Made by a program: the position numbers and the translations under genes. Under the pieces are notes generated by a model. That model worked only from the letters and a program-made list of their open reading frames with translations. It did not search any database and was not told the origin of the DNA. From Marinihelvus fidelis (GTDB taxonomy: Bacteria > Pseudomonadota > Gammaproteobacteria > Xanthomonadales > SZUA-36), in the NCBI RefSeq assembly GCF_008725655.1, contig NZ_VYXP01000006.1, forward strand, positions 62,001-126,000: a stretch of DNA of 64,000 nt, written 5' to 3'. This document shows, one piece after another, positions 1 through 64,000 of this stretch; the stretch's first letter is position 1; each line of letters opens with the position of its first letter.

Positions 1-201
1 GGCTTCACGCAGGGCGACACCCGGCTGGTCGGTGATCTGCAGCATGTCCAGCAGCCCCAGGAAAGCATCGGCGCCGCTGGACGGCTGGCGCACCAGCAGG
101 CCGCAGGCCACGCCATGGCACTCGGACAGCCCGGCGGCGTCGAGATTGCCATGGCTCAATGCCAGGGTATGGTCGAAATCGGGCAGCGCTATGGTTGACA
201 T
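1..201 (-). CDS. UPF0149 (YgfB/YecA) family protein, 3' part outside window
   Basis: An open frame of 67 codons runs off the left edge. It starts at the ATG whose complement is 199-201. Residues 27-36 read ECHGVACGLL, which matches the conserved Glu-x-His-Gly-x-x-x-Gly-Leu-Leu segment near the N terminus of YgfB/UPF0149 proteins. The family is divergently placed from zapA in many gammaproteobacteria, as here, which supports the call. The molecular function of the family is poorly known. The gene faces away from the zapA block with 48 bp between start codons, so the two promoters must overlap or lie very close together. The C-terminal half cannot be judged from this window. Confidence 0.8.
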   Translation of the reverse strand, partial: MSTIALPDFDHTLALSHGNLDAAGLSECHGVACGLLVRQPSSGADAFLGLLDMLQITDQPGVALREA

Positions 202-249
202 GGATTGACTCTGATTGACCGTTTTGATGACGCAAATTATAGTGGCCCC

Positions 250-471
250 ATGGAGTCATTAGAACAGTCCACCCGGGACCTGCAGCGCCTCGAGGCCAAG
301 TTGCGCCAGCTCCTGGACCAGGTCAAACGCCTGCGCGAGGAAAACGAGTCCCTGCAGACCCGGCAGGAATCGCTGGTTTCCGAGCGCGCGGCGCTGGTGG
401 CAAAGAATGACGAAGCACGCACCAAGGTCGAAGCCATGATCCATCGCCTGAAGGCGCTGGAACAGATGTAA
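250..471 (+). CDS. Small coiled-coil protein, ZapB-like (TIGR02449 type)
   Basis: The product is 73 residues and almost entirely a predicted coiled coil, rich in Leu, Glu, Arg and Gln with heptad-spaced leucines. An in-frame TTG lies upstream at 205, but the ATG at 250 gives the usual family length and was preferred. Short coiled-coil proteins of this kind lie directly before zapA in many gammaproteobacteria and are thought to act with the division machinery, like ZapB. That role is inferred from position and shape only. zapA begins 17 bp downstream on the same strand, so the two genes are probably co-transcribed. Confidence 0.75.
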   Translation: MESLEQSTRDLQRLEAKLRQLLDQVKRLREENESLQTRQESLVSERAALVAKNDEARTKVEAMIHRLKALEQM

Positions 472-488
472 CAGGGCGCCCGTCCCCG

Positions 489-794
489 ATGTCCACTGAA
501 AAAGAACCCATCTCGGTCACCATACTGGACCGGGAATACCAGTTTGCCTGCCTGCCCGAAGAACGCGCCGCGCTGAAAGAAGCCGCCGAGCTCCTGGACG
601 GCCGCATGCGCGAGATCAAGGCCACCGGCAACCTGATGGCGCTGGAACGCATCGCCGTCATGACTGCGCTGAACATGTCCAACGAACTGATCGAGTTGCG
701 CAAGGTGGGCGTGGCCCGCGAGGAACAGGTCGATCGCCGCATCCGCATGCTTGCCGATGAGCTGGAAGGTGCGCTGGGCGACCCAATCGACTAA
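489..794 (+). CDS. zapA: Cell division protein ZapA
   Basis: The product is 101 residues, a normal ZapA length. The N-terminal half (residues 7-50) has the ZapA fold signature: VTILDREYQFACLPEE is followed by LKEAAELLDGRMREIK. The C-terminal half is an amphipathic helix of the type that forms the tetrameric coiled coil. ZapA binds FtsZ and bundles protofilaments at the division site. The order zapB-like, zapA, 6S RNA, fau is a strongly conserved gammaproteobacterial block and confirms identity. The stop codon TAA (792-794) is also the start of the presumed -10 box of the 6S RNA gene. Confidence 0.95.
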   Translation: MSTEKEPISVTILDREYQFACLPEERAALKEAAELLDGRMREIKATGNLMALERIAVMTALNMSNELIELRKVGVAREEQVDRRIRMLADELEGALGDPID

Positions 795-797
795 AAT
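792..797 (+). promoter_or_regulatory. Likely -10 box of the 6S RNA promoter
   Basis: TAAAAT lies 7 bases before the predicted 5' end of 6S RNA at 805. It overlaps the zapA stop codon. No good -35 hexamer is seen at 17 bp upstream. Confidence 0.45.
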
Positions 798-804
798 GAA
801 CCTG

Positions 805-988
805 CCCTCTGCGGTGTTTGCCAGTGGGCCCATATAATGCCTTGTCCCTAGTTTTTGACCTCGGGTCGGCGTCGTTGGTAGTCGGTGTGCATGTTCGCCA
901 TGGTGCGAAAAGCCTGGGACCCAGCAAGCCCACCCACCTGAACCCACTGGTTCAAGGTCAATGGCTCCACAGCGGCATCCGTGGAGGG
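805..988 (+). ncRNA. ssrS: 6S RNA
   Basis: The region between zapA and fau holds a 184-nt segment closed by CCCTC (805-809) pairing with GAGGG (984-988), followed by a T run at 989-994. Internal segments match gammaproteobacterial 6S RNA: a purine-rich GTTTGCCAGTGGGCC near the 5' side, GCATGTTCGCC in the centre, and a 3' side with GAACCCACTGGTTCAAGG followed by GGCATCCGTGG. 6S RNA mimics an open promoter and binds sigma70 RNA polymerase in stationary phase. The 184-nt length equals that of the E. coli RNA. Identity rests on position, closing stem and these segments; a covariance search would settle it. Confidence 0.9.
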
Positions 989-1052
989 TTTTTTACCTTC
1001 CCGTCGCCACGCCACCGTGGCGACCCAGCATCATGACACCGCAGCCCCAGTG

Positions 1053-1628
1053 ATGGATAAAACCACCGCGCGCCGCCATTACCGCCAGGCCAGGCGCACC
1101 CTGGACGCGCAGACGCGGGCCCGGCACGACCAGGCCATCCGCGAACACCTCTCGCGGCATCCGCTGGTGCAGTCCGCCCAGACCATTGCCGCGTATTCCG
1201 CCTTCGATGGCGAGCCCGATCTGGCCCCCTGGCTGATTTCACTGGCTGCTGCCGGCACCCGCATCGCGCTGCCCGTCATCAGTACCGAACAACGCGGGCT
1301 CATGCGCTTCCGGCACTGGCAGGCCGGTAACGCGCTCGGCCCCAATACGCTGGGCATCGACGAGCCGGGCTCGGGCGAATGGTTCGCGCCCGGCAGCATC
1401 GACATCATCCTCGTTCCCCTGGTGGCATGGACCCGGTCCGGCCAGCGACTGGGCATGGGCGCGGGCTATTACGACCGTTTCCTGGCGGCCCGTGACGATA
1501 GCCGCCGGCCAGCCACCGTCGGCGTCGCCTATGAATGCCAACGGGCAGAAACGCTGCAGGTGGACGATTGGGACATCCCCATGGATCACGTTGTCTGCGA
1601 GGCCGGGTGGTTTACCTGCCAACCCTGA
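1053..1628 (+). CDS. fau: 5-formyltetrahydrofolate cyclo-ligase
   Basis: The product is 191 residues. It converts 5-formyl-THF to 5,10-methenyl-THF using ATP. Residues 133-143 ([11 protein letters not shown]) form the family's glycine-rich active-site motif, and a basic N terminus ([13 protein letters not shown]) is typical of the phosphate-binding region. The frame stays open upstream to 981, but that part overlaps the 6S RNA, so the ATG at 1053 was chosen. Position downstream of 6S RNA is conserved in gammaproteobacteria, where the two are often transcribed together. rpiA follows after 44 bp. Confidence 0.95.
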
Positions 1629-1672
1629 GCGGTAACAATGTCCCTTACCCTTCAGATACCCCGGATACACGA

Positions 1673-2329
1673 ATGAGCCAGCTACGGCAGAAACAGGAAG
1701 CCGCTCGCGCGGCACTGGAATGGGTCGAACCCGGCAGCGTGATCGGCGTCGGCACCGGCAGCACCGTGGACGCCTTTATCACTGCGCTGGAAGAGTCGCG
1801 CATCCCGGTTGACGGCGCCATCTCCAGTTCCGAGACCACGACCCAGCGCCTGCGTGGCATCGGCATTGATATCGTCGACCTGAACTATGCCGGCGATATC
1901 GATGTGTACATCGACGGCGCCGACGAGTTCGACCCGCACCGCCGGTTGATCAAGGGTGGCGGCGGCGCCCTGACCCGCGAGAAGATCGTCGCCGAGGCCG
2001 CGCGTACGTTTGTCTGCATGGTCGATGAAAGCAAGCGCGTCGGTGTGCTGGGTGCCTTCCCGCTGCCGGTGGAGGTGATCCCGATGGCGCGCAGCCTGGT
2101 GGCCCGCAAGCTGGTCGCCCTCGGCGGGCAGCCGATATGGCGGGAGGGGCTGGTGACCGACAACGGCAACCTGGTGCTGGACGTGCACAACCTGGACCTG
2201 GTCGACCCGGTGCGCATGGAGCGCACCATCAACGACATTCCCGGCGTGGTCTGCAACGGCCTGTTCGCGATACGCCCGGCCAACGTGGTGCTGTGCGCGG
2301 GAAGTGGCGGCGTAGAGCGGATTTCCTGA
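1673..2329 (+). CDS. rpiA: Ribose-5-phosphate isomerase A
   Basis: The product is 218 residues, the usual RpiA length. It interconverts ribose-5-phosphate and ribulose-5-phosphate in the pentose phosphate pathway. Diagnostic segments are the phosphate-binding [10 protein letters not shown] (residues 27-36), the acidic DGADE (81-85) and [11 protein letters not shown] (94-104) with the catalytic Glu and Lys. The frame is open upstream to 1535 inside fau; the ATG at 1673 fits the family start. It sits 44 bp after fau and is probably expressed with it. Confidence 0.96.
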
Positions 2330-2445
2330 ATGCGACGAAACGAATTAGACTTTTTTGGCTAATTTACGTTATATTTAGTATAGAGCGAAATTCTCCCGTC
2401 ACGGATAACCGGGAGCCGCTCCCTCCAGCAACCAGGAGAAACAAC

Positions 2446-2676
2446 ATGGACGTCGCAAACGACCTGAAGCCCACCCTGTTACTGGCACTGGCCATCTTTC
2501 TCGCCAGCGCGCCAAACCCGGATTCAGACGCCATCAAGGAAATGACGGCGAACTTCATCGTTCCCAAGCACGATAGCGCCCTGCAGGCCAGCGAGATCAA
2601 GCCGGAAGTGGATGCGCCACGAATCGCGGCCCAGTCGCCCGCCAGCACGGATCTTGAGCCCCAGCCCGAAGCCTGA
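2446..2676 (+). CDS. Small hypothetical membrane or exported protein
   Basis: A 76-residue frame starts at an ATG with a good AGGAG ribosome site at 2433-2437. Residues 9-23 are a single hydrophobic stretch (PTLLLALAIFLASAP). The rest is polar, ending in a Pro/Glu/Gln-rich tail. I do not recognise a family. An AT-rich stretch at 2345-2385, unusual for this high-GC sequence, lies upstream and may hold the promoter (TTGGCT near 2355 and TAGTAT near 2376), though the spacing is short. It lies between rpiA and a cytochrome c gene. The good ribosome site supports it being a real gene. Confidence 0.55.
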   Translation: MDVANDLKPTLLLALAIFLASAPNPDSDAIKEMTANFIVPKHDSALQASEIKPEVDAPRIAAQSPASTDLEPQPEA

Positions 2677-2783
2677 GCACACGGAGCGCGCCCGTGCGGT
2701 AAATTCCAGCGCAACGCCGGAATGAATCCGCTAATATTCCAGTCTTTCCCAAAGACAATCTGGTAAAGACTGCGAGGAACATA

Positions 2784-3083
2784 ATGAAGCGCACCTGCAT
2801 CACCCTGGCCATCATGGCCATTGCCTCTGCCGGCACGGCCCTGGCCGCCGACCCCGAAGCCGGTAAGGCGAAATCCGCGACCTGCGTCGCCTGTCACGGT
2901 GCCGACGGCATCAGCCCCAACCCGCTTTGGCCGAACCTGGCCGGCCAGAAGGACCAGTACCTGGTCAAACAGATGAAGGCCTTCCGCGACGGCGACCGCA
3001 AGGATCCGTTGATGACGCCCATGGCCGCCGGCCTGAGCGACGAGGATATCGCCAACCTGGCGGCGTACTACTCGGGCCTCTGA
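2784..3083 (+). CDS. Periplasmic class I cytochrome c
   Basis: The product is 99 residues with an N-terminal signal peptide (about 1-22, ending ALAA). A single haem-attachment motif CVACH occupies residues 34-38, and the likely axial methionine is in LMTPM (residues 76-80). Size and the sequence around GADGISPNP...NLAGQ match small c553/c554-type cytochromes, or one half of a c4 cytochrome. It would carry electrons in the periplasm. AGGA lies just upstream of the ATG. The next gene is an Rrf2-type regulator; no clear operon link is seen. Confidence 0.9.
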
Positions 3084-3140
3084 TCTTGCAGGCGCCACCT
3101 GGCCACGGCGGCCGGGTGGTGCCACGCCAAATCGCTCATT

Positions 3141-3173
3141 TTCATGGCATGAATGGGCGCATGACACTATAAT
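3141..3173 (+). promoter_or_regulatory. Promoter and candidate operator of the Rrf2-type gene
   Basis: TATAAT at 3168-3173 is a consensus -10 box. Overlapping the weak -35 region is a perfect inverted repeat, TTCATG-G-CATGAA, at 3141-3153. A palindrome in this position is what a self-repressing regulator would need. Assignment to the downstream Rrf2 protein is inference. Confidence 0.5.
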
Positions 3174-3225
3174 CAGCGCTTATCCGGGGGGGAAACGAAA
3201 ACGACCCGGAGGCATGCGCACCGCC

Positions 3226-3657
3226 ATGCAGTTAACACGTTTTACCGATTATTCGATCAAGGCACTGGTCTATCTTGCGGAACACCCCGACGAATGGGTC
3301 ACCATTCGGCAGATCTCCGAAGACTACGACATTTCGCGCAATCACCTGATGAAGGTGGCCAGTTTCCTGGGCACCCAGGGTTACCTGCGCTCGCAGCGCG
3401 GTCCCGGCGGCGGGATTCGTCTGCGGGTCACACCGTCGGACATCAACCTGGCCGACGTGATCATGGATGCCGAAGGCAGCATGACACTGCTTGATTGCAT
3501 GAACGAGACCAAGGCAGAAATCGACGCCGTTCAGTCCCGCCTGCGAAGCGTTCTGGTCCAGGCCATCCAGGCCTTTGTTGATTCGCTTAGCGTCCACACC
3601 CTGGAAGACCTGGTCAGCCAGGGCGAGGGTGAGACCGCGGCCGCAGCACCACAATAA
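3226..3657 (+). CDS. Rrf2-family transcription regulator, NsrR-like but lacking two cluster cysteines
   Basis: The product is 143 residues from the ATG at 3226. An upstream in-frame ATG at 3214 sits too close to the GGAGG ribosome site at 3209-3213. The start MQLTRFTDYS and the winged helix with RGPGGGIRL (residues 58-66) are typical of NsrR, the nitric-oxide-sensing repressor. NsrR holds an Fe-S cluster through three cysteines, at 91, 96 and 102 in E. coli. Here Cys91 is present in LLDC, but positions 96 and 102 are Lys and Val and no other cysteine exists. The protein probably binds DNA without the usual cluster, or senses something else. It has its own promoter and is followed by a terminator. 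Confidence 0.85.
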   Translation: MQLTRFTDYSIKALVYLAEHPDEWVTIRQISEDYDISRNHLMKVASFLGTQGYLRSQRGPGGGIRLRVTPSDINLADVIMDAEGSMTLLDCMNETKAEIDAVQSRLRSVLVQAIQAFVDSLSVHTLEDLVSQGEGETAAAAPQ

Positions 3658-3661
3658 ACAA

Positions 3662-3681
3662 GGGGCGCCCGAAGGCGCCCC
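3662..3681. terminator. Hairpin terminator between convergent genes
   Basis: GGGGCGCC (3662-3669) pairs with GGCGCCCC (3674-3681) across a CGAA loop. The T content after it is weak. It lies between the Rrf2-type gene and the convergent sortase-substrate gene and could serve both. Confidence 0.7.
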
Positions 3682-3715
3682 TGCTTATCAAGTCAAACGA
3701 TGGTTTCGGTGATGC

Positions 3716-4279
3716 TTACTGGCGCGTGAAACGCAGTGCGCCACCCAACAGCAGGAACATCGTGCCGAGGATCGCCAACCAGCCGGTGTTGCCAGCCGTG
3801 GTCGGCATGACCGGCTCCGGCTCCGGCTCAGGTGCCGGCGGCGGAGGCGGAGGCGGCGGGGTCGGTGCGGCTTCGGCCACTTCCGGTTCCGGATCCGGGA
3901 ATGAGCGCTTCGGCAGGTAGATATTCACCTTCTGGCGCGGGTTCATGTCTTCGAATGCCATGTCCTTACCACCGATGTGGGCCATGAAGCCCTCCGGCGG
4001 ATGGACCTTGCGGCTCGGTGTCTTGGAACCATCTTTCAGCGTGTAACGTACGTAGGTGCCACTGGGGCTCTGGGATACGACTTCGGCCTCGAACTTGGCG
4101 TACTCGTTGCCATCGTCGCGGGTCACGATTTCCAGGCAGGCATCGTCAGCATGCGGCCAGCGCTCGTAGACAGAATCCACGAACATGCCGTCCTCACACG
4201 CTACCTGCGCCTGGACAGTCACGGAATACCCGGTGCACATCAGTGCGACCAGGCCTAGCTTCAGGGTCATCTTCTTCAT
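3716..4279 (-). CDS. Exported protein with C-terminal sortase-type sorting signal
   Basis: The product is 187 residues. It has a signal peptide (1-24, ending VQA), a soluble domain with two cysteines (Cys28 and Cys48), a proline-rich spacer (about 138-157), then MPTTAG (158-163), a hydrophobic segment (167-181) and a basic tail RFTRQ. This order of motif, membrane span and positive tail is the layout of a sortase substrate, with MPTTA in place of LPXTG. The sortase gene lies 11 bp upstream in the same operon, which makes a dedicated enzyme-substrate pair likely. The function of the soluble domain is not recognised. The pair is transcribed toward the Rrf2-type gene, with a terminator between. 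Confidence 0.75.
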   Translation of the reverse strand: MKKMTLKLGLVALMCTGYSVTVQAQVACEDGMFVDSVYERWPHADDACLEIVTRDDGNEYAKFEAEVVSQSPSGTYVRYTLKDGSKTPSRKVHPPEGFMAHIGGKDMAFEDMNPRQKVNIYLPKRSFPDPEPEVAEAAPTPPPPPPPPAPEPEPEPVMPTTAGNTGWLAILGTMFLLLGGALRFTRQ

Positions 4280-4290
4280 ACTCTCCTCCT

Positions 4291-5064
4291 CTATGAATTG
4301 ACCTGATGGTTGACTACCTCACCTTTCACGATGAAGCGTTTTGGTGCATGACCGACATGGTAAAAAGGATAGCAGGTTACCAGCGTAACGGTAGGCGCGT
4401 CGGTGGGCGCCAGAACATGCAGATCCGCAGGATCGACGATATCAATGGATGAAACCGCGTAAGTCTCGGTGCCATAGTAGGTCTCAAGCTCAAAGGTATC
4501 CCCCACCTTGATGTCTTTCAACGGTCGGAAGAAGCCGTCACGATGCCCGGCAATGCCGAGGTTGCCGGTCTCACCGATACGTCCCGTGCCGATAATGCGC
4601 GCCACGCCGCGGTTGAGGTTGAACTCGTCGGCGCCGTTATAGACCGGCACGCGGATGTTCAGGTGGTCGATGTTCAGGACCGCGTGCGGCGCATCACTCT
4701 CGACCTTCAGGCTATCTTCGAAGTCCTTGACCCGCTTTTCCGACCACAGGCTGAAATCCGGGTCCGAATACCAGGCCGCGTTGGCTGACTCGCGCGCGGC
4801 CTGGATGGCCGCGTCAGCGTCGATCGCGGCCACGGCGTTGGCCGTATCCGGCTCGAAATCATGGCTGGGCCGCGGCGGCGGCGAAGACTGCAGGCCGGCC
4901 TGCATGGCCGCCCGGTTGGCCTCGAAGGCATCCACGCCGGCCTGGCTCTGGGTCGAACTCCAGCCCTTGGCCAGGCCGAAGCTGGCCAGCAACACTACGC
5001 CGGCCGCCATCATGGCGTTGCCGAAAAGTTTGCGTGGGCGGGAACCGTTTGAAGTGCCAGTCAT
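4291..5064 (-). CDS. Sortase (class D-like) paired with the adjacent substrate
   Basis: The product is 257 residues from the ATG at 5064. The frame extends to 5223, but the extra part lies in the divergent promoter region. A membrane anchor is at about 15-32, a linker rich in Ala and Asp follows, and the sortase domain spans about 125-255. The catalytic triad is visible: His174 in AGHRDGFF, Cys231 in LVTCYPF and Arg243 in PKRF. Sortases cleave a sorting signal and transfer the protein to an amine acceptor; the acceptor in Gram-negative cells is unclear. The short gap to the substrate gene indicates one transcript. It is distinct from the class-GN sortase later in the window. Confidence 0.88.
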   Translation of the reverse strand: MTGTSNGSRPRKLFGNAMMAAGVVLLASFGLAKGWSSTQSQAGVDAFEANRAAMQAGLQSSPPPRPSHDFEPDTANAVAAIDADAAIQAARESANAAWYSDPDFSLWSEKRVKDFEDSLKVESDAPHAVLNIDHLNIRVPVYNGADEFNLNRGVARIIGTGRIGETGNLGIAGHRDGFFRPLKDIKVGDTFELETYYGTETYAVSSIDIVDPADLHVLAPTDAPTVTLVTCYPFYHVGHAPKRFIVKGEVVNHQVNS

Positions 5065-5183
5065 CAGGTCGTTCGTCGCTCGTTCAACAAATGGGCGAAA
5101 ATGGATAGTACCGCAAATGCCTGACAGTAAATACCACCCTTTCATGAACACCGCGTGACGCAAGGCTTGGCGCGTCACGTGGC

Positions 5184-5870
5184 GTGGTGTACATTCCCTC
5201 ACCGCCCTGGGAATGCCCGACATTGCAAATCCTTCCGTCTTCCGTCATCGCTCAGTGCGATGGCCACGAGGTTCTGGCCACCGCGCTAGAACGCCAGGGT
5301 TACGTGGTGTGTCCCGACGGCCTGCCCTCCGAAATCGCCGGCACGCTGATGACCTACCTGGAGCAGGTCGACGGCGGCGAATTCCACGCCGCCACGGTCG
5401 GCCGCGGCGACGACCAGCAACGCAACCGTTTCGTCCGCCGCGACGCCATCCACTGGCTGGACGAGCACGCACCCGCGCTCGCGCCCTGGCGCGAATGGAC
5501 CGAAGCACTGCGCGTGCACCTGAACCGACGCCTGTTCCTGGGCCTGTTTTCATTCGAAAGCCAGCTGGCCCACTACCGGCCCGGTGACTTCTACCGCACC
5601 CACCTGGATGCCTTCCGCGGCGAGGCCAGCCGCGTGGTCTCACTGGTGACCTACCTGAACCCGGACTGGCAGGCGGGCGACGGCGGCGAACTGGTGCTGC
5701 ACACCGACCTCGGCGCCATTCACGTGCCACCGGCCTATCGCACCGTCGTGCTGTTTCTTTCGGAGGAGATGCCGCACGAGGTGCTGCCGGCGGCACGGGA
5801 TCGATTTAGCGTGGCGGGGTGGTTCCGGTTGAACGGGTCGATGGGTGAGCGGGTTGATCCGCCGCGTTAA
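5184..5870 (+). CDS. 2OG-Fe(II) oxygenase (SM-20/PKHD-like)
   Basis: The product is up to 228 residues. The double-stranded beta-helix residues are present: His140-x-Asp142 in THLDAF, His198 in MPHEV, and Arg207 in RFSVAGWF for 2-oxoglutarate. No ATG exists in a good place. The GTG codons at 5184/5187 or the TTG at 5223 are candidate starts, so the N terminus is uncertain. These enzymes hydroxylate proteins or small molecules using Fe(II), O2 and 2-oxoglutarate; the substrate here is unknown. It is divergent from the sortase operon. Confidence 0.82.
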   Translation: MVYIPSPPWECPTLQILPSSVIAQCDGHEVLATALERQGYVVCPDGLPSEIAGTLMTYLEQVDGGEFHAATVGRGDDQQRNRFVRRDAIHWLDEHAPALAPWREWTEALRVHLNRRLFLGLFSFESQLAHYRPGDFYRTHLDAFRGEASRVVSLVTYLNPDWQAGDGGELVLHTDLGAIHVPPAYRTVVLFLSEEMPHEVLPAARDRFSVAGWFRLNGSMGERVDPPR

Positions 5871-5887
5871 AGACGTTCGCGCTGGGC

Positions 5888-5933
5888 GGGAGAGGGATTG
5901 ACTCGCGCCATCCTGGCGCTCGCCCTGCGGGCG
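5888..5933. repeat. tRNA-tail-like hairpin repeat, copy 1 (short)
   Basis: These 46 bases are identical to 6059-6104. On the minus strand the segment ends AATCCCTCTCCC, part of the 3' half of the nearby tRNA-Gln. The preceding bases hold two mini-hairpins (GCGCCA/TGGCGC and GCCC/GGGC). The CCA end is degraded in this copy. The 371-bp stretch 5871-6241 contains no gene, only this copy, the longer copy at 6046-6154 and two terminators. Confidence 0.7.
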
Positions 5934-6022
5934 CCCGGCGGAGCCGGGCGCTAATTGCGCTGATTACGCCAATGACACAAATTAAGATCTATCAGGGGCA
6001 GCCAGCCACCAGAAAACACAAA

Positions 6023-6045
6023 GCCCGCACTTGGCGGGCTTTGCG
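6023..6045. terminator. Hairpin terminator within the tRNA-tail repeat region
   Basis: AAAGCCCGC (6023-6031) pairs with GCGGGCTTT (6037-6045) over a 5-nt loop. It directly follows, on the minus strand, the CCA-like end of the tRNA-tail repeat. It resembles the terminator that follows the intact tRNA-Gln gene. Confidence 0.65.
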
Positions 6046-6154
6046 TAATTGGCTGGGGGAGAGGGATTGACTCGCGCCATCCTGGCGCTCGCCCTGCGGG
6101 CGGCCGGCTTCGCCGTCCGTCCAAATCGGCAGTCCTGCCGATTTGTCGAACCCC
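6046..6154 (-). repeat. tRNA-tail-like hairpin repeat, copy 2 (long), T-loop split by hairpins
   Basis: Read on the minus strand, this begins with GGGGTTCGA (complement of 6146-6154), the T-stem and T-loop motif of the neighbouring tRNA-Gln. It then carries a series of short hairpins (one with a 9-bp stem at 6123-6144, one with GCGCCA/TGGCGC near 6076-6090) and ends AATCCC TCTCCCCC AGCCA, the 3' end of tRNA-Gln including CCA. A terminator hairpin follows. It looks like a tRNA 3' end with hairpins inserted in the T-loop. The anticodon and D arms are absent, so it is not a functional tRNA. Confidence 0.65.
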
Positions 6155-6203
6155 GTGGGCCGTTGGCCCACAGGTGTTCTGCATCGGCCTCTCCCGCAAC
6201 AAA

Positions 6204-6240
6204 GCACAAAAAAGCCCGCGCGAGGCGGGCTTTTTTGTGC
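6204..6240. terminator. Strong bidirectional terminator after tRNA-Gln
   Basis: A perfect 16-bp inverted repeat runs from GCACAAAAAAGCCCGC (6204-6219) to its complement (6225-6240) with a GCGAG loop. The GC-rich stem is flanked by six A on one side and six T on the other, so it can stop transcription in both directions. It ends two bases from the tRNA-Gln CCA. Confidence 0.88.
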
Positions 6241-6241
6241 T

Positions 6242-6315
6242 TGGCTGGGGGAGAGGGATTCGAACCCCCGCTGGCGGAGTCAGAGTCCGCAGTCCTACCA
6301 CTAGACGATCCCCCA
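6242..6315 (-). tRNA. tRNA-Gln (anticodon CTG)
   Basis: A 74-nt cloverleaf is read on the minus strand. The acceptor stem TGGGGGA pairs with TCCCCCA, the T arm contains GGGTTCGAATCCC, and the CCA is encoded. The anticodon arm is GCGGA-CTCTGAC-TCCGC, giving CTG, which reads CAG. It lies 23 bp downstream of rpsI on the same strand and is probably processed from the rplM-rpsI transcript. A strong terminator follows. Confidence 0.95.
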
Positions 6316-6338
6316 AATCCGGATCGCGGCGAGGCGTA

Positions 6339-6731
6339 TCAGCGCTTGCTGTACTGGGTCGCCTTGCGGGCCTTGTGCAGGCCGACTTTCTTACGCTCGA
6401 CTTCGCGGGCGTCGCGGGTCAGCAGGCCGACGGCGCGGAGCGGCTTGCGCAGCTCTTCGTCGTATTCCAGCAGCGCGCGGGACAGGCCCAGGCGGATGGC
6501 GCCGGCCTGGCCGGTGGTGCCGCCGCCGGATACCTTGGCGTTGATGTCGAACTGGTCGTTCAGTTCCAGCTTTTCGAGCGGCTGGCGCACGACCATGCGG
6601 GCCGTTTCACGGCCGAAAAATTCATCCAGGGGACGATCGTTGACCAGGATCTGGCCGGTGCCCTTGGTGACGTAAACACGGGCGGCGGAAGACTTGCGTC
6701 GGCCGGTGCCGTAGTACTGTTCAGTTGCCAT
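6339..6731 (-). CDS. rpsI: 30S ribosomal protein S9
   Basis: The product is 130 residues, with the hallmark N terminus [14 protein letters not shown] and the basic C-terminal tail ending [11 protein letters not shown], whose last residues contact P-site tRNA. Two adjacent ATG codons exist (6734 and 6731); the second gives the common family length. The gene follows rplM with a 26-bp gap, the universal bacterial order. tRNA-Gln lies just downstream on the same strand. Confidence 0.98.
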
Positions 6732-6757
6732 CATTCAGTTCCTTGTCTCGCCCGCGC

Positions 6758-7186
6758 TCAGATGTCCAGCGCAACAGGCTGCTGGGCGGCGTGCGGGTGT
6801 TCGGGGCCGGCGTAGACGTGCAGTTTCTTGAACATGGCACGACCCAGCGGGTTCTTCGGCAGCATGCCCTTGACCGCGCTCTGGATCACGCGCTCGGGGT
6901 GCTCGTCCAGCTGCTTGTGCAGCGGGATTGACTTCAGGTTGCCGATGTAACCGGTGTGGTGGTGGTACATCTTGGCCTGCAGCTTGTTGCCGGTGACGCG
7001 GATCTTGTCGGCGTTGATCACGACGATGCAGTCGCCCGTGTCCACGTGCGGGGTGTATTCCGGCTTGTGCTTGCCGCGCAGGCGGCGTGCCAGTTCAGTG
7101 GCCAGCCGGCCCAGCGTCTTGTCGGTCGCATCCACCAGGTGCCAATCGCGCCTGACGTCCTGCGGCTTCGCAGAAAAAGTTTTCAT
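6758..7186 (-). CDS. rplM: 50S ribosomal protein L13
   Basis: The product is 142 residues, exactly the E. coli L13 length, starting [20 protein letters not shown]. The frame stays open upstream to 7234, but the start at 7186 matches the family. L13 is an early assembly protein of the large subunit. It heads the rplM-rpsI operon and has a well-formed promoter at 7283-7311. Confidence 0.98.
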
Positions 7187-7282
7187 ATCCGTAATCCTGG
7201 AACCCTGTTGGAGTTCGTACCGCGAGCGAATCACACGTCACTCGACCATGCAAAAACACCCACGGCGGGGTGAAGGGCGGGA

Positions 7283-7311
7283 ATTCTACTGAGAACCGGC
7301 CCCGGTTTCAA
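7283..7311 (-). promoter_or_regulatory. Sigma70 promoter of rplM-rpsI
   Basis: On the minus strand, TTGAAA (7311-7306) and TAGAAT (7288-7283) are separated by exactly 17 bp. This is the best promoter match in the region and leaves a leader of about 90 nt before the rplM start. Such a leader could hold autoregulatory structure, but none was assigned. Confidence 0.75.
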
Positions 7312-7354
7312 GCGCTGGGGGCGCTATTTTTTACATTCCGCGTCCGGACGATCG

Positions 7355-7669
7355 CTAAATTCGCAGCCGCTCGACCGGAACACCGTCGACCAGGTGTGAT
7401 TCGACGATCTCGTCGATATCGAATTCGTCGACGAAGGTGTACCAGATGCCGTCGGGATAGACCACGCAGACCGGGCCTTCCTCGCAGCGGTCCAGGCAGC
7501 CTGATGAGTTGACCCGTACCTTGCCCTCGCCGGCCAGGTCGAGCGCCTTGATGCGCTGCTTGGCGTGCGCACGCAGGGCCTCGGTGCCGCACTTGCCGCA
7601 GCAGGGGCGGTCGGCGTTCGGCCCACGGTCGTTGACGCAGAAGAAAATGTGTCGCTGGTAATAACTCAT
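7355..7669 (-). CDS. Thioredoxin-like [2Fe-2S] ferredoxin
   Basis: The product is 104 residues. Cysteines lie at 11, 23, 24, 27, 58, 62 and 68 in the pattern CVNDR, CCGKCG, GCLDRCEEGPVC. The four needed for a [2Fe-2S] cluster in the thioredoxin-like ferredoxin family are probably Cys11, one of 23/24, Cys58 and Cys62. Small stand-alone proteins of this type act as electron carriers; the partner is not evident here. The gene is divergent from coq7, with about 40 bp between the start codons. Confidence 0.9.
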   Translation of the reverse strand: MSYYQRHIFFCVNDRGPNADRPCCGKCGTEALRAHAKQRIKALDLAGEGKVRVNSSGCLDRCEEGPVCVVYPDGIWYTFVDEFDIDEIVESHLVDGVPVERLRI

Positions 7670-7710
7670 GGGCCTGATGTGGGGTCGGTCAGCCGGAATG
7701 CCAATATACT

Positions 7711-8358
7711 ATGCCAATGGAAAGGCATCTCACTCCCATCGATCGCGCCCTGTGCTTTCTTGATGACGCCCTGCGGCTCTCTGCCGGCGTCGCGCCCGCG
7801 GCGAGCCGCCCCAACCCTGCGGCCGAAACCCCGGACACCACGTTCGAGGAAGACCAGCGCCAGCACGTGGCCGGGCTGATGCGTATCAACCACACCGGCG
7901 AGATCTGCGCCCAGGCGCTGTATGCCGGCCAGGCCGTGACCGCACGCGACCCGGCGGTCCGTGACGAAATGGCGCACGCGGCCAGCGAGGAAATCGATCA
8001 CCTGTCCTGGTGCGCGGAGCGGCTGGACGAACTCGACAGCCATACCAGCGCGCTCAACCCGTTGTGGTACGCGGGCTCGTTCGCCATCGGCGCGACCGCC
8101 GGGCTGGCCGGCGACGCCTGGAGCCTGGGTTTCCTGAAGGAGACCGAGCGCCAGGTCGAGGCCCACCTGGCCGATCACCTGGCGCAGTTACCGGCCGAGG
8201 ACCGGCGCAGTCACGCCATCCTGGCGCAGATGAAGATCGATGAGGCGCAGCACGCCGAGACCGCCGCGGCGGCCGGCGCCCGTGACCTGCCTGGCCCGGT
8301 GCGCAGCGCCATGCGACTGGCTTCGGGAGTAATGAAAAGGATCGCTTACCGGGTCTGA
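7711..8358 (+). CDS. coq7: Demethoxyubiquinone hydroxylase Coq7
   Basis: The product is 215 residues. It is a membrane-associated di-iron enzyme that performs the C6 hydroxylation of ubiquinone synthesis, replacing UbiF in many bacteria. Ferritin-like di-iron ligand motifs are visible: NHTGEICAQ, then [11 protein letters not shown], and later DEAQHAE. A second in-frame ATG lies at 7717. The 3' end overlaps the convergent exported-protein gene by 13 bp. Other ubiquinone genes (ubiE, ubiJ, ubiB) lie about 45 kb away. Confidence 0.95.
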
Positions 8359-9110
8359 CCGGTCTGTTCGCGCAGTGCGCCCAGGGTCAGGCCGCTTTCA
8401 GCGGCGTGGGCCACGGTCTCGTTCCTGGATATCCATTGCACCTTCCAGCCTTCTAACGAACTTTCTTCCTGCATGGGAAAAGCGCCCGGCCGGTAGTCCT
8501 GGCCACCCGAAAACGTGATCGTGCTCTCATCTTCGCCGCCCTGGTCGTCACGCAGGGTGAAGGTGAAATCCATCTCGAACCGGCGACGGCTCTCGGCGCC
8601 AGACCAGGCCTGGCCGCTGGCCTTCCAGGGCGCATCAAACGTACCGCTGTAGCGGCCGGACTCGAGCCGGTACGCATTCAGGTTGTCGCTGGCGCTGAAC
8701 CGGTGCCGCCGCTCGCCGATCGCCGACGGCCCCTCCGGAACGGCTCGCTCCAGCAGGCCAAACGACAGATGCAGCATCAGCAGCGGGGCCTGCAGCACGG
8801 TTTCCAGGTCGTCGACCTGGGCGATGTCACCGCGCGCGGCCAGCACCTGGCCGTCAATCAACAGCATTTCGCCGGTCGTGACGCCCTCGGGCGCACCCTG
8901 CTCGAAGCGGATCAGCACGTCACCGCATTCACAGTGGAAATACGACCAGCGCGCGTGGAAGCCTGAGCCGTCGCCAAAGTCGACGTCAAGGACATTGGCC
9001 ACCGGGTCGTGCCAACCGGTCCCCGCGTCGATATCATCCGCGGCCATGGCTGCCCCGGCCAGTGCCCAGGTCGCAGCCAGCGCCGCGAGCCGTGTGACGA
9101 TCCTGCTCAT
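8346..9110 (-). CDS. Exported protein of unknown function
   Basis: The product is 254 residues with a signal peptide (1-23, ending AMA). The mature part is rich in Asp, Gly and aromatic residues, predicted mostly beta, with two close cysteines in HCECGD. I do not recognise a family. Its start overlaps the trpC stop by 4 bp, so it appears translationally coupled to the tryptophan genes, although nothing in the sequence suggests a role in tryptophan synthesis. Its 3' end overlaps coq7 by 13 bp. Confidence 0.75.
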
Positions 9111-9922
9111 TCTGAAACCTCCGTGGTGTCAAAGAACAACTGCCGCAGCGCCTGCCCCGGGTCATCCTCGCGCATGAACGCCTCGCCCACGAGGAAGGCG
9201 TCGATGCCGTCGGCCCGCAGGCCGGCGATATCCTTGCGGGTGCGGATGCCGCTCTCGGTCACCAGCATACGGCCGGGCGGCAGCATGGCCTGCAGGCGCG
9301 TGGTCGTGTCCAGCGAGGTGACGAAGCGGTGCAGGTCGCGGTTGTTCACGCCCAGAAGGGCATCGTCCGGCAGCGCCAGCGCTCGGCGCATCTCGTCCTC
9401 GTCGTGGACTTCAACCAGCACGTCCATGCCCTGTTCGCGGGCCAGGCCGAACAGCTGGTGTAACTGCTCGTCATCCAGAGCGGCGACGATCAGCAGGATG
9501 CAGTCGGCGCCCATGCAGCGGGACTCCGGCACCTGCCAGGGGTCGATGATGAAGTCCTTGCGCAGCACCGGCAGCGCGCAGGCCCCGCGGGCCTGGGCCA
9601 GGTAATCGGCATGGCCCTGGAAGTAGTCCTCGTCGGTGAGCACCGACAGGCAGGCCGCGCCACCACGTTCGTAGGCGGCGGCGATGTCCGCGGGGCGAAA
9701 GTCGGCACGGATCACGCCCGCGCTGGGTGAGGCCTTCTTGACCTCGGCGATGATGGCCGGGCCGCGGGCGGCGGCGGCATCGAGCGCGGCGACGAAGCCG
9801 CGTGCCGGCGGCAGGTCGGCGGCCTTCGCGTTCAGTTCGGAAGCGCTGGTGCGGGCCTTGCCGGCCGCGATTTCCTCGCGCTTGGTCACAAGGATGCGTT
9901 CCAGGATTGTTGGCAGGCTCAT
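9107..9922 (-). CDS. trpC: Indole-3-glycerol phosphate synthase
   Basis: The product is 271 residues from the ATG at 9922 (an in-frame TTG lies 6 bases upstream). It is a TIM barrel with the family motifs [13 protein letters not shown], the catalytic [17 protein letters not shown] and VTESGI. It closes the indole ring from CdRP. It is monofunctional, without a TrpF fusion. It follows trpD with a 17-bp gap. Confidence 0.97.
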
Positions 9923-9939
9923 CGTCAAACCTTGTGGGT

Positions 9940-10980
9940 TCAGGCGGCGGGCGGGAACGCGCTGGTCAGGCGGGCCAGTTGCTCCAGTCGGCGCAGCGGC
10001 TCACCCGAGGCGATCACCTCCAGCGCCCAGCTGACGCCGTCCTCGATATCATCGGCCAGCCCGGCCACGTGAATGGCGGCACCGGCATTCAGCGCCACCA
10101 CGTCGGCGGCCTTGCCGGCGTTGCCGGAGCGGTCACCGGACAGCGCGGCGCGCACCAACGCCAGCGAGTCGGCGGCGCCTTCCACCTGCAAGCCGTCCAG
10201 CGACTGGCGTTCAATGCCAAAATCCGGCGCGTCGATGACGTACTCCTCGACCTCGCCATCCAGGTATTCGGCCACCGATGTGGGTGCGGCGATACTGATC
10301 TCGTCCAGGCCGTCATCGGCGCTGACAATCAGCGCGTGCTCGGCCCCCAGCCTACCAAGCACCTCGGCCATGGGCGCGCACAGCGAGGCGCTGTACACGC
10401 CAATCACCATGCGGCTGACGCCGGCGGGATTGGTCATCGGCCCCAGGATATTGAACACGGTGCGCATGCCCAGCGACTTGCGCGGGCCGATGGCGTGGCG
10501 CATGGCCGAGTGATGCATGGGCGCGAACATGAAGCCGACGCCGACCTGGTCGACGCATTCCCGCACCTGTTCCGGAGTCAGGTCCAGGCGCACGCCGGCG
10601 GCCTCCAGCAGGTCGGCGCTGCCCGATTTCGAACTCACCGAGCGGTTGCCGTGCTTGGCCACCCTTGCCCCCGCCGCGGCGGCGACAAACGCGGACGCGG
10701 TGGACACGTTGAACAGGTTGGCGCCGTCACCGCCGGTACCGACGATGTCGACCGCGTGCGGGTCGTCCAGCGGTACGCCGGTGGCCAGCTCGCGCATGAC
10801 CTCCACGGCGCCGGCAATCTCGTCGATGGTCTCGCCCTTGGCGCGCAGGCCCATCAGGAAGGCACCGATCTGCGCCTCGTCGCATTCGCCGGTCATCACC
10901 TGGCGCATGACGGCCGCCATCTGCTCGGTCTCCAGGTCGTCGCCGGCGGCCAGCACGGCCAGGGCTTCGCGAATATCCAT
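9940..10980 (-). CDS. trpD: Anthranilate phosphoribosyltransferase
   Basis: The product is 346 residues from the ATG at 10980. A second ATG at 10986 sits too close to the GGGGG ribosome site. The PRPP-binding loop [14 protein letters not shown] and the anthranilate-binding segment [15 protein letters not shown] are clear. It transfers phosphoribose to anthranilate, the second step of the pathway. It lies between trpG and trpC in the order trpG-trpD-trpC. Confidence 0.97.
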
Positions 10981-10993
10981 CAGCATGCCCCCA

Positions 10994-11611
10994 TCAGGCG
11001 GTCACGGGCTCGGGCCGCGCCTGCGACTGGCCACAACGGACCAGGAAATTGCGCAGCAGGTCGTGACCGCTGCGGGTCAGGATCGACTCGGGGTGGAACT
11101 GCACGCCCTCGACGTCCAGCTGGCGATGGCGCACGCCCATGATCTCGCCTTGCGAGCCGTCCTCGCGAATGGTCCAGGCAGAGATTTCCAGGTCGTCCGG
11201 CACGCTATCGCGTTCCAGCACCAGCGAGTGGTAGCGCGTGGCCTCAAACGGCTGCGGCAGCCCCGCGAACACGCCACGGTCGTCGTGGTGGATCAGCGAG
11301 GTCTTGCCATGCATCACCCGGCCGGCGCGAATCACGTTGGCGCCAAAGGCCTGGCCGATGCACTGGTGGCCCAGGCAGACACCAAAAATGGGGATCTCGC
11401 CGGCCACCTCCGGAATCAACGCCAGCGACACGCCGGCATCATCCGGCGTGCACGGCCCGGGCGAAATGACGATGCCATCCGGCGCCTTCGCGCGAATGCC
11501 ATCGGGCGTGATCGCGTCGTTGCGCACCGTCTCAACCTCGGCCCCCAACTCACCCAGGTATTGCACCAGGTTGAAGGTGAACGAGTCGTAATTGTCGATC
11601 ATGAGAATCAT
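10994..11611 (-). CDS. trpG: Anthranilate synthase glutamine amidotransferase subunit
   Basis: The product is 205 residues, a class I glutamine amidotransferase. The nucleophile motif GVCLGHQ and the His-Glu pair in VQFHPESIL are present, as is the start [20 protein letters not shown]. It supplies ammonia to TrpE; in many bacteria the same protein also serves aminodeoxychorismate synthase. It is separated from trpE by an opposite-strand gene, so the two anthranilate synthase subunits come from different transcripts. Confidence 0.95.
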
Positions 11612-11713
11612 GGGACGGAATGTAGCGCAGATGGCGCGTCACGGCGACCTTCACTTTCCACACGGTTGCAGATTGCCGCATCATGGGCTTCAACATGGTG
11701 AAGCGGTGAGCAC

Positions 11714-12502
11714 ATGAGCGAAGACCTGACCCTGACCCTGGTTCAGCCGCGCCTGGAGTGGCGCGACCCTGGCACCAACCGCGAGTACCTGCAGAAACTC
11801 ATCCTGTCGGCCGAGCCGTCCGGGCTGTACCTGTTACCTGAGACCTTCACCACGGGTTTCCAGGGGGGCGAGCCGGTGCAGGGCGAGACCATGTCGGGTG
11901 ACACCGTGGCCTGGATGCGTGAGCTGGCATCATCCACGGGCGGAGTGATCGGTGGCAGCGTCGTCATCGAGGACGACGACGGCCAGCGCCGCAACCGATT
12001 CCTGCTGGTGCACCCGGATGAGCGCGTGGATGTCTACGACAAGCGCCACCTGTTTTCGTATTCGGGCGAGGACCGGCGCTACGTGGCCGGGCGCGAGCGC
12101 GTGGTCTTCACCATCGGCGAATGGCGTGTCTGCCCCATGGTCTGCTACGACCTGCGCTTCCCGGCCTGGTGCCGGGTGCGTGACGACTACGACTTGCTGC
12201 TGTTCGTCGCCAACTGGCCGGACAGCCGCATCGGGGCCTGGGACGCGTTATTGCGCGCCCGCGCCATCGAGAACCAGTGCGTGGTGGCCGCCGTGAACCG
12301 GGTGGGCCAGGACAACCGGGGGCTGCGCTACAACGGTCACAGCGCGATCTACGACGCCATGGGCGATGCGGTCATCGAGCCCTGGGAGGACGAGGGCGTG
12401 AAGACCGCGACGGTATCGCTGGAGGACGTGCGGCGGGTACGCCGCGAGTTGCCGTTCCTGGCCGAGGCGGACGCGTTCAGCTTCGACCCGAACCCGCCCT
12501 GA
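11714..12502 (+). CDS. Omega-amidase, nitrilase superfamily (YafV-like)
   Basis: The product is 262 residues. The nitrilase triad is Glu43 (LPETFTTGF), Lys110 (YDKRHLF) and Cys144 (VCYDLRFP). The segment HLFSYSGEDRRYVAG resembles the YafV omega-amidase group, which deaminates 2-oxosuccinamate and 2-oxoglutaramate and takes part in metabolite repair. It lies on the opposite strand between trpG and trpE and converges on trpE with a 21-bp gap. Confidence 0.9.
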   Translation: MSEDLTLTLVQPRLEWRDPGTNREYLQKLILSAEPSGLYLLPETFTTGFQGGEPVQGETMSGDTVAWMRELASSTGGVIGGSVVIEDDDGQRRNRFLLVHPDERVDVYDKRHLFSYSGEDRRYVAGRERVVFTIGEWRVCPMVCYDLRFPAWCRVRDDYDLLLFVANWPDSRIGAWDALLRARAIENQCVVAAVNRVGQDNRGLRYNGHSAIYDAMGDAVIEPWEDEGVKTATVSLEDVRRVRRELPFLAEADAFSFDPNPP

Positions 12503-12523
12503 CTGAACCAGGGCCGCCGGGCG

Positions 12524-13996
12524 TTACAGCCCGCGCGAGGCGCGGTCGACCGCCGTGATCAGCGCCCTGCCCTTGTTCATGCACTCCTGCCACTCGGCCT
12601 CGGGGTCGGAGTCGGCGACGATGCCGGCGCCGGCCTGCACGTGCAGTTGGCCGTCGCGGATGACGGCGGTGCGGATGGCGATGGCAAGGTCGGTGTCGTC
12701 GTGCCAGCTGATGTAGCCGACGGCACCGGCGTAGATGTTGCGTTTCACCGGCTCCAGCTCGGCGATGATTTCCATGGCGCGGATCTTCGGCGCACCGGAG
12801 AGCGTGCCGGCCGGAAACGCGGCGCGGATGGCGTCCATGGCGGTCATGTCATCGGCCAGGTCGCCCTCGACCTGCGAGACGATGTGCATGACGTGCGAGT
12901 AGCGCTCGATGACCATGTTTTCGGTCACCTGCACCGTGCCGGTGGCGGCGACGCGGCCGACGTCGTTGCGGCCCAGGTCGACCAGCATCAGGTGCTCGGC
13001 CAGTTCCTTCGGGTCTTCCATCAGCTCGGCGGCCAGGGCGCGGTCGTCCGCCGCAGTGGCGCCGCGCGGGCGGGTGCCCGCGATGGGCCGCACGGTCATG
13101 CGGCGGTCCTGCACGCGCACCAGCACCTCCGGTGAACTGCCGACGATCTGGGTGTCGCCCAGGTCGATGAAATACATGTACGGCGACGGGTTCAGGGCCC
13201 GCAAGGAGCGGTAGACGTCGATGGGCCGGGCGCGGAACGGCACGCTCATGCGTTGGCTCAGCACCACCTGGAAAATGTCGCCGGCCAGGATGTATTCCTG
13301 GCTGCGGCGCACCGCGTCAAGGAAATCGGCCTTCTCGAAACCGTAGTGGAAATCCGGCTCGCCGACGGCCTGGCCGTCTACCGCCAGGCCGTAACCGGTG
13401 CTGCCGGAGCGCAGCCGGTGTTCCAGCTGGTCCAGGCGCCGCTGGGCGCGCTCGAAGGCGCCGTCTTCCGAGGGGTCGGCGTTGACGATCAGCCACAGCC
13501 GGCCTTCCAGCGCGTCGAACACGGCCACTTCCTCGGCCAGCAACAGGACGATGTCATCGGTGCCGATCTCGTCGCGCTTGCCGCCTTTCGCCAGCCGCGG
13601 CTCGATCAGTTCGACGGTCTCGTAGCCGAAGTAGCCCACCAGGCCGCCGGTGAACACCGGCAGTTCGTCCAGGTCCGGCACGCGGTACTCGGCGCGGATG
13701 GCCTCCACGGCGGTGAGCGGATCATCAAGCTCCTCGGCGGAGACTTCGCGGCCGTAGTCGAAGCAGGCCAGCCGGTGGCCGTTGATGGTGTAGCGACGCC
13801 GGCACGGCAGGCCGATGATGGAATAGCGGCCCCAGGTCTCACCGCCCTCCACCGACTCGAACAGGAAGGAATCCTGGCCGTCGGCCAGTTTCAGGTACAC
13901 CGACAGCGGCGTGTCCAGGTCGGCCAGCACCGTGCGCCACACGGGAATGCGTGTGTGCGAACCATCGTTCAGTTGATCGAATTGCTGCTTGTCCAA
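12524..13996 (-). CDS. trpE: Anthranilate synthase component I
   Basis: The product is 490 residues with the chorismate-binding domain in the C-terminal two-thirds (GTRPRGATAADD, AGTLSGAPKIRAMEII, QAGAGIVADSDPEAE). An N-terminal LEGG-like element for tryptophan feedback is suggested by SFLFESVEGGE. It converts chorismate and ammonia to anthranilate. A TAGAAT -10 candidate lies about 30 bp upstream at 14032-14027, without a convincing -35. No leader peptide rich in Trp codons was seen. Confidence 0.97.
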   Translation of the reverse strand: MDKQQFDQLNDGSHTRIPVWRTVLADLDTPLSVYLKLADGQDSFLFESVEGGETWGRYSIIGLPCRRRYTINGHRLACFDYGREVSAEELDDPLTAVEAIRAEYRVPDLDELPVFTGGLVGYFGYETVELIEPRLAKGGKRDEIGTDDIVLLLAEEVAVFDALEGRLWLIVNADPSEDGAFERAQRRLDQLEHRLRSGSTGYGLAVDGQAVGEPDFHYGFEKADFLDAVRRSQEYILAGDIFQVVLSQRMSVPFRARPIDVYRSLRALNPSPYMYFIDLGDTQIVGSSPEVLVRVQDRRMTVRPIAGTRPRGATAADDRALAAELMEDPKELAEHLMLVDLGRNDVGRVAATGTVQVTENMVIERYSHVMHIVSQVEGDLADDMTAMDAIRAAFPAGTLSGAPKIRAMEIIAELEPVKRNIYAGAVGYISWHDDTDLAIAIRTAVIRDGQLHVQAGAGIVADSDPEAEWQECMNKGRALITAVDRASRGL

Positions 13997-14074
13997 GACC
14001 CCGCCCCGGCGGTTGGCGAAACGGGGATTCTAACCGCTTCCGCGACGCCTGCGCAGGCGACTTTTCTCACGCGC

Positions 14075-16096
14075 TCAGCCCGCGGGCAGGCTCATCGTGA
14101 ACTCGACGCCTTCGTCGCCCGGCAGGTTGTGTGCGCTGACACGGCCATCGTGCGCTTCGGCCACCAGGCGGACGATAAACAGGCCAAGCCCCAGGTGCGT
14201 GCCCTGCGCGCCGGGCTCACGCACCGACACCAGCGAATCGAACAGCTGGTCCTGGAACTGCTCCGGCAGGCGGGTGCCTGAATTGCGCACCCGCAGGTGC
14301 CGCCAGTTGCCCTTCGGGGCCAGTTCCAGGGTGATGTGCTGGTCCGCGTCGGTCAGCCCCAGGGCGTTGTCAACCAGCTTGTCCAGGGCCTGGGTCAGCA
14401 AGTCGGGGGCGCAGCGGGTCAGGGCCGGCTCGGCGGGCAGTTGCAGGCGGATATCGCGACCCGGGTGCGCCGAGCGGTAGGCCTCGGCACAGCCACGAAG
14501 CCAGGCGACCAGGTCGACACGCTCCCAGTCCGCGGCCGCCACCGTGGACTCCAGCCGGTTGGCCTCGCTCATGGCGCGCACGATGGCGCCCTGCCGGTCC
14601 AGGCCTTCGCGGGCGCGTGCCAGGTAGCGGCGCGCCTCGTCGTCCAGCCCGCCAGTGGCCAGGTTGTCCAGCGACGAACGTGTGATTGCCAGCGGGGTCT
14701 TCAGTTCGTGCGACAGCCGGCCCGCCAGGTCACGCAGGTAGCGCGTGTAGTCGGCCACCGAGCGCAGCAGGCGGGCGTTGTTGCGGGCCAGGTCGCCCAG
14801 TTCGTCGCGGTCGCGGGTCAGCGGCAGCTCGGCCGGGTTGGCCGCGTCATCCATCGCCTCGCTGACCGCAGTGCTCAGGCGGCGCACGCGGCGCGACAGG
14901 CGGGTGGCGAAGAACCACAGACCGGTGGCCAGCAAAACGGTGACCGCCACGGTGACCAGCAGCAGTCGCCCCAGCGCCCGGTTGGTCACCAGCAGAAGGC
15001 CGTCGCTGCGCGAGTCCATGACCACGGCGCCGATCACCCGGCCATTCGTTTCCACGGGCATGGCCACCGTATGCCTGACCACCGCCGTTTCCGGGTCCTG
15101 GCCCCAGTGGTGACTGGCTTCGCCGTCCAGGGCCGCCACGGCCGTCTCATCCGCCAGGCGCATGACCGCGTCCGGTCGCTCGTCACGCAACTCGGTGCGG
15201 TCGCCGGCAATGGACCGGTACAGTGCCCTGCCGGCCCAGGACAGCTCGCCGGGGCGCCCCGTGGGCAGCGGCCCGGTATCGGCGACGACCCAGCCCGATT
15301 GATCGATAACGAACGCACGCGTGTCCTCCGTCCGGACCGCGTCCAGCCAGTCCTGCAACGGCCCCAGTTGCGGCGCCGGGCTGAGCCAGGCGGTGGGGCG
15401 GCCACCGGCCATCGTGCCGGCCTCCCGTGTTTCCAGGCGCCCGCCGCGGCCGGTATGGGCATCTATGGCGCCCACCGCCAGGTCGACGGCGCGACCGCCC
15501 GGTGGCAGCGCGATCTCCAGGTCATAACCACCCGGGCGCTCGGTCCACCAGGCCTCGATCTGGCCACCGCCCGGGTCCTGGCTGGTCACCAGCAGCGGCC
15601 CCGGCGCCGCCGTCCGCAGGCTCCAGGTGTTCAGGCCACGCGCGCTACGCAAAGCCAGTTCGACGGCATCCGAATGGTGCGGCCCGGCGCCCCCCTGCCG
15701 GCTGGGCGGCGCCGCGCGCACGGGCGTACTGTCTTCGACGCGACAGAACAAGAATAGCTGGCCGGCATAGCGCCCACCCAACACCCTCAGTCTCAGGTTG
15801 CCGTCGGCACTGGTGAAATTCGTGGTGCTACCGGGCTCCAGCCAGTCATCCAGGTAGCCGTCGATGATCGGCGGCCGGTCAAACTCGCGCAGCGGCAGCA
15901 CGCGTTCGCGGCCGAACACCAGCTCACCCCGGAACTCTGGCGGCAGCGCCTGCGCCACGGTGCGCGCCGTGGCCAGCAGGGTGGTTTCCTGCCCGGCGCG
16001 CAGGAAGCGCTCCAGCTCCTGCACCAGCTTCCAGCCGAACCACGGCACCAGCACGGTGGCCAGGGACAGCGTCAGGACCTGGTTGCGGAGTTTCAA
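14075..16096 (-). CDS. pdsS: Histidine kinase of the proteobacterial dedicated sortase system (PdsS-like)
   Basis: The product is 673 residues. An N-terminal membrane segment is followed by a periplasmic region that contains, at about 68-200, a domain starting PPIIDGYLDDW, like carbohydrate-binding module 9. A second membrane span lies at about 376-397, then a HAMP-like linker, the phospho-acceptor His463 in LSHELKTPL, and an ATPase domain (DNALGL, HLGLGLFIVRLV). Its stop overlaps nothing downstream; its start overlaps the response regulator's end by 4 bp. The set with regulator, VIT/vWA target and class-GN sortase matches the dedicated sortase system described in marine proteobacteria. The periplasmic ligand is unknown. 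Confidence 0.88.
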   Translation of the reverse strand: MKLRNQVLTLSLATVLVPWFGWKLVQELERFLRAGQETTLLATARTVAQALPPEFRGELVFGRERVLPLREFDRPPIIDGYLDDWLEPGSTTNFTSADGNLRLRVLGGRYAGQLFLFCRVEDSTPVRAAPPSRQGGAGPHHSDAVELALRSARGLNTWSLRTAAPGPLLVTSQDPGGGQIEAWWTERPGGYDLEIALPPGGRAVDLAVGAIDAHTGRGGRLETREAGTMAGGRPTAWLSPAPQLGPLQDWLDAVRTEDTRAFVIDQSGWVVADTGPLPTGRPGELSWAGRALYRSIAGDRTELRDERPDAVMRLADETAVAALDGEASHHWGQDPETAVVRHTVAMPVETNGRVIGAVVMDSRSDGLLLVTNRALGRLLLVTVAVTVLLATGLWFFATRLSRRVRRLSTAVSEAMDDAANPAELPLTRDRDELGDLARNNARLLRSVADYTRYLRDLAGRLSHELKTPLAITRSSLDNLATGGLDDEARRYLARAREGLDRQGAIVRAMSEANRLESTVAAADWERVDLVAWLRGCAEAYRSAHPGRDIRLQLPAEPALTRCAPDLLTQALDKLVDNALGLTDADQHITLELAPKGNWRHLRVRNSGTRLPEQFQDQLFDSLVSVREPGAQGTHLGLGLFIVRLVAEAHDGRVSAHNLPGDEGVEFTMSLPAG

Positions 16097-16794
16097 GCGG
16101 GCGGCGTCCAGCAGTAGCCGGCGCCGTAGCGGGTGTCGATATGGTCGAAGGCCGGGTCGATGGCGACAAACTTGCGCCGGATTCGCTTGACGTGGCTGGT
16201 GATGGTCTGGTCGTCGACGACGACGTTGGCGTCATCCATCAACTGCTGGCGCGAGCGCACATGGCCCGGCCGGCGGACCAGCGAATGCACGATCCAGAAC
16301 TCGGTGACGGTGAGCGGGATCCGGGTGCCATTCCAGTGCACCTCCATGCGCTCCACCGACAGCTTCAGCGGCCCGCGTTCCAGCGCGCTTTCCTCGCCGA
16401 CCTGGCCCGACAGCGCCTCGACCCGGCGAAACAGCGCCGCCACGCGCGTGACCAGGTGCGGCAGGCTGATGTCCTTGGTCAGGTAGTCGTCGGCGCCCAG
16501 GCGCAGCCCGGAGATGACATCGAAATCGGAATCGCGCGCAGTCAGGAAGATGATGGGCAGGCTCCTGGACATCGCCCGCAACTCCCGGCACAGCTCGTAG
16601 CCGCCCTCGACGTCCTGCCCCAGGCCGACATCGATGATCACCAGGTCCGGCAACCGGCGGCGGAACGCGTCCAGCGCGGACGGGCGGTCACCGTAGCCAT
16701 GAACGTCATAGCCGTAGCGACGCAGGGCGTCCTCGTAATTGTGGCGGATGGCCGCTTCGTCCTCGACGATGGCGACCCGTCGTTGCATGCTCAT
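16093..16794 (-). CDS. pdsR: Response regulator of the dedicated sortase system (PdsR-like)
   Basis: The product is 233 residues. It has a receiver domain with Asp55 (VIIDVGLG) as phospho-acceptor, an acidic pair at Glu11-Asp12, and an OmpR-type winged-helix DNA-binding domain with ITSHVKRIRRKF near the C terminus. It overlaps the kinase gene by 4 bp and is divergent from the target and sortase genes, with about 200 bp between. Control of that divergent operon is the likely role. Confidence 0.92.
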   Translation of the reverse strand: MSMQRRVAIVEDEAAIRHNYEDALRRYGYDVHGYGDRPSALDAFRRRLPDLVIIDVGLGQDVEGGYELCRELRAMSRSLPIIFLTARDSDFDVISGLRLGADDYLTKDISLPHLVTRVAALFRRVEALSGQVGEESALERGPLKLSVERMEVHWNGTRIPLTVTEFWIVHSLVRRPGHVRSRQQLMDDANVVVDDQTITSHVKRIRRKFVAIDPAFDHIDTRYGAGYCWTPPA

Positions 16795-16992
16795 GGCCTG
16801 TCTCCGGGAATCGTTCCAGCTTGCCCGGGCATGATACCGAAGCGCGCCCGGGTTCTGCGCGCGCGTCGCCGCCGCGGGTCACGCCGCCACAGCTTCGCCA
16901 CAATTCGGTCCGATTCTGGCCCACCGCCGCCACGGGCCGTGCATCCGGCAGCGCTTCAATAGGCACCGTCACCTCATCCCGGAGCCAGACCG

Positions 16993-19194
16993 ATGCAAGC
17001 CGAACCCTCCATCCGCCACCAACTGGAACGCGACACGCTGAAACGACACCCGCGCCTTGTCCTCGACCGCGCCCGCCGGCGCCAGGCCCTGGCCCGCGCC
17101 GAGGCGCGCATGCAGGGCCGGGCCCGCGACCAGCACAGGCCGGCGCCCGAGCGCCGACCGCTGCGATGGCAGGACCGCGTGCTGCTGTGCCTGGCCGTGG
17201 CACTGATGCTGATGCTGCTCTTGCGCATGGAAACCGCCCAGGCCGACACCCCGTTCGGCCTGCAACTCCAGCCCCTGGCCGAGGCCGTCACCGACGCCGC
17301 CATGCCGGAGCCACAGGTGCAGCTGGCGCTGGACACCATGGTCCACGTTGAGGTCAACGGGCTGGTCGCGCGGGTCCAGGTGGCGCAGACCTTCAGGAAC
17401 GACAGCCCGCAATGGGTGGAAGGCACCTACCGCTACCCGCTGCCGGATGGCGCCGCGGTGGATCGCCTGTGGATCCGCGCCGGCGACCGCCTGCTGGAAG
17501 GCGAGATCCGCGAGCGTGAAGACGCGCAGCGCGTCTACCAGGCCGCGCGCGACAGCGGCCGGGCGGCCGGCCTGGTCACCCAGGAACGGCGCCACCAGTT
17601 CAGCACGCGCCTGGCCAATATCGGCCCGGGCGAGCAGGTCCACGTGGTGATTGCCTACCTGGTCAACGTCGATTTCAGCGACGGCCGCTTCGACCTGCGC
17701 CTGCCGATGACCTTCACGCCGGCCTATGACCTGGCGCCGCAACAACTGGCGCCACGCCCCACCTACACCAGCCAGGTGGACGGCGATGAGCGGCGCCTGC
17801 GCATGCAGGTCGACCTGGTCACCGCCATCGGCATGGACGCGATCCGCTCACACCACCACGACGTCGACATCGAGACCCGCCCCGACGGCTACCGCGTGAC
17901 CCTGTCCGACGGCTTGGCCCGGCCGGACCGCGACTTCGAACTCAGCTGGGCCCCGGCGCTGGATGACGACGCGCGCGCCGCGCTGCAGACCTGGGACGAC
18001 GGCGAGTACGTTTACGCCCAGCTGATGCTGGTGCCGCCCCGCGACGACGCGCTGGTGCCGCAATCGCGGGAAGTGATCTTTATTATCGACACCTCTGGCT
18101 CGATGATGGGCGCGTCCATCGACCAGGCGCGCACGGCCCTGGCCCGCGGCATCGACGGCCTGGCCGCCGGCGACCGTTTCAACGTCATCGAATTCAACAG
18201 CGAGACCACGGCGCTGTGGGACACCAGTGTGCCGGTGTCCGATGGATTCCGCGCGCAGGCGCTGGACTTCGTCGGCCGGCTGGATGCCGATGGCGGCACG
18301 ATGATGGCGCCGGCCCTGCAGCGCGCGCTGCGCCAGCCCGAGTTCGCCGGCCTGCTGCGACAGGTGGTCTTTATCACCGACGGCGCGGTGGGTAACGAGC
18401 AGGACCTGCTGGCCCTGGTCGCCGACGAACTGGCCGACGCCCGGCTGTTTACCGTGGCCATCGGCTCGGCGCCCAACAGCGGATTCATGCGTAAGGCGGC
18501 CGAGATCGGCCGGGGGCACAGCACCCACATCGGTAACCTGGACGAGGTCGAGGCACGCATGACCACGCTGTGGAACCGCATCCGCCTGCCGGCGGTCTCG
18601 GATATCCGCCTGGACTGGGGCGCCGAGGTCGAATACTACCCGGAGATCATCCCGGACCTGTACGCCGGTGAGCCGCTGTGGGTGGTGGCGCGGATGCCGC
18701 GGGCGCCGGGCGCGGTGAGCATTGTCGGCGAACTCAATGGCATGGAATGGCGCCACGATGCCATGCCCGCCATCACCGACGGCGGCGAAACCCTGGCCAC
18801 GATCTGGGCGCGCCACAAGGTCGAGGCCCTGCAGGACGCCACCGTGTTCGGTGCCGACCCGCAATGGACCCGCGCCGCAATCACCGATATCGCGCTGGAA
18901 CACGGGCTGCTCACGCAATGGACCAGCCTGGTGGCCATCGACAAGACCCCCGCCCGCCCCACCGGCGCCGAACTCGCCCGCGGCCAGGTGCGCAACCTGC
19001 TGCCCGCCGGCAGCGCCGCCACCACCGCCGGCTTCCCGGCCACCGCCACCGGCTGGAAGACGCAGATGCTGCTGGCGCTGCTGGTGCTGGCCGTATCAGG
19101 CGGGTTGTTCGCCCGCCCCTTCTTCCGCTTCCCGAAGTTCCGCTCGCCGGCGAAATCCCTCCGGGCGCTCTCCCTGGCATGGAAAGCACGTTGA
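16993..19194 (+). CDS. Dedicated sortase target protein with VIT and von Willebrand A domains
   Basis: The product is 733 residues. A basic cytoplasmic N terminus of about 60 residues leads into a membrane segment. Then come a VIT domain (about 110-225), a vWA domain with MIDAS residues Asp366, Ser368 and Ser370 (DTSGSM), and a C-terminal FPATATG motif (681-687) followed by a hydrophobic segment and a basic tail. This is the layout of the marine proteobacterial sortase target family. The start may lie further downstream, since the N-terminal extension is unusually long. The sortase gene begins inside its last codons, so the two are coupled. It probably forms a cell-surface adhesion or scaffold protein. 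Confidence 0.9.
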   Translation: MQAEPSIRHQLERDTLKRHPRLVLDRARRRQALARAEARMQGRARDQHRPAPERRPLRWQDRVLLCLAVALMLMLLLRMETAQADTPFGLQLQPLAEAVTDAAMPEPQVQLALDTMVHVEVNGLVARVQVAQTFRNDSPQWVEGTYRYPLPDGAAVDRLWIRAGDRLLEGEIREREDAQRVYQAARDSGRAAGLVTQERRHQFSTRLANIGPGEQVHVVIAYLVNVDFSDGRFDLRLPMTFTPAYDLAPQQLAPRPTYTSQVDGDERRLRMQVDLVTAIGMDAIRSHHHDVDIETRPDGYRVTLSDGLARPDRDFELSWAPALDDDARAALQTWDDGEYVYAQLMLVPPRDDALVPQSREVIFIIDTSGSMMGASIDQARTALARGIDGLAAGDRFNVIEFNSETTALWDTSVPVSDGFRAQALDFVGRLDADGGTMMAPALQRALRQPEFAGLLRQVVFITDGAVGNEQDLLALVADELADARLFTVAIGSAPNSGFMRKAAEIGRGHSTHIGNLDEVEARMTTLWNRIRLPAVSDIRLDWGAEVEYYPEIIPDLYAGEPLWVVARMPRAPGAVSIVGELNGMEWRHDAMPAITDGGETLATIWARHKVEALQDATVFGADPQWTRAAITDIALEHGLLTQWTSLVAIDKTPARPTGAELARGQVRNLLPAGSAATTAGFPATATGWKTQMLLALLVLAVSGGLFARPFFRFPKFRSPAKSLRALSLAWKAR

Positions 19195-19739
19195 ACCCTC
19201 GCCGGCTTTGCGCGGCGGCCCTGGCGGTCGCCGCGCTCTTTCTTCTTGCCCAGGCCGCCTGGATCCCCGCCAAAGCCTGGCTGGGCCAGCGCCTGCTGGA
19301 AGCCGCCTGGCATCGCGTCCAGTCTGGTGAACCCGACGCCCGCCCCTGGCCCTGGGCCGACACCTCGCCCGTCGCCGAGCTCGCCATTCCCCGCCTTGGA
19401 CTGCACCAGCTGGTGGTCGAGGGCGCCAGCGGCCGCAACCTGGCCTGGGCACCCGCCGCGCTGACCCCGGTCACCGGCGGCGACATCATCATCAGCGCCC
19501 ACCGCGACACACACTTCAGCGCGTTGCGCCACGCCTTACCGGGCGACCTGGTGACGCTGCGCACCCCCACCGGCGAACGCCGTTACCGAATCACCCACCA
19601 GGAAGTAATCGACAGCCGCGATACCGAACTGGTCATCGACCCGTCAGGCAACCGGCTGACCCTGGTCACCTGCTGGCCCTTCGACGCCGTCACCGCCGGC
19701 GGCCCCATGCGCTGGGTCATCAACGCCCTCCCCGCGTGA
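19179..19739 (+). CDS. Class GN sortase (marine proteobacterial type)
   Basis: The product is 186 residues with an N-terminal membrane anchor (about 9-28). The catalytic residues are His108 (SAHRDTHF), Cys165 (LVTCWPF) and Arg178 (MRWVIN). It starts at the ATG at 19179, overlapping the target gene by 16 bp. The stop codon TGA (19737-19739) lies inside the first unit of a heptad repeat array, so the gene end and the array coincide. It should process the adjacent VIT/vWA protein. Confidence 0.92.
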   Translation: MESTLNPRRLCAAALAVAALFLLAQAAWIPAKAWLGQRLLEAAWHRVQSGEPDARPWPWADTSPVAELAIPRLGLHQLVVEGASGRNLAWAPAALTPVTGGDIIISAHRDTHFSALRHALPGDLVTLRTPTGERRYRITHQEVIDSRDTELVIDPSGNRLTLVTCWPFDAVTAGGPMRWVINALPA

Positions 19740-19812
19740 CGCGTAACGCGTGACGGGTGACGGGTGACGGGTGACGGGTAACGCGTAACGCGTAACGCGT
19801 AACGCGTAACGC
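19736..19812 (+). repeat. Heptad array A, 11 units, at the end of the class-GN sortase gene
   Basis: Eleven exact 7-bp units run without interruption: GTGACGC, GTAACGC, four of GTGACGG, and five of GTAACGC. The first unit contains the TGA stop of the sortase gene. On this strand each unit carries TGA or TAA, so all three frames close within 21 bp. It leads directly into the long inverted-repeat element at 19827-19936. Confidence 0.9.
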
Positions 19813-19826
19813 GAAAGGCTCTCATT

Positions 19827-19936
19827 GGCGGGGGTGATGTTGCGTATACCCGGACCTTCGGCGGCATGGATGCCGCCGATGAGCGATACAGGGATGTACT
19901 CGAGCGAGTCCGGGTATACGCAACATCACCCCCGCC
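19827..19936. repeat. Inverted-repeat element I with a 54-nt conserved apex
   Basis: Arms of 28 bp (19827-19854 and 19909-19936) are perfectly complementary. They enclose a 54-nt apex (19855-19908) that contains GGCGGCAT-GG-ATGCCGCC and two GAGCGA motifs. The apex matches 48 of 54 bases of the apex at 51721-51774, while the arms are unrelated in sequence to the arms there. It lies between the convergent sortase and rpe genes. No coding frame or transposase is associated with it. Confidence 0.85.
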
Positions 19937-19948
19937 CGAACGAGAGGC

Positions 19949-20623
19949 TTACCCCAGCGAGTCGATTTCCGCGTTCATGCGCGCGATAGTGCGGGCGTAG
20001 TCACCGCTGCCGAAGATGGCCGAGCCGGAGACGAAGGTGTCGCAGCCCGCTTCCCACAGTTCACCGATGTTGTCGACGTCGACACCCCCATCGACCTGCA
20101 GGCGGACATCGCGGCCGGTGTCGTCGATGATGGCGCGCGCCTGGCGGATCTTGTCCATGACGTATGGGATGAATTTCTGGCCGCCGAAGCCGGGGTTCAC
20201 GGACATCAGCAGGATCATGTCGATCTTGCCCAGCAGGCAGCTGATGCTGTCCAGCGGCGTGGCCGGGTTGAGCACCACGCCCGCCTTGCAGCCGGCTTCC
20301 TTGATCAGGCTGATGGTGCGGTCGACGTGACGGGTGGCTTCCGGGTGGAAGCTGATGCCCGAAGCGCCCGCGCCCGCGAAGGCCAGGGCCAGTTCATCCA
20401 CCGGCTCCACCATCAGGTGAACGTCGATGGGCGCGGTGATGCCGTAGTTCCGCAGCGCCTTGCAGATCATCGGCCCGAAGGTCAGGTTGGGCACGTAGTG
20501 ATTATCCATCACGTCGAAATGCACCCAGTCACCACCGGCATCCAGCACCGCCTGGGTGTCCTCACCCAGCCGCGCGAAATCCGCTGACAAAATGGACGGC
20601 GCGATCACGGCAGACTGCTTCAT
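19949..20623 (-). CDS. rpe: Ribulose-phosphate 3-epimerase
   Basis: The product is 224 residues, the usual length. The start at 20623 has an AGGGG ribosome site 6 bases upstream. TIM-barrel motifs are clear: [51 protein letters not shown] and DGGV. It interconverts ribulose-5-phosphate and xylulose-5-phosphate. Inverted-repeat element I lies just past its 3' end, and heptad array B lies in its upstream region. Confidence 0.96.
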
Positions 20624-20660
20624 GGACATCCCCTGTTGATTAGTGAGTCGTTGATCACCG

Positions 20661-20723
20661 ATTTTACTACTCACCACTCACCACTCACCACTCACCCGTC
20701 ACGCGTTACGCGTTACGCGTCAC
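20661..20723 (-). repeat. Heptad array B, 8 units plus one degenerate, after djlA
   Basis: On the minus strand, starting one base after the djlA stop codon, the units are GTGACGC, two of GTAACGC, GTGACGG, three of GTGAGTG, GTGAGTA, then a degenerate GTAAAAT. It shows a step from the ACGC type to the AGTG type within one array, which links the two repeat types as one family. It occupies most of the djlA-rpe gap. Confidence 0.9.
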
Positions 20724-20724
20724 C

Positions 20725-21528
20725 CTACTTGATGCCGCGCGAGGCCTTGATGGCGTCATAGGCCACGTTGATCTCGCGGGCGCGGTTCTTCGATTGCTCG
20801 ATCATTTTTTCCGGCATGCCGCTGCTGGCCAGGCGATCGGGGTGATAGCGGGCGACCAGGCGGCGGTAGGCGCGCTTGATGTCGGCATCACTGGCGGACG
20901 GCTCCACGCCCAGGGTCGCATAGGCCTGGTCGAGCGTGGAGGCCGTGGCCTGCGGGCCCTGGTAACTGCCGGACGATGAATGCGTCGCGCGGTAGGCGTT
21001 GACCATGGCGACGAAGGCCATGGTGGGAATCCGCAGCGCGCGGGCCACGCGGTAAAGCACGTCCTGTTCGGCCTGGGTGATCGTGCCGTCGACGGCGGCG
21101 CCGTTGAGCAGGTACTCCAGGAACATCTGCCGAACCTGCGGGTTGGCGTGGGTGACCTGGACGAAATCGTGCATGCCGGCTTCCAGGTCCCAGTCCGGGG
21201 CCTTGCCCTCGTTGAAGCGGCGGATGGCGGCGCGGCGCTTGTCACCCTGCAGCCCCAGCTGGCCCATGAACTGCTCGACCGCGGCAATTTCCACCTCGGT
21301 AACGCGGCCGTCGGCCTTGCAGACGTGGCCCAGCACCGCGAACAGGGTGTCCAGGAACACGTCATTCACGCGCCCCTGGTCGGCCAGGCCGCCGATGAAG
21401 CGGTCGATGAAATGCCCGGTAATCACGCCGATCACGGCACCGGTCATGCCGCCCTTGAGCAGGCCGAGCACGCCGAGAATGAGCTTGCCCCACCAGTGGC
21501 GGGGGATGGGAAAATCGCTGGTCTTCAT
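20725..21528 (-). CDS. djlA: DjlA-type DnaJ-like co-chaperone
   Basis: The product is 267 residues. A Gly-rich N-terminal membrane segment is at about 17-42, a TerB-like central helical domain at about 55-175, and a C-terminal J domain carries the HPD motif in RYHPDRLA. DjlA is an inner-membrane partner of DnaK. The gene is divergent from purC. Its stop TAG is followed after one base by heptad array B. Confidence 0.92.
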
Positions 21529-21579
21529 GGTGTCCGTGTGTGCCGGCCGGCCAGGCCGGAAATTCCGAGGGCGGAAGTA

Positions 21580-21585
21580 TATAAT
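21580..21585 (+). promoter_or_regulatory. -10 box upstream of purC
   Basis: A consensus TATAAT lies 44 bp before the purC start codon. No good -35 hexamer is visible 16-18 bp upstream. Confidence 0.55.
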
Positions 21586-21628
21586 TGCTGGCCATCTTGA
21601 GCAGATACAACCCTACAGGATTGACACC

Positions 21629-22516
21629 GTGGCCCACGAGTACAAGACCGAAATGATCACCGACCTGCCGCTGTTGCACCAGGGCAAGGTACGCGACTGC
21701 TTCGCCGTTGGCGACGACCACATGCTGATGGTCGCCTCCGACCGCATTTCTGCGTTCGACGTGATTCTCCCCGATCCCATCCCCGGCAAGGGTGAAATGC
21801 TGACCCAGCTGTCGAACTACTGGTTCGGCATGACCGAGGACCTGGTGGGCAACCACCTGTCGGACATCAGCATCTACGATGTTTTCGACGATGCCGGCCT
21901 GGCCGCGCAGCTCGAAGGCCGCTCCATGGTGGTGAAGAAGCTGGACCCGCTGCCGCTGGAAGCCATCGTCCGTGGCTACATCATCGGCTCGGGCTGGAAG
22001 GACTACCAGAAGACCGGCGAAGTCTGCGGCATTCCGCTGCCGGCTGGCCTGCAGCAGGCGGACAAGCTGCCGGAGATCCTGTTCACGCCGTCCACCAAGG
22101 CCGCCATTGGCGAGCACGACGAGAACGTCTCCTTCGAGCACATCGTCGGCCTGGTGGGCGAAGAGATGGCCAACCGTGTCAAGGACCTCAGCATTGCCCT
22201 GTACAAGGCAGCCGCTGACCACGCCGAGGCGCGCGGCATCATCATCGCCGACACCAAGTTCGAGTTCGGCCTGGACAAGGACGGCACGCTGTGCGTGATG
22301 GACGAGGTGCTGACGCCGGATTCCTCACGCTTCTGGCCGGCCGACTCCTACGCGCCGGGCTCGTCACCGCCGTCCTTCGACAAGCAGTACGTGCGTGACT
22401 ACCTGGAGACGCTGGACTGGGACAAGAAGGCCCCGGGCCCGCGCCTGCCGCAGGAAGTCATCAACGTCACCCGCGACAAGTACGCCGAAGTCGGCCGTCG
22501 CCTGACGCAGGACTGA
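21629..22516 (+). CDS. purC: Phosphoribosylaminoimidazole-succinocarboxamide synthase
   Basis: The product is 295 residues, of the longer SAICAR synthetase type. Motifs include [38 protein letters not shown] and [12 protein letters not shown]. The GTG start at 21629 is favoured by an AGGA about 9 bases upstream; the ATG at 21653 has no ribosome site. It joins CAIR and aspartate in purine synthesis. A DUF962 gene follows after 9 bp. Confidence 0.95.
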
Positions 22517-22525
22517 GGCACGACG

Positions 22526-22996
22526 ATGACCACGCTGGCGGCGTTGCTGGACGAATACGGCGAGAGCCACCGCAACGCCGTCAACAAGCTGATCCACTGG
22601 GTCTGCGTGCCGGTCATCGTCTGGACGGTGATCGCCCTGCTGTGGGCGATCCCGTTCCCTTTCGACGCCTCGCTCGGGCCGGTACCGCTCAACTGGGCGG
22701 TCATCGCGCTGGTGCTGGCGCAGTTGTACTACTTCCGCCTGTCTTTCTCGCTGGGGCTGGGCCTGCTGGCCTACAACCTGCTGATGATTGCCATCACCTT
22801 CTGGGTTGAGCAGGCGGCGCCGTGGCCGCTGTGGGCCGTGGCGCTGGTAGTGTTCGTCATCGCCTGGATCGGCCAGTTCATCGGCCACCACATCGAGGGC
22901 AAGAAGCCCTCCTTCCTCAAGGACATCCAGTTCCTGCTGATCGGCCCGGCCTGGCTGATGGCCTTCGTCTACCGCGCCATCGGCCTGAAATACTGA
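22526..22996 (+). CDS. Mpo1-like (DUF962) membrane protein
   Basis: The product is 156 residues with about four membrane segments. The family motifs SHRNAVNKLIHWVCVP at the N terminus and GHHIEGKKPSFLKD near residue 120 supply conserved histidines. Yeast Mpo1 is an Fe(II)-dependent dioxygenase in alpha-oxidation of 2-hydroxy fatty acids; the bacterial role is not established. It lies 9 bp after purC and 6 bp before nfi, so the three are likely one operon. Confidence 0.88.
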   Translation: MTTLAALLDEYGESHRNAVNKLIHWVCVPVIVWTVIALLWAIPFPFDASLGPVPLNWAVIALVLAQLYYFRLSFSLGLGLLAYNLLMIAITFWVEQAAPWPLWAVALVVFVIAWIGQFIGHHIEGKKPSFLKDIQFLLIGPAWLMAFVYRAIGLKY

Positions 22997-23002
22997 CGCG
23001 CC

Positions 23003-23677
23003 GTGCCGCGGGCACTGCATCGTTGGGATCTCGACATCGCCGAAGCACGCACCGTGCAGACGCGCCTGGCCGCGCGCGTGGAAACCCACGACCGCCTGGG
23101 CCAGGTGCGCGCCATCGCCGGTGTTGATTGCGGTTTCGAAGACGACGGCCGGTTGACGCGCGCCGCGGTGGTGGTGATGCGCTGGCCTGGCCTGGACGTG
23201 ATCGAATCCACCCTGGCGCGCGTACCGACGACCTTCCCCTACATCCCCGGCTACCTGTCGTTCCGGGAAATGCCGGCCATCCTGGCGGCTTTCAAACAAC
23301 TGGAAACACGCCCCGACCTGCTGCTCTGCGACGGCCAGGGCATCGCCCACCCTCGACGGCTGGGCATCGCCTGCCACCTGGGGCTGTGGCTGGACCGGCC
23401 GGCGGTTGGCGTGGGCAAGTCGCGACTGGTCGGCGCGTTTGAGCCACCCGGTGAGGAAAAAGGCAGTTCAACGCCGCTGGTGGTGCATGACGAGACGATT
23501 GGTGCCGTGCTGCGCACCCGCGACCGTGTCCGCCCGCTGTTTGTCTCGCCGGGGCACCGCATCGGCGTGGACAGCGCGGCACGCTGGGTGCTCGACTGTG
23601 CCATCCGCTATCGCCTGCCCGAACCCGTTCACGCCGCCGACCGCCTGGCCTCATCGAAAAGCTGCGGCCGGAACTGA
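23003..23677 (+). CDS. nfi: Endonuclease V
   Basis: The product is 224 residues from a GTG start. Active-site segments are AGVDCGF, the PYIPGYLSFRE wedge motif, LLCDGQGIAHPRRLGIACHLG and GVGKSRLVG. It nicks DNA 3' to deaminated bases, mainly inosine. It is the last gene of the purC-DUF962-nfi run. Confidence 0.95.
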   Translation: MPRALHRWDLDIAEARTVQTRLAARVETHDRLGQVRAIAGVDCGFEDDGRLTRAAVVVMRWPGLDVIESTLARVPTTFPYIPGYLSFREMPAILAAFKQLETRPDLLLCDGQGIAHPRRLGIACHLGLWLDRPAVGVGKSRLVGAFEPPGEEKGSSTPLVVHDETIGAVLRTRDRVRPLFVSPGHRIGVDSAARWVLDCAIRYRLPEPVHAADRLASSKSCGRN

Positions 23678-23734
23678 GGAATCCGCACCAGCGCCTATAC
23701 TTGAAGGGAGGGCATTTTCGAACGGGAGGTGCTC

Positions 23735-24550
23735 ATGAAACCCTACAGGCATGATGTCCTGGCAAAAATCATCCTTGCGATCGGCCTGGCCATGGTCAGT
23801 CGCCAGGCCGTCGCCGAAGTGCATATCGTCGAGGTGGGCGACAACTTCTTCTCTCCCGCCCAGTTGACCATCCAGGCCGGTGACACCGTCCGTTGGGTCA
23901 ACGCTGCTGGCGGGATGGCGCATGACGTGGAATCGGACACCGGGCTGTTCAGTTCGGGGGCAGCCGCATCCCAGTTCACTTTCGAGTTCACCTTCGACGA
24001 CCCGGGCAGTTACCCCTACTTCTGCAGCGTGCATGGCGGCCCGGGCGGCGTGGGCATGAGCGGCGCCGTCGTGGTCGAAGCCGCGCCTGAACCGCCGCCA
24101 TTCCAGGTCAACCCGGGGCTCAACGATGCCTGGTACGACCCGTTGACGGCGGGCCAGGGTTTCCTGTTCGCCGTCTACACGGATATCGAAATGATGTTCC
24201 TGGCCTGGTTCACACACGACACCGTGGCCCCGGGCGAAGACGCGAGCGCGGTCATCGGCGATCCCGGGCACCGCTGGTTGACGGCACTGGGTGGTTGGGA
24301 AGACAACGTGGTGACCCTGGACGTGGCACTGACAGGCAACGGCCTTTTCAACACACTGGCGGACGAACAGGAAACCACCGAGGGCTATGGCACCGTCGTG
24401 ATCGAGTTCCACGACTGCAACACGGCAAGCCTTGAGTACACGTTCCCGTCAATCCCGCTACAGGGGACGATTGCCCTGGAGCGGATCATCAAGACAGGGG
24501 ACAACGTCGCGCTGTGCGAGGCGTATCAATCCATGGAGCCGGAAACCTGA
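23735..24550 (+). CDS. Exported cupredoxin fused to a C-terminal WYDP domain
   Basis: The product is 271 residues from the ATG at 23735, which has a GGGAGG site upstream. A signal peptide spans about 1-27. A plastocyanin-like domain follows with likely copper ligands His63, Cys97, His100 and Met108. From about residue 129 it continues into a domain starting NDAWYDPLTAGQGF that recurs in two other proteins of this window. The copper site suggests electron transfer or copper binding outside the cytoplasm. It is convergent with gcvH. Confidence 0.85.
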   Translation: MKPYRHDVLAKIILAIGLAMVSRQAVAEVHIVEVGDNFFSPAQLTIQAGDTVRWVNAAGGMAHDVESDTGLFSSGAAASQFTFEFTFDDPGSYPYFCSVHGGPGGVGMSGAVVVEAAPEPPPFQVNPGLNDAWYDPLTAGQGFLFAVYTDIEMMFLAWFTHDTVAPGEDASAVIGDPGHRWLTALGGWEDNVVTLDVALTGNGLFNTLADEQETTEGYGTVVIEFHDCNTASLEYTFPSIPLQGTIALERIIKTGDNVALCEAYQSMEPET

Positions 24551-24583
24551 CGCCAGCCGGCGCCGGGTTTCGGGGGTACAGGC

Positions 24584-24967
24584 TCAGTCGAGCTGCTGGG
24601 CGTAGGTTTCCGCGTCCAGCAGGTCGTCGAGTTCGGCGGCGTCGTCAAGCTTGAGCTTGAACAGCCAGCCGTCGCCGTACGGGTCGTTGTTGATGATGCC
24701 GGGGTCGGAATCCAGGTCTTCGTTGACCTCGATGACCTCGCCGGCCAGCGGGGTGTAGATGTCGCTGGCGGCCTTGACCGATTCGACGACGGCACAGGAG
24801 TCGCCCTGGTCGATCTGGTCGCCCACGGCCGGCAGTTCGACGAAGACCAGGTCGCCCAGTGCCTCCTGGGCATGGTCGGTAATGCCCACGCGCACGGTGC
24901 CGTCGTCTTCGGCGCTGACCCACTCGTGGGACTCGGTATAACGCAGTTCTTCAGGTACGTTGCTCAT
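24584..24967 (-). CDS. gcvH: Glycine cleavage system H protein
   Basis: The product is 127 residues from the ATG at 24967. The lipoyl-lysine is Lys65 in ESVKAASD. It carries the aminomethyl group between the P and T proteins. It lies 76 bp downstream of gcvT on the same strand. gcvP is not in the window. Confidence 0.97.
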
Positions 24968-25043
24968 CGGATCATCCCGCAATTATCGCCTGATGCGATT
25001 TTAATGCCTGTTTTCCGTGAATGATACGGCCGCGCGGGCCGAA

Positions 25044-26132
25044 TCAGTTGATGCCGTCGCAGACGGCGCCGTTGCGCGCGAACGGTGGCTTGACCATGCG
25101 CGCCTTCAGGGCCTTGTTGCGAACCTCGACGGTCACCTCGCCCTGGGCATCGGCCGGCACGCGCGCCAGCGCGATGGCCTGCTCCAGCGTCGGCGAGAAA
25201 CTGCCGCTGGTAACCACGCCGTCGCCGGCGGCGGTGTTGACCACCTGGCCGTGGCGGATCACGCCGCGGTCTTCCAGCACCAGGCCCACCAGCTTGCGCG
25301 GCACGCCAGCCTCGCGCTGGGCCTGCAGCGCTTCGCGGCCGATAAAGTCACGCTCTTCCGCCATCGCCACCGTCCAGGCCAGCCCGGACTCCAGCGGCGT
25401 GGTCTCGGTGTCCATGTCCTGGCCGTAGAGGTTCATGCCGGCCTCCAGCCGCAGCGTGTCGCGCGCGCCCAGGCCACAGGGCTTCACGCCACCTTCGGCA
25501 AGCTGGTTCCAGAAAATCTCCGCCTCGTCGGCCGGCAGCGCGACCTCGAAGCCGTCTTCGCCGGTGTAACCGGTGCGGGCGATGAAGATCGTGCCGCACT
25601 CCGCGGCGCTGAACGGCTTCAGCGCCGACGCGCGTTCGGCGTCGTCGCTGGCGAGGATGCGAATGACCGCGTCCCGGGCCTTCGGGCCCTGGACGGCGAC
25701 CATGGCCAGTTCACCGCGCTCGTTGATGTCCAGGCTGAAGCCGTCGGCCTGCTGGTTCATCCAGGCCAGGTCGTTCTCGCGCGTGGCCGCGTTGACGATC
25801 ACCCGGTACCAGTTGTCGTCCATCCGGTAGGTGATCAGGTCGTCAATCACGCCGCCGCGCTCATTGAGCATGCAGCTGTACAGCGCCTTGCCGGCCTCGC
25901 CCAGCTTGGCCACGTCGTTCGCCAGCAGGCGTGAAAGGTAGTCGCGGACATCCGGGCCGTGCAGGTCGACGATGGTCATGTGGGACACGTCGAACATGCC
26001 GGCATCGCGGCGCACGTGGTGATGCTCCTCGATCTGGGAACCGTAATTGATGGGCATTTCCCAGCCACCGAAGTCGACCATGCGCGCGCCGGCGGCGACA
26101 TGGGCATCGTACAGGGGCGTTTTCTGGGTCAT
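25044..26132 (-). CDS. gcvT: Glycine cleavage system T protein (aminomethyltransferase)
   Basis: The product is 362 residues. It contains the folate-binding and GcvT motifs DFGGWEMPINYGSQIEEH, GMFDVSHM and ARTGYTGEDGFE, and ends KPPFARNG. It transfers the methylene group from H-protein-bound aminomethyl to THF. The 93-bp upstream gap to a divergent gene is too short for a tandem glycine riboswitch, and none was recognised. Confidence 0.96.
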   Translation of the reverse strand: MTQKTPLYDAHVAAGARMVDFGGWEMPINYGSQIEEHHHVRRDAGMFDVSHMTIVDLHGPDVRDYLSRLLANDVAKLGEAGKALYSCMLNERGGVIDDLITYRMDDNWYRVIVNAATRENDLAWMNQQADGFSLDINERGELAMVAVQGPKARDAVIRILASDDAERASALKPFSAAECGTIFIARTGYTGEDGFEVALPADEAEIFWNQLAEGGVKPCGLGARDTLRLEAGMNLYGQDMDTETTPLESGLAWTVAMAEERDFIGREALQAQREAGVPRKLVGLVLEDRGVIRHGQVVNTAAGDGVVTSGSFSPTLEQAIALARVPADAQGEVTVEVRNKALKARMVKPPFARNGAVCDGIN

Positions 26133-26225
26133 CGTCCAACTCCGGGGTCGCAGGGGTCGACACTATACCCGCGTGACGCTGATGACGAAATGGTCTAACG
26201 TTGTGGCCATCATCCTGGGGGAGAA

Positions 26226-28007
26226 ATGATGGCCGGCTTCATGCGCGCAGCCGCGGCAGTGTATGCGCTGTTCATGGTGTCCATGACGGGCGCCGATGTG
26301 ACCGGAGACGACTGGGTGGCTCAGAGCGACGCCATCAGCCTGCGCGTTTTGCAGGGCTATGGCGAATTCATTCCCGAAGATATTTCCGCGGTCGGCCTGG
26401 AGCCGTTCGACGACGACATCATCGACCTGGGAAAGAAGCTGTTCGAGCGCCGCCAGGCCAGCATCACGGCCCTGCGCCAGTATGTTGAGTCGCAGCGCGA
26501 GGGTGTCGAGGACCCGCGCGTGTTGCAGGACCTGGACATCCTCGACGCCTCGCTGGCTGACGACCTGGAAACCTTCAGGGTCGAGCACGACGCGTTGCTG
26601 CCCTGGCATGACATCCCCGCGCTTCTGTTCGACAGCTTCCAGGGCCTGCTGGACCCGCGCAACGACCCGGCACGGCATGACGCGGCGCTGGTCCGGCTGG
26701 AAAAATACACCGGTGCGGCGGCGGGCTACGTTCCACTGGTGCAACTGGCGCGCGAGCGCACGGAAGAACGTTTCGACATCGCTGGGCTGGCCGGCCCCTA
26801 CCGCGGGGAAGTGCAGCGCGCACTGGACAACCTGCCGGCACAGGTGGATGGCATGCGCGAGCTGTTCGCCGCCTCGCAGCTGGTCGACTGGGAGCCGGAG
26901 TTTTCACAGCTGGAATCACAGCTGGCCAGCTGGGCCGACTGGACGCGCGAGGACGTGCTTCCACGGGCGCGGGCCGATCACCGGCTGCCTGCCGTCGTTT
27001 ACGCGAACAACCTGAAGGACTACGGCGTCCATGCATCGCCGGATCGACTGATTCGTACCGGCCAGTTCGCCTACCAGGAAATCCACTCGCAAATGCGTAC
27101 CGTTGCCCGCCGGATCGCGGCCCGGCGAGGCTGGGACGAGGCCGACCTGGCCACGGTCATCGCCCGGCTCAAGGAACGGCAGATCCCTCCGGACCGGGTG
27201 CTGGGCGTCTACCGCGAGCGCCTGGCGGCCATCGAAGCCATCATCCGCCGCGAGAACATCATCACCCTGCCCCAACGCCCCGCCGGCATTCGCCTGGCGA
27301 CGGACGCGGAGTCGGCCAATTCCCCTGCGCCGTTCATGAGCCCGCCGCAGCTGGTGGGCAACACAGGCCAGTACGGCGAGTTTGTACTGGTCACGCGGAA
27401 CCCGGCGTTAAAGGGGGCTGCTGCGCAGATGGACGACTGGAGCCACGACGGCATGACCTGGGCCGTCACCGTGCACGAGGCACGGCCGGGGCACGAGCTG
27501 CAGTTCGCCGCGCTTGTCGAGAACGGCACGTCACTGGCGCGCGCCCTGTTCGCCTTCAACAGCGCCAACGTCGAGGGCTGGGGGCTGTATGCCGAGGCCA
27601 TCATGCTGGAGTACCTGCCCGATGAAGGCCAGCTGTTCACGCTGCTGGCAAGGCTGCAGCGCGCCGCGCGCATGTTCCTGGACCCGATGATCAACCTGGG
27701 CCAACTGGACCCGGAACAGGCCGTCACCTTCATGATCGAGGAGGTGGGGCTGTCCGAGGCCATGGCCCGCTCCGAGGCCGACCGCTTCACCTTCCGTGCA
27801 CCGGGCCAGGCCACCAGCTATTTTTATGGCTACATGAACCTGATGCGCCTGCGTACGGAAACCGAGCTGGCGCTGGGCGACCGCTTCAACGCGCGCGCGT
27901 TTCACGATTTCGTCCTTTCCCAGGGGCTGCTGCCGCCGGAAGGGTTGCGCCGGGCCGTGAACGAGCGTTTCATTGCCTCCACCACGAACAGGACAAGCGA
28001 CAGTTAG
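26226..28007 (+). CDS. DUF885 family exported metallopeptidase-like protein
   Basis: The product is 593 residues with a short N-terminal hydrophobic signal (about 5-24). The zinc-peptidase-like motif HEARPGHELQF lies near residue 418, with a likely third ligand in NVEGWGLYAE about 35 residues later. DUF885 proteins are predicted gluzincin-type peptidases of unknown specificity. GGGGGAG lies 6 bases before the ATG. The next gene follows after 6 bp, so they may be co-transcribed. Confidence 0.87.
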   Translation: MMAGFMRAAAAVYALFMVSMTGADVTGDDWVAQSDAISLRVLQGYGEFIPEDISAVGLEPFDDDIIDLGKKLFERRQASITALRQYVESQREGVEDPRVLQDLDILDASLADDLETFRVEHDALLPWHDIPALLFDSFQGLLDPRNDPARHDAALVRLEKYTGAAAGYVPLVQLARERTEERFDIAGLAGPYRGEVQRALDNLPAQVDGMRELFAASQLVDWEPEFSQLESQLASWADWTREDVLPRARADHRLPAVVYANNLKDYGVHASPDRLIRTGQFAYQEIHSQMRTVARRIAARRGWDEADLATVIARLKERQIPPDRVLGVYRERLAAIEAIIRRENIITLPQRPAGIRLATDAESANSPAPFMSPPQLVGNTGQYGEFVLVTRNPALKGAAAQMDDWSHDGMTWAVTVHEARPGHELQFAALVENGTSLARALFAFNSANVEGWGLYAEAIMLEYLPDEGQLFTLLARLQRAARMFLDPMINLGQLDPEQAVTFMIEEVGLSEAMARSEADRFTFRAPGQATSYFYGYMNLMRLRTETELALGDRFNARAFHDFVLSQGLLPPEGLRRAVNERFIASTTNRTSDS

Positions 28008-28013
28008 GGACTC

Positions 28014-28571
28014 ATGGGTAATCGACTCTCAAAAATCTACACACGAACCGGCGATGCCGGCGACACCGGCCTGGGCGATGGCTCCCGGGTCGACAAGGAC
28101 AGCCCGCGCGTCGAGGCCTTCGGCACCGTGGACGAACTCAATTCAACGGTCGGGCTGCTGCTCGCCAGTGAACTGCCCGATGACGTGCGCACCACCCTGA
28201 CACGGCTGCAGCACGAGTTGTTCGACCTGGGCGGCGAGTTGTGCATGCCGGGCTACACGATGATTCCGGACGAGTACGTCGAGGCACTGGAGAACGATCT
28301 CGACCGGTTCAACGAGGATCTGCCGCCATTGAAGGACTTTATCCTGCCCGGTGGTTCGGAAGCCGCGGCGCGATGCCACCTGGCGCGGGTCACCTGCCGG
28401 CGGGCCGAGCGTCGCGTAGTGACGCTGGGCAAACTCGAGGACACCAACCCGGTCAGCGCCCGGTACCTGAACCGGCTGTCGGACCTGTTGTTTGTGCTGG
28501 CCCGGGTTTTGGCGCGTGCGGATGGCGGCTCGGAGGTGCTGTGGGTGCATGGGGACCGGCGGGACGGGTGA
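28014..28571 (+). CDS. PduO-type cob(I)yrinic acid a,c-diamide adenosyltransferase
   Basis: The product is 185 residues. The N-terminal ATP-binding segment IYTRTGDAGDTGLGDGSRVDKD and the VDELNS motif are diagnostic, as is CRRAERRVV in the helical bundle. It makes adenosylcobalamin from cobalamin and ATP. No other cobalamin gene is nearby. Its last residues and the TGA stop (28569-28571) lie in the first unit of heptad array C. Confidence 0.93.
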   Translation: MGNRLSKIYTRTGDAGDTGLGDGSRVDKDSPRVEAFGTVDELNSTVGLLLASELPDDVRTTLTRLQHELFDLGGELCMPGYTMIPDEYVEALENDLDRFNEDLPPLKDFILPGGSEAAARCHLARVTCRRAERRVVTLGKLEDTNPVSARYLNRLSDLLFVLARVLARADGGSEVLWVHGDRRDG

Positions 28572-28623
28572 CTGGTGACGCGTTACGCGTTACGCGTTAC
28601 GCGTTACGCGTTACGCGTGACAA
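28568..28623 (+). repeat. Heptad array C, mixed orientation, after the adenosyltransferase gene
   Basis: Units are GTGACTG (with the stop codon), GTGACGC, five of GTTACGC, and a final GTGACAA. GTTACGC is the reverse complement phase of the GTAACGC repeat, so most of this array is inverted relative to the upstream gene and has no stop codons on this strand. It ends 9 bp before the ribosome site of the peptidase gene. Confidence 0.88.
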
Positions 28624-28644
28624 GACAATACGGAGGAGGTGAGC

Positions 28645-30660
28645 GTGAAGCGGATTGTTGTTGGGTTGATTGGGGTGGTGGTGGCGCCGTTGGTGGGGGC
28701 CGAGGTGTTGAAGAACGTGGACATCTTCGAGATGGAGGTGGCCAGCGATCCGCGGATCTCGCCCAACGGCGAGCAGGTGGTGTACGTGCGGCGGTCGATG
28801 GACATCATGACCGACCGGCCCAATGGCGATCTCTGGATCATCGGCACCAACGGCCAGGGTCACCGGCCGATTCTTTCCGGGGCGGACAGCTACGGCAGCC
28901 CGCGCTGGTCTCCCGATGGTAGCCGGCTGGCGTATGTTTCCAGTGTCGAGGGCCGCGGGCCGCAGATTCACGTGCGCTGGATGGACACGGGCCAGACCGC
29001 GGTACTGAGCAATCTGCGCAACTCTCCATCATCACTCACCTGGTCTCCGGATGGCCGCCAGCTGGCCTTCACCCAGTTCGTGCCCGGCGAGAGCAAGGCG
29101 CTGGCCGCGCCGCCACCGAAACCGGAAGGCGCCGAATGGGCGCCGCCGGTGAAGGTCTTCGACACCCTGCCCTTCCAGGCCGATGGCCAGGGCTTCCTGG
29201 ACGTGGGCCGTGACCACGTGTTCGTCATTTCCGCCGAGGGCGGCACCCCCCGCCAGCTGACCAGTGGTGATTTCGACCACGGCGGCCGGTTGGCCTGGCA
29301 CCCGGACGGCAAGGCCATCATCGTTGCCGCGAACCGCCAGGACGACGCCGAGCACGACCCCATCGAGTCCGAGCTCTGGTCCATCGACCTGGCCAGCGGC
29401 GCCATGGCGGCGCTCACCGACCGCAACGGCCCGGACGCCGCTCCTGCCCTCTCACCGGACGGCAAGACGCTGGCCTGGCTGGGCTACGACGACAAGCTGA
29501 TGGGCTACGAGAACACGGCCGTGTACGTCATGTCCCTGGAGGACGGCGAGCCGCGCCGCATCAGCGGCGATTTCGACCGCAGCATCGATGACGTGCAGTG
29601 GGCCGGTAATTCCCGCTCGCTGCTGGTCCAGTACGACGACCACGGCCGCACCCACATCGCCAGTCTGTCAATGGACGGCGATATCGACTCCCTGGCCGAT
29701 GACGTGGGTGGCGCCATCCTGGGGCGTCCTTACACCAGCGGCAGCTTCACCGTGGCCCGTGACGGCAACTACGCCTACACTGCGGGCCGCCCAGACCGGC
29801 CCGCCGATGTCGGCGTCGGCCGGGGTAACCGCGAACCGCGCCGCATCACCGCGCTGAACGAGGACGCGCTGGGTCACAAGGAACTGGCGAAGATCGAGGA
29901 GATCAACTGGGCCTCGTCGGCCGACGGCCTGGATATCCAGGGCTGGGTCGCCTACCCGCCCGGTTTCGATGCCAGCAAGAAGTATCCGTTGATCCTGGAG
30001 ATCCATGGCGGCCCTCGCGCGGCCTATGGCCCGCAGTTCTCACCGGAGATCCAGCTGTTCGCCGCGGCCGGCTACGTGGTGCTGTACGCCAACCCGCGCG
30101 GCTCGACCAGTTACGGCTACGACTTCGTCAACGAGATTCACCACAATTATCCCAGCGCCGACTACGACGACCTGATGTCAGGCGTCGATGCCGTCATCGC
30201 GAAGGGCTTTATCGACGAGGACCAGCTGTTCGTCACCGGCGGCTCCGGCGGCGGACTGCTGACGGCGTGGATCGTCGGCAAGACCGACCGATTCGCCGCG
30301 GCCGTCAGCGCCAAACCGGTGATCAACTGGGTGAGCCACGTGCTGACCGCCGATTTCACCCACTTTTTCAGCCGCTACTGGTTCGAGAAGATGCCCTGGG
30401 AAGACCCGGAAACCTACTGGGCGCAGTCGCCGCTGTCGCTGGTAGGCAATGTCACCACGCCCACCGCCTTACTGACCGGCGAATCGGACGTTCGCACGCC
30501 GATGACCGAGTCCGAGCAGTTCTACCAGGCACTGAAGCTGAGGAAAGTCGACACGGCGCTGATCCGCGTACCAGAGGCGTACCACGGCATCGTCGCCCGA
30601 CCCTCGCACCTGATCGCGAAGGTGGACAACATCCTGGCCTGGTTCGAGCGCTACCGGTGA
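28645..30660 (+). CDS. S9-family (prolyl oligopeptidase type) serine peptidase
   Basis: The product is 671 residues from the GTG at 28645, which has a GGAGG site 8 bases upstream; another GTG lies at 28639. A signal peptide spans about 1-20. A WD40-like beta-propeller (about 30-400) precedes an alpha/beta hydrolase domain with Ser534 (GGSGGG), Asp615 (GESDVRTPM) and His647 (AYHG). It probably cleaves short peptides in the periplasm. The stop TGA falls within the first unit of the heptad array that follows. Confidence 0.92.
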   Translation: MKRIVVGLIGVVVAPLVGAEVLKNVDIFEMEVASDPRISPNGEQVVYVRRSMDIMTDRPNGDLWIIGTNGQGHRPILSGADSYGSPRWSPDGSRLAYVSSVEGRGPQIHVRWMDTGQTAVLSNLRNSPSSLTWSPDGRQLAFTQFVPGESKALAAPPPKPEGAEWAPPVKVFDTLPFQADGQGFLDVGRDHVFVISAEGGTPRQLTSGDFDHGGRLAWHPDGKAIIVAANRQDDAEHDPIESELWSIDLASGAMAALTDRNGPDAAPALSPDGKTLAWLGYDDKLMGYENTAVYVMSLEDGEPRRISGDFDRSIDDVQWAGNSRSLLVQYDDHGRTHIASLSMDGDIDSLADDVGGAILGRPYTSGSFTVARDGNYAYTAGRPDRPADVGVGRGNREPRRITALNEDALGHKELAKIEEINWASSADGLDIQGWVAYPPGFDASKKYPLILEIHGGPRAAYGPQFSPEIQLFAAAGYVVLYANPRGSTSYGYDFVNEIHHNYPSADYDDLMSGVDAVIAKGFIDEDQLFVTGGSGGGLLTAWIVGKTDRFAAAVSAKPVINWVSHVLTADFTHFFSRYWFEKMPWEDPETYWAQSPLSLVGNVTTPTALLTGESDVRTPMTESEQFYQALKLRKVDTALIRVPEAYHGIVARPSHLIAKVDNILAWFERYR

Positions 30661-30791
30661 GTGGGTGAGTAGTGAGTAGGGAGTAGTGAGTAGTAAAAAC
30701 CTCCTTCGAAGGAGCCCTTACTACTCACTACTCACCACTCACCACTCACCACTCACTACTCACTACTCACTACTCACTACTCACTACTCAC
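30657..30791. repeat. Heptad arrays D, convergent pair forming a large palindrome around a terminator hairpin
   Basis: From the peptidase stop, plus-strand units are GTGAGTG, two of GTGAGTA, GGGAGTA, GTGAGTA and a degenerate GTAAAAA. From the htpX end, minus-strand units (30791-30722) are five GTGAGTA, three GTGAGTG and two GTGAGTA. Both stop codons lie in repeat units. Between the arms is CTCCTTCGAAGGAG (30701-30714), which on the minus strand is followed by five T and can terminate htpX transcription. The two arms can pair over most of their length. Confidence 0.9.
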
Positions 30792-31662
30792 TCAAAGCGG
30801 CGATGCGCTCCGTGAGCGGGGGATGACTCATGAACAGGCGCTTGAAGCCCTGGCCAATGCTGCCGGAGATGCCGAAGGCAGCCATTTCGCCGGGCAGGTC
30901 CTTCGGCTCGCTGGTGCGTTGCAGTGCGCGAAGCGCGTCGGCCATGTTCTGGCGGCCGGCCAGGCTGGCGCCGCCCTCGTCGGCACGAAATTCACGACGT
31001 CGTGAGAACCACATGACAATCATGCTGGCCAGGATCGACAGCAGCAGCTGCGCGACGATGGTGACGATGAAATAGGCCGGGCCGTAGCCGCGCTCGACCT
31101 TGAACACCACGCGGTCGACCACGTGGCCGATCACCCTCGACAGGAAAATCACGAAGGTATTCACCACGCCCTGGAGCAGGCCCATGGTGACCATGTCGCC
31201 GTTGGCTACGTGGGCCACTTCGTGCCCCAGCACCGCCTCGACTTCATTCGGTTTCATGCTGCGCAGCAGTCCGGTGGATACCGCCACCAGCGAGTCGTTG
31301 CGGCGCATGCCGGTGGCGAAGGCGTTGGGCTGGTCGGAATTGAAGATGCCGACCTCCGGCATGCCGATACCCGCGGCTTCGGCCTGCTTGCGGACGGTGT
31401 CCACCAACCAGCGCTCGGTGGCGTTGGACGGCTCCTCGATGACATGCACGCCCATGCCGCGCTTGGCCATGAACTTGGACATGGCCAGGGAGATAAAGGA
31501 GCCGCTGAATCCGATAACGGCCGACATGACCAGCAGCGCGGTCAGGTTCAGGTCGACGCCGTTCTCAGCCAGCACCGATTCGATACCCAGCACGCGGAAC
31601 ACGATGCTGATCAGTACGAGCACCGCGGCGTTGGTCGCCAGGAACAACATGATTCGCATCAT
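30784..31662 (-). CDS. htpX: HtpX membrane zinc metalloprotease
   Basis: The product is 292 residues. Four membrane segments are expected, two at the N terminus and two around residues 160-220. The zinc motif [11 protein letters not shown] is near residue 145, with a third ligand in the EFRADEGGA segment. HtpX degrades misfolded inner-membrane proteins. A second ATG at 31659 is also possible. The final residues LSE and the TAG stop are encoded by heptad repeat units. Confidence 0.96.
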
Positions 31663-31721
31663 TTCAGTTCATCCATTCCAGCCGGCTGGCTGGTCAACAA
31701 AGTCACTGACATGAGATGGGG

Positions 31722-33026
31722 TCAAACCTGTGCGAGCACCACTCCCAGTTTCTCAGCCGCTCCTTCAAGCTGCGCCGCTTCGATGGTCAGCGGCGGGCTG
31801 AAGGCGATGGTATCACCGGTGATGCGGATCATCAGGCCGGCATCGAAGGCCGCCTGCAGCACGCGCATGCCGCGAGCGCCCGGGGCGCCATCGTCGGGGG
31901 CCATTTCCACGGCGCCCATCAGGCCGTAGTTGCGCACGTCAATGACGCCGGGCGCATCAGCCAGCGAATGCAGTGCGTCTTCGAACACCGGCGCCAGCTC
32001 GCGGGCGCGATCGAACAGGCCGTCCTCGGCGTAGACCTGCTGCGTGGCGCGGCAGGCGGCCACGGCCAGTGGATGGGCCGAGTAGGTGTAGCCGTGGAAC
32101 AACTCGATGGCGCTGCCCGGCCGCTCCATGAAGGCGTTGTAGATGTGGTCGGCAACGAACACGGCGCCCATCGGCACGGTGCCGCTGGTCAGCGCCTTGG
32201 CCGTGGTGATCATGTCCGGAACGACGTCGAACTCCTGCGCGGCGAATGGCGCACCCAGGCGGCCGAAGCCGGTGATGACCTCGTCGAAGATCAGCAGGAT
32301 ATCGTGACGGTCGCAGATCTCGCGCAGGCGCTTCAGGTAGCCCACCGGCGGCACCAGCACGCCGGCGGAGCCGGCGACGGGCTCGACAATCACCGCGGCG
32401 ATGTTGTCCGCGTGGTGCAGCGTGACCAGGCGCTCCAGCTCGTCGGCCAGGTAGGCGCCCTCGGCGGGCAGGCCACGCGAAAACGCGTTCTTTTCCGGCA
32501 GGTGCGTGTGCGGCAGGTGGTCGACGCCGGGAATCAGCGCGGTGGAGAACTGCATGCGGTTGTACGGAATACCGCCCACGGAAATTCCACCAAAGCCGAC
32601 ACCATGATAGCCGCGCTCACGGCCGATCAGGCGCGTCTTGGTGGCCTTGCCGCGCTCGCGCTGGTAGGCCAGCGCGATCTTCAGCGCCGTGTCCACCGAC
32701 TCCGAACCGGAGTTGGTGAAGAACACGTGATCCAGGCCGGCCGGCGTAACGCCGGTCAGTTGCTCCGCCAGTTCAAAGGCCGCCGTATGGGCGAAATTGA
32801 AATGCGGCGCATAGTCCAGCTCGGCCGCCTGCGACTGGATGGCTTCGACAATTTTTGGATGACCATGGCCAGCATTGCAGCACCACAGCCCGGCCACCAG
32901 GTCCAGGACCTTCTCACCACCCGGCTTGTAGTAATAAACGCCCTCGGCACGCTCGAGCAGCCTGGGCTGATTCCTGAACGTGCGGTTGCTGGTAAACGGC
33001 ATCCAAAACGAATCGAAGTTTTTCAT
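31722..33026 (-). CDS. Class III aminotransferase, probably omega-amino acid:pyruvate
   Basis: The product is 434 residues. The start WMPFTSNRTFRNQPRL and the segment GLWCCNAGHGHPKIVEAI resemble beta-alanine/omega-amino acid:pyruvate aminotransferases. PLP-site motifs are FTNSGSESVDTALK, IFDEVITGFGRLG and the lysine in TTAKALTSG. These enzymes pass an amino group from an omega-amino acid to pyruvate, giving alanine. Alanine dehydrogenase is encoded immediately upstream on the same strand, which would recycle alanine to pyruvate. Confidence 0.9.
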   Translation of the reverse strand: MKNFDSFWMPFTSNRTFRNQPRLLERAEGVYYYKPGGEKVLDLVAGLWCCNAGHGHPKIVEAIQSQAAELDYAPHFNFAHTAAFELAEQLTGVTPAGLDHVFFTNSGSESVDTALKIALAYQRERGKATKTRLIGRERGYHGVGFGGISVGGIPYNRMQFSTALIPGVDHLPHTHLPEKNAFSRGLPAEGAYLADELERLVTLHHADNIAAVIVEPVAGSAGVLVPPVGYLKRLREICDRHDILLIFDEVITGFGRLGAPFAAQEFDVVPDMITTAKALTSGTVPMGAVFVADHIYNAFMERPGSAIELFHGYTYSAHPLAVAACRATQQVYAEDGLFDRARELAPVFEDALHSLADAPGVIDVRNYGLMGAVEMAPDDGAPGARGMRVLQAAFDAGLMIRITGDTIAFSPPLTIEAAQLEGAAEKLGVVLAQV

Positions 33027-33053
33027 AGGCTATTTCTTATCCTTGTAAGTCAC

Positions 33054-33088
33054 CCGTCACCTGTCACGCGTTACGCGTTACGCGTCAC
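33054..33088 (-). repeat. Heptad array E, 5 units, after ald
   Basis: On the minus strand, beginning 3 bases after the ald stop, the units are GTGACGC, two of GTAACGC, GTGACAG and GTGACGG, followed by a degenerate GTGACTT. It fills most of the 65-bp ald-aminotransferase gap. Confidence 0.88.
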
Positions 33089-33091
33089 CGA

Positions 33092-34213
33092 TCATGCGGC
33101 CGTCAGGGCCTCGCGCGGATCGGTGTAGTCGTAACCAAGGTCGTGCGCCACTTCCTCGCAGGTCACCATGCCGCGGTAGACGTTCAGGCCGTTGAGCAGG
33201 TGCTCGTCGTCCAGCATGGCCACCTCGGCACCCTTGTCGGCCAGCGCGATCGCGTACGGCAGGGTCGCGTTGTTGAGCGCGAATGTTGAAGTACGCGGCA
33301 CGGCGCCGGGCATGTTGGCCACGCAGTAGTGCACGACGTCGTCGACCACGTAGGTGGGCTCAGCGTGGGTCGTGGCCTTCGAGGTCTCGAAGCAGCCGCC
33401 CTGGTCGATGGCGACATCGACCACGACGGAGCCCGGACGCATGGTCTTCAGGTGCTTGCGGGTGACCAGCTTGGGCGCCGCGGCGCCGGGGATCAGCACG
33501 CCGCCGATGACCAGGTCGGAGTTGACCACGTGCTTTTCAATGGCGTCGACACTGGAGTAGACGGTCTCGACCTGGCTGCCGAAAGTGGCATCCAGGAAGC
33601 GCAGCACCTCGGCGCTGCGGTCCAGGATCACCACGCGGGCGCCCATACCGACGGCCATCTGCGCGGCATTGAAGCCCACCGTGCCGCCACCAATGATCAG
33701 CACCTTGGCCGGCTGCACACCGGGCACGCCGCCCAGCAGCACACCGGAACCGCCCTTCGCCTTCTCCAGGCAGGCCGCACCGGCCTGGATGGACAGGCGG
33801 CCGGCGACCTCGGACATCGGCTGCAGCAGTGGCAGGCGACCCTTGGCGTCGGTGACGGTTTCATACGCGATACAGGTAGCGCCTGATTTCACCAGGTCGG
33901 CGGTCTGCTCCGGGTCCGGGGCCAGGTGCAGGTAGGTGTAGAGCACATGGTCGGGGCGCAGCATGGCGCGCTCCACGGCCTGGGGCTCCTTGACCTTGAC
34001 GATCATCTTCGCGGTTTCGAACACGGCCTCGGCGTTCGGCAGGATGGTCGCGCCGGCCTGCTCGTACTTGTCATCGCTCATGCCGATACCGGCGCCCGCA
34101 CCTGTCTCGACATACAGGTCGTGACCGCGTGCGGCCAGTTCGCGCACCGAGGCCGGCACCAGGCCGACGCGGTACTCGTGATTCTTGATCTCTTTTGGCA
34201 CACCAATCTTCAT
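33092..34213 (-). CDS. ald: Alanine dehydrogenase
   Basis: The product is 373 residues. The N-terminal [20 protein letters not shown], the lysine in IVKVKEP and the NAD-binding [20 protein letters not shown] are diagnostic. It catalyses reversible oxidative deamination of L-alanine to pyruvate. It is divergent from an Lrp-type regulator, a common arrangement for control of ald by alanine. It is followed by heptad array E and the aminotransferase gene. Confidence 0.96.
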
Positions 34214-34267
34214 AGCCGAACTCCGGTAAACTGATTCACCATGTTATCGCAAGGTATCTGGTGTTTT

Positions 34268-34298
34268 ATGCTGTTAATATGCTCTGAACAGCATTAAC
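34268..34298. promoter_or_regulatory. Nested inverted repeats between ald and the Lrp-type gene
   Basis: ATGCTGTT (34268-34275) pairs with AACAGCAT (34287-34294) across 11 bp, and GTTAAT (34273-34278) pairs with ATTAAC (34293-34298). The position in the divergent gap fits an operator for the Lrp-type regulator. No experimental support is available here. Confidence 0.5.
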
Positions 34299-34320
34299 AA
34301 CCACAGACCACCCGATAAAC

Positions 34321-34806
34321 ATGAGTCCATCGCAAAGACGCCCGCGACCACTGGATCGCACCGACAAACGCATCCTGGAAGTACTCCAGCGCGACGGCCG
34401 CATTTCCAACGTGGCCCTGGCCCGCGAGGTCAACCTGACGCCCACACCCTGCCTGGAGCGGGTCAAGCGACTGGAGCGCGACGGCTACATCCGCGGCTAC
34501 ACCGCGCTGCTGGACCCGGAACTGGTGGGCGCCGGCCTGCTGGTCTTCGCCGAGATCAACCTGACCCACACCGCGGGTGATGTCTTCAAGCAATTCCGCC
34601 GCGAGGCCCGGCAGCTGCCCGAAGTGCTCGACTGCCACCTGGTCTCCGGCAACTTCGACTACCTGATCAAGGCGCGCGTGCGCGACATGCAGGAGTACCG
34701 CGAGTTCCTGGGTGAAAAGATCCTGTCGCTGCCCGGCGTCAACGGCTCGCGCAGCTACGTGGTCATGGAGGAGGTCAAGGAGACCACGCGGCTGCCGCTA
34801 CGGTAG
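34321..34806 (+). CDS. Lrp/AsnC family regulator, probably of alanine metabolism
   Basis: The product is 161 residues. The N-terminal helix-turn-helix (LDRTDKRILEVLQRDGRISNVALAREV in pieces) and the C-terminal RAM domain with CHLVSGNFDYLIKARV are typical of global Lrp itself or a close paralogue. Divergence from ald suggests it activates alanine dehydrogenase in response to an amino acid. The effector is not determinable from sequence. Confidence 0.9.
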   Translation: MSPSQRRPRPLDRTDKRILEVLQRDGRISNVALAREVNLTPTPCLERVKRLERDGYIRGYTALLDPELVGAGLLVFAEINLTHTAGDVFKQFRREARQLPEVLDCHLVSGNFDYLIKARVRDMQEYREFLGEKILSLPGVNGSRSYVVMEEVKETTRLPLR

Positions 34807-34832
34807 CGGCGCGATTACGTTATCCTGCGGCC

Positions 34833-35759
34833 ATGTCCACGCTCGTCATCCATCACGACGACTGCCGGCGCCACGACCCCGGCCCGCGGCACCCGGAACA
34901 GGTGCGTCGAACCGCCGTGGTGCTGGAGGCGCTGGAAGCAGTCAACGGCATTGAGCGCCTGCCCGCGCCGCTGGTCACACCCGAACAGGCCGGCCGCGTA
35001 CATGGCCTGGAATTCCAGGACTGGCTGCAGTCGATGGAGCCGCAGGAAGGCCGTGCGGCTGTGGGCGAGGCCGACAACCTGGTCAACAGGGGTTCGATGG
35101 ATGCCTCGCGGCGTGGCTCCGGTGCCATGTGTTACGCCATCGACGAACTACTCGCCGGCCGCGCGGCCAATGCCTTCTGCGTCACGCGCCCACCCGGGCA
35201 CCACTCCGGCACCGATTTCGCGATGGGCTTTTGCCTGTTCAACCACGTCGCCATCGGCGCGCGTCATGCGCTCGCCTCGGGTGGCATCGAGCGCGTGGCC
35301 ATCGTCGACTTCGACGTCCACCACGGCAACGGCACCCAGCAGGTGTTCGAGGACGACCCCCGCGTGATGTTCGTGTCCAGCCACCAGATGCCGCTCTACC
35401 CCGGCAGTGGCCACCCCGAGGAGACCGGCGCCGGTAACATCATGAACCTGCCGCTGGCACCGGGCACCGGCGGCGACGCCTTCCGCGCGACCTGGTCACG
35501 CCTGGGCCTGCCGGCCATCGACGCCTTCGAGCCCGACCTGGTACTGGTCTCGGCCGGCTTCGACGCCCATTCCCGCGACCCGCTGGGCGCGCTGGAACTC
35601 GAAGACAATGATTACGACTGGATCACGCGGGAACTGCTGGCCATCGCGTCCCGGCATGCCGGCGGGCGGCTGGTTTCCATCCTGGAAGGTGGCTACGACC
35701 TGGAAGGCCTGGCATCGTCGGCCGCGGCGCACACGCGGGCATTGGTCACCGGTCGCTGA
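34833..35759 (+). CDS. Histone-deacetylase-superfamily protein
   Basis: The product is 308 residues. Zinc-site and catalytic motifs are present: RPPGHHSG (paired histidines), VDFDVHHGNGTQ (Asp and His zinc ligands) and SAGFDAHSRDP (Asp ligand). Bacterial members deacetylate proteins, acetylpolyamines or small molecules; the substrate here is unknown. It follows the Lrp-type gene by 26 bp. The promoter of tRNA-Gly lies in its last codons. Confidence 0.93.
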   Translation: MSTLVIHHDDCRRHDPGPRHPEQVRRTAVVLEALEAVNGIERLPAPLVTPEQAGRVHGLEFQDWLQSMEPQEGRAAVGEADNLVNRGSMDASRRGSGAMCYAIDELLAGRAANAFCVTRPPGHHSGTDFAMGFCLFNHVAIGARHALASGGIERVAIVDFDVHHGNGTQQVFEDDPRVMFVSSHQMPLYPGSGHPEETGAGNIMNLPLAPGTGGDAFRATWSRLGLPAIDAFEPDLVLVSAGFDAHSRDPLGALELEDNDYDWITRELLAIASRHAGGRLVSILEGGYDLEGLASSAAAHTRALVTGR

Positions 35760-35770
35760 AGCGTTAGAAT
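35742..35770 (+). promoter_or_regulatory. Sigma70 promoter of tRNA-Gly
   Basis: TTGGTC (35742-35747) and TAGAAT (35765-35770) are separated by 17 bp and end 11 bp before the tRNA. It overlaps the 3' end of the deacetylase gene. Confidence 0.65.
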
Positions 35771-35781
35771 TCCTGCCAGGC

Positions 35782-35855
35782 GCGGGTGTAGTTCAATGGT
35801 AGAACCTCAGCTTCCCAAGCTGATGACGTGGGTTCGATTCCCATCACCCGCTCCA
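35782..35855 (+). tRNA. tRNA-Gly (anticodon CCC)
   Basis: A 74-nt cloverleaf starts GCGGGTG and ends CACCCGC TCCA with encoded CCA. The anticodon arm TCAGC-TTCCCAA-GCTGA gives CCC, reading GGG. The T arm has GGTTCGATTCC. The convergent hydrolase gene runs into it on the opposite strand and takes its stop codon from inside it. Confidence 0.95.
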
Positions 35856-36853
35856 CTTTCATCGCGCCGTTCAGTCCTGTCCCCGGTGAAGTAGTCGAAC
35901 AGGCGGTCTTCCGCCCAGCTCTCCAGCCGCCAGTTCTTCAGGTAACCGCAATGACCGCCGTAACGGGTGACCTGGACATCCAGCGCGTCGATGTCCGGCA
36001 GCGCGCGCGCGTCCGCGGCGGGAATCACCGGGTCATCCTCGGAGGTCAGCAGGACGGTCGGCACATCCAGGCCGACCAGGCGGTCGCCGGCCACCGAGTA
36101 GCCTTCGAGATAGTCGTCCAGGCTGCCGAAATCGTAGTAGCGGGTGGCGAACCACTCGGTGCGTGCGCGCAGGCCTTCCAGCTCGAACCATTCCTCGTAG
36201 TCATACAGGTCCGGGAACAGCCGCTGCTTGATGCGTACCGATCGCGCCCACTTGCGAATGTAGTAGTCATTGTAAAACTTGGGCCCCGACTCCATCGCGC
36301 TGAGCGCGCTGTGGGGATCGATGACCGGGCAGACGCTGAACACGCGGTCCAGGCGCAGCCCCTGGGCCGGCCCGCGACGCGCGACCCGCAGGGCGAAATT
36401 GCCTCCAAGCGAGTAACCCGCCAGTGACCATTCGGTGACGGCCTCGCGGTCCTGAAAATCGGCCAGGGCGTGGATCACCTCGCTCAGTCTGCAGGAGTGG
36501 AAGATGCCGGGGTTGAGTTCGTGCGTGTCACCGTGGTCGCGGAAGTTGAAACGTAACACCTGGAAACCGGCTTCGAACAGGCGCGCGCCGGCCGACATCA
36601 CGTAGTTGGAGCGCGAACTGCCCTCCCAGCCGTGAAAAAAGACCACCGTTCCCAGCGGGTTCGAGGACGGCCTGGACAGGTGTCCCACCAGCCGAACGCC
36701 GTCGCCACCGTCCAGCATCAGCGCCTTCTCGGCGGCGACCATGTCCCGCGCGCGCCGCGCAACCACGCGCCGGCGGATGCCGCTGCTGTTCAGCAGCGAC
36801 TGTGAATGGGGGTTACGCAGCCCGGGAACGGGTCGAAAATCATCCAACGTCAA
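35807..36853 (-). CDS. YheT-like alpha/beta hydrolase, C terminus antisense to tRNA-Gly
   Basis: The product is 348 residues. The nucleophile motif GYSLGGN, the oxyanion-loop FFHGWEG and the late His in GGHCGYLKNW fit the YheT/ABHD-type hydrolase family. Acyl or ester hydrolysis is the likely reaction; the substrate is unknown. The last 16 residues or so (ending GDGNRTHVISLGS) are encoded by the antisense strand of tRNA-Gly, so they cannot evolve freely and are probably dispensable. It starts 4 bp inside the upstream acyltransferase gene. Confidence 0.88.
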   Translation of the reverse strand: MTLDDFRPVPGLRNPHSQSLLNSSGIRRRVVARRARDMVAAEKALMLDGGDGVRLVGHLSRPSSNPLGTVVFFHGWEGSSRSNYVMSAGARLFEAGFQVLRFNFRDHGDTHELNPGIFHSCRLSEVIHALADFQDREAVTEWSLAGYSLGGNFALRVARRGPAQGLRLDRVFSVCPVIDPHSALSAMESGPKFYNDYYIRKWARSVRIKQRLFPDLYDYEEWFELEGLRARTEWFATRYYDFGSLDDYLEGYSVAGDRLVGLDVPTVLLTSEDDPVIPAADARALPDIDALDVQVTRYGGHCGYLKNWRLESWAEDRLFDYFTGDRTERRDESGAGDGNRTHVISLGS

Positions 36854-37635
36854 ACTCCATCTGTACCAATCGGTTGTTCATAGGCTGCCGTGATCGCCTG
36901 CTCCGCAACGGCGGCCAGTTCCCTGCGCGAACGGTCTTCGACCGTGTACGGCGGCAGGAACCAGAGTTCCGCGTCGCAGGCTGGCCGGCCCATCAGCCGG
37001 ATCGAGTTGACCACCAGGTTTTCGCCAGGAAGAAACGTGGTGCCCGGGTCGCGCCGGCCATCGCGGACATAGCGGATCATCACCGGCTGGATGGGGCAGC
37101 CCGCCTCCACCGGCACCTTGAACAGGCGGGCGTGGAAGCGCTTGATGTCTTCGCCCGGCAGGATGCCGCCCTCCGGGAACACCGCCACGCGACTGCCCTC
37201 GGCCAGTTTCGCCGTCATCACGCCGGCCACACCGGCCGCCGAATCGTGGCTGCCACGGCGGTGAAAAATCGTTCCGCCACGCGCCGCCAGGAAACCGAGC
37301 AGTGGCCAGCGGGCGATCTCCGCCTTGCCGACAAAACTCATGGCGCCGGCGCTGTGCAGCAACTCGATATCCAGCCAGGCGATATGGTTGGCCGTAATCA
37401 GCACTGGCCCTGGCAGTGGCTTACCATGCACCCTGGGCCGCAGGCCGAAGACGCGGCAAACGCCGCCCGAGAACGCCATCAGCGAATGTTCGGCCAGCGA
37501 CCGGCCACGCCACAGCCGGGCCTGGCCGAATCGGCCCTGCAACACGACGGTCGGCAAAAGCCCGACCAGGCACAGCAATATCAGCAGCACGCTTCGGTAC
37601 ACCCAGCGTACCGGCGTCAGCGCGTCCGTCCACAT
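36850..37635 (-). CDS. 1-acyl-sn-glycerol-3-phosphate acyltransferase family protein
   Basis: The product is 261 residues from the ATG at 37635; an in-frame TTG at 37662 is an alternative. An N-terminal membrane segment is followed by the acyltransferase motifs NHIAWLD (NHx4D) and FPEGG. It probably acylates lysophosphatidic acid or another lysophospholipid at the inner membrane. It overlaps the hydrolase gene by 4 bp and is divergent from the reductase gene. Confidence 0.9.
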   Translation of the reverse strand: MWTDALTPVRWVYRSVLLILLCLVGLLPTVVLQGRFGQARLWRGRSLAEHSLMAFSGGVCRVFGLRPRVHGKPLPGPVLITANHIAWLDIELLHSAGAMSFVGKAEIARWPLLGFLAARGGTIFHRRGSHDSAAGVAGVMTAKLAEGSRVAVFPEGGILPGEDIKRFHARLFKVPVEAGCPIQPVMIRYVRDGRRDPGTTFLPGENLVVNSIRLMGRPACDAELWFLPPYTVEDRSRRELAAVAEQAITAAYEQPIGTDGV

Positions 37636-37732
37636 AGAGAAAACCGGCCCGACAATATCCAACCGTGAAGCGTACCAGCTTTGGCCCGCGCATCGGAGCG
37701 CAATACCGACGCCGCGCGGTTAGAATACGCGC

Positions 37733-38782
37733 ATGAGTGAATTCGAAGTTCGGTTGGCCGGTAGCGGCACGACCTTTACCGTGCGCACGGGCGAGTCCGT
37801 GCTGGATGCCGCCCTGCGCCAGGGCGTGATGTTGCCGTACAGCTGCAAGAACGGCACCTGCGGCAGTTGCAAGGGCACCCTGGTCACGGGTGAAGTGCAC
37901 TACCCGTTCCACCCGCCCATGGCGCTGGAGCGCCACGAACTGGCCGACAGCAAGACCCTGCTCTGCCAGGCGGAACCACTGGAAGACCTGGTCGTGGAAG
38001 CCCGCGAGATCGAGGCAATCCGCGATATCGAGGTCCGGCGCCTGCCTGCCCGTGTCATGGAAAAGACCCTGCTGGCCGACAACGTCATGAAGCTGGTGCT
38101 GAAACTGCCGGCCGCGCAGCGACTGCAGTTCCTGGCCGGGCAGTACATCGAGATCCTTCTCGCCGGCGGCAAGCGGCGCGCGTTTTCAATTGCCAGCCCG
38201 CCATCCAGCGAGGACGAGATCGAATTGCATGTCCGCCACGTCGAGGGCGGCGACTTCACCGGCTGGGTCTTCAATGAACTGGCGCTGCGCGACATCCTGC
38301 GTCTGGAAGGCCCGCTGGGAACGTTTTTTGTCCGTAACGATGGTGCCGAGCGGCCGTTGGTGATGATGGGCGGTGGCACCGGCTTCGCGCCACTGAAGTC
38401 GATGATCGAAGACCTGCTGGCACATGGCGACCAGCGCCCGATCCACCTGTTCTGGGGCGCGCGCACACCGGCCGAGCTGTACCAGGAAGGCCTGGTCAGG
38501 GAATGGACGCAGGCGCACCCGCATATCCAGTATTCATCGGCAATCTCGGAGCCCGGTGACGATGCCGCACCGCGTGGCTTTGCCGGTTTTGTGCACGAAG
38601 CCGTGGTCGACACCTACCCGGATCTTTCCGGCCACGATGTCTACATGAGCGGCCCGCCCGCCATGATCGACGCCGCCAAGCAGGCCTTCGCCGCCCACGG
38701 TGTCCATACCGACCGGTTGTTCTACGACTCGTTTGAATTTGGCGCGGATGTGCCCGTACGGATTCTTGCGCGGCCGCACTAG
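37733..38782 (+). CDS. Ferredoxin-FAD-NAD(P) reductase (AscD/oxygenase-reductase type)
   Basis: The product is 349 residues. An N-terminal plant-type [2Fe-2S] domain has Cys38, Cys43, Cys46 and Cys78. It is followed by an FAD-binding domain (RAFSIAS near residue 150) and an NAD-binding domain (GGGTGFAPLKSM, SGPPAMIDAA). Homologues are often named CDP-6-deoxy-delta-3,4-glucoseen reductase, but no CDP-sugar genes are near, so the true partner is uncertain. Its stop is followed after two bases by heptad array F. Confidence 0.88.
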   Translation: MSEFEVRLAGSGTTFTVRTGESVLDAALRQGVMLPYSCKNGTCGSCKGTLVTGEVHYPFHPPMALERHELADSKTLLCQAEPLEDLVVEAREIEAIRDIEVRRLPARVMEKTLLADNVMKLVLKLPAAQRLQFLAGQYIEILLAGGKRRAFSIASPPSSEDEIELHVRHVEGGDFTGWVFNELALRDILRLEGPLGTFFVRNDGAERPLVMMGGGTGFAPLKSMIEDLLAHGDQRPIHLFWGARTPAELYQEGLVREWTQAHPHIQYSSAISEPGDDAAPRGFAGFVHEAVVDTYPDLSGHDVYMSGPPAMIDAAKQAFAAHGVHTDRLFYDSFEFGADVPVRILARPH

Positions 38783-38784
38783 TG

Positions 38785-38912
38785 GGCAGGCGGTAGGCGT
38801 TAAGAGGTAGGAGGCAGGAGGCAGGAGGCAGGAGGCAGGAGGTAGGAGAAATTCGCGGCGGCGAAGACGCGTGTCACTCTTTACTCCTCACTCCTCCCGC
38901 CTCACCACTCAC
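38785..38912. repeat. Heptad arrays F, convergent pair with GGCAGGA-type units
   Basis: Plus-strand units from 38785: GGCAGGC, GGTAGGC, GTTAAGA, GGTAGGA, four of GGCAGGA, GGTAGGA. Minus-strand units from 38912 to 38871: GTGAGTG, GTGAGGC, GGGAGGA, GTGAGGA, GTAAAGA, GTGACAC. A small hairpin TTCGC-GGCG-GCGAA separates the arms. The hemY stop codon lies in the first minus-strand unit. The minus arm mixes three unit types of the family. Confidence 0.85.
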
Positions 38913-40126
38913 TCCCTGCCTGGCGGGCCAATCCTGGCCGCGCTCGCGGGCAGGGCTTCGGGCTGGCGGCCCTGGGTGACGCGCAGGGCATTGCGATAGC
39001 AGACCAGCGACGGCTCGAGTTCGCCAAGGCGCTCGAGCAGCTGGCCGAGCGCATCATAGCCGGCGGCGGTCGGCTCGATCTCCAGGCTGCGAACCAGGTG
39101 ATGGCGCGCCTTGCCCCATAATTCCTGTCCGGCGCACAGGCGCCCCAGGGCCATGTGCAGGGCCGCGTCGTCCGGCCAGGTTTTCAGCCATTTTTCGCAT
39201 TGCGCCAGGCGCTTTGCGGCGTCACCGGCACCCGGGTCGCCATAGCGGAGTACCAGCGCGGGGCTCCATGACTTCTTCAGCCACTTGCGCAGCAGCGGTT
39301 CGGCCAGCTCGGCATGACCCAGCTGGCCCGCGCGCTCGGCATAGCGCTCGAGCACTGTCGCCTGCGACTGCATGTCCTTCGGCAGGCCCTGCCAGGCGGT
39401 TTGCAGCGCCTGGGCATCCTCGGCCGTGAGCAGGCGGAAGCGGGCGACCTCGGCCTGCAGGTGATCGAGCTCGTCTTCGGGCAGGGCCTGGGCACGACGC
39501 AGCGTGGGCAGCAGCACCTGCACGGCTTCCCAGTGACCCAGTTCGGCCTCGCAGCGCGCCAGCATGCCCAGCACCTGCGGGTTCTGGCGGCGGCGCTCGT
39601 TCAGCGACTTGAGCACTGGCAGGGCCTCGTCGAACCGGCCGTTGGCGACCAGCATTCGTGCCCGCGTCAGCTCTACCAGGAAACGCCGGCGGCGGCCGCC
39701 GCTGTCGGCCTGCTCCAGGTAATGGTCTCGACGCTCGTCCGCGTCCTGGCCGTCGGCGGCCTGGGCCGCGGCCAGGTAACGGGCGGTAGCCCGGCCAGGC
39801 GCCACGGTGGATTTCTGCAGCGCGCGCTCGGCCGTGCGCCAGTCGCCCTCGGTCAGTGCCAGCAGGCCTTTTTCCAGCTGGGCCAGGCCCCGTCGCTCGG
39901 CGACCCGCGCCGCGGTGCGCGCCGGCAAGCGCCACAGCCACAGCGCGAACTGCAGCAGCAGCCAGGCCAGCAGGACCGCGCCCACCAGCACCAGCACGCT
40001 GGTCTCCAGCGTCCAGTCACGGAAATGCACCTGCACCATGCCCGGGTCGGACTTGAACACCGGCGCCAGCCCTGCGGTCAGCAGCAGCAGGGCGAGCAGC
40101 GTCAGCCAGGTCGCGGTGTGTTTCAC
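38909..40126 (-). CDS. hemY: HemY, haem-biosynthesis-associated TPR membrane protein
   Basis: The product is 405 residues. Two N-terminal membrane segments (about 7-27 and 43-65) are followed by helical TPR-type repeats (QVLGMLARCEAELGHWEAV and similar). This is the gammaproteobacterial HemY found with hemCDX, not protoporphyrinogen oxidase. It may coordinate enzymes of late tetrapyrrole synthesis. It overlaps hemX by 4 bp. Its stop lies in a heptad unit. Confidence 0.93.
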   Translation of the reverse strand: MKHTATWLTLLALLLLTAGLAPVFKSDPGMVQVHFRDWTLETSVLVLVGAVLLAWLLLQFALWLWRLPARTAARVAERRGLAQLEKGLLALTEGDWRTAERALQKSTVAPGRATARYLAAAQAADGQDADERRDHYLEQADSGGRRRRFLVELTRARMLVANGRFDEALPVLKSLNERRRQNPQVLGMLARCEAELGHWEAVQVLLPTLRRAQALPEDELDHLQAEVARFRLLTAEDAQALQTAWQGLPKDMQSQATVLERYAERAGQLGHAELAEPLLRKWLKKSWSPALVLRYGDPGAGDAAKRLAQCEKWLKTWPDDAALHMALGRLCAGQELWGKARHHLVRSLEIEPTAAGYDALGQLLERLGELEPSLVCYRNALRVTQGRQPEALPASAARIGPPGRE

Positions 40127-41337
40127 TGCGGCGGTTCCCCTTCGTTCACCGAACTGTCCGAAGTTTCGGTGTCTTCGGCGACATCGGGTTCATCCGCCGG
40201 TCCAGGCGGCGTGACGGGTGCCGGTGCGGGGGCCGCCGTGCGCAGGCGCTGCAAGCGCGTCCACGGCGCGGAGACATCCGGGATGGCCGGGGCGACATTC
40301 ACATCGCCCAGCGTGGCCAGTGCCGCATTGAACTCGCGGACGGTCGCCGCGGATGTATCGAAATGTTCGTTCAGCGATGACCCGGCGCGGTCCAGCGCGC
40401 CGTCGTACATCCCCTGGTCGCGGCGCATCAGCGCCAGCCGGGCCGTTTCCAGCTGCAGCCACAGCGCCTGGCGCAGGAAATCCCGGTCTTCCAGCCCCAG
40501 CGGCTTGTCGCCGGTGGTACGCCTGACCGTCACCAGGCCGGCCAGGCTGGCCTTGAAGCGCGCCCACAGCCCAGGAGATTCTTCGCCACTGACCGCCTCT
40601 GTTGCGGCCGGCTCGTCACCCGGAAACGGCAGGGCGATCACGCGGCCCTGCAGCGCCCCCAGCTGTTCGGTTACGGCGACCGTGTCGACACGCTCGAGCG
40701 CCTGCAGATGCTGCCGCGTGGTCGCGATGGCCTGGCGCACCGGCAGGTAAAGCGGGTCGTCGATGGCCTGCAGTTGCGCGTCGGCCAGCGCCAGTGCGCC
40801 ATCGGCGGTGTCGGGGTCGGCGTACAGCCGCGCGCGTTCACTGGCGACGCGCAGCAGGTGATCGATTTCGTCCAGCTCGAGCACGCGGGTGGGCGACTGC
40901 TCGCGCGCCAGTACCGCGGAGAAACCGGACTCGATGCCGCGCAGGCGCTGCTGGGTGTCGGCCTGCGCCTGCTCGGCCACCGACACACGGGCCGACAGGT
41001 CGTTGACGCCACTGCCCAGCTCGGCCACGCGGTTCTGCAACGCGCGGACGCCCTCGCCGTCACCGCGCCGCTCGACGGCGTCGATTCGGCCATCCTGCAC
41101 ACCATCGTGACGTTCAAGCGCCGCCAGTTGCTGGCGAACATCGGCGACCGCGGTATGCAAGGTGGCCGCGGGGTCGGGCGCACGGCTGTCCTGCCACCAC
41201 TGCCAACCGACGAAACCGGCCACGCCCAGGGCCAGCAACAGCGCCAGCCAGGCCACCGTCCCGGCGCTTCCGCGACGGGCCTTTTCCAGCTCCCTGGCGA
41301 AAGGGTCGAACTCCTGCTCTTCGATTTCAGTATTCAA
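40123..41337 (-). CDS. hemX: HemX, membrane-anchored uroporphyrinogen-III methylase-like protein
   Basis: The product is 404 residues. A short cytoplasmic N terminus, one membrane span (about 25-48, GTVAWLALLLALGVAGFVGW) and a long coiled-coil periplasmic region fit HemX. The C terminus is Pro/Glu-rich. Despite annotation as a methyltransferase in some databases, no SAM-binding motif is seen. It lies between hemD and hemY in the conserved order. Confidence 0.9.
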   Translation of the reverse strand: MNTEIEEQEFDPFARELEKARRGSAGTVAWLALLLALGVAGFVGWQWWQDSRAPDPAATLHTAVADVRQQLAALERHDGVQDGRIDAVERRGDGEGVRALQNRVAELGSGVNDLSARVSVAEQAQADTQQRLRGIESGFSAVLAREQSPTRVLELDEIDHLLRVASERARLYADPDTADGALALADAQLQAIDDPLYLPVRQAIATTRQHLQALERVDTVAVTEQLGALQGRVIALPFPGDEPAATEAVSGEESPGLWARFKASLAGLVTVRRTTGDKPLGLEDRDFLRQALWLQLETARLALMRRDQGMYDGALDRAGSSLNEHFDTSAATVREFNAALATLGDVNVAPAIPDVSAPWTRLQRLRTAAPAPAPVTPPGPADEPDVAEDTETSDSSVNEGEPPQ

Positions 41338-41383
41338 GATGGTCCTGCCCGTTTCCCGGTTTATCCCGTGATGCTATCCCAAA

Positions 41384-42163
41384 TCAGCCGCGGCTTTCAT
41401 GCCCGCGGCCATCCGCCCCGGCCTGCCAGGCCTCGATAATCGCCGCGCGCAGATGCGCGTTCGATGCGCTGTTGGCGATGGTCACCTGGCGGGCGCCCAG
41501 CCCGATCGCCATGGCCTGCAGCCGTGCTGATGCCACCACGAACAGGCCGCCAGTCACGGCCCGGCGCGAGGCCTCGCCAAGCTGGCCGAGCAGCGCTTCC
41601 ATGGCGTTGCCGCTGGTCCATGCGCTGATGACCGGCCCGCTTTCGGCCAGCGCGCCCAGCACACCCGGCGGCGGCGCAAGGGGTACACGGCAATAGACGT
41701 CCAGTGTTCTCACCGCCCAGCCCAACCGTTCCAGGCCCGGCCCCAGCCAGCCGCGGCCACCCGGGGCGGTGACGATGAAAGCGGTGCCTTGACGCTCACG
41801 AAGGCGCGGGTCGGCGAGCAGGTCTTCGCTGGTGTGCTGGCCACCGGCCACGATCCATGCCGGGCGGCCGGCTTCTTCAAGGCTGGCGGCGGTGGCGGGG
41901 CCGATGGCGCCCAGCCGGGCCTGGGCCGGTATCCGCTGTCCCAGCAACGGCAGGCCGAAGGCCACCGCCCTGGGCGACGTGAACAGCCACAGTGAACGGC
42001 TGCCATCGTCATCGGGGTCCGGCCACACCGGCGGCTTGGGCATGGCCTCGAAGCGGAACGCCGGCGCCAGCAAGGCGGGGATGCCGGACCGGGCCAGGCG
42101 CGCGGCGAGTTCGTCAGCCTGCGGTTGCGGCCGGGTGACCAGGACAGATACGTAGCGACTCAT
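41384..42163 (-). CDS. hemD: Uroporphyrinogen-III synthase
   Basis: The product is 259 residues. Sequence in this family is weakly conserved; visible features are the N-terminal VLVTRPQPQADELAARL, the central GPATAASLEEAG and AWTSGNAMEALL. It closes and rearranges hydroxymethylbilane. The gene lies 6 bp after hemC, which makes the assignment secure. Confidence 0.93.
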   Translation of the reverse strand: MSRYVSVLVTRPQPQADELAARLARSGIPALLAPAFRFEAMPKPPVWPDPDDDGSRSLWLFTSPRAVAFGLPLLGQRIPAQARLGAIGPATAASLEEAGRPAWIVAGGQHTSEDLLADPRLRERQGTAFIVTAPGGRGWLGPGLERLGWAVRTLDVYCRVPLAPPPGVLGALAESGPVISAWTSGNAMEALLGQLGEASRRAVTGGLFVVASARLQAMAIGLGARQVTIANSASNAHLRAAIIEAWQAGADGRGHESRG

Positions 42164-42169
42164 GGGCCT

Positions 42170-43105
42170 TCAGGCCTGCGCTTTCATTCCGGCGATGATG
42201 TCCGCGGCGCCCTGCCCGAGCATGTCCCGGGCCACCGCCCGGCCCAGCTGCTCCGGCTCTGCCACGCTGCCTTCACCACTGGCCCGCAGCACGGTACGGC
42301 CGTCCGGCGTACCCACCAGGGCGTCCATGGACAGGCCCTCACCGGCGACCCGGCAGTAGCCCGCCAGGGGTACCTGGCAGGAGCCTTCCAGCAGCTCCGC
42401 AAGCGCGCGCTCGGCGCGGCTCTGTACACCCGCCTCGTCATCATGCAGCGGCGCAATGGCTTGCAGCACGCGATCATCGCCGGCCCGGCACTGCAGGCCG
42501 ATAATGCCCTGCGTCACCGCCGGCAGCCATTCGGGTGGATGCAGTGGCATGCTGATGCGTTCGCCCAGCCCCAGTCGCTCCAGCCCGGCGCAGGCCAGGA
42601 TGATGGCGTCGTACTCCCCGGCGTCGAGCCTGGCCAGCCGGGTATCGACGTTGCCGCGCAACGGCGCGATGTCCAGGTCGGGCCGCAGTGCCGCCAGCAG
42701 GCATTGCCGGCGCAGGCTGGACGTGCCGACACGTGCGCCGGCCGGCAGGCTCTGTGGCGTGGCGCCGGACGGGCAGACCCAGGCGTCAAACGGGTTGGCG
42801 CGCGGCAGGGCCACGTCCAGCACCAGCCCTGGGGTGTCCTCGGCCGGCATGTCCTTCATCGAGTGCACGGCCAGGTCCGCGCCGCCTTCCAGCAGTGCCT
42901 GCTCAAGCTCCTTCAGGAACAGGCCCTTGCCGCCGATCTCCGAAAGCGGCCGGTCAAGCACCCGGTCACCGCGGGTCACCATGGGCACGAGTTCGACCTC
43001 GAGGCCGGGATGGGTCGCGAGCAGCCGGTCGCGGACGTGATTGGCCTGCCACATGGCCAGGGCGCTCTTGCGCGTGGCGATGCGGATGACATCAGTGTGA
43101 TTCAT
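42170..43105 (-). CDS. hemC: Porphobilinogen deaminase (hydroxymethylbilane synthase)
   Basis: The product is 311 residues. The start IRIATRKSALAMWQA, the loop VHSMKDMP, GTSSLRRQ and the dipyrromethane-cofactor cysteine in EGSCQVPLAGY are diagnostic. It polymerises four porphobilinogens. It starts 4 bp inside the end of algR. Confidence 0.97.
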   Translation of the reverse strand: MNHTDVIRIATRKSALAMWQANHVRDRLLATHPGLEVELVPMVTRGDRVLDRPLSEIGGKGLFLKELEQALLEGGADLAVHSMKDMPAEDTPGLVLDVALPRANPFDAWVCPSGATPQSLPAGARVGTSSLRRQCLLAALRPDLDIAPLRGNVDTRLARLDAGEYDAIILACAGLERLGLGERISMPLHPPEWLPAVTQGIIGLQCRAGDDRVLQAIAPLHDDEAGVQSRAERALAELLEGSCQVPLAGYCRVAGEGLSMDALVGTPDGRTVLRASGEGSVAEPEQLGRAVARDMLGQGAADIIAGMKAQA

Positions 43106-43821
43106 GGTATTGCTTTCCTTTCCTTGATGACCCGGCGTACCGTCGGCAGGCAGCGCCGGCTCACCAGGGGTGCCTCGTCACAGCCGTCCAGCAGGATGCG
43201 CACGGCACCCCCCTCTTCGCGCTTCAGGCCGCAGATGCGCTCGCGGACCACCAGCGCCGCGCGGTGCACGCGCAACAGGCGGTCACCGAACAGCTTTTCC
43301 AGTTCGACCAGTGACTCGCTGATCAGTGCTTCGCCGTCATCGTGATGGACCGTCGTGTACTTGTCTTCGGAGATGAAGCAGGCCACGGCGCCAAACTCGA
43401 TCATCTCGGTGCGGTGCCCGGACGTGGCCGTCAGCACGGCCTCGTTGGCGGCGTCGCGCTGAACGAAGCGCGCCGCCTTGTCCAGCGCCCGGGCCAGGCG
43501 CTCCGCGCGCACCGGCTTGACCAGGTAGTCGACGGCGCCGCTGTCGAAGGCATCCAGCGCCTGGCCCGGCCAGGCCGTGCAGAACACCACCACCGGCGGC
43601 CGCTCCAGCTGGTCCAAGGCCCGCGCCAGGCTCATGCCGTCCAGCCCGGGCATGGAGATGTCCAGCAGCACCGCGTCCGGCTCCAGCCGGCGAATATCCT
43701 CGAGCGCGGCATCGCCGGACGCCGACTCGCCAACCACGGTCCAGCCCGGCAGGTCGGCCAGCATCCGCTTCAGCCGCGAGCGCGCGGGTTGTTCGTCGTC
43801 AACGACCAGGATCTTTAACAT
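43102..43821 (-). CDS. algR: LytTR-type response regulator AlgR
   Basis: The product is 239 residues. A receiver domain carries the phospho-acceptor Asp in AVLLDISMPG (near residue 54), and a LytTR DNA-binding domain begins near residue 135 (CFISEDKYTTVHHDDGEALI). In pseudomonads AlgR controls surface polysaccharide and twitching genes and lies beside hemC, as here. The targets in this organism are unknown. Confidence 0.9.
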   Translation of the reverse strand: MLKILVVDDEQPARSRLKRMLADLPGWTVVGESASGDAALEDIRRLEPDAVLLDISMPGLDGMSLARALDQLERPPVVVFCTAWPGQALDAFDSGAVDYLVKPVRAERLARALDKAARFVQRDAANEAVLTATSGHRTEMIEFGAVACFISEDKYTTVHHDDGEALISESLVELEKLFGDRLLRVHRAALVVRERICGLKREEGGAVRILLDGCDEAPLVSRRCLPTVRRVIKERKAIP

Positions 43822-44842
43822 GGGGCACCGTCAGGACGGCATAGAAGCGGTTGCCGTCGCGGTTGGTCAGCAGGCTGGCGCGCGGGCCATGCGCCAGGTC
43901 CAGGCGTGAGCGGATATTGCGCAGCGCCATGCCCGCGCCGGCATGGTCACGTGGCGGCGCCAGCGGGTTGCTGATGGTGATGACCAGGTTCTGGCCCTCG
44001 ACCCGGCCGAATACCTGGATTTCGCCACCATCGGCGCGCGGGCCAATGCCGTGGCCCACGGCGTTTTCCAGCAGGGGTTGCAGCACCATCGGCAGCACCA
44101 TCGCGTTGTCCGGCAGGCCGTCCATTGACCATTTCACCGCCAGCCGTTCGCCCAGGCGGCGCTTTTCCATGGCCAGGTACTTGCGCGCCAGTTCCAGCTC
44201 GTCACTGAGCGGTATGGACTTGTCCGCGCGCCGCATGCTGCCGTGGAACAGGTCAGCCAGGTCCTCGGTGGCGCGCTCGGCGCTGGCCGGGTCATCGTGA
44301 ATCAGGCTGGCGATGGTGTTCAGGCTGTTGAACAGGAAATGCGGGCGAATCCGCGCCTGCAGTGCCTGTACCCGGGCGTCCGCCTGGGCCAGCATCTCGG
44401 CACGCCACTGCGCGCGGATAAACAGGTAGCGAAAGAGCGCGACCGTGACCACACCGGTCGCCAGCACGCTCTGGAGCATGAACAGGCCAAGCCCATTGGG
44501 GCCCGGCCCGACGCCGTGAACACTGCCGACAACGCCGACGCCATAGCTGATGCCCAGCGTGGTCAGCACCACGATCAGCCACCCGCCCAGCCAGGCGGCG
44601 CGCACGGACAAGCGCGAAAGCAAGGCCCGGCAGACGCAGACCGCGAGCGCGCAAATCACGCCGAGCGCGACACCGTAGACCAGCACCGGCACCACGCGAC
44701 CAGGCGCCAGCACATCCAGGCGGCCCAGCAGGACCAGCGCCGTGGCCAGCAGGGAAACCGCCGCGACAGCGGCCAGCGCGCGCCAGCTACAGAAACTCGG
44801 CGGCAGAACCGGCCGGGGCACCGTTGGCGCCTCGACATTCAA
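43799..44842 (-). CDS. algZ: AlgZ/FimS-type membrane sensor histidine kinase
   Basis: The product is 347 residues from the TTG at 44842, which overlaps the esterase stop and has GAGG about 9 bases upstream. The frame is open to an ATG at 44923, but that would overlap the esterase by 85 bp. Several membrane segments are followed by the LytS-type kinase motif RPHFLFNSLNTIASL, then ENAVGHGIGP in the ATPase domain. It overlaps algR by 23 bp, so the pair is translationally coupled. Confidence 0.85.
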   Translation of the reverse strand: MNVEAPTVPRPVLPPSFCSWRALAAVAAVSLLATALVLLGRLDVLAPGRVVPVLVYGVALGVICALAVCVCRALLSRLSVRAAWLGGWLIVVLTTLGISYGVGVVGSVHGVGPGPNGLGLFMLQSVLATGVVTVALFRYLFIRAQWRAEMLAQADARVQALQARIRPHFLFNSLNTIASLIHDDPASAERATEDLADLFHGSMRRADKSIPLSDELELARKYLAMEKRRLGERLAVKWSMDGLPDNAMVLPMVLQPLLENAVGHGIGPRADGGEIQVFGRVEGQNLVITISNPLAPPRDHAGAGMALRNIRSRLDLAHGPRASLLTNRDGNRFYAVLTVPHVKDPGR

Positions 44843-45552
44843 ACCAGGCGCGCCCTCAGCCAGTGACCGATGTCGACCAGCTCGTCCATCGACACCGAGT
44901 GAGGAATGGGGTACTGGCGCCACTCCACCGGGTAGCCCATCTCGCGCAGCTGGCGGGCCGCCGTGTCACCGGCAACAAACGGCACGACCGGGTCGGCCTG
45001 GCCGTGGGCGATAAACACGGGGGTGTCGGCGTTGGCCGGGGCGCGTTCATCGGCCAACCGGTCCGGGGCCAGCAGGTAGGCGGACAGGGACATGATGCCG
45101 GCCAGCGTGTGCGGGAACCGCAGGCCCGCGTGCAGCGCCATCGCGCCACCCTGCGAGAACCCGGCCAGGACGATGTTTCCAGATGCGATGCCGCGCGCCA
45201 TCTCGCGGTTGACCAGGGCGTCCACCAGCCGCCGGGACTGCTCGATGCCGGCCATGTCGAGGTCACGGCTGGCGGAAATGCTGACGATGTCGTACCAGGC
45301 CCGCATCGGCATGCCGCCATTGAGCGTGACCGGGCGTACCGGCGCGTGCGGAAACACGAACCGCGTGGGCGGCCCGCCGCCCAGCCCCAGCTGCGGCACG
45401 ACCGGCTCGAAATCATGTCCGTCCGCGCCCAGGCCATGCAGCCAGATGACCGCGTGCGTGGGGTTGACGCCGGTGACCACCTCGACGGTTTCCGGCAGCG
45501 TGACGCCCTGTTCCGGGGCCGCGTCCCCGGTGGCTGAAGTCGCTTCTTTCAT
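44839..45552 (-). CDS. Carboxylesterase/phospholipase family hydrolase
   Basis: The product is 237 residues from the ATG at 45552; the frame extends to 45594. The triad is Ser133 (GFSQGG), Asp187 (GQADPVV) and His218 (PHSV). The family hydrolyses carboxyl esters, including acyl-thioesters and lysophospholipids. It lies upstream of algZ on the same strand and is divergent from lptM. Confidence 0.9.
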   Translation of the reverse strand: MKEATSATGDAAPEQGVTLPETVEVVTGVNPTHAVIWLHGLGADGHDFEPVVPQLGLGGGPPTRFVFPHAPVRPVTLNGGMPMRAWYDIVSISASRDLDMAGIEQSRRLVDALVNREMARGIASGNIVLAGFSQGGAMALHAGLRFPHTLAGIMSLSAYLLAPDRLADERAPANADTPVFIAHGQADPVVPFVAGDTAARQLREMGYPVEWRQYPIPHSVSMDELVDIGHWLRARLV

Positions 45553-45600
45553 GGCGTATAGTCTACCAGTCCGCAGCATCTGCACATGGCTCATCGCCCC

Positions 45601-45795
45601 ATGAAAACCCGCTCATTCATCCTTCTCGCCGCCTGCCTGGGCCTGGCCATGCTGCTGGGTGCCTGCGGCAACAAGGGCGCGCTGTACCTGCCCGATGACC
45701 AGCCCCGCGTGGAAGGTGCCCCGCTGGAGCCGGAAGGCGACGAAGTCACCGGCCCGGACGACCAGGGCGACAGCGACGAGGATGACGACCTTTGA
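45601..45795 (+). CDS. lptM: LptM-like small outer-membrane lipoprotein
   Basis: The product is 64 residues. A type II signal peptide ends in the lipobox LLGAC, with the cysteine followed by GNKGALYLPDD, the LptM (YifL) signature. LptM helps LptD mature its disulfides. The tail is strongly acidic. The TGA stop overlaps the TTG start of dapF, as in the conserved lptM-dapF pair. Confidence 0.9.
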   Translation: MKTRSFILLAACLGLAMLLGACGNKGALYLPDDQPRVEGAPLEPEGDEVTGPDDQGDSDEDDDL

Positions 45796-46619
45796 GCGCG
45801 ACCTTTCACAAGATGCACGGCAACGGCAACGACTTCGTGCTGCTGGACCTGCGCGCGCAGGACTATGCCCTGGACAGCAACGGGGTCCGCGCCATGGCGG
45901 ATCGTCACCGTGGCGTCGGCTTCGACCAGTTGCTGGTGCTGTACCCGCCGACAACGGCCACCGCACTGGCACGCGTCGAGATCTGGAACGCCGATGGCAG
46001 CCGCGCCGAGCAGTGCGGCAACGGCATGCGCTGCATCGCCGACTACCTGCACCGCCAGGGTGAAGCCGGCGACGACCCGTTCAGCGTGGAAGGCCCAGTC
46101 GAGACCATTCACATGGCCTGGATCGAACCCGGCATGACCCGCGTCGACATGGGCCGGCCGGCCTTCGGCCCGGACGCCGTGCCCACCAACCTTGTCCCCA
46201 ACGGCGATGAATACTCGCTGGACATCGACGGCGCGACCTGCCGGTTCGGCGCGGTGTCGATGGGCAATCCACACGTGGTGATCCGCGTCGAGCACGCCGC
46301 CACCGCGCCGGTCGCCCGGCTGGGACCGGCGATCGGCCATCACCCGGCATTTCCCCGCGGCTGCAACGTCGGCTTCGCCGAGATCACCAGCCGCACGGGC
46401 ATCCGCCTGCGCGTCCACGAGCGCGGCGCCGCCGAAACCGCCGCCTGCGGCTCCGGCGCCTGCGCGGCCGTGGCCGTGCTACAGCGCGCCGGCCTTCTGG
46501 ACGACGAGGTCGAAGTGGTGCAGAACGGGGGGCGGCTTATAATAGGCCGGAATGCGGACACCGGCTCGATCTGGATGACCGGCCCGGCCGCCCATGTTTT
46601 CCAAGGAATGATTGAATGA
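45792..46619 (+). CDS. dapF: Diaminopimelate epimerase
   Basis: The product is 275 residues from a TTG start. FHKMHGNGNDFV at the N terminus excludes any later start. The catalytic cysteines are Cys75 (QCGNGMRC) and Cys219 (ACGSGAC). It makes meso-diaminopimelate for lysine and peptidoglycan. It overlaps lptM upstream and the DUF484 gene downstream by 4 bp each. Confidence 0.97.
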   Translation: MSATFHKMHGNGNDFVLLDLRAQDYALDSNGVRAMADRHRGVGFDQLLVLYPPTTATALARVEIWNADGSRAEQCGNGMRCIADYLHRQGEAGDDPFSVEGPVETIHMAWIEPGMTRVDMGRPAFGPDAVPTNLVPNGDEYSLDIDGATCRFGAVSMGNPHVVIRVEHAATAPVARLGPAIGHHPAFPRGCNVGFAEITSRTGIRLRVHERGAAETAACGSGACAAVAVLQRAGLLDDEVEVVQNGGRLIIGRNADTGSIWMTGPAAHVFQGMIE

Positions 46620-47305
46620 CCGACACCCGCCTGGACGACAACGACGTCAAGAATTTCCTGCAGGACAACCCCGGTTTCCTGGTCGACCACCCGGACCTGC
46701 TGGCGGAAATGCAGTTGCCCCACGAGAGTGGCGAGGCCGTCTCCCTGATCGAAAAGCAGGTCAACCTGCTACGCGACCAGAACCGCAAGCTGTCACGCCA
46801 GCTGAACCAGCTGATCCGCGTCGCCACCGATAACGAGGCGCTGATGGACCGGCTGCACGGCCTGACGCTGGAGCTGATCCTGGTCGAAGACACCGGCGCC
46901 TTCTTCGACCGGCTGGCCGAGGTGCTGCTGGAAGAATTCGACGCCGACATCCTGAACATCTCGCTGTTCGAGCGCGAGATCAAGGCGTCCGACAGCACAC
47001 CGCTGTTCAACTACGACCGCGACGACCCGGAACTGAAGCCGTTCGCCGGCCACCTGGAAAAGGGCAAGACCGTCTGCGGGCGCCTGAACAAGGGCAAGCT
47101 GGAGTTCCTGTTCCGCAGCCGTGCGCAGTGGGTGCAGTCCTCGGCACTGGTGCCGCTGGGCGATGCCGGCATGATGGCCATCGGCAGCAGCGACCCGGCA
47201 CGCTTCTACCCCGGCATGGGCACGCTGTTCCTGGACCTGCTGGCCCGGGTCATCGTCCGCAAACTGGAACTCACCGCGCCGGAGCAACAACGGCGCAGCG
47301 CCTGA
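46616..47305 (+). CDS. DUF484 family protein (GAF-like)
   Basis: The product is 229 residues. The N terminus VKNFLQDNPGFLVDHPDLLAEM in pieces and a coiled-coil region (about 45-70) precede a GAF-like domain. Function is unknown; the gene lies almost always between dapF and xerC in gammaproteobacteria, as here. Confidence 0.92.
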   Translation: MTDTRLDDNDVKNFLQDNPGFLVDHPDLLAEMQLPHESGEAVSLIEKQVNLLRDQNRKLSRQLNQLIRVATDNEALMDRLHGLTLELILVEDTGAFFDRLAEVLLEEFDADILNISLFEREIKASDSTPLFNYDRDDPELKPFAGHLEKGKTVCGRLNKGKLEFLFRSRAQWVQSSALVPLGDAGMMAIGSSDPARFYPGMGTLFLDLLARVIVRKLELTAPEQQRRSA

Positions 47306-47308
47306 ACC

Positions 47309-48211
47309 GTGAACCTGGCTGACGACGTCCGCCGGTTCATCGATCACCTGGCCAACGAGCGCGGCCTGTCACCCCGCACAGTGACGGCCTACCAGCGCGA
47401 CCTCGATTCATTCGTCACGGTCATGGCCGAGCAGCAGGTCGAGGTCGCCGGCGCCGTCACCGAGCACCATGTCCGCGCACTGGTCGCGCGCCGCCATCGG
47501 CAGGGCCTGGGCGGCCGCTCGATCCAGCGACTGCTGTCCTCCGTGCGAACGTTCTACCGTTACCTGATGCGCGAGGGCCGCGCAAGCCTGAACCCCGCCA
47601 CCGGGGTGCGCGCGCCAAAGTCCCCGCGCAAACTGCCGGAAACGCTGGACCCCGAGGCCATTGACGCCCTGCTCGCGTTCAAGGCCGATACCCCCATCGC
47701 GATTCGCGACAAGGCCATCATGGAACTGTTCTACTCCTCCGGCCTGCGCCTGTCCGAACTGGCCGGACTGACCTGGGACCGGCTCGACCTGTCCTCGGGG
47801 CTGGTAACCGTCACCGGCAAGGGCAACCGCCAGCGCATGGTGCCGCTGGGCACCAAGGCCGCCGATGCACTCACCCACTGGCGCAAGGCCCGCGCGGCGA
47901 TCGCGCCCTTCGAGGAGCCGCACGTCTTCGTCAGCCAGCACGGCAAGCCGATTTCCGTGCGCAACATCCAGGACCGCATCCGCTACTGGGCGCGGCACCA
48001 GGGCCTGCCCCGGCACGTTCACCCCCACCTGCTCCGCCACAGCTTCGCCAGCCACGTCCTCGAATCCTCCGGCGACCTGCGCGCCGTGCAGGAAATGCTC
48101 GGCCACGCCGACATCTCCACAACGCAGATCTACACGCACCTGGATTTCCAGCACCTGGCCGAGGTGTATGACAAGGCGCACCCACGGGCGCGGAAGAAGG
48201 GTGACGCGTGA
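47309..48211 (+). CDS. xerC: Tyrosine recombinase XerC
   Basis: The product is 300 residues from a GTG start. A SAM-like core-binding domain (1-90) precedes the catalytic domain with Arg147, Lys171, His240, Arg243, His266 and the nucleophile Tyr275 (TQIYTHLD). Context with dapF and DUF484 identifies XerC rather than XerD. It resolves chromosome dimers at dif with XerD and FtsK. Its last two residues and the TGA stop are made of heptad units. Confidence 0.96.
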   Translation: MNLADDVRRFIDHLANERGLSPRTVTAYQRDLDSFVTVMAEQQVEVAGAVTEHHVRALVARRHRQGLGGRSIQRLLSSVRTFYRYLMREGRASLNPATGVRAPKSPRKLPETLDPEAIDALLAFKADTPIAIRDKAIMELFYSSGLRLSELAGLTWDRLDLSSGLVTVTGKGNRQRMVPLGTKAADALTHWRKARAAIAPFEEPHVFVSQHGKPISVRNIQDRIRYWARHQGLPRHVHPHLLRHSFASHVLESSGDLRAVQEMLGHADISTTQIYTHLDFQHLAEVYDKAHPRARKKGDA

Positions 48212-48221
48212 CGCGTGACGC
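48201..48221 (+). repeat. Heptad array G, 3 units, at the xerC stop
   Basis: Three GTGACGC units run in a row; the xerC TGA is in the second. The sequence then reads GAAAAGCTTACTCG, similar in its first bases to the GAAAGGCTC that follows array A. Confidence 0.8.
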
Positions 48222-48282
48222 GAAAAGCTTACTCGATGTCGTGTTTGAGGGTGGGCCAGCCAGTGGCGATGCCGTTTAGGCG

Positions 48283-50991
48283 CTACGGCGCTTCGATGGG
48301 GCAGCCTGCGTCAACACCGTCGAGGCCTGCCAGTCGGGTCAGCTCAAGTGTCTGTTCGCCATCCTCGCCGTCCAGCGTCGCGATTGCCGTGGTGCAATTT
48401 TCGAACTCGATGCTGAGCGTTCCCCAGGGAATCGTACTGATCCCGGCGGGGTCGAATCCGCCAAACTGCCCACCCGTCGAGTAGCTCATTGCCACGTCAA
48501 TGGGCGCGGAAAAATCCAGCGCAGTACGGATGTGCCCGATCAACCAGCGTTGCCGCCCGTCATTCGAAAACCCATAGAAACTAACAACCATTTCATTCTC
48601 GTTGACGGCGTGAAGCACGATACCCTGCCCCGAAGTAGCGGGGTCAAACCAGGTGCCCGTCACACCGGCGATGGCAGCCGATGGCGCGATCCTGCCCTGG
48701 CATGCCAGCCCCTCCAGGCCGAGCAACTTGACCAGCTGCAACGTCTGCGTTCCGGATTTTCCTTCCAGGGTCGCCGTTGCCGTGGAGCAGTCATGAAACT
48801 CGATATCCAGCGTCCCCCAGGATTCCTGTTCAACGGATCCGGGGTCAAATGCTCCAAAACGCCCACCCTGGGCGACTTCCAGCGTCACCTTGCCACGCCG
48901 GTAAGGCGCCACGTCATCGCCCGCAACCCCAATTAGCCAAAGTGGCTGGCCATCGTCTTCGAAGCCATAAAAACTGATCACGCTGGAGCGGTCGTTCCAG
49001 CGGTGCATCACAAACCCCTGCCCCGATGTCGCCGGGTCGTACCAGGTGCCCGTCATGTCTGAGGCGACGGGTACCTCGAGCTTTTGCCCGTAATGCCAAC
49101 GGTAAAGACTGGATGACCCATCGTGATGGCGGGTGTTCATGTACAACGCGCCGCGGTGTTCAAACGGCCGACCCATGACCTCGCTCACTTTTCGCCCGAT
49201 GGCCGTCTCGAACATCCCGAAACGATCGAACTGCCAGCCCCACAATTGGTACGGACTGCCCGGCACGTAGTCTCTCATCAATACGGAGGCTGTGCCCTGC
49301 CCGATTCTGTGGTCATTATAGGAAACTGTGAGCTCCCCACCCTCGGCGCCAGACGGCCACCCGGCATCCAGCGGTACTGCGACATCATGATCAAGCGCGA
49401 AAATTTCAGTCCCCGAATACCCCAGGGTATGGTGTGCCGCCGTAAATAGCCTGATTTTATCGAGGCGCGAGTTTCGCTCTTCGATATCCACCGGAATAAC
49501 AGAACTGCTTGTGGCGGACACCCGGACCACCAGCGGCGGCGGAGACGTCGGCGACACCTCGGCCCCGATTTCAAACGCTGAAAGGGACAGGTATACGGAT
49601 TGACCGGCCTCATCAGGCACCCATGGCTTTGATGCGAGGTCAAGCCGCGGCATTCGTGTCAGGAAATCCGGAGTCTCGCCTTCATGCTCAAGACGCGTGA
49701 CGGTTTGACCATCTGTCCGGTAGAAATTGGTCGACCTGAAGGATGCTGGCAATCCCGGAACCTGGCCATGAATCTCGAACAGTAACGCCCCATCCAGCTG
49801 GATCTGGACACGACAGCAATCCGTCCCCACCGGCTGGTTGACCAGGCTGCCAACCGGAACCCACGCCCCATCCCTGAGCAGGTGAATCGCGTGCCCGGTC
49901 TCGGTGAACGCGTTGTGCAGATTCAACGTGACGCCATTGTCCAGCGACACCAGGAAATGGTCCTGCATCAGTTCGACGCTACCGGTATCCTCGGGGCGCA
50001 GGGTCTCGCCATCGGTTGACCAGAGCCGGTAGGTGGTGCCCGAGTCGGTGGATAATTCCACGATGAAGTACATTCTTCCGCCGTGAGCGGCATGCCCATC
50101 GGGGAACCACCCATGGCGCGAACCACGGATGTCAGGCGTGCTCAGGCCAGCGGTTTCACCGACCTGCGAGAAGTCATGAAACAGCTCGGCATTCCCACCC
50201 TGCGCTCGCCACAGGGCATTGCCATGGATGCCGTCATCAGCCCAGAAATAGAGCCAGCCCGAAAACTCGAAAGCCCGCCTCATGTCAGCGCCGGAACTGG
50301 CAGGCCCCGCATTGATGTCGCTGACGAATTCAACCTGCTCGCCCCGAAGCCGCCAGAGCTCATTACCCTGCGCCTCGGTTTGCCCAAGAAAGTACCGCCA
50401 GTCACCGAGCCTGCCGGCTCTCAGGCTGTAAATCCAGCCGTCCTCGTGTCCAGCGGAAATCGCCAGGCCCTCTACTGCCTCGCTTGTGACACCATCAGTC
50501 CGCCACAACTGCCGTTGGCCTTCGCCAACATCCGCGACGAAATAGTAGACGTCACCATTGGCAAACCCTGTAAACCAGGTGTCCGCATTGAATGCACCGG
50601 CAACACCGGGATTGGCATCGGTCAAGCGCCTGAGTGGATCATCGGGTCCTTCAGCAACATACAGCTCGCAGCCGTAAGCCAGTGTATAACCGGTCAACAG
50701 TAGCCGGTCGCCCCATGGCCGAAACATGTTGCAGCCCTCGCGGGTTTCATAGTCAACCCGCGCAGGTAACAACGCTTCGAGAACGAAATTCTCGTGCTTC
50801 TGCGGTGTGCAAAAATCACCGACACCGTTCCCGTCCATGTCTTCCTGGCCCGGGTTATAGACGCCAGGGCAGTTGTCGCGCCCATCGGACACACCATCGC
50901 TGTCCTGGTCTTCGGAACTGGCGTGCACCAGTGCCGTCATGGCAAACAAAACAATGGGTAACGTTATTCTTATCATTTGACTGGCCTTCAT
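48283..50991 (-). CDS. Large exported protein with TSP3-like calcium repeat and two WYDP domains
   Basis: The product is 902 residues with a signal peptide (about 1-24). Just after it, DQDSDGVSDGRDNCPG and DMDGNGVGDFC form a thrombospondin-type-3 calcium-binding stretch. A long central region (about 70-640) has repeated ELYVAEG, QLWRTDG and ELWRLRG strands that suggest a beta-propeller. Residues 648-778 and 779-902 are two copies of the WYDP domain (GTWYDPATSGQGF, GTWFDPATSGQGI). It is probably secreted or surface-located. Function unknown. It lies alone between xerC and a membrane protein gene. Confidence 0.82.
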   Translation of the reverse strand: MKASQMIRITLPIVLFAMTALVHASSEDQDSDGVSDGRDNCPGVYNPGQEDMDGNGVGDFCTPQKHENFVLEALLPARVDYETREGCNMFRPWGDRLLLTGYTLAYGCELYVAEGPDDPLRRLTDANPGVAGAFNADTWFTGFANGDVYYFVADVGEGQRQLWRTDGVTSEAVEGLAISAGHEDGWIYSLRAGRLGDWRYFLGQTEAQGNELWRLRGEQVEFVSDINAGPASSGADMRRAFEFSGWLYFWADDGIHGNALWRAQGGNAELFHDFSQVGETAGLSTPDIRGSRHGWFPDGHAAHGGRMYFIVELSTDSGTTYRLWSTDGETLRPEDTGSVELMQDHFLVSLDNGVTLNLHNAFTETGHAIHLLRDGAWVPVGSLVNQPVGTDCCRVQIQLDGALLFEIHGQVPGLPASFRSTNFYRTDGQTVTRLEHEGETPDFLTRMPRLDLASKPWVPDEAGQSVYLSLSAFEIGAEVSPTSPPPLVVRVSATSSSVIPVDIEERNSRLDKIRLFTAAHHTLGYSGTEIFALDHDVAVPLDAGWPSGAEGGELTVSYNDHRIGQGTASVLMRDYVPGSPYQLWGWQFDRFGMFETAIGRKVSEVMGRPFEHRGALYMNTRHHDGSSSLYRWHYGQKLEVPVASDMTGTWYDPATSGQGFVMHRWNDRSSVISFYGFEDDGQPLWLIGVAGDDVAPYRRGKVTLEVAQGGRFGAFDPGSVEQESWGTLDIEFHDCSTATATLEGKSGTQTLQLVKLLGLEGLACQGRIAPSAAIAGVTGTWFDPATSGQGIVLHAVNENEMVVSFYGFSNDGRQRWLIGHIRTALDFSAPIDVAMSYSTGGQFGGFDPAGISTIPWGTLSIEFENCTTAIATLDGEDGEQTLELTRLAGLDGVDAGCPIEAP

Positions 50992-51036
50992 CCCTGAGCC
51001 TTTAACGCAGCACTGCGCCTAACTGTTCTCAACAAA

Positions 51037-51621
51037 CTAATCCCCGGTTTTGCTCTCTTGATCGCTGTCCTGATCGCGCCGCAGCACCGGCCAGCCGGCG
51101 GCGATCCCGTGGCCGATGACTTTCAGGCCCAGCCAGTAGCCGGCCCAGCCGACCAGGAACCAGACCCAAAGGTGAGCGGTGTTCGAGTTGGAGATCCAGT
51201 ACACCGGCCAGGTGACCGCGGCCACGAAATTCATGATGGATTCGATGAAGAAACTGATGATGGCCTGGATGATGCCGCCGATATCAAACGTGAAAACGGC
51301 TTTCAGGGCGACCAGGAAGTCCAGCGCGTCGCTCCATTCTATCCGTAACCAGGTGTACAGCGCGACCATGCCGTAGAACCCACCGCCCATCTTGGCCCAC
51401 TGGCCATGCAGGCCTTTTTCCTGCGGCAGTTTCTCGCCGTCTTTCTTGGCCTGCTTGCGCTGCTTGTCGAAGGCCTCGATCTGCTTGGCCAGCCCACCCA
51501 CTTCTTCCAGGCCATCAAACCGTCCGCCACGAACGCCCCAGCCCACGACGAACACGGTCAACGCCGCCACCGGCAACCCCAGCATGACAATCGACCGGAC
51601 CAACTCCCCCACAAACCCCAC
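51037..51621 (-). CDS. Hypothetical membrane protein
   Basis: The product is 194 residues. An N-terminal span (about 8-29), a charged coiled-coil-like stretch (about 42-70) rich in Lys and Gln, and three or more later hydrophobic segments (about 85-165) are visible; the C terminus is acidic. I do not recognise a family. It is divergent from hslV, with the heptad units and inverted-repeat element II in the gap between. Confidence 0.65.
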   Translation of the reverse strand: MGFVGELVRSIVMLGLPVAALTVFVVGWGVRGGRFDGLEEVGGLAKQIEAFDKQRKQAKKDGEKLPQEKGLHGQWAKMGGGFYGMVALYTWLRIEWSDALDFLVALKAVFTFDIGGIIQAIISFFIESIMNFVAAVTWPVYWISNSNTAHLWVWFLVGWAGYWLGLKVIGHGIAAGWPVLRRDQDSDQESKTGD

Positions 51622-51664
51622 GGCCTTCCCTCAACACCACTCACCAACACGCATCATAACAACG

Positions 51665-51678
51665 GTGACGCGTGACGG
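51665..51678 (+). repeat. Heptad units H, 2 units, before inverted-repeat element II
   Basis: GTGACGC and GTGACGG follow each other directly before element II. Unlike the other arrays, no gene ends here; the neighbouring gene starts at 51621 on the other strand. The link with element II parallels array A and element I. Confidence 0.65.
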
Positions 51679-51693
51679 GAGCAGCTTCGCCTT

Positions 51694-51801
51694 GTGGTGC
51701 CGGCCTGGCAAGCACCGGGGCCTTCGGCGGCAAGGATGCCGCCGATGAGCGATCCATGGACGGACTTGAGCGAGCCCCGGGGGTTGCCAGGCCGGCACCA
51801 C
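51694..51801. repeat. Inverted-repeat element II with a 54-nt conserved apex
   Basis: Arms of 27 bp (51694-51720 and 51775-51801) pair with two mismatches and enclose a 54-nt apex (51721-51774). The apex matches element I at 48 of 54 positions and has the same length; the arms do not resemble those of element I. It lies 75 bp upstream of the hslV start and could be in its 5' leader. Confidence 0.82.
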
Positions 51802-51876
51802 ACCACGCGAGCGGCTTGCGTTGCGGCCTCACCCGCCCCATGTATTGCTTCACGAAACACAAGCGGAGACGCACAC

Positions 51877-52419
51877 GTGGAACAGTATCGGGGCACCACC
51901 ATTTGCTCCGTCCGCCGCGGTAACACCGTGGTCATGGGCGGCGACGGCCAGGTCACACTGGGCAATACCGTCATGAAACATAACGCGCGCAAGGTGCGGC
52001 GCCTGTACAAGGGCCAGGTGCTGGCCGGGTTCGCCGGCGCCACGGCCGATGCCTTCACGCTGTTCGAGCGCTTCGAGGGCAAGCTGGAAAAGCATTCCGG
52101 CCACCTGGTGCGCGCCGCCGTCGAAATGGCGAAGGACTGGCGCACCGACCGCATGCTGCGCCGCCTGGAAGCGCTGCTGGCCATCGCCGACGCCAACGAC
52201 TCATTGCTGATTTCCGGCAACGGTGATGTGATCGAGCCGGAAAACGGCCTGATCGCCATCGGTTCCGGCGGCCCGTTCGCGCAGTCGGCCGCTATGGCGC
52301 TGCTGGCGGAAACCGAACTGGGCGCGGAAGCCATCGTGCGACGCTCGCTGGGCATCGCCGCGGACATCTGCATTTACACCAACGACAACATCATTATCGA
52401 GACGCTGGAGACCGACTGA
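51877..52419 (+). CDS. hslV: HslV, ATP-dependent protease peptidase subunit
   Basis: The product is 180 residues from a GTG with GGAG 9 bases upstream. The start [14 protein letters not shown] places the catalytic N-terminal threonine after a short propeptide. The Lys-Arg region [22 protein letters not shown] is conserved in pieces. It forms the peptidase core of HslVU. It overlaps nothing; hslU starts one base after its stop. Confidence 0.97.
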
Positions 52420-52420
52420 C

Positions 52421-53758
52421 ATGTCCCAGATGACGCCCCGTGAAATCGTCCAGGAGCTGGACCGCCACATCATCAGCCAGCAGGACGCCAAGCGCGCCGT
52501 GGCCATCGCCCTGCGCAACCGCTGGCGGCGAATGCAGGTGGACGAGGCCCTGCGCAACGAGATCACCCCCAAGAACATCCTGATGATCGGCCCGACGGGT
52601 GTCGGAAAGACCGAGATCGCCCGCCGCCTGGCGCAGCTGGCCAACGCGCCGTTCATCAAGGTCGAAGCCACCAAGTTCACCGAGGTGGGCTACGTCGGCA
52701 AGGATGTCGAAGCCATCATCCGTGACCTGGTCGACATGTCCTACAAGATGACCCGCGAGCAGGCCATGGGCCGCGTGCAGTCACGCGCCGAAGATGCCGC
52801 GCGTGAACGCATCCTGGACATCCTGCTGCCCAAGCGCCAGGGCGTCGGCTTTGCCAACGAGCCGACCGAGGACACCGAATCCGATTCCGCCACGCGACAG
52901 AAATTCCGCCGCAAGCTGCTGGACGGCGAGCTCGACGACAAGGAGATCGAGTTCGAAGTGTCGGCGCAGATGGGCGTGGAGATCATGACGCCGCCGGGCA
53001 TGGAGGAAATGGCCAGCCAGCTGCAGAACATGTTCCAGTCCATGGGCAACCAGAAGAAGCAGTCGCGCAAGATGAAGATCGCCGACGCGCTGCCGCTGCT
53101 GATCGAGGAAGAATCAGCCCGCCTGGTCAACGACGAAGAGATCAAGCAGCTGGCACTCGAGAACGCCGAGCAGAACGGCATCGTCTTTATCGACGAGCTC
53201 GACAAGGTAGCCAAGCGTTCGGAGTATGCCGGCGCGGATGTCAGCCGCGAGGGCGTTCAGCGCGACCTGCTGCCGCTGGTCGAGGGCTGCACCGTGTCCA
53301 CGCGCTACGGCATGATCAAGACCGACCACATGCTGTTTATCGCCAGCGGCGCGTTCCACCTGGCCAAGCCGTCTGACCTGATCCCGGAACTGCAGGGCCG
53401 CCTGCCCATCCGCGTTGAACTGCGCGCGCTGGATGCCGACGACTTCACCCGCATCCTGACCGAGCCGGACGCGTCGCTGACGCAGCAGTACCGTGCGCTG
53501 ATGGATACCGAGGGCGTGAACCTGGAATTCTCCGACGATGCCGTGCGCCGCATTGCCGAGATCGCATTCCGCGTGAACGAGACCACGGAAAACATCGGCG
53601 CCCGCCGGCTGCACACCGTCATGGAGCGGCTGCTGGACGTGATTTCCTACGAGGCGCCGGATCGCTCGGGCGAAAAGATCGTGCTGGACGCGGCCTATGT
53701 TGACGAACACCTGGACGCACTGGCCGGCAACGAAGACCTCAGCCGTTACATCCTCTGA
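52421..53758 (+). CDS. hslU: HslU, ATPase subunit of HslVU
   Basis: The product is 445 residues. Walker [16 protein letters not shown] is near residue 55-70, Walker [10 protein letters not shown] near 250, and the I domain (about 110-240) lies between. The C-terminal NEDLSRYIL is the segment that activates HslV. It unfolds substrates for HslV. Confidence 0.98.
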
Positions 53759-53829
53759 GCCGGTGACGCACGTCCCGCAGGGCGCACGTCAGGCCTTACA
53801 ATAGCCGGCAGACAGCAGGAACAAATCTT

Positions 53830-54591
53830 ATGCCGACTGACGAACAGCAAGGCGAGACCACGCACTTCGGATTCAGCGAAGTGCCCACGGGGCAGAAGAC
53901 CCGGATGGTACGGGGCGTTTTCGACTCCGTAGCCGGCAATTACGACATCATGAACGACGTGATGTCGATGGGCGTTCACCGCCTGTGGAAACGCCACTTC
54001 GTCGACACCAGCGGCATCAACCCGGGTGACCGGGTGCTGGACCTGGCCGGCGGTACAGGCGACATCGCCGCCCTGCTCAGCAAGCGCGTGGGTGGCACCG
54101 GCCAGGTGGTGCTCAGCGACATCAACGAATCGATGGTGGGCGTCGGCCGCCGGCGCCTGGATGACCGCGGGATCGTGGCGAATGTCCGCTACGCGCTGGC
54201 CAACGCCGAAAGCCTGCCGTTCGCGTCGAAGTCCTTTGACGCCGTGACCATGGCGTTTGGCCTGCGCAACGTCACCGACAAGGATGCCGCGCTGCGCGAA
54301 ATGCGCCGTGTGCTGCGGCCCGGCGGGCGGGTTCACATCCTGGAGTTCTCCGAGGTGCGCGCCGAGCCACTGAAGAAGTTCTACGACACCTACTCGTTCA
54401 GCTTTCTGCCCATGATGGGCAAACTGGTGGCCGGCGACGCCGACAGCTACCAGTACCTGGCCGAGAGCATCCGCAAACACCCGCCGCAGCGCGAACTGGC
54501 GCAGATGATGGAAAACGCCGGCCTGGGCGCGGTCACCTACCGCAACATGACCGGCGGCATCGTCGCCATTCACCGGGGGCGCCGTGACTGA
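53830..54591 (+). CDS. ubiE: Ubiquinone/menaquinone methyltransferase UbiE
   Basis: The product is 253 residues. The SAM-binding segment [12 protein letters not shown] and the UbiE motifs [17 protein letters not shown] and FGLRNVTDK are clear. It performs the C-methylation step of ubiquinone synthesis. It heads the ubiE-ubiJ-ubiB operon. Confidence 0.97.
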
Positions 54592-55201
54592 CTACCGCAC
54601 ACCCCTGCCAGCCATGCTGGCCGCGCTGGTCGAGTCAGGCCTGAACCAGGCCATCGGCATGGACCCCACCGGCCAGGAACGGCTGCGCCGGCTGGATGGC
54701 CGACTGCTGGCGGTGGTCCTGGACGGCCTGGGCATCACGCTGTACCTGGGCTTCGAATATGGCGCCGTCAATGTCGGCCTGGACGCCGAAAGAGACCCCG
54801 ACACCACCGTCACCGGCACGCCTTCCGCGCTGTTTTCGATGGCCGGTGGCGAGCGCTGGGGCCTGCCCGGCTCGGGTGTGACCATCGCCGGCGACGCCGG
54901 CCTGGCGCGCGACCTGGGCGAGTTTTTCCGCCAGCTCGATATCAACTGGGAGGCCCCCCTGGCCTCGTTCCTGGGCGACACCCTGGGCTTCCAGATCGCC
55001 TCCGGGCTCCGGCGCGGTTCGGCCGCGGCCAGGCAGGCCGCAAGCGGTGCCGCGGAGCAGGCCGGTCACTACCTGCGCGAGGAATCCGGCCTGGTGGTCG
55101 ATCGCGCGGCGCTGGGCGAGTTCACCGACGCCGTTGACGACCTGCGCGATGGCGTCGGCCGCCTGTCCGCGCGATTGCGGCGCATGGAGCAGGCCACGTG
55201 A
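54584..55201 (+). CDS. ubiJ: Ubiquinone biosynthesis accessory factor UbiJ
   Basis: The product is 205 residues from a GTG, overlapping ubiE by 8 bp. An SCP2-like lipid-binding domain occupies about 15-115 ([17 protein letters not shown]), followed by a helical C terminus. UbiJ is the lipid-binding scaffold of the soluble Ubi complex. Identity rests on fold features and on the ubiE-ubiJ-ubiB order. Confidence 0.93.
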
Positions 55202-56859
55202 TCAACGCCACACGCCAGTTCCTGAGCCTGCTTCGCATCAGCACCATCCTCGCCCGTTACGGCCTGGACGACCTGCTGCATGCCACGCACCTGTACCGGC
55301 CGATGCGCTGGGTACTGGCACTGGTGCCGGGCGCACGCTCGAATGCCTCGAAACCGCGCGGTGAGCGCCTGCGACTGGCGCTGCAGGAACTGGGCCCCGT
55401 GTACGTCAAGTTCGGGCAGATCCTGTCCACCCGCCGCGACCTGCTGCCACGCGACGTGGCCGATGAACTGTCGCTACTGCAGGACCGGGTGACGCCTTTC
55501 CCGGGCGAACAGGCCCGCGACATCATCGAGAAAGCGCTGGGCCGGCCGGTGGACGAGGTCTTCAGCCATTTCGATATCGAACCCCTGGCCTCGGCGTCCA
55601 TCGCCCAGGTTCATCCCGCGACCCTGCATGACGGCCGCGAAGTCGTCGTCAAGGTGGTGCGCCCCGATATCGAGCACGACCTGCGCCGCGATATCGACCT
55701 GCTGAAGTACATCGCCGGCCTGGCCGACCGTTACTGGGACGGCGCCAAGCGCGTTCACCCCAGGGAGATCGTCGCCGAGTTTGAGGCCTTTATCTTCGAT
55801 GAGCTCGACATGCAGCGCGAAGCCGCCAACGCCTCCAACCTGCGGCGGAATTTCGCCGGCTCGGACGACCTGTATGTCCCCGAGGTCCACTGGCCATACA
55901 CCAAGCGCCGCATCATGGTCATGGAACGGGTTGAGGGCGTTCCGGTGGGCGACACCGAACGCCTGCGTGACCTGGGTGTCGACCTGAAACAGCTCGCGCA
56001 CCGCGGCATCCGCGTGTTCTACCAGCAGGTGTTCCGCGACAACCTGTTCCACGCCGACATGCACCCCGGCAACATCATGGTGGACGCCAGCGACCCGCAA
56101 AACGCGTCTTACATCGCGCTGGATTTCGGCATCGTCGCCAGCCTCTCGCCGGACGACCTCTATTACATTTCGGAAAACTTCATCGCGCTGTTCAACCAGG
56201 ACTACCGTCGCGTGGCGCAGCTGCACATCGACGCCGGCTGGGTGCCGGCCGATACCCGCATCGACGCACTCGAGTCGGCGGTGCGGACCGTGGGCGAGCC
56301 CAACTTCACCCGGCCGCTGAACGAGGTCTCGTTCGGCGAACTGATGATGAAGCTGTTCCAGGTCGCGCGTCGCTTCGACCTGGATATCCAGCCACAGCTG
56401 ATCATGCTGCAGAAAACCCTGCTGAACATCGAGGGCATCGGCCGTGAGCTGTACCCGGAGCTGGACATCTGGGGCGTGGCCAAACCCGAACTCGAGCGGA
56501 TCATGCTGGAGAAAAACAACCCGCTGACCGCCATCCGGGACATTGGCGACAAGATTCCCAAGTGGCTGACGCAGTTCCCGGAAATGCCGGGCATGGTGCA
56601 TGACTACCTGAAGGCCGCCAACCACGGCAAGTTCACCACCCGCATCACCTCCGACGACCTGGCCTCTCTGCGCGCCGAACACGAGATCTCGCACCGGCGC
56701 ACGCTGTCGGTCCTGAGCGCCGGCGCGATTGGTATCGCCGGCGCACTACTCACCGGGCTGGAAACCGGGCCCTGGTTCATCAACGGCCTGTCGGTGCTCG
56801 GCCTGGGGCTGATGGGGCTGGCCGGGTTGATGTTTCTGCGCGCGGCGCGGCGCGGGTAG
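55198..56859 (+). CDS. ubiB: UbiB, atypical kinase-like ubiquinone biosynthesis protein
   Basis: The product is 553 residues from a GTG, overlapping ubiJ by 4 bp. UbiB signatures are KFGQILSTRRDLLP (KxGQ motif), ASIAQVHPA, HADMHPGNI and LDFGIV, with two C-terminal membrane segments (about 502-548). It is an ATPase needed for coenzyme Q synthesis. Its stop TAG is part of the first unit of heptad array I. Confidence 0.97.
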   Translation: MINATRQFLSLLRISTILARYGLDDLLHATHLYRPMRWVLALVPGARSNASKPRGERLRLALQELGPVYVKFGQILSTRRDLLPRDVADELSLLQDRVTPFPGEQARDIIEKALGRPVDEVFSHFDIEPLASASIAQVHPATLHDGREVVVKVVRPDIEHDLRRDIDLLKYIAGLADRYWDGAKRVHPREIVAEFEAFIFDELDMQREAANASNLRRNFAGSDDLYVPEVHWPYTKRRIMVMERVEGVPVGDTERLRDLGVDLKQLAHRGIRVFYQQVFRDNLFHADMHPGNIMVDASDPQNASYIALDFGIVASLSPDDLYYISENFIALFNQDYRRVAQLHIDAGWVPADTRIDALESAVRTVGEPNFTRPLNEVSFGELMMKLFQVARRFDLDIQPQLIMLQKTLLNIEGIGRELYPELDIWGVAKPELERIMLEKNNPLTAIRDIGDKIPKWLTQFPEMPGMVHDYLKAANHGKFTTRITSDDLASLRAEHEISHRRTLSVLSAGAIGIAGALLTGLETGPWFINGLSVLGLGLMGLAGLMFLRAARRG

Positions 56860-56944
56860 GTGGGAGAAGTGAAGAGGGAGGAGTAAGGCGTCAGGGCTCC
56901 TTCGAAGAGAGGTTTTCTGCTACCTCCTTACTCCTCCCGCCTAC
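56856..56944. repeat. Heptad arrays I, convergent pair, degenerate GGAGGAG-type units around a terminator hairpin
   Basis: Plus-strand units from 56856: GTAGGTG (with the ubiB stop), GGAGAAG, TGAAGAG, GGAGGAG, TAAGGCG, TCAGGGC. Minus-strand units from 56944 to 56917: GTAGGCG, GGAGGAG, TAAGGAG (with the transferase stop), GTAGCAG. The centre (56894-56916) reads GGGCTCCTTCGAAG then GAGAGG and four T; it closely matches the minus-strand centre of arrays D and can act as a terminator for ubiB. Confidence 0.8.
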
Positions 56945-57677
56945 CCAGCCGAAACCCCTCCAGCCGGAGGGTCTCCTGGCGCACCGCGATCGCGCCCAGG
57001 TGCCGCTCGCCGGGGCGGAACACGGCCATTTGCCATTGCGCGGGGTCATCGTCATCCATGGCGGTGATCGCCGGCGGCAGTGCCGGGCTGACATTCACGG
57101 TAAAGCGGCACAGCCGGTTGGCGATACCATGGCCCGCGGCCTTCACCACCGCTTCCTTGCAGGCCCAGGCATGCAGGAAGGCCTCGTCCTGGTGGGCCGT
57201 GTCGATGGCGCCCAGTTCCGCCTGCTCTGCCGCGCTGAAATACCGCCGCGCCAGGGACATCGGCTTGCCTGCCTTGCGCCCCACCAGTTCGAGGTCAACA
57301 CCAATCAGCCCGCCACGCGTGACGCCGACCAGGCAGCAGCCGTCGCTGGCGGCCAGTGAGAAATCGAGTACGGGCTCGTGCACCCCGGCGTCGAGCACTG
57401 GTTTGCCACGCACGGCGCGGGAGATGGATACGTCCTTGCCGGGCAGGCCCATGTAGGCGCCCAGTAACAGGCGCAGGTAGAACCGCCTGAGCGTGCGTTG
57501 CTGGGGTGGGGTAAACCGCGCGCGGTCGATGCCGGTGGCCGGGTCCATCGGGTTGCCCAGTTCGACCAGGTCCATGAACCACAGGTGGGCGACACCGGCG
57601 TCCGGCAGTTCAAGGTCGCGCAACGGCAGGCTGCGGGCCTGGAATTCCGGGTAATCTGGCGTCAATTCTTCGCTCAT
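56928..57677 (-). CDS. 4'-phosphopantetheinyl transferase (Sfp type)
   Basis: The product is 249 residues. The Mg-binding GVDLELV and the WACKEAVVKAAGHG motif mark the Sfp/Gsp family. It loads phosphopantetheine onto carrier proteins. It is divergent from oleA, which hints at a carrier-protein-linked use beside the olefin genes, but no carrier protein gene is in the window. The last residues RREE and the TAA stop are encoded by heptad units. Confidence 0.9.
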   Translation of the reverse strand: MSEELTPDYPEFQARSLPLRDLELPDAGVAHLWFMDLVELGNPMDPATGIDRARFTPPQQRTLRRFYLRLLLGAYMGLPGKDVSISRAVRGKPVLDAGVHEPVLDFSLAASDGCCLVGVTRGGLIGVDLELVGRKAGKPMSLARRYFSAAEQAELGAIDTAHQDEAFLHAWACKEAVVKAAGHGIANRLCRFTVNVSPALPPAITAMDDDDPAQWQMAVFRPGERHLGAIAVRQETLRLEGFRLGRREE

Positions 57678-57868
57678 TGGGTACTGGCGCCGGTGGCGTT
57701 AGCGGGGATTTCGCGCCCTGTCGTCGTCCGCAGTCTAACCAATCCGACCGCGTGTACCTAGTAGAATGGCGTCACAGAAGGCTTGAAGCGAAACAGGCCG
57801 CCCCCATTTATGCTTGATTCGACCCGAAATGGGCAGTAGTGTTACCCACCCCTTGCGAGACCCCAGAC

Positions 57869-58885
57869 ATGCTCTTCGAAAACGTTGCCGTTCACTCACT
57901 TGCCGCCGTTGAGGCCCCTAACTGCCTGACTTCGGACGAAATTTCCGATCGCCTGGCGCCCACAATGGATCGCCTTGGCATCCGCAAGAACCTGCTCGAA
58001 GAGCTGTCCGGTATTGGTGAACGCCGCGTCTGGGACGAAGGCACGCAGCCCTCTGACGCCGCCACCCTGGCCGCCGAAAAGGTGCTGGACGAGTCCGGCG
58101 TCGACCGCAAGGACATCGGCATCATCATCAATACCTCGGTCAGCCGCGATTTCCTCGAGCCGTCCACGGCCTGCATCGTGCACGGCAACCTGGGCCTGGC
58201 CGCGGAATGCGTGAACTTCGATGTCGGCAACGCCTGCCTGGCGTTCCTGAACGGCATGGACATCGCCGCACGCATGATCGAACGCGGTGAGATCGGCTAC
58301 GCGCTGATCGTCAATGGCGAGACCAGCGGCCCGATCACCGAGTCGACCATTTCCCGCCTGCTGCAGCCGGAAATCACCGAGATGGAATTTCGCTCCGAGT
58401 TCGCGTCGCTGACGCTGGGATCCGGCGCCGCCGCCATGGTCATGTCGCGCGCCGACCTGGCCCCGGAAGGTCACACCTACCGCGGCAGCATCACCCGCGC
58501 GGCCACCGAGTTCAGCCACCTGTGCCGTGGCAACATGGACAAGATGGTCACCGACACCAAGACCCTGCTCACCGAGGGCCTGAAGTTGGCCACCGGGACC
58601 TTCGGCGTGGCCCGCAAGGCCATGGGCTGGGTGGCGGAAGAGCTGGACCAGTTCATCATTCACCAGATCAGCAAGGTGCACACCGAGGCCATCGTGCAAC
58701 TGCTGGGCCTGGACCCGACGCGGGTACAGCGCATCTACCCGAATTTCGGCAACATCGGCCCCGCCTCGGTGCCCATCGCGCTGGCCAAGGCCGTCGAGCT
58801 GGGCCGCGTCAAGCGTGGCGACCGGATCGCCCTGTTGGGCATCGGCTCCGGCCTGAACTGCTCGATGGCAGAAGTGGTCTGGTAA
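57869..58885 (+). CDS. oleA: OleA, acyl-CoA head-to-head condensing thiolase
   Basis: The product is 338 residues from the ATG at 57869. Thiolase-fold active-site residues are Cys123 (GNACLAF), His265 (IHQIS) and Asn295 (NFGNIG), plus Glu97 (FLEPST). These sit 20 positions lower than Cys143, His285, Asn315 and Glu117 of Xanthomonas OleA, an exact offset that supports OleA over FabH. It joins two fatty acyl-CoAs to a 2-alkyl-3-ketoacid. A TAGAAT -10 candidate is at 57762-57767. Confidence 0.92.
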   Translation: MLFENVAVHSLAAVEAPNCLTSDEISDRLAPTMDRLGIRKNLLEELSGIGERRVWDEGTQPSDAATLAAEKVLDESGVDRKDIGIIINTSVSRDFLEPSTACIVHGNLGLAAECVNFDVGNACLAFLNGMDIAARMIERGEIGYALIVNGETSGPITESTISRLLQPEITEMEFRSEFASLTLGSGAAAMVMSRADLAPEGHTYRGSITRAATEFSHLCRGNMDKMVTDTKTLLTEGLKLATGTFGVARKAMGWVAEELDQFIIHQISKVHTEAIVQLLGLDPTRVQRIYPNFGNIGPASVPIALAKAVELGRVKRGDRIALLGIGSGLNCSMAEVVW

Positions 58886-58893
58886 GCGGGCCC

Positions 58894-59853
58894 ATGCCCG
58901 TCGACCACCGCGCCGAAAGCGCCAACGCGTACCGGCCACCCGAAAACCTCTACCCGTTCGAGTCCCACTGGCTGGACCTGGACGGCGGTCGCCTGCATTA
59001 CCTGGACGAGGGCCCGCGCGACGCCCCCGTCGTGCTGATGGTTCACGGCAACCCGACCTGGTCGTTCTACTACCGCAACCTGGTGAAGGCGCTGCGCGGG
59101 CGCTACCGCTGCATCGTGCCCGATCACATGGGTTGCGGCCTGTCGGACAAGCCCGACGACGAGCACTACCCGTACCAGCTGGAACGGCGCATCGACGACA
59201 TCGACGCGCTGATGAAGCACCTGGGGCTGGCCGGCCAGCCGCTGACCCTGGTGGTCCATGACTGGGGCGGCATGATCGGTTTTGGCTGGGCTACCCGCGC
59301 CGGCGCCGAACTGCGCCAGTGCGTGGTGCTGAACACGGCCGCGTTCCCGATGCCGGAAAGCAAGCGCTTTCCGCTGGCGCTGTGGTTCGCCGGGCGCACG
59401 TCGCTGGGCGCCTTCGCGGTGCGCGCCTTCAACGCGTTTTCCGGCGGCGCGGCGCGTATCGGCTTCAAGCAGCCCGTCAGCAAAGAAGTCCGCGCCGGCT
59501 ATGTCGGCCCCTACGATTCATGGGACAACCGCATCGCCACGGTGCGATTCGTCCAGGACATCCCGCTCAAGCCCGGTGACCGCGGCTACGACATTGTCGA
59601 GCGCACCGAGCAGGACCTGTCGCGCTACCGCCAGACCCCGGCGATGATTGCCTGGGGCCTGCGAGATTTCGTATTCGACCACCATTTCCTCGCCCGCTGG
59701 GAGCAGATCCTGCCGCAGGCCGAGGTCGAGCGCCACGAGGACTACGGGCACTACGTGCTCGAGGACGGCGGCGAAGCGCTGGTGGAGCGCATCACCCAAT
59801 TCATCGAACGTCATGAGCCAGGCGCCGACGCCGCCACCGTGGCCGGCACCTGA
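58894..59853 (+). CDS. oleB: OleB, beta-lactone decarboxylase
   Basis: The product is 319 residues. It has the haloalkane-dehalogenase-like alpha/beta-hydrolase fold with HGNPTWSFYYRN and the nucleophile Asp123 in VVHDWGG, and a late His in DYGHYVLED. OleB turns the beta-lactone into a cis-olefin and CO2. It lies 8 bp after oleA and overlaps oleC by 41 bp. It is separate from oleC rather than fused. Confidence 0.92.
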   Translation: MPVDHRAESANAYRPPENLYPFESHWLDLDGGRLHYLDEGPRDAPVVLMVHGNPTWSFYYRNLVKALRGRYRCIVPDHMGCGLSDKPDDEHYPYQLERRIDDIDALMKHLGLAGQPLTLVVHDWGGMIGFGWATRAGAELRQCVVLNTAAFPMPESKRFPLALWFAGRTSLGAFAVRAFNAFSGGAARIGFKQPVSKEVRAGYVGPYDSWDNRIATVRFVQDIPLKPGDRGYDIVERTEQDLSRYRQTPAMIAWGLRDFVFDHHFLARWEQILPQAEVERHEDYGHYVLEDGGEALVERITQFIERHEPGADAATVAGT

Positions 59854-61528
59854 GCCCTGCAACGTCGCGGCGGCGCTGACCCGGCAGGCCCGGGAGCGCC
59901 CCGATGCGGCGGCCATCCACTTCCCGGTGGGTCGCCGCGGCAACGACGTCCGCTACCAGTCCTTCAGCTACGCGGAACTCGATCGGGAGAGTGACGCCGT
60001 CGCCCGCGGCCTGTTGGCCATGGGTATCCGGCCCGGCGAGCGCGCCGCGCTGATGGTGCCGCCGGGGCGCGAGTTCTTCGTACTGTTTTTCGCCCTGTTC
60101 AAGGCCGGCATCGTGCCGGTGCTCATCGACCCGGGCATCGGTCCGAAACACCTGAAGCAATGCCTGGGCGAGGCCGCACCGGACGCCTTTATCGGCATCA
60201 CCCGCGCGCAACTGGCCAGCGTACTGCTGCGCTGGTCGCCGGCCACCATCCGCCACCGCGTGACCGTGGGCCCGCGGCTGGGATGGGGCGGCCAGTCACT
60301 GGCGCGCGTGGCCGCCATGGGGCGTGACGCCGGCGACACGCCCGCCCTTTGCACCACCGGCCCGGATGACCTGGCCGCGATCCTGTTTACCTCCGGCAGC
60401 ACCGGCCCGCCCAAGGGCGTGATTTACCGGCACCGCCAGTTCCACTACCAGGTGGAGATGCTGCGTGACCGCTTCGATATCCAGCCCGGTGAAGTGGACC
60501 TGGCCACGTTTCCGCCCTTCGCGCTGTTCGACCCCGCGCTGGGCATGACAACCGTGGTGCCGTACATGGACCCGACCCGGCCGGCCAGGGCCGACCCGGC
60601 GCTGTTGCTGGATGCCATCCGCCGCTTTGGCGTGACCAACGTGTTCGGTTCACCGGCGCTGCTGCGCAACCTGGGCCTGCACCTGGAGCAGAACGACGAG
60701 ACACTCGATGGCGTCCGCCGCGTGCTGTCCGCTGGCGCCGCGGTGCCCACTGAAACCGTGCGACGCGTCGCCGCCCGCCTGCCGGACGGCGCCCGCGTGC
60801 ACACGCCCTACGGCGCCACCGAGTGCCTGCCCGTGGCCAGCATCGACAGCGCCGGCCTGGATGACGATGTCATCGCCGCCGCCGCGAATGGCGAAGGCAT
60901 TTGCGTCGGCACGCCCGTTGCGCCCAACCTTGTCTTCGTCATGGCCGTCACTGACGAGGCCGTACCACGGCTGGAGCCGGAGCACCTGCTGGAGACCGAC
61001 CAGGTGGGTGAGATCATTGTTCACGGCCCCACCGCCACGCCGGGTTACTGGCACCGCGACAGCGCCACCGAGCGCGCCGTCACGGTGGATGGCAAGGGCC
61101 GGGCCTGGCATCGCATGGGCGACATCGGCCGTATCGACGAACAGGGGCGGATCTGGTTCATGGGGCGCAAGTCACAGCGTGTGCGCGCGGCCGGTGGCGA
61201 CCTCTACACCGACCAGCTCGAGGCGATCTTCAACACTCACCCGGAAGTGGCCCGCACCGCCCTGGTTGGCGTCGGCGCGAGCGGTGAACAACGCCCGGTG
61301 CTGTGCGTGGAACCCCGGCAGCCGGGCCGCGTGAAGGACGAAGCGTTCGCTGGTGAACTGCGCCAGGCCCTGCTGGACATCGCGTCTGAACGCGACTCGA
61401 CCCGCGCCATCGCCACGGTGCTGTTCCACCCCGGCTTTCCCGTGGATATCCGTCACAACTCGAAGATTGGCCGCGAGACGCTGGCCACCTGGGCCGCCGG
61501 CCAGCTTGGTGGCGGGAGCGGGTCATGA
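59813..61528 (+). CDS. oleC: OleC, AMP-dependent beta-lactone synthetase
   Basis: The product is 571 residues from the ATG at 59813. ANL-family motifs are LFTSGSTGPPKG, YGATECLPV and WHRMGDIGRIDEQGRIWFMGRKSQRV in pieces. OleC uses ATP to form a beta-lactone from a beta-hydroxy acid. It overlaps oleB upstream by 41 bp and oleD downstream by 4 bp, so the cluster is tightly coupled. Confidence 0.93.
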   Translation: MSQAPTPPPWPAPEPCNVAAALTRQARERPDAAAIHFPVGRRGNDVRYQSFSYAELDRESDAVARGLLAMGIRPGERAALMVPPGREFFVLFFALFKAGIVPVLIDPGIGPKHLKQCLGEAAPDAFIGITRAQLASVLLRWSPATIRHRVTVGPRLGWGGQSLARVAAMGRDAGDTPALCTTGPDDLAAILFTSGSTGPPKGVIYRHRQFHYQVEMLRDRFDIQPGEVDLATFPPFALFDPALGMTTVVPYMDPTRPARADPALLLDAIRRFGVTNVFGSPALLRNLGLHLEQNDETLDGVRRVLSAGAAVPTETVRRVAARLPDGARVHTPYGATECLPVASIDSAGLDDDVIAAAANGEGICVGTPVAPNLVFVMAVTDEAVPRLEPEHLLETDQVGEIIVHGPTATPGYWHRDSATERAVTVDGKGRAWHRMGDIGRIDEQGRIWFMGRKSQRVRAAGGDLYTDQLEAIFNTHPEVARTALVGVGASGEQRPVLCVEPRQPGRVKDEAFAGELRQALLDIASERDSTRAIATVLFHPGFPVDIRHNSKIGRETLATWAAGQLGGGSGS

Positions 61529-62517
61529 AGGTCCTGGTCACCGGTGGCGGCGGTTTCGTCGGCGGCGCGGTCTGCCGCATGCTTCTGGCGCGTGGTGACC
61601 AGGTCGTCGCGTTCCAGCGCGGCGAACCCACGGCACTGATGGCGCTGGGCGCCACGGCATACCGCGGTGATATCGCCGACACGGACGCCGTGCGCCAGGC
61701 CGCACGTGGCTGCGATGCCGTGGTCCACACCGCCGCCCGCGCCGGTGCCTGGGGGCCGCGCGCGGACTACGTGGCGGCCAACATCACCGGTACCGACAAT
61801 GTCATCGCCGCCTGCCGTGAACATGGGATCGGCCGGCTGGTATTTACGTCCTCGCCGAGTGTCGTCCACGAAGGCGGCGATATCGAAAACGGCGACGAGT
61901 CGCTGCCCTACCCCGCGCGCTTCCATGCCGCCTACCCGGAAACCAAGGCCGCATCGGAGCAGGCCGTGCTGGCCGCCAATGACGATGCGCTCTGGACCGC
62001 CGCACTGCGGCCGCACCTGGTCTGGGGGCCGGGTGACAATCACCTGCTGCCGCGACTGGTCGAGCGCGCGCAACAGGGCCCGCTCCGGCTGCCGGCGCCG
62101 CAGAAGCTGATCGACACGGTGTACATCGACAACGCCGCCATGGCGCACCTGCAAGCGCTGGACGCGCTGGAGTCGAACCCGCGCTGCCGCGGGCGGGCCT
62201 ATTTCGTTACCAACGCGGAACCGCTGCCGACCGGCGAGATCATCACCCGCCTGCTCGCCGCCGTCGGCCAGTCCGTCGACATCCGGCCGATCTCGCCGAA
62301 GGTGGCCTACGCGGCCGGCCTGGCCTGTGAGGTCGCCTGGACACTGACCGGCCGCGACAGCGAGCCGCCCGTGACCCGCTGGGCCGCGGAGCAGTTGTCC
62401 ACGGCGCACTGGTTCGACCCCGCCGGCGCCGAGCGCGACCTGGGGTACCGCCCGGCCATCAGCATTGCCGAGGGCCTGGAACGGCTGGCGGCATCGGCCG
62501 CCGTAAGCAATCCCTAG
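61525..62517 (+). CDS. oleD: OleD, NADPH-dependent 2-alkyl-3-ketoacid reductase
   Basis: The product is 330 residues. It is an extended short-chain dehydrogenase with the nucleotide-binding GGGGFVGG (7-14) and the catalytic Ser110, Tyr137 and Lys141 (YPETK). It reduces the OleA product to a 2-alkyl-3-hydroxy acid. It completes oleABCD. Its 3' end overlaps the convergent peptidase gene by 4 bp. Confidence 0.93.
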   Translation: MKVLVTGGGGFVGGAVCRMLLARGDQVVAFQRGEPTALMALGATAYRGDIADTDAVRQAARGCDAVVHTAARAGAWGPRADYVAANITGTDNVIAACREHGIGRLVFTSSPSVVHEGGDIENGDESLPYPARFHAAYPETKAASEQAVLAANDDALWTAALRPHLVWGPGDNHLLPRLVERAQQGPLRLPAPQKLIDTVYIDNAAMAHLQALDALESNPRCRGRAYFVTNAEPLPTGEIITRLLAAVGQSVDIRPISPKVAYAAGLACEVAWTLTGRDSEPPVTRWAAEQLSTAHWFDPAGAERDLGYRPAISIAEGLERLAASAAVSNP

Positions 62518-64000
62518 CAGCCCAGCCCGACCACGTTGACCAGGCGCCGGGCGTTCATGGTCTTGTCGCCTTCGTTGGTATCCAGTTCGAATCGCATGGC
62601 GTTACAGCTGTCGCCGGTGACGGTGACGCTGCCCCAGTCCTGCAGGGCCTGCCCACTGGGCACCGGCGCGCCGTAGGAACCCGATGTCGCCTTCAACAGG
62701 TCGACCTGCGTGCTGGCGCCGTCGGCAAAGGAAAAGTCGAACGGCGGACTGACCATCCACAGCCGCTCGCCTTCGTCATCGAAGCCGTAGTAGTACAGGA
62801 TCGCCCCGGCCGCGGTCACCACCAGGTTGAAGCCTTCACCTTCCAGGGACGGGTCGTACCACAGCCCCGAATACTTCGACCGGTCACTTTCCGGCTCCGG
62901 CACACACTCGCTGCCGGGCACGCCGATAATTTTCACCAGCGTGGAATCCTTGTGGCCGTCATCACCCACGAGCGTGGCCGTGCCGGCATCGCAGGCCGTG
63001 AAACGCAGCCGCAACTCGCCCCAGTAACTGAGCCCGCGACCACTCGATATGGGCTGGTCGTGGACACCTCCGGTCGACTCCAGCATGGCGATGGTGTGCG
63101 TCGAGCCCTGACTGAAGGGCGCGCTGAACAACTCGGAAACCAGCCACAACCGTTCGCCGCGCTCGTCGCTGCCGTAGAAATAGATCGCCGTGCCCTGCGC
63201 CGTGGTGACGATGTTGTAACCCTCGCCATCCAGCGCCGGGTCGTACCACAGGCCGTTGTAACGGTTGTTGCCCGCGCCGATGCTCGACGGCGTCGGCGGC
63301 GAGCTGTCCACCCAGAAGCTGTGCTCGATCGTGTCGCCCTGGAACTCCACCTCGTAGGACCACTCACCCGACATCGCGTTGGCGGGCAGGTTGAACGAGA
63401 ACCAGATCAGCGCACCGGTAATGTGGTCGCCCGACGTGTAGGTGTAGTTGGTCGTGGTCAGCACCATGCCATTGGGCTGGCGGATGGTGACATCTGATGG
63501 CTCATCGCGAAGCAGGTCCCGGTAGGCGATGCTGAAGACGATGAAATCACCGCCACTGAACTGGTTGGCATAATGCGGCGTCTCGACACCGGGGCAGGCC
63601 GGCTGCTCCGGCTCGGCGCTATGTGTGGCGATCTGGACAATGGCCGGCACGTAATAGGGCGGCTGGTTTTCCCACCAGCTGTCACCGTTGATGGTGTTAC
63701 AGGCGCCTTCATACGGGTCCTGCGGCACCCAGGCGTTGCTTTCGAAAAAGCCCACCTCGAAATGCAGGTGCGGGCCGGTGGAATACCCGGAGCTGCCCAC
63801 CACGCCCAGGTATTCGCCGTACTCGACGCTCGCACCAATGGGCTTGTGGGTCAGCGAACCGGTCCGCATGTGCGCGTAAATGCCAAACGAGCCGTCGGCA
63901 TGCTCAACCATGACCAGGTTGTTGTCACCAACGGGATTGTCGATGGAACAGGACGTTTCCGGCTGGTTGCCCACCTTGTCGACGATCACGCCGGGCGCCG
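62514..64000 (-). CDS. Exported M23 metallopeptidase with two WYDP domains, 5' part outside window
   Basis: The frame is open to the right edge, so the start and signal peptide are missing. The visible N-terminal part holds the end of an M23 (LytM/lasA-type) domain: the YAHM segment and GPHLHFEV with zinc-site and catalytic histidines. A linker with an immunoglobulin-like look follows, then two WYDP domains (NGLWYDPALDGEGY and SGLWYDPSLEGEGF). It probably cleaves peptidoglycan or protein cross-bridges outside the cell. Convergent with oleD. Confidence 0.85.
   Translation of the reverse strand, partial: APGVIVDKVGNQPETSCSIDNPVGDNNLVMVEHADGSFGIYAHMRTGSLTHKPIGASVEYGEYLGVVGSSGYSTGPHLHFEVGFFESNAWVPQDPYEGACNTINGDSWWENQPPYYVPAIVQIATHSAEPEQPACPGVETPHYANQFSGGDFIVFSIAYRDLLRDEPSDVTIRQPNGMVLTTTNYTYTSGDHITGALIWFSFNLPANAMSGEWSYEVEFQGDTIEHSFWVDSSPPTPSSIGAGNNRYNGLWYDPALDGEGYNIVTTAQGTAIYFYGSDERGERLWLVSELFSAPFSQGSTHTIAMLESTGGVHDQPISSGRGLSYWGELRLRFTACDAGTATLVGDDGHKDSTLVKIIGVPGSECVPEPESDRSKYSGLWYDPSLEGEGFNLVVTAAGAILYYYGFDDEGERLWMVSPPFDFSFADGASTQVDLLKATSGSYGAPVPSGQALQDWGSVTVTGDSCNAMRFELDTNEGDKTMNARRLVNVVGLGC

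Follow-up and report, generated by a model that had tools for sequence, protein, structure and literature searches.

A dispersed hairpin element with two GGA loops in Marinihelvus fidelis and other gammaproteobacteria, a possible docking site for CsrA

In a 64,000-nt stretch of the Marinihelvus fidelis genome (here, the window; contig NZ_VYXP01000006.1:62,001-126,000, forward strand, assembly GCF_008725655.1), we identified two copies of an element of ∼110 nt that consists of a 28-bp stem with a sharp end and a ∼54-nt tip bearing two hairpins. It is close to certain that the element is selected, folded, and one-stranded. Copies, structure, covariation, strand bias, loop conservation, and placement are all observed. 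The best explanation we can offer, which in our judgment could equally well prove right or wrong, is a dispersed intergenic or 3′-UTR RNA element that docks a CsrA dimer at its tip and spreads in a MITE-like manner; CsrA binding, transcription, RNase III cleavage, and the spreading mechanism are inferred. Comparisons drew on the window's own genome (G000; 3.43 Mb in 17 contigs) and that of a congener (G001). The relevant features of the window are as follows.

18678..19739, + strand: upstream gene with a sortase domain (Pfam PF04203)
19733..19813, no strand: heptad array CGCGTAA/CGCGTGA on the 5′ side of copy 1 (TRF, 11.6 copies)
19827..19936, + strand (GGA loops on the + strand): element copy 1, whole 110-nt hairpin (R1 match, 124 bits; fold z, -11.2)
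19827..19854, + strand: copy 1, 5′ arm, 28 nt (28/28 Watson-Crick with 19909-19936)
19858..19879, + strand: copy 1, hairpin 1, loop motif ATGGA at 19866-19870 (predicted fold)
19884..19902, + strand: copy 1, hairpin 2, UACAGGGAUGUA, loop motif AGGGA at 19890-19894 (predicted fold)
19909..19936, + strand: copy 1, 3′ arm, 28 nt (pairs with the 5′ arm)
19949..20677, - strand: ribulose-phosphate 3-epimerase gene (Pfam PF00834), stop codon 12 nt from the 3′ end of copy 1
28560..28700, no strand: empty site, heptads only in G000; G001 has an element here (L129:2982-3091; alignment, TRF)
51693..51802, + strand: element copy 2, whole hairpin (R1 match, 112.6 bits; fold z, -9.0)
51693..51720, + strand: copy 2, 5′ arm (26/28 pairs Watson-Crick, two broken)
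51721..51774, + strand: copy 2, apex with two hairpins, AAGGA at 51732-51736 and ATGGA at 51756-51760 (fold; positions via alignment)
51775..51802, + strand: copy 2, 3′ arm (pairs with the 5′ arm)
51877..52419, + strand: hslV-like gene downstream of copy 2, start codon assumed (Pfam PF00227)

The two copies were first described from the letters alone, and that sequence-only reading was accurate for copy 1, which indeed has perfect 28-bp arms (zero mismatch; 29 bp by repeat search) around a 54-nt apex. Its account of the second copy held for the apex, which has the same length and shares 48 of 54 bases with that of copy 1 (6/54 differ), and for the pairing of the arms, but not for their perfection: the 29-nt arms are 93% complementary, with two non-pairs in 28, and the element ends lie at 51693-51802. 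The arms of the two copies had also been called unrelated in sequence; although pairing is retained, they are not wholly unrelated, the 5′ arm being G-rich across copies with a weak common pattern by eye. The folding energy of the + strand as RNA lay 11.2 s.d. (copy 1) and 9.0 s.d. (copy 2) below dinucleotide shuffles, with 0 of 200 shuffles reaching it, and the - strands fold about equally well (12.3 and 8.4 s.d. below shuffles), so that folding energy cannot tell the strand. Two occurrences of the apex core were found in the window, where 0.03 would be expected; this recurrence, the fold z-scores, and the arm covariation given below rule out a chance palindrome.

A strict apex pattern gave 14 matches in G000, 13 of them real copies; the other (L014) lacks the structure and was rejected as chance. 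The same pattern matched five times in G001 and was present in 2 of 41 genomes. A covariance model built from 21 copies (R1) gave 52 matches in G000 and 53 in G001, which correspond to 42 and 46 distinct places after matches on the opposite strand of a listed hairpin are dropped (10/52 and 7/53). Ten of the 42 places touch a contig end, so some may be one copy seen on two contigs, and the true count is perhaps slightly lower. Three more lie within 200 nt of an end. These places at or near contig ends are on C2, C5, C6, C7, C8, C10, C11, C13, and C14, as if the assembly broke at elements.

Among relatives, matches were found in 33 of 61 genomes (own genome included), and their number is patchy: G057 carries 56, and its congener G036 carries none. 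At least 44 of 276 genomes in a class sample and at least 19 of 249 in a phylum sample had matches, all 19 of the latter in the window genome's class. These counts are lower bounds, with 13 to 15 candidates scored per genome under stricter filters, and the phylum sample is a poor control in that the number of its 249 genomes outside the class is not shown. In named genomes, the tip pattern occurred in at least 120 stretches, among them Oceanisphaera, Marinobacter, Reinekea, Neiella, Paraferrimonas, a Vibrio sp., and Lysobacterales drafts; 80 of these stretches were examined, and complementary arms accompany 64 of their 84 pattern matches at a loose threshold that admits some chance cases. A single 54-nt query at blastn sensitivity found no match in plasmids or phages, and virus contigs yielded little: one stretch, in which a lone hairpin sits in a different context, plus eight by pattern match alone. 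Three sets of elements were used in what follows: 80 from the own genus (117 matches, less 36 on the opposite strand and one cut by a contig end); 57 of 60 matches from relatives and the class; and 69 hand-picked from 95 matches in named records, omitting G001 records, opposite-strand and cut-off matches, and some low-scoring rows. The two wider sets overlap in at least three records (e.g., L049 and L164). Individual matches include an array of five in direct orientation, ∼227 bp apart (G487:C1:94415-95435), and two elements with a ∼66-nt insert ahead of the second GGA loop and arms still paired (L112:5857-6031 and L152:3213-3390).

Across 19 copies, double-sided changes occurred at 27 of the 28 arm pairs and 97.1% of cells were paired over the whole structure, with a covariation score of 0.592 versus 0.139 shuffled and at most 0.093 slid. 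For 56 elements from 48 other genomes, double-sided changes were seen in 28/28 arm pairs, 9/9 pairs of hairpin 1, and 5/7 pairs of hairpin 2, and the score was 0.944 versus 0.203 shuffled and at most 0.168 slid. The latter alignment was fitted to the model; RNAalifold, run on the same alignment, recovered the long stem together with seven pairs of hairpin 1 and three of hairpin 2. The length of the stem is fixed: arm positions 2 to 28 are paired in 72 to 80 of 80 elements and the outermost in 64, and the next 15 positions outside, in the same register, are 23 to 59% paired. The sequence-only reading would have been refuted by an absence of further copies in the genome and its relatives or by copies with unpaired arms, and neither outcome was met: the own genome holds 42 distinct places, and the arms covary and stay paired.

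An RNA stem tolerates G-U pairs, whereas A-C breaks pairing. Imperfect arm pairs on the GGA strand were G-T versus A-C in 18 versus 2 cases in the first 19 copies, 75 versus 18 in the own genus (p = 1.9e-9; 76/80 elements), 59 versus 12 in relatives and class (57 elements), and 89 versus 20 in named records (48/69 elements), where inclusion required at least 20 Watson-Crick pairs in the own genus (76/80) and at least 18 in the wider sets (57/57 and 48/69). The p-values are indicative only: the copies are kin, the later sets were found by a G-U-tolerant model, and the wider sets share a few records. Because G-T far exceeds A-C on it, we conclude that the GGA strand is the folded one, as RNA or as single-stranded DNA. 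A DNA-hairpin mechanism is not excluded, as single-stranded DNA of the GGA strand could give a similar bias. Selection for a folded form of DNA or RNA, as originally suggested, is thus supported by covariation far above the shuffled and slid controls and by the restriction of this bias to one strand.

Another way to keep the arms identical, without any selection for folding, would be template switching at palindromes. Elements at sites common to G000 and G001 (19 by the 3′ flank, 10 of these also by the 5′ flank) have arms that evolve fast and remain nearly perfectly paired, which is consistent with such a process: 266 arm pairs changed and 266 did not, and of the changed pairs, 195 were double-sided and still paired, 18 were one-sided via G-T, and 53 were broken, the last number being inflated by two of the 19 site pairs with truncated or shifted elements (L159 and L112:13825). 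However, we infer that template switching should be strand symmetric in its outcome, yet in three sets G-T pairs outnumber A-C by four- to fivefold; in addition, the stem keeps a constant length of 28 bp, and covariation extends to the short stems of the tip. Pure template switching is disfavored by the strand bias, and we regard it as very improbable.

The GGA loops, and the closeness of the tip to CsrA sites and to the RNA family TwoAYGGAY, formed no part of the sequence-only reading. All 56 elements of other genomes keep GGA in each of the two tip loops, and the preceding base varies. In the same elements, C-A-N-GGA-Y-G of hairpin 2 is nearly invariant while the stems vary, and the first base of ANGGA in hairpin 1 is A in 37 and C in 18. 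A model built from own-lineage copies favors similar tips among its matches; other tip columns nonetheless vary widely. Loop 2 is the CsrA hexaloop ANGGAN. At least one C-ANGGAN-G occurs in 79/80, 56/57, and 68/69 apices (own genus, relatives and class, and named records), and two occur in 75, 33, and 42 of them, respectively. The ANGGA-to-ANGGA distance is 23 to 25 nt in 55 of the 56 own-genus apices that have exactly two. PMC7652899 gives RUACARGGAUGU as the CsrA SELEX consensus, with an ANGGAN hexaloop, and bridging over 10 to 63 nt with an optimum above 18 nt. The observed spacing falls inside this range, and hairpin 2 of copy 1 agrees with the consensus as quoted there. Across the 80 elements we counted 17 instances of the full consensus, against none in the surrounding sequence (906,668 bases, both strands); because the copies are related, these occurrences are a property of the family rather than independent events.

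We conclude that CsrA binding by the tip is the best explanation, at about even odds, in the absence of binding or expression data. In its favor are the invariant GGA of both loops, the ANGGAN hexaloops, their spacing, the covariation, the fixed stem, and the strand bias. Against it, loop 1 is not ANGGA in part of the relatives (those 18 of 56 with C as the first base), and hairpin 1 reaches 9 bp, whereas, according to PMC7652899, most SELEX hairpins have at most 4 contiguous pairs and very stable structure is possibly disadvantageous. One CsrA gene (PF02599) is encoded in G000, and the protein was found in 58 of 60 element-bearing genomes chosen from 91 with matches; no CsrA match was found in the other two, G016 and G233, both drafts of ∼300 contigs. 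Of 20 genomes that lack an element match, 18 encode CsrA as well, and its presence therefore discriminates nothing.

The surroundings of the elements were described with gene calls from simple home-made scripts and no trained gene finder. In the own genus, a converging gene has its stop within 60 nt of the 3′ side of the element in 55 of 80 cases, versus 10 of 73 on the 5′ side (42/80 versus 11/73 with a simpler caller), and beyond the genus the bias is weaker (24/52 versus 11/52 and 17/65 versus 14/61). Close pairs of elements face 5′ to 5′ in 10/10, 8/8, and 6/12 cases in three sets (24/30, one pair counted twice). Given this placement, the GGA strand in the genus often corresponds to the distal 3′ region of one gene, abutting the 3′ end of its neighbor. 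Copy 1 sits between the sortase-domain gene and the converging epimerase gene, and read-through from the former would make it as GGA-strand RNA. Copy 2 ends 74 nt before the assumed start, at 51877, of the PF00227 gene, which we take to be hslV. No conserved promoter was seen by eye in the 5′ flanks. Also present in the window are a gene for a VIT/VWA-domain protein followed by the sortase-domain gene (16993-19739) and 6S RNA (803-991); elsewhere, a cobalamin riboswitch (L007:1660-1856) adjoins another element copy.

A plain 3′-UTR role is awkward because the close gene points at the 3′ end of the element in those 55 of 80 cases, and its own transcript would carry the complementary strand. The bias toward converging stops on the 3′ side, the 5′-to-5′ arrangement of neighboring elements, and the very stable stems would nonetheless suit a transcript-end element, that is, a terminator, a 3′-end stabilizer, or a barrier between converging genes, whose tip binds a protein other than CsrA or none at all. 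However, only 15 of 80 elements have a run of at least four A's (a T-run as read from the converging gene) in the 45 nt preceding them, copy 2 precedes a gene start, the placement bias is weaker beyond the genus, and a terminator requires neither a branched tip nor an invariant GGA. We consider this account unlikely.

Both copies in the window follow heptads, as had been noted (about two units in the case of copy 2), but this does not extend to a general rule: among 80 elements, only 31 are preceded by an array of the typed pattern at a distance of up to 80 nt, which rules out heptads as a required part. Arrays beside elements are heptads in G000 and mostly octads (CGGTGAGA) in G001, also at shared sites. 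Other heptad tandem arrays in the window lie at 28578-28618, 30657-30792, and 38804-38848. With regard to terminal inverted repeats of the MITE kind, many copies carry by eye tails resembling GCGTNTCGC or GCGACACGC; GCGA occurs within 20 nt on the 3′ side of 39 of 80 elements, a count without a background control.

Sites shared between the two species are occupied in G001 by a G001-specific, recently spread subfamily, and in G000 a cassette of ∼180 to 200 bp with inverted heptads is common to three unrelated loci (L104, L105, and L106; by eye). Part of the arm change is replacement rather than point mutation. Together with the copy number that is patchy within a genus (G057 and G036) and the one empty site, these observations are compatible with a selfish, non-autonomous mobile DNA element, MITE- or REP-like, in which a transposase acting on single-stranded DNA hairpins recognizes one strand and pairing is kept for mobility and not for the host; the strand bias also fits single-stranded DNA. 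Such an element would leave unexplained the GGA in both loops in 56 of 56 elements. It is also opposed by the lack of any evident target duplication at the one empty site aligned, by the rarity in virus contigs and the absence of plasmid or phage matches noted above for one query, and by the 19 sites that the two species share by the 3′ flank, 10 of them by the 5′ flank too. We regard it as improbable. The earlier proposal of a small non-autonomous mobile element is thus partly supported, by the patchiness, the empty site, and the shared cassette, but not by a target duplication. At another locus, two direct copies surround 3.8 kb in G000 (L103:2785-6805) where G001 (L136) has a single element, as if by insertion or deletion between copies. 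Mobile spread and action at transcript ends are both compatible with CsrA binding and become rivals only where they replace it.

Gardner and Eldai reportedly proposed that TwoAYGGAY (RF01731) binds CsrA. No Rfam family reached its cut-off on the element in the stretches scanned (the window, 13 own-genome loci, and 20 loci of other genomes), and membership in a curated family was rejected, permissive scans giving only sub-cutoff matches on the element (e.g., Ysr224 and microRNA precursors). TwoAYGGAY, with a cut-off of 43 bits, was not reported for the window copies at E ≤ 10, nor found at E ≤ 5 in the 13 own-genome loci or at E ≤ 10 in the 20 others, and scored 34.9, 31.6, 30.6, and 30.0 bits on sister copies (150 of 199 candidates scored). 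It is the nearest family, sharing a basal stem topped by two GGA-looped hairpins, gammaproteobacterial carriers, and proposed CsrA binding, the last a prediction in PMC4333381; the fixed 28-bp arms of free sequence and the high copy number have no counterpart in the passages of PMC2864571 and PMC4333381 consulted. The element would function like the proposed CsrA-binding TwoAYGGAY but does not pass as a member. Three above-cutoff TwoAYGGAY matches do occur in G000 (C12:5118-5224, C12:230-295, and C10:70100-70177; L032-L034 and L040-L042), with very long stems and a second hairpin that differs from that of the element, and these are a second family with two GGA hairpins in this genome. The C12 matches adjoin an apparent RNase P RNA gene and mraZ (by eye).

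Sponge RNAs of the CsrB/RsmZ type resemble the element in their short hairpins with GGA loops and, by proposal, in working through CsrA titration. They differ in being one RNA with many sites, whereas each copy of the element offers two, and the copies are dispersed and number in the dozens; no CsrB/RsmX/Y/Z family matched in Rfam in the stretches scanned. REP/BIME and MITE sequences are short, dispersed, palindromic intergenic repeats, patchy in distribution, often near gene ends and in facing pairs, and REPs have a conserved GTAG-type foot and a RAYT transposase. The element shares their form as short dispersed intergenic palindromes, but conserves its tip while its arms vary, whereas REP and MITE conserve arms or termini. 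The Beggiatoaceae heptamer repeats (TAACTGA; PMC4679880) are likewise intergenic tandem 7-mers in gammaproteobacteria. They differ in unit from the arrays described here, which accompany only some elements, and that paper judges their recognition by CsrA unlikely. Two CsrA-related sRNAs of Alcanivorax, as described in the passages of PMC9788540 consulted, are unlike the element. GGAM-1, considered as a possible name for the element, appears instead to be the subject of a guanidine riboswitch study. We found no published description in the open-access literature searched, using topic searches and tip sequences as letters.

In the reading that we favor, RNA of the GGA strand forms the 28-bp stem followed by a junction with two hairpins, a GGA loop on each, spaced such that one CsrA/RsmA dimer could hold both. 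Transcripts that continue past a gene, in many cases the one 5′ of the element, and enter the spacer would end in the element or pass through it; the element would then act as a stable 3′ structure, and its tip may titrate or recruit CsrA. The long stem is a putative RNase III substrate, and cleavage could release the tip as a small CsrA decoy. Copies may spread and overwrite each other within a genome, as MITEs do.

Even without CsrA, this is a widespread structured element, claimed by no Rfam model at cut-off in the stretches scanned. It follows an unusual rule: the sequence of the arms is free, their length is fixed, and the GGA loops are invariant. CsrA binding yields a clean prediction that could be tested by one gel shift. 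More tentatively, and with a greater chance of being wrong than right, we suggest a self-dispersing RNA family across much of one class whose tip docks a CsrA dimer. Its dozens of decoys or recruitment sites in 3′ regions would amount to a distributed Csr system, replacing or topping a single sponge RNA, and its sequence-free 28-bp arms would be measured by length, perhaps as an RNase III ruler. Should the tip bind CsrA, a global post-transcriptional regulator would meet dozens of mobile sites that vary in copy number, the modeling of Csr titration would change, and the spread of a repeat would be linked with regulation.
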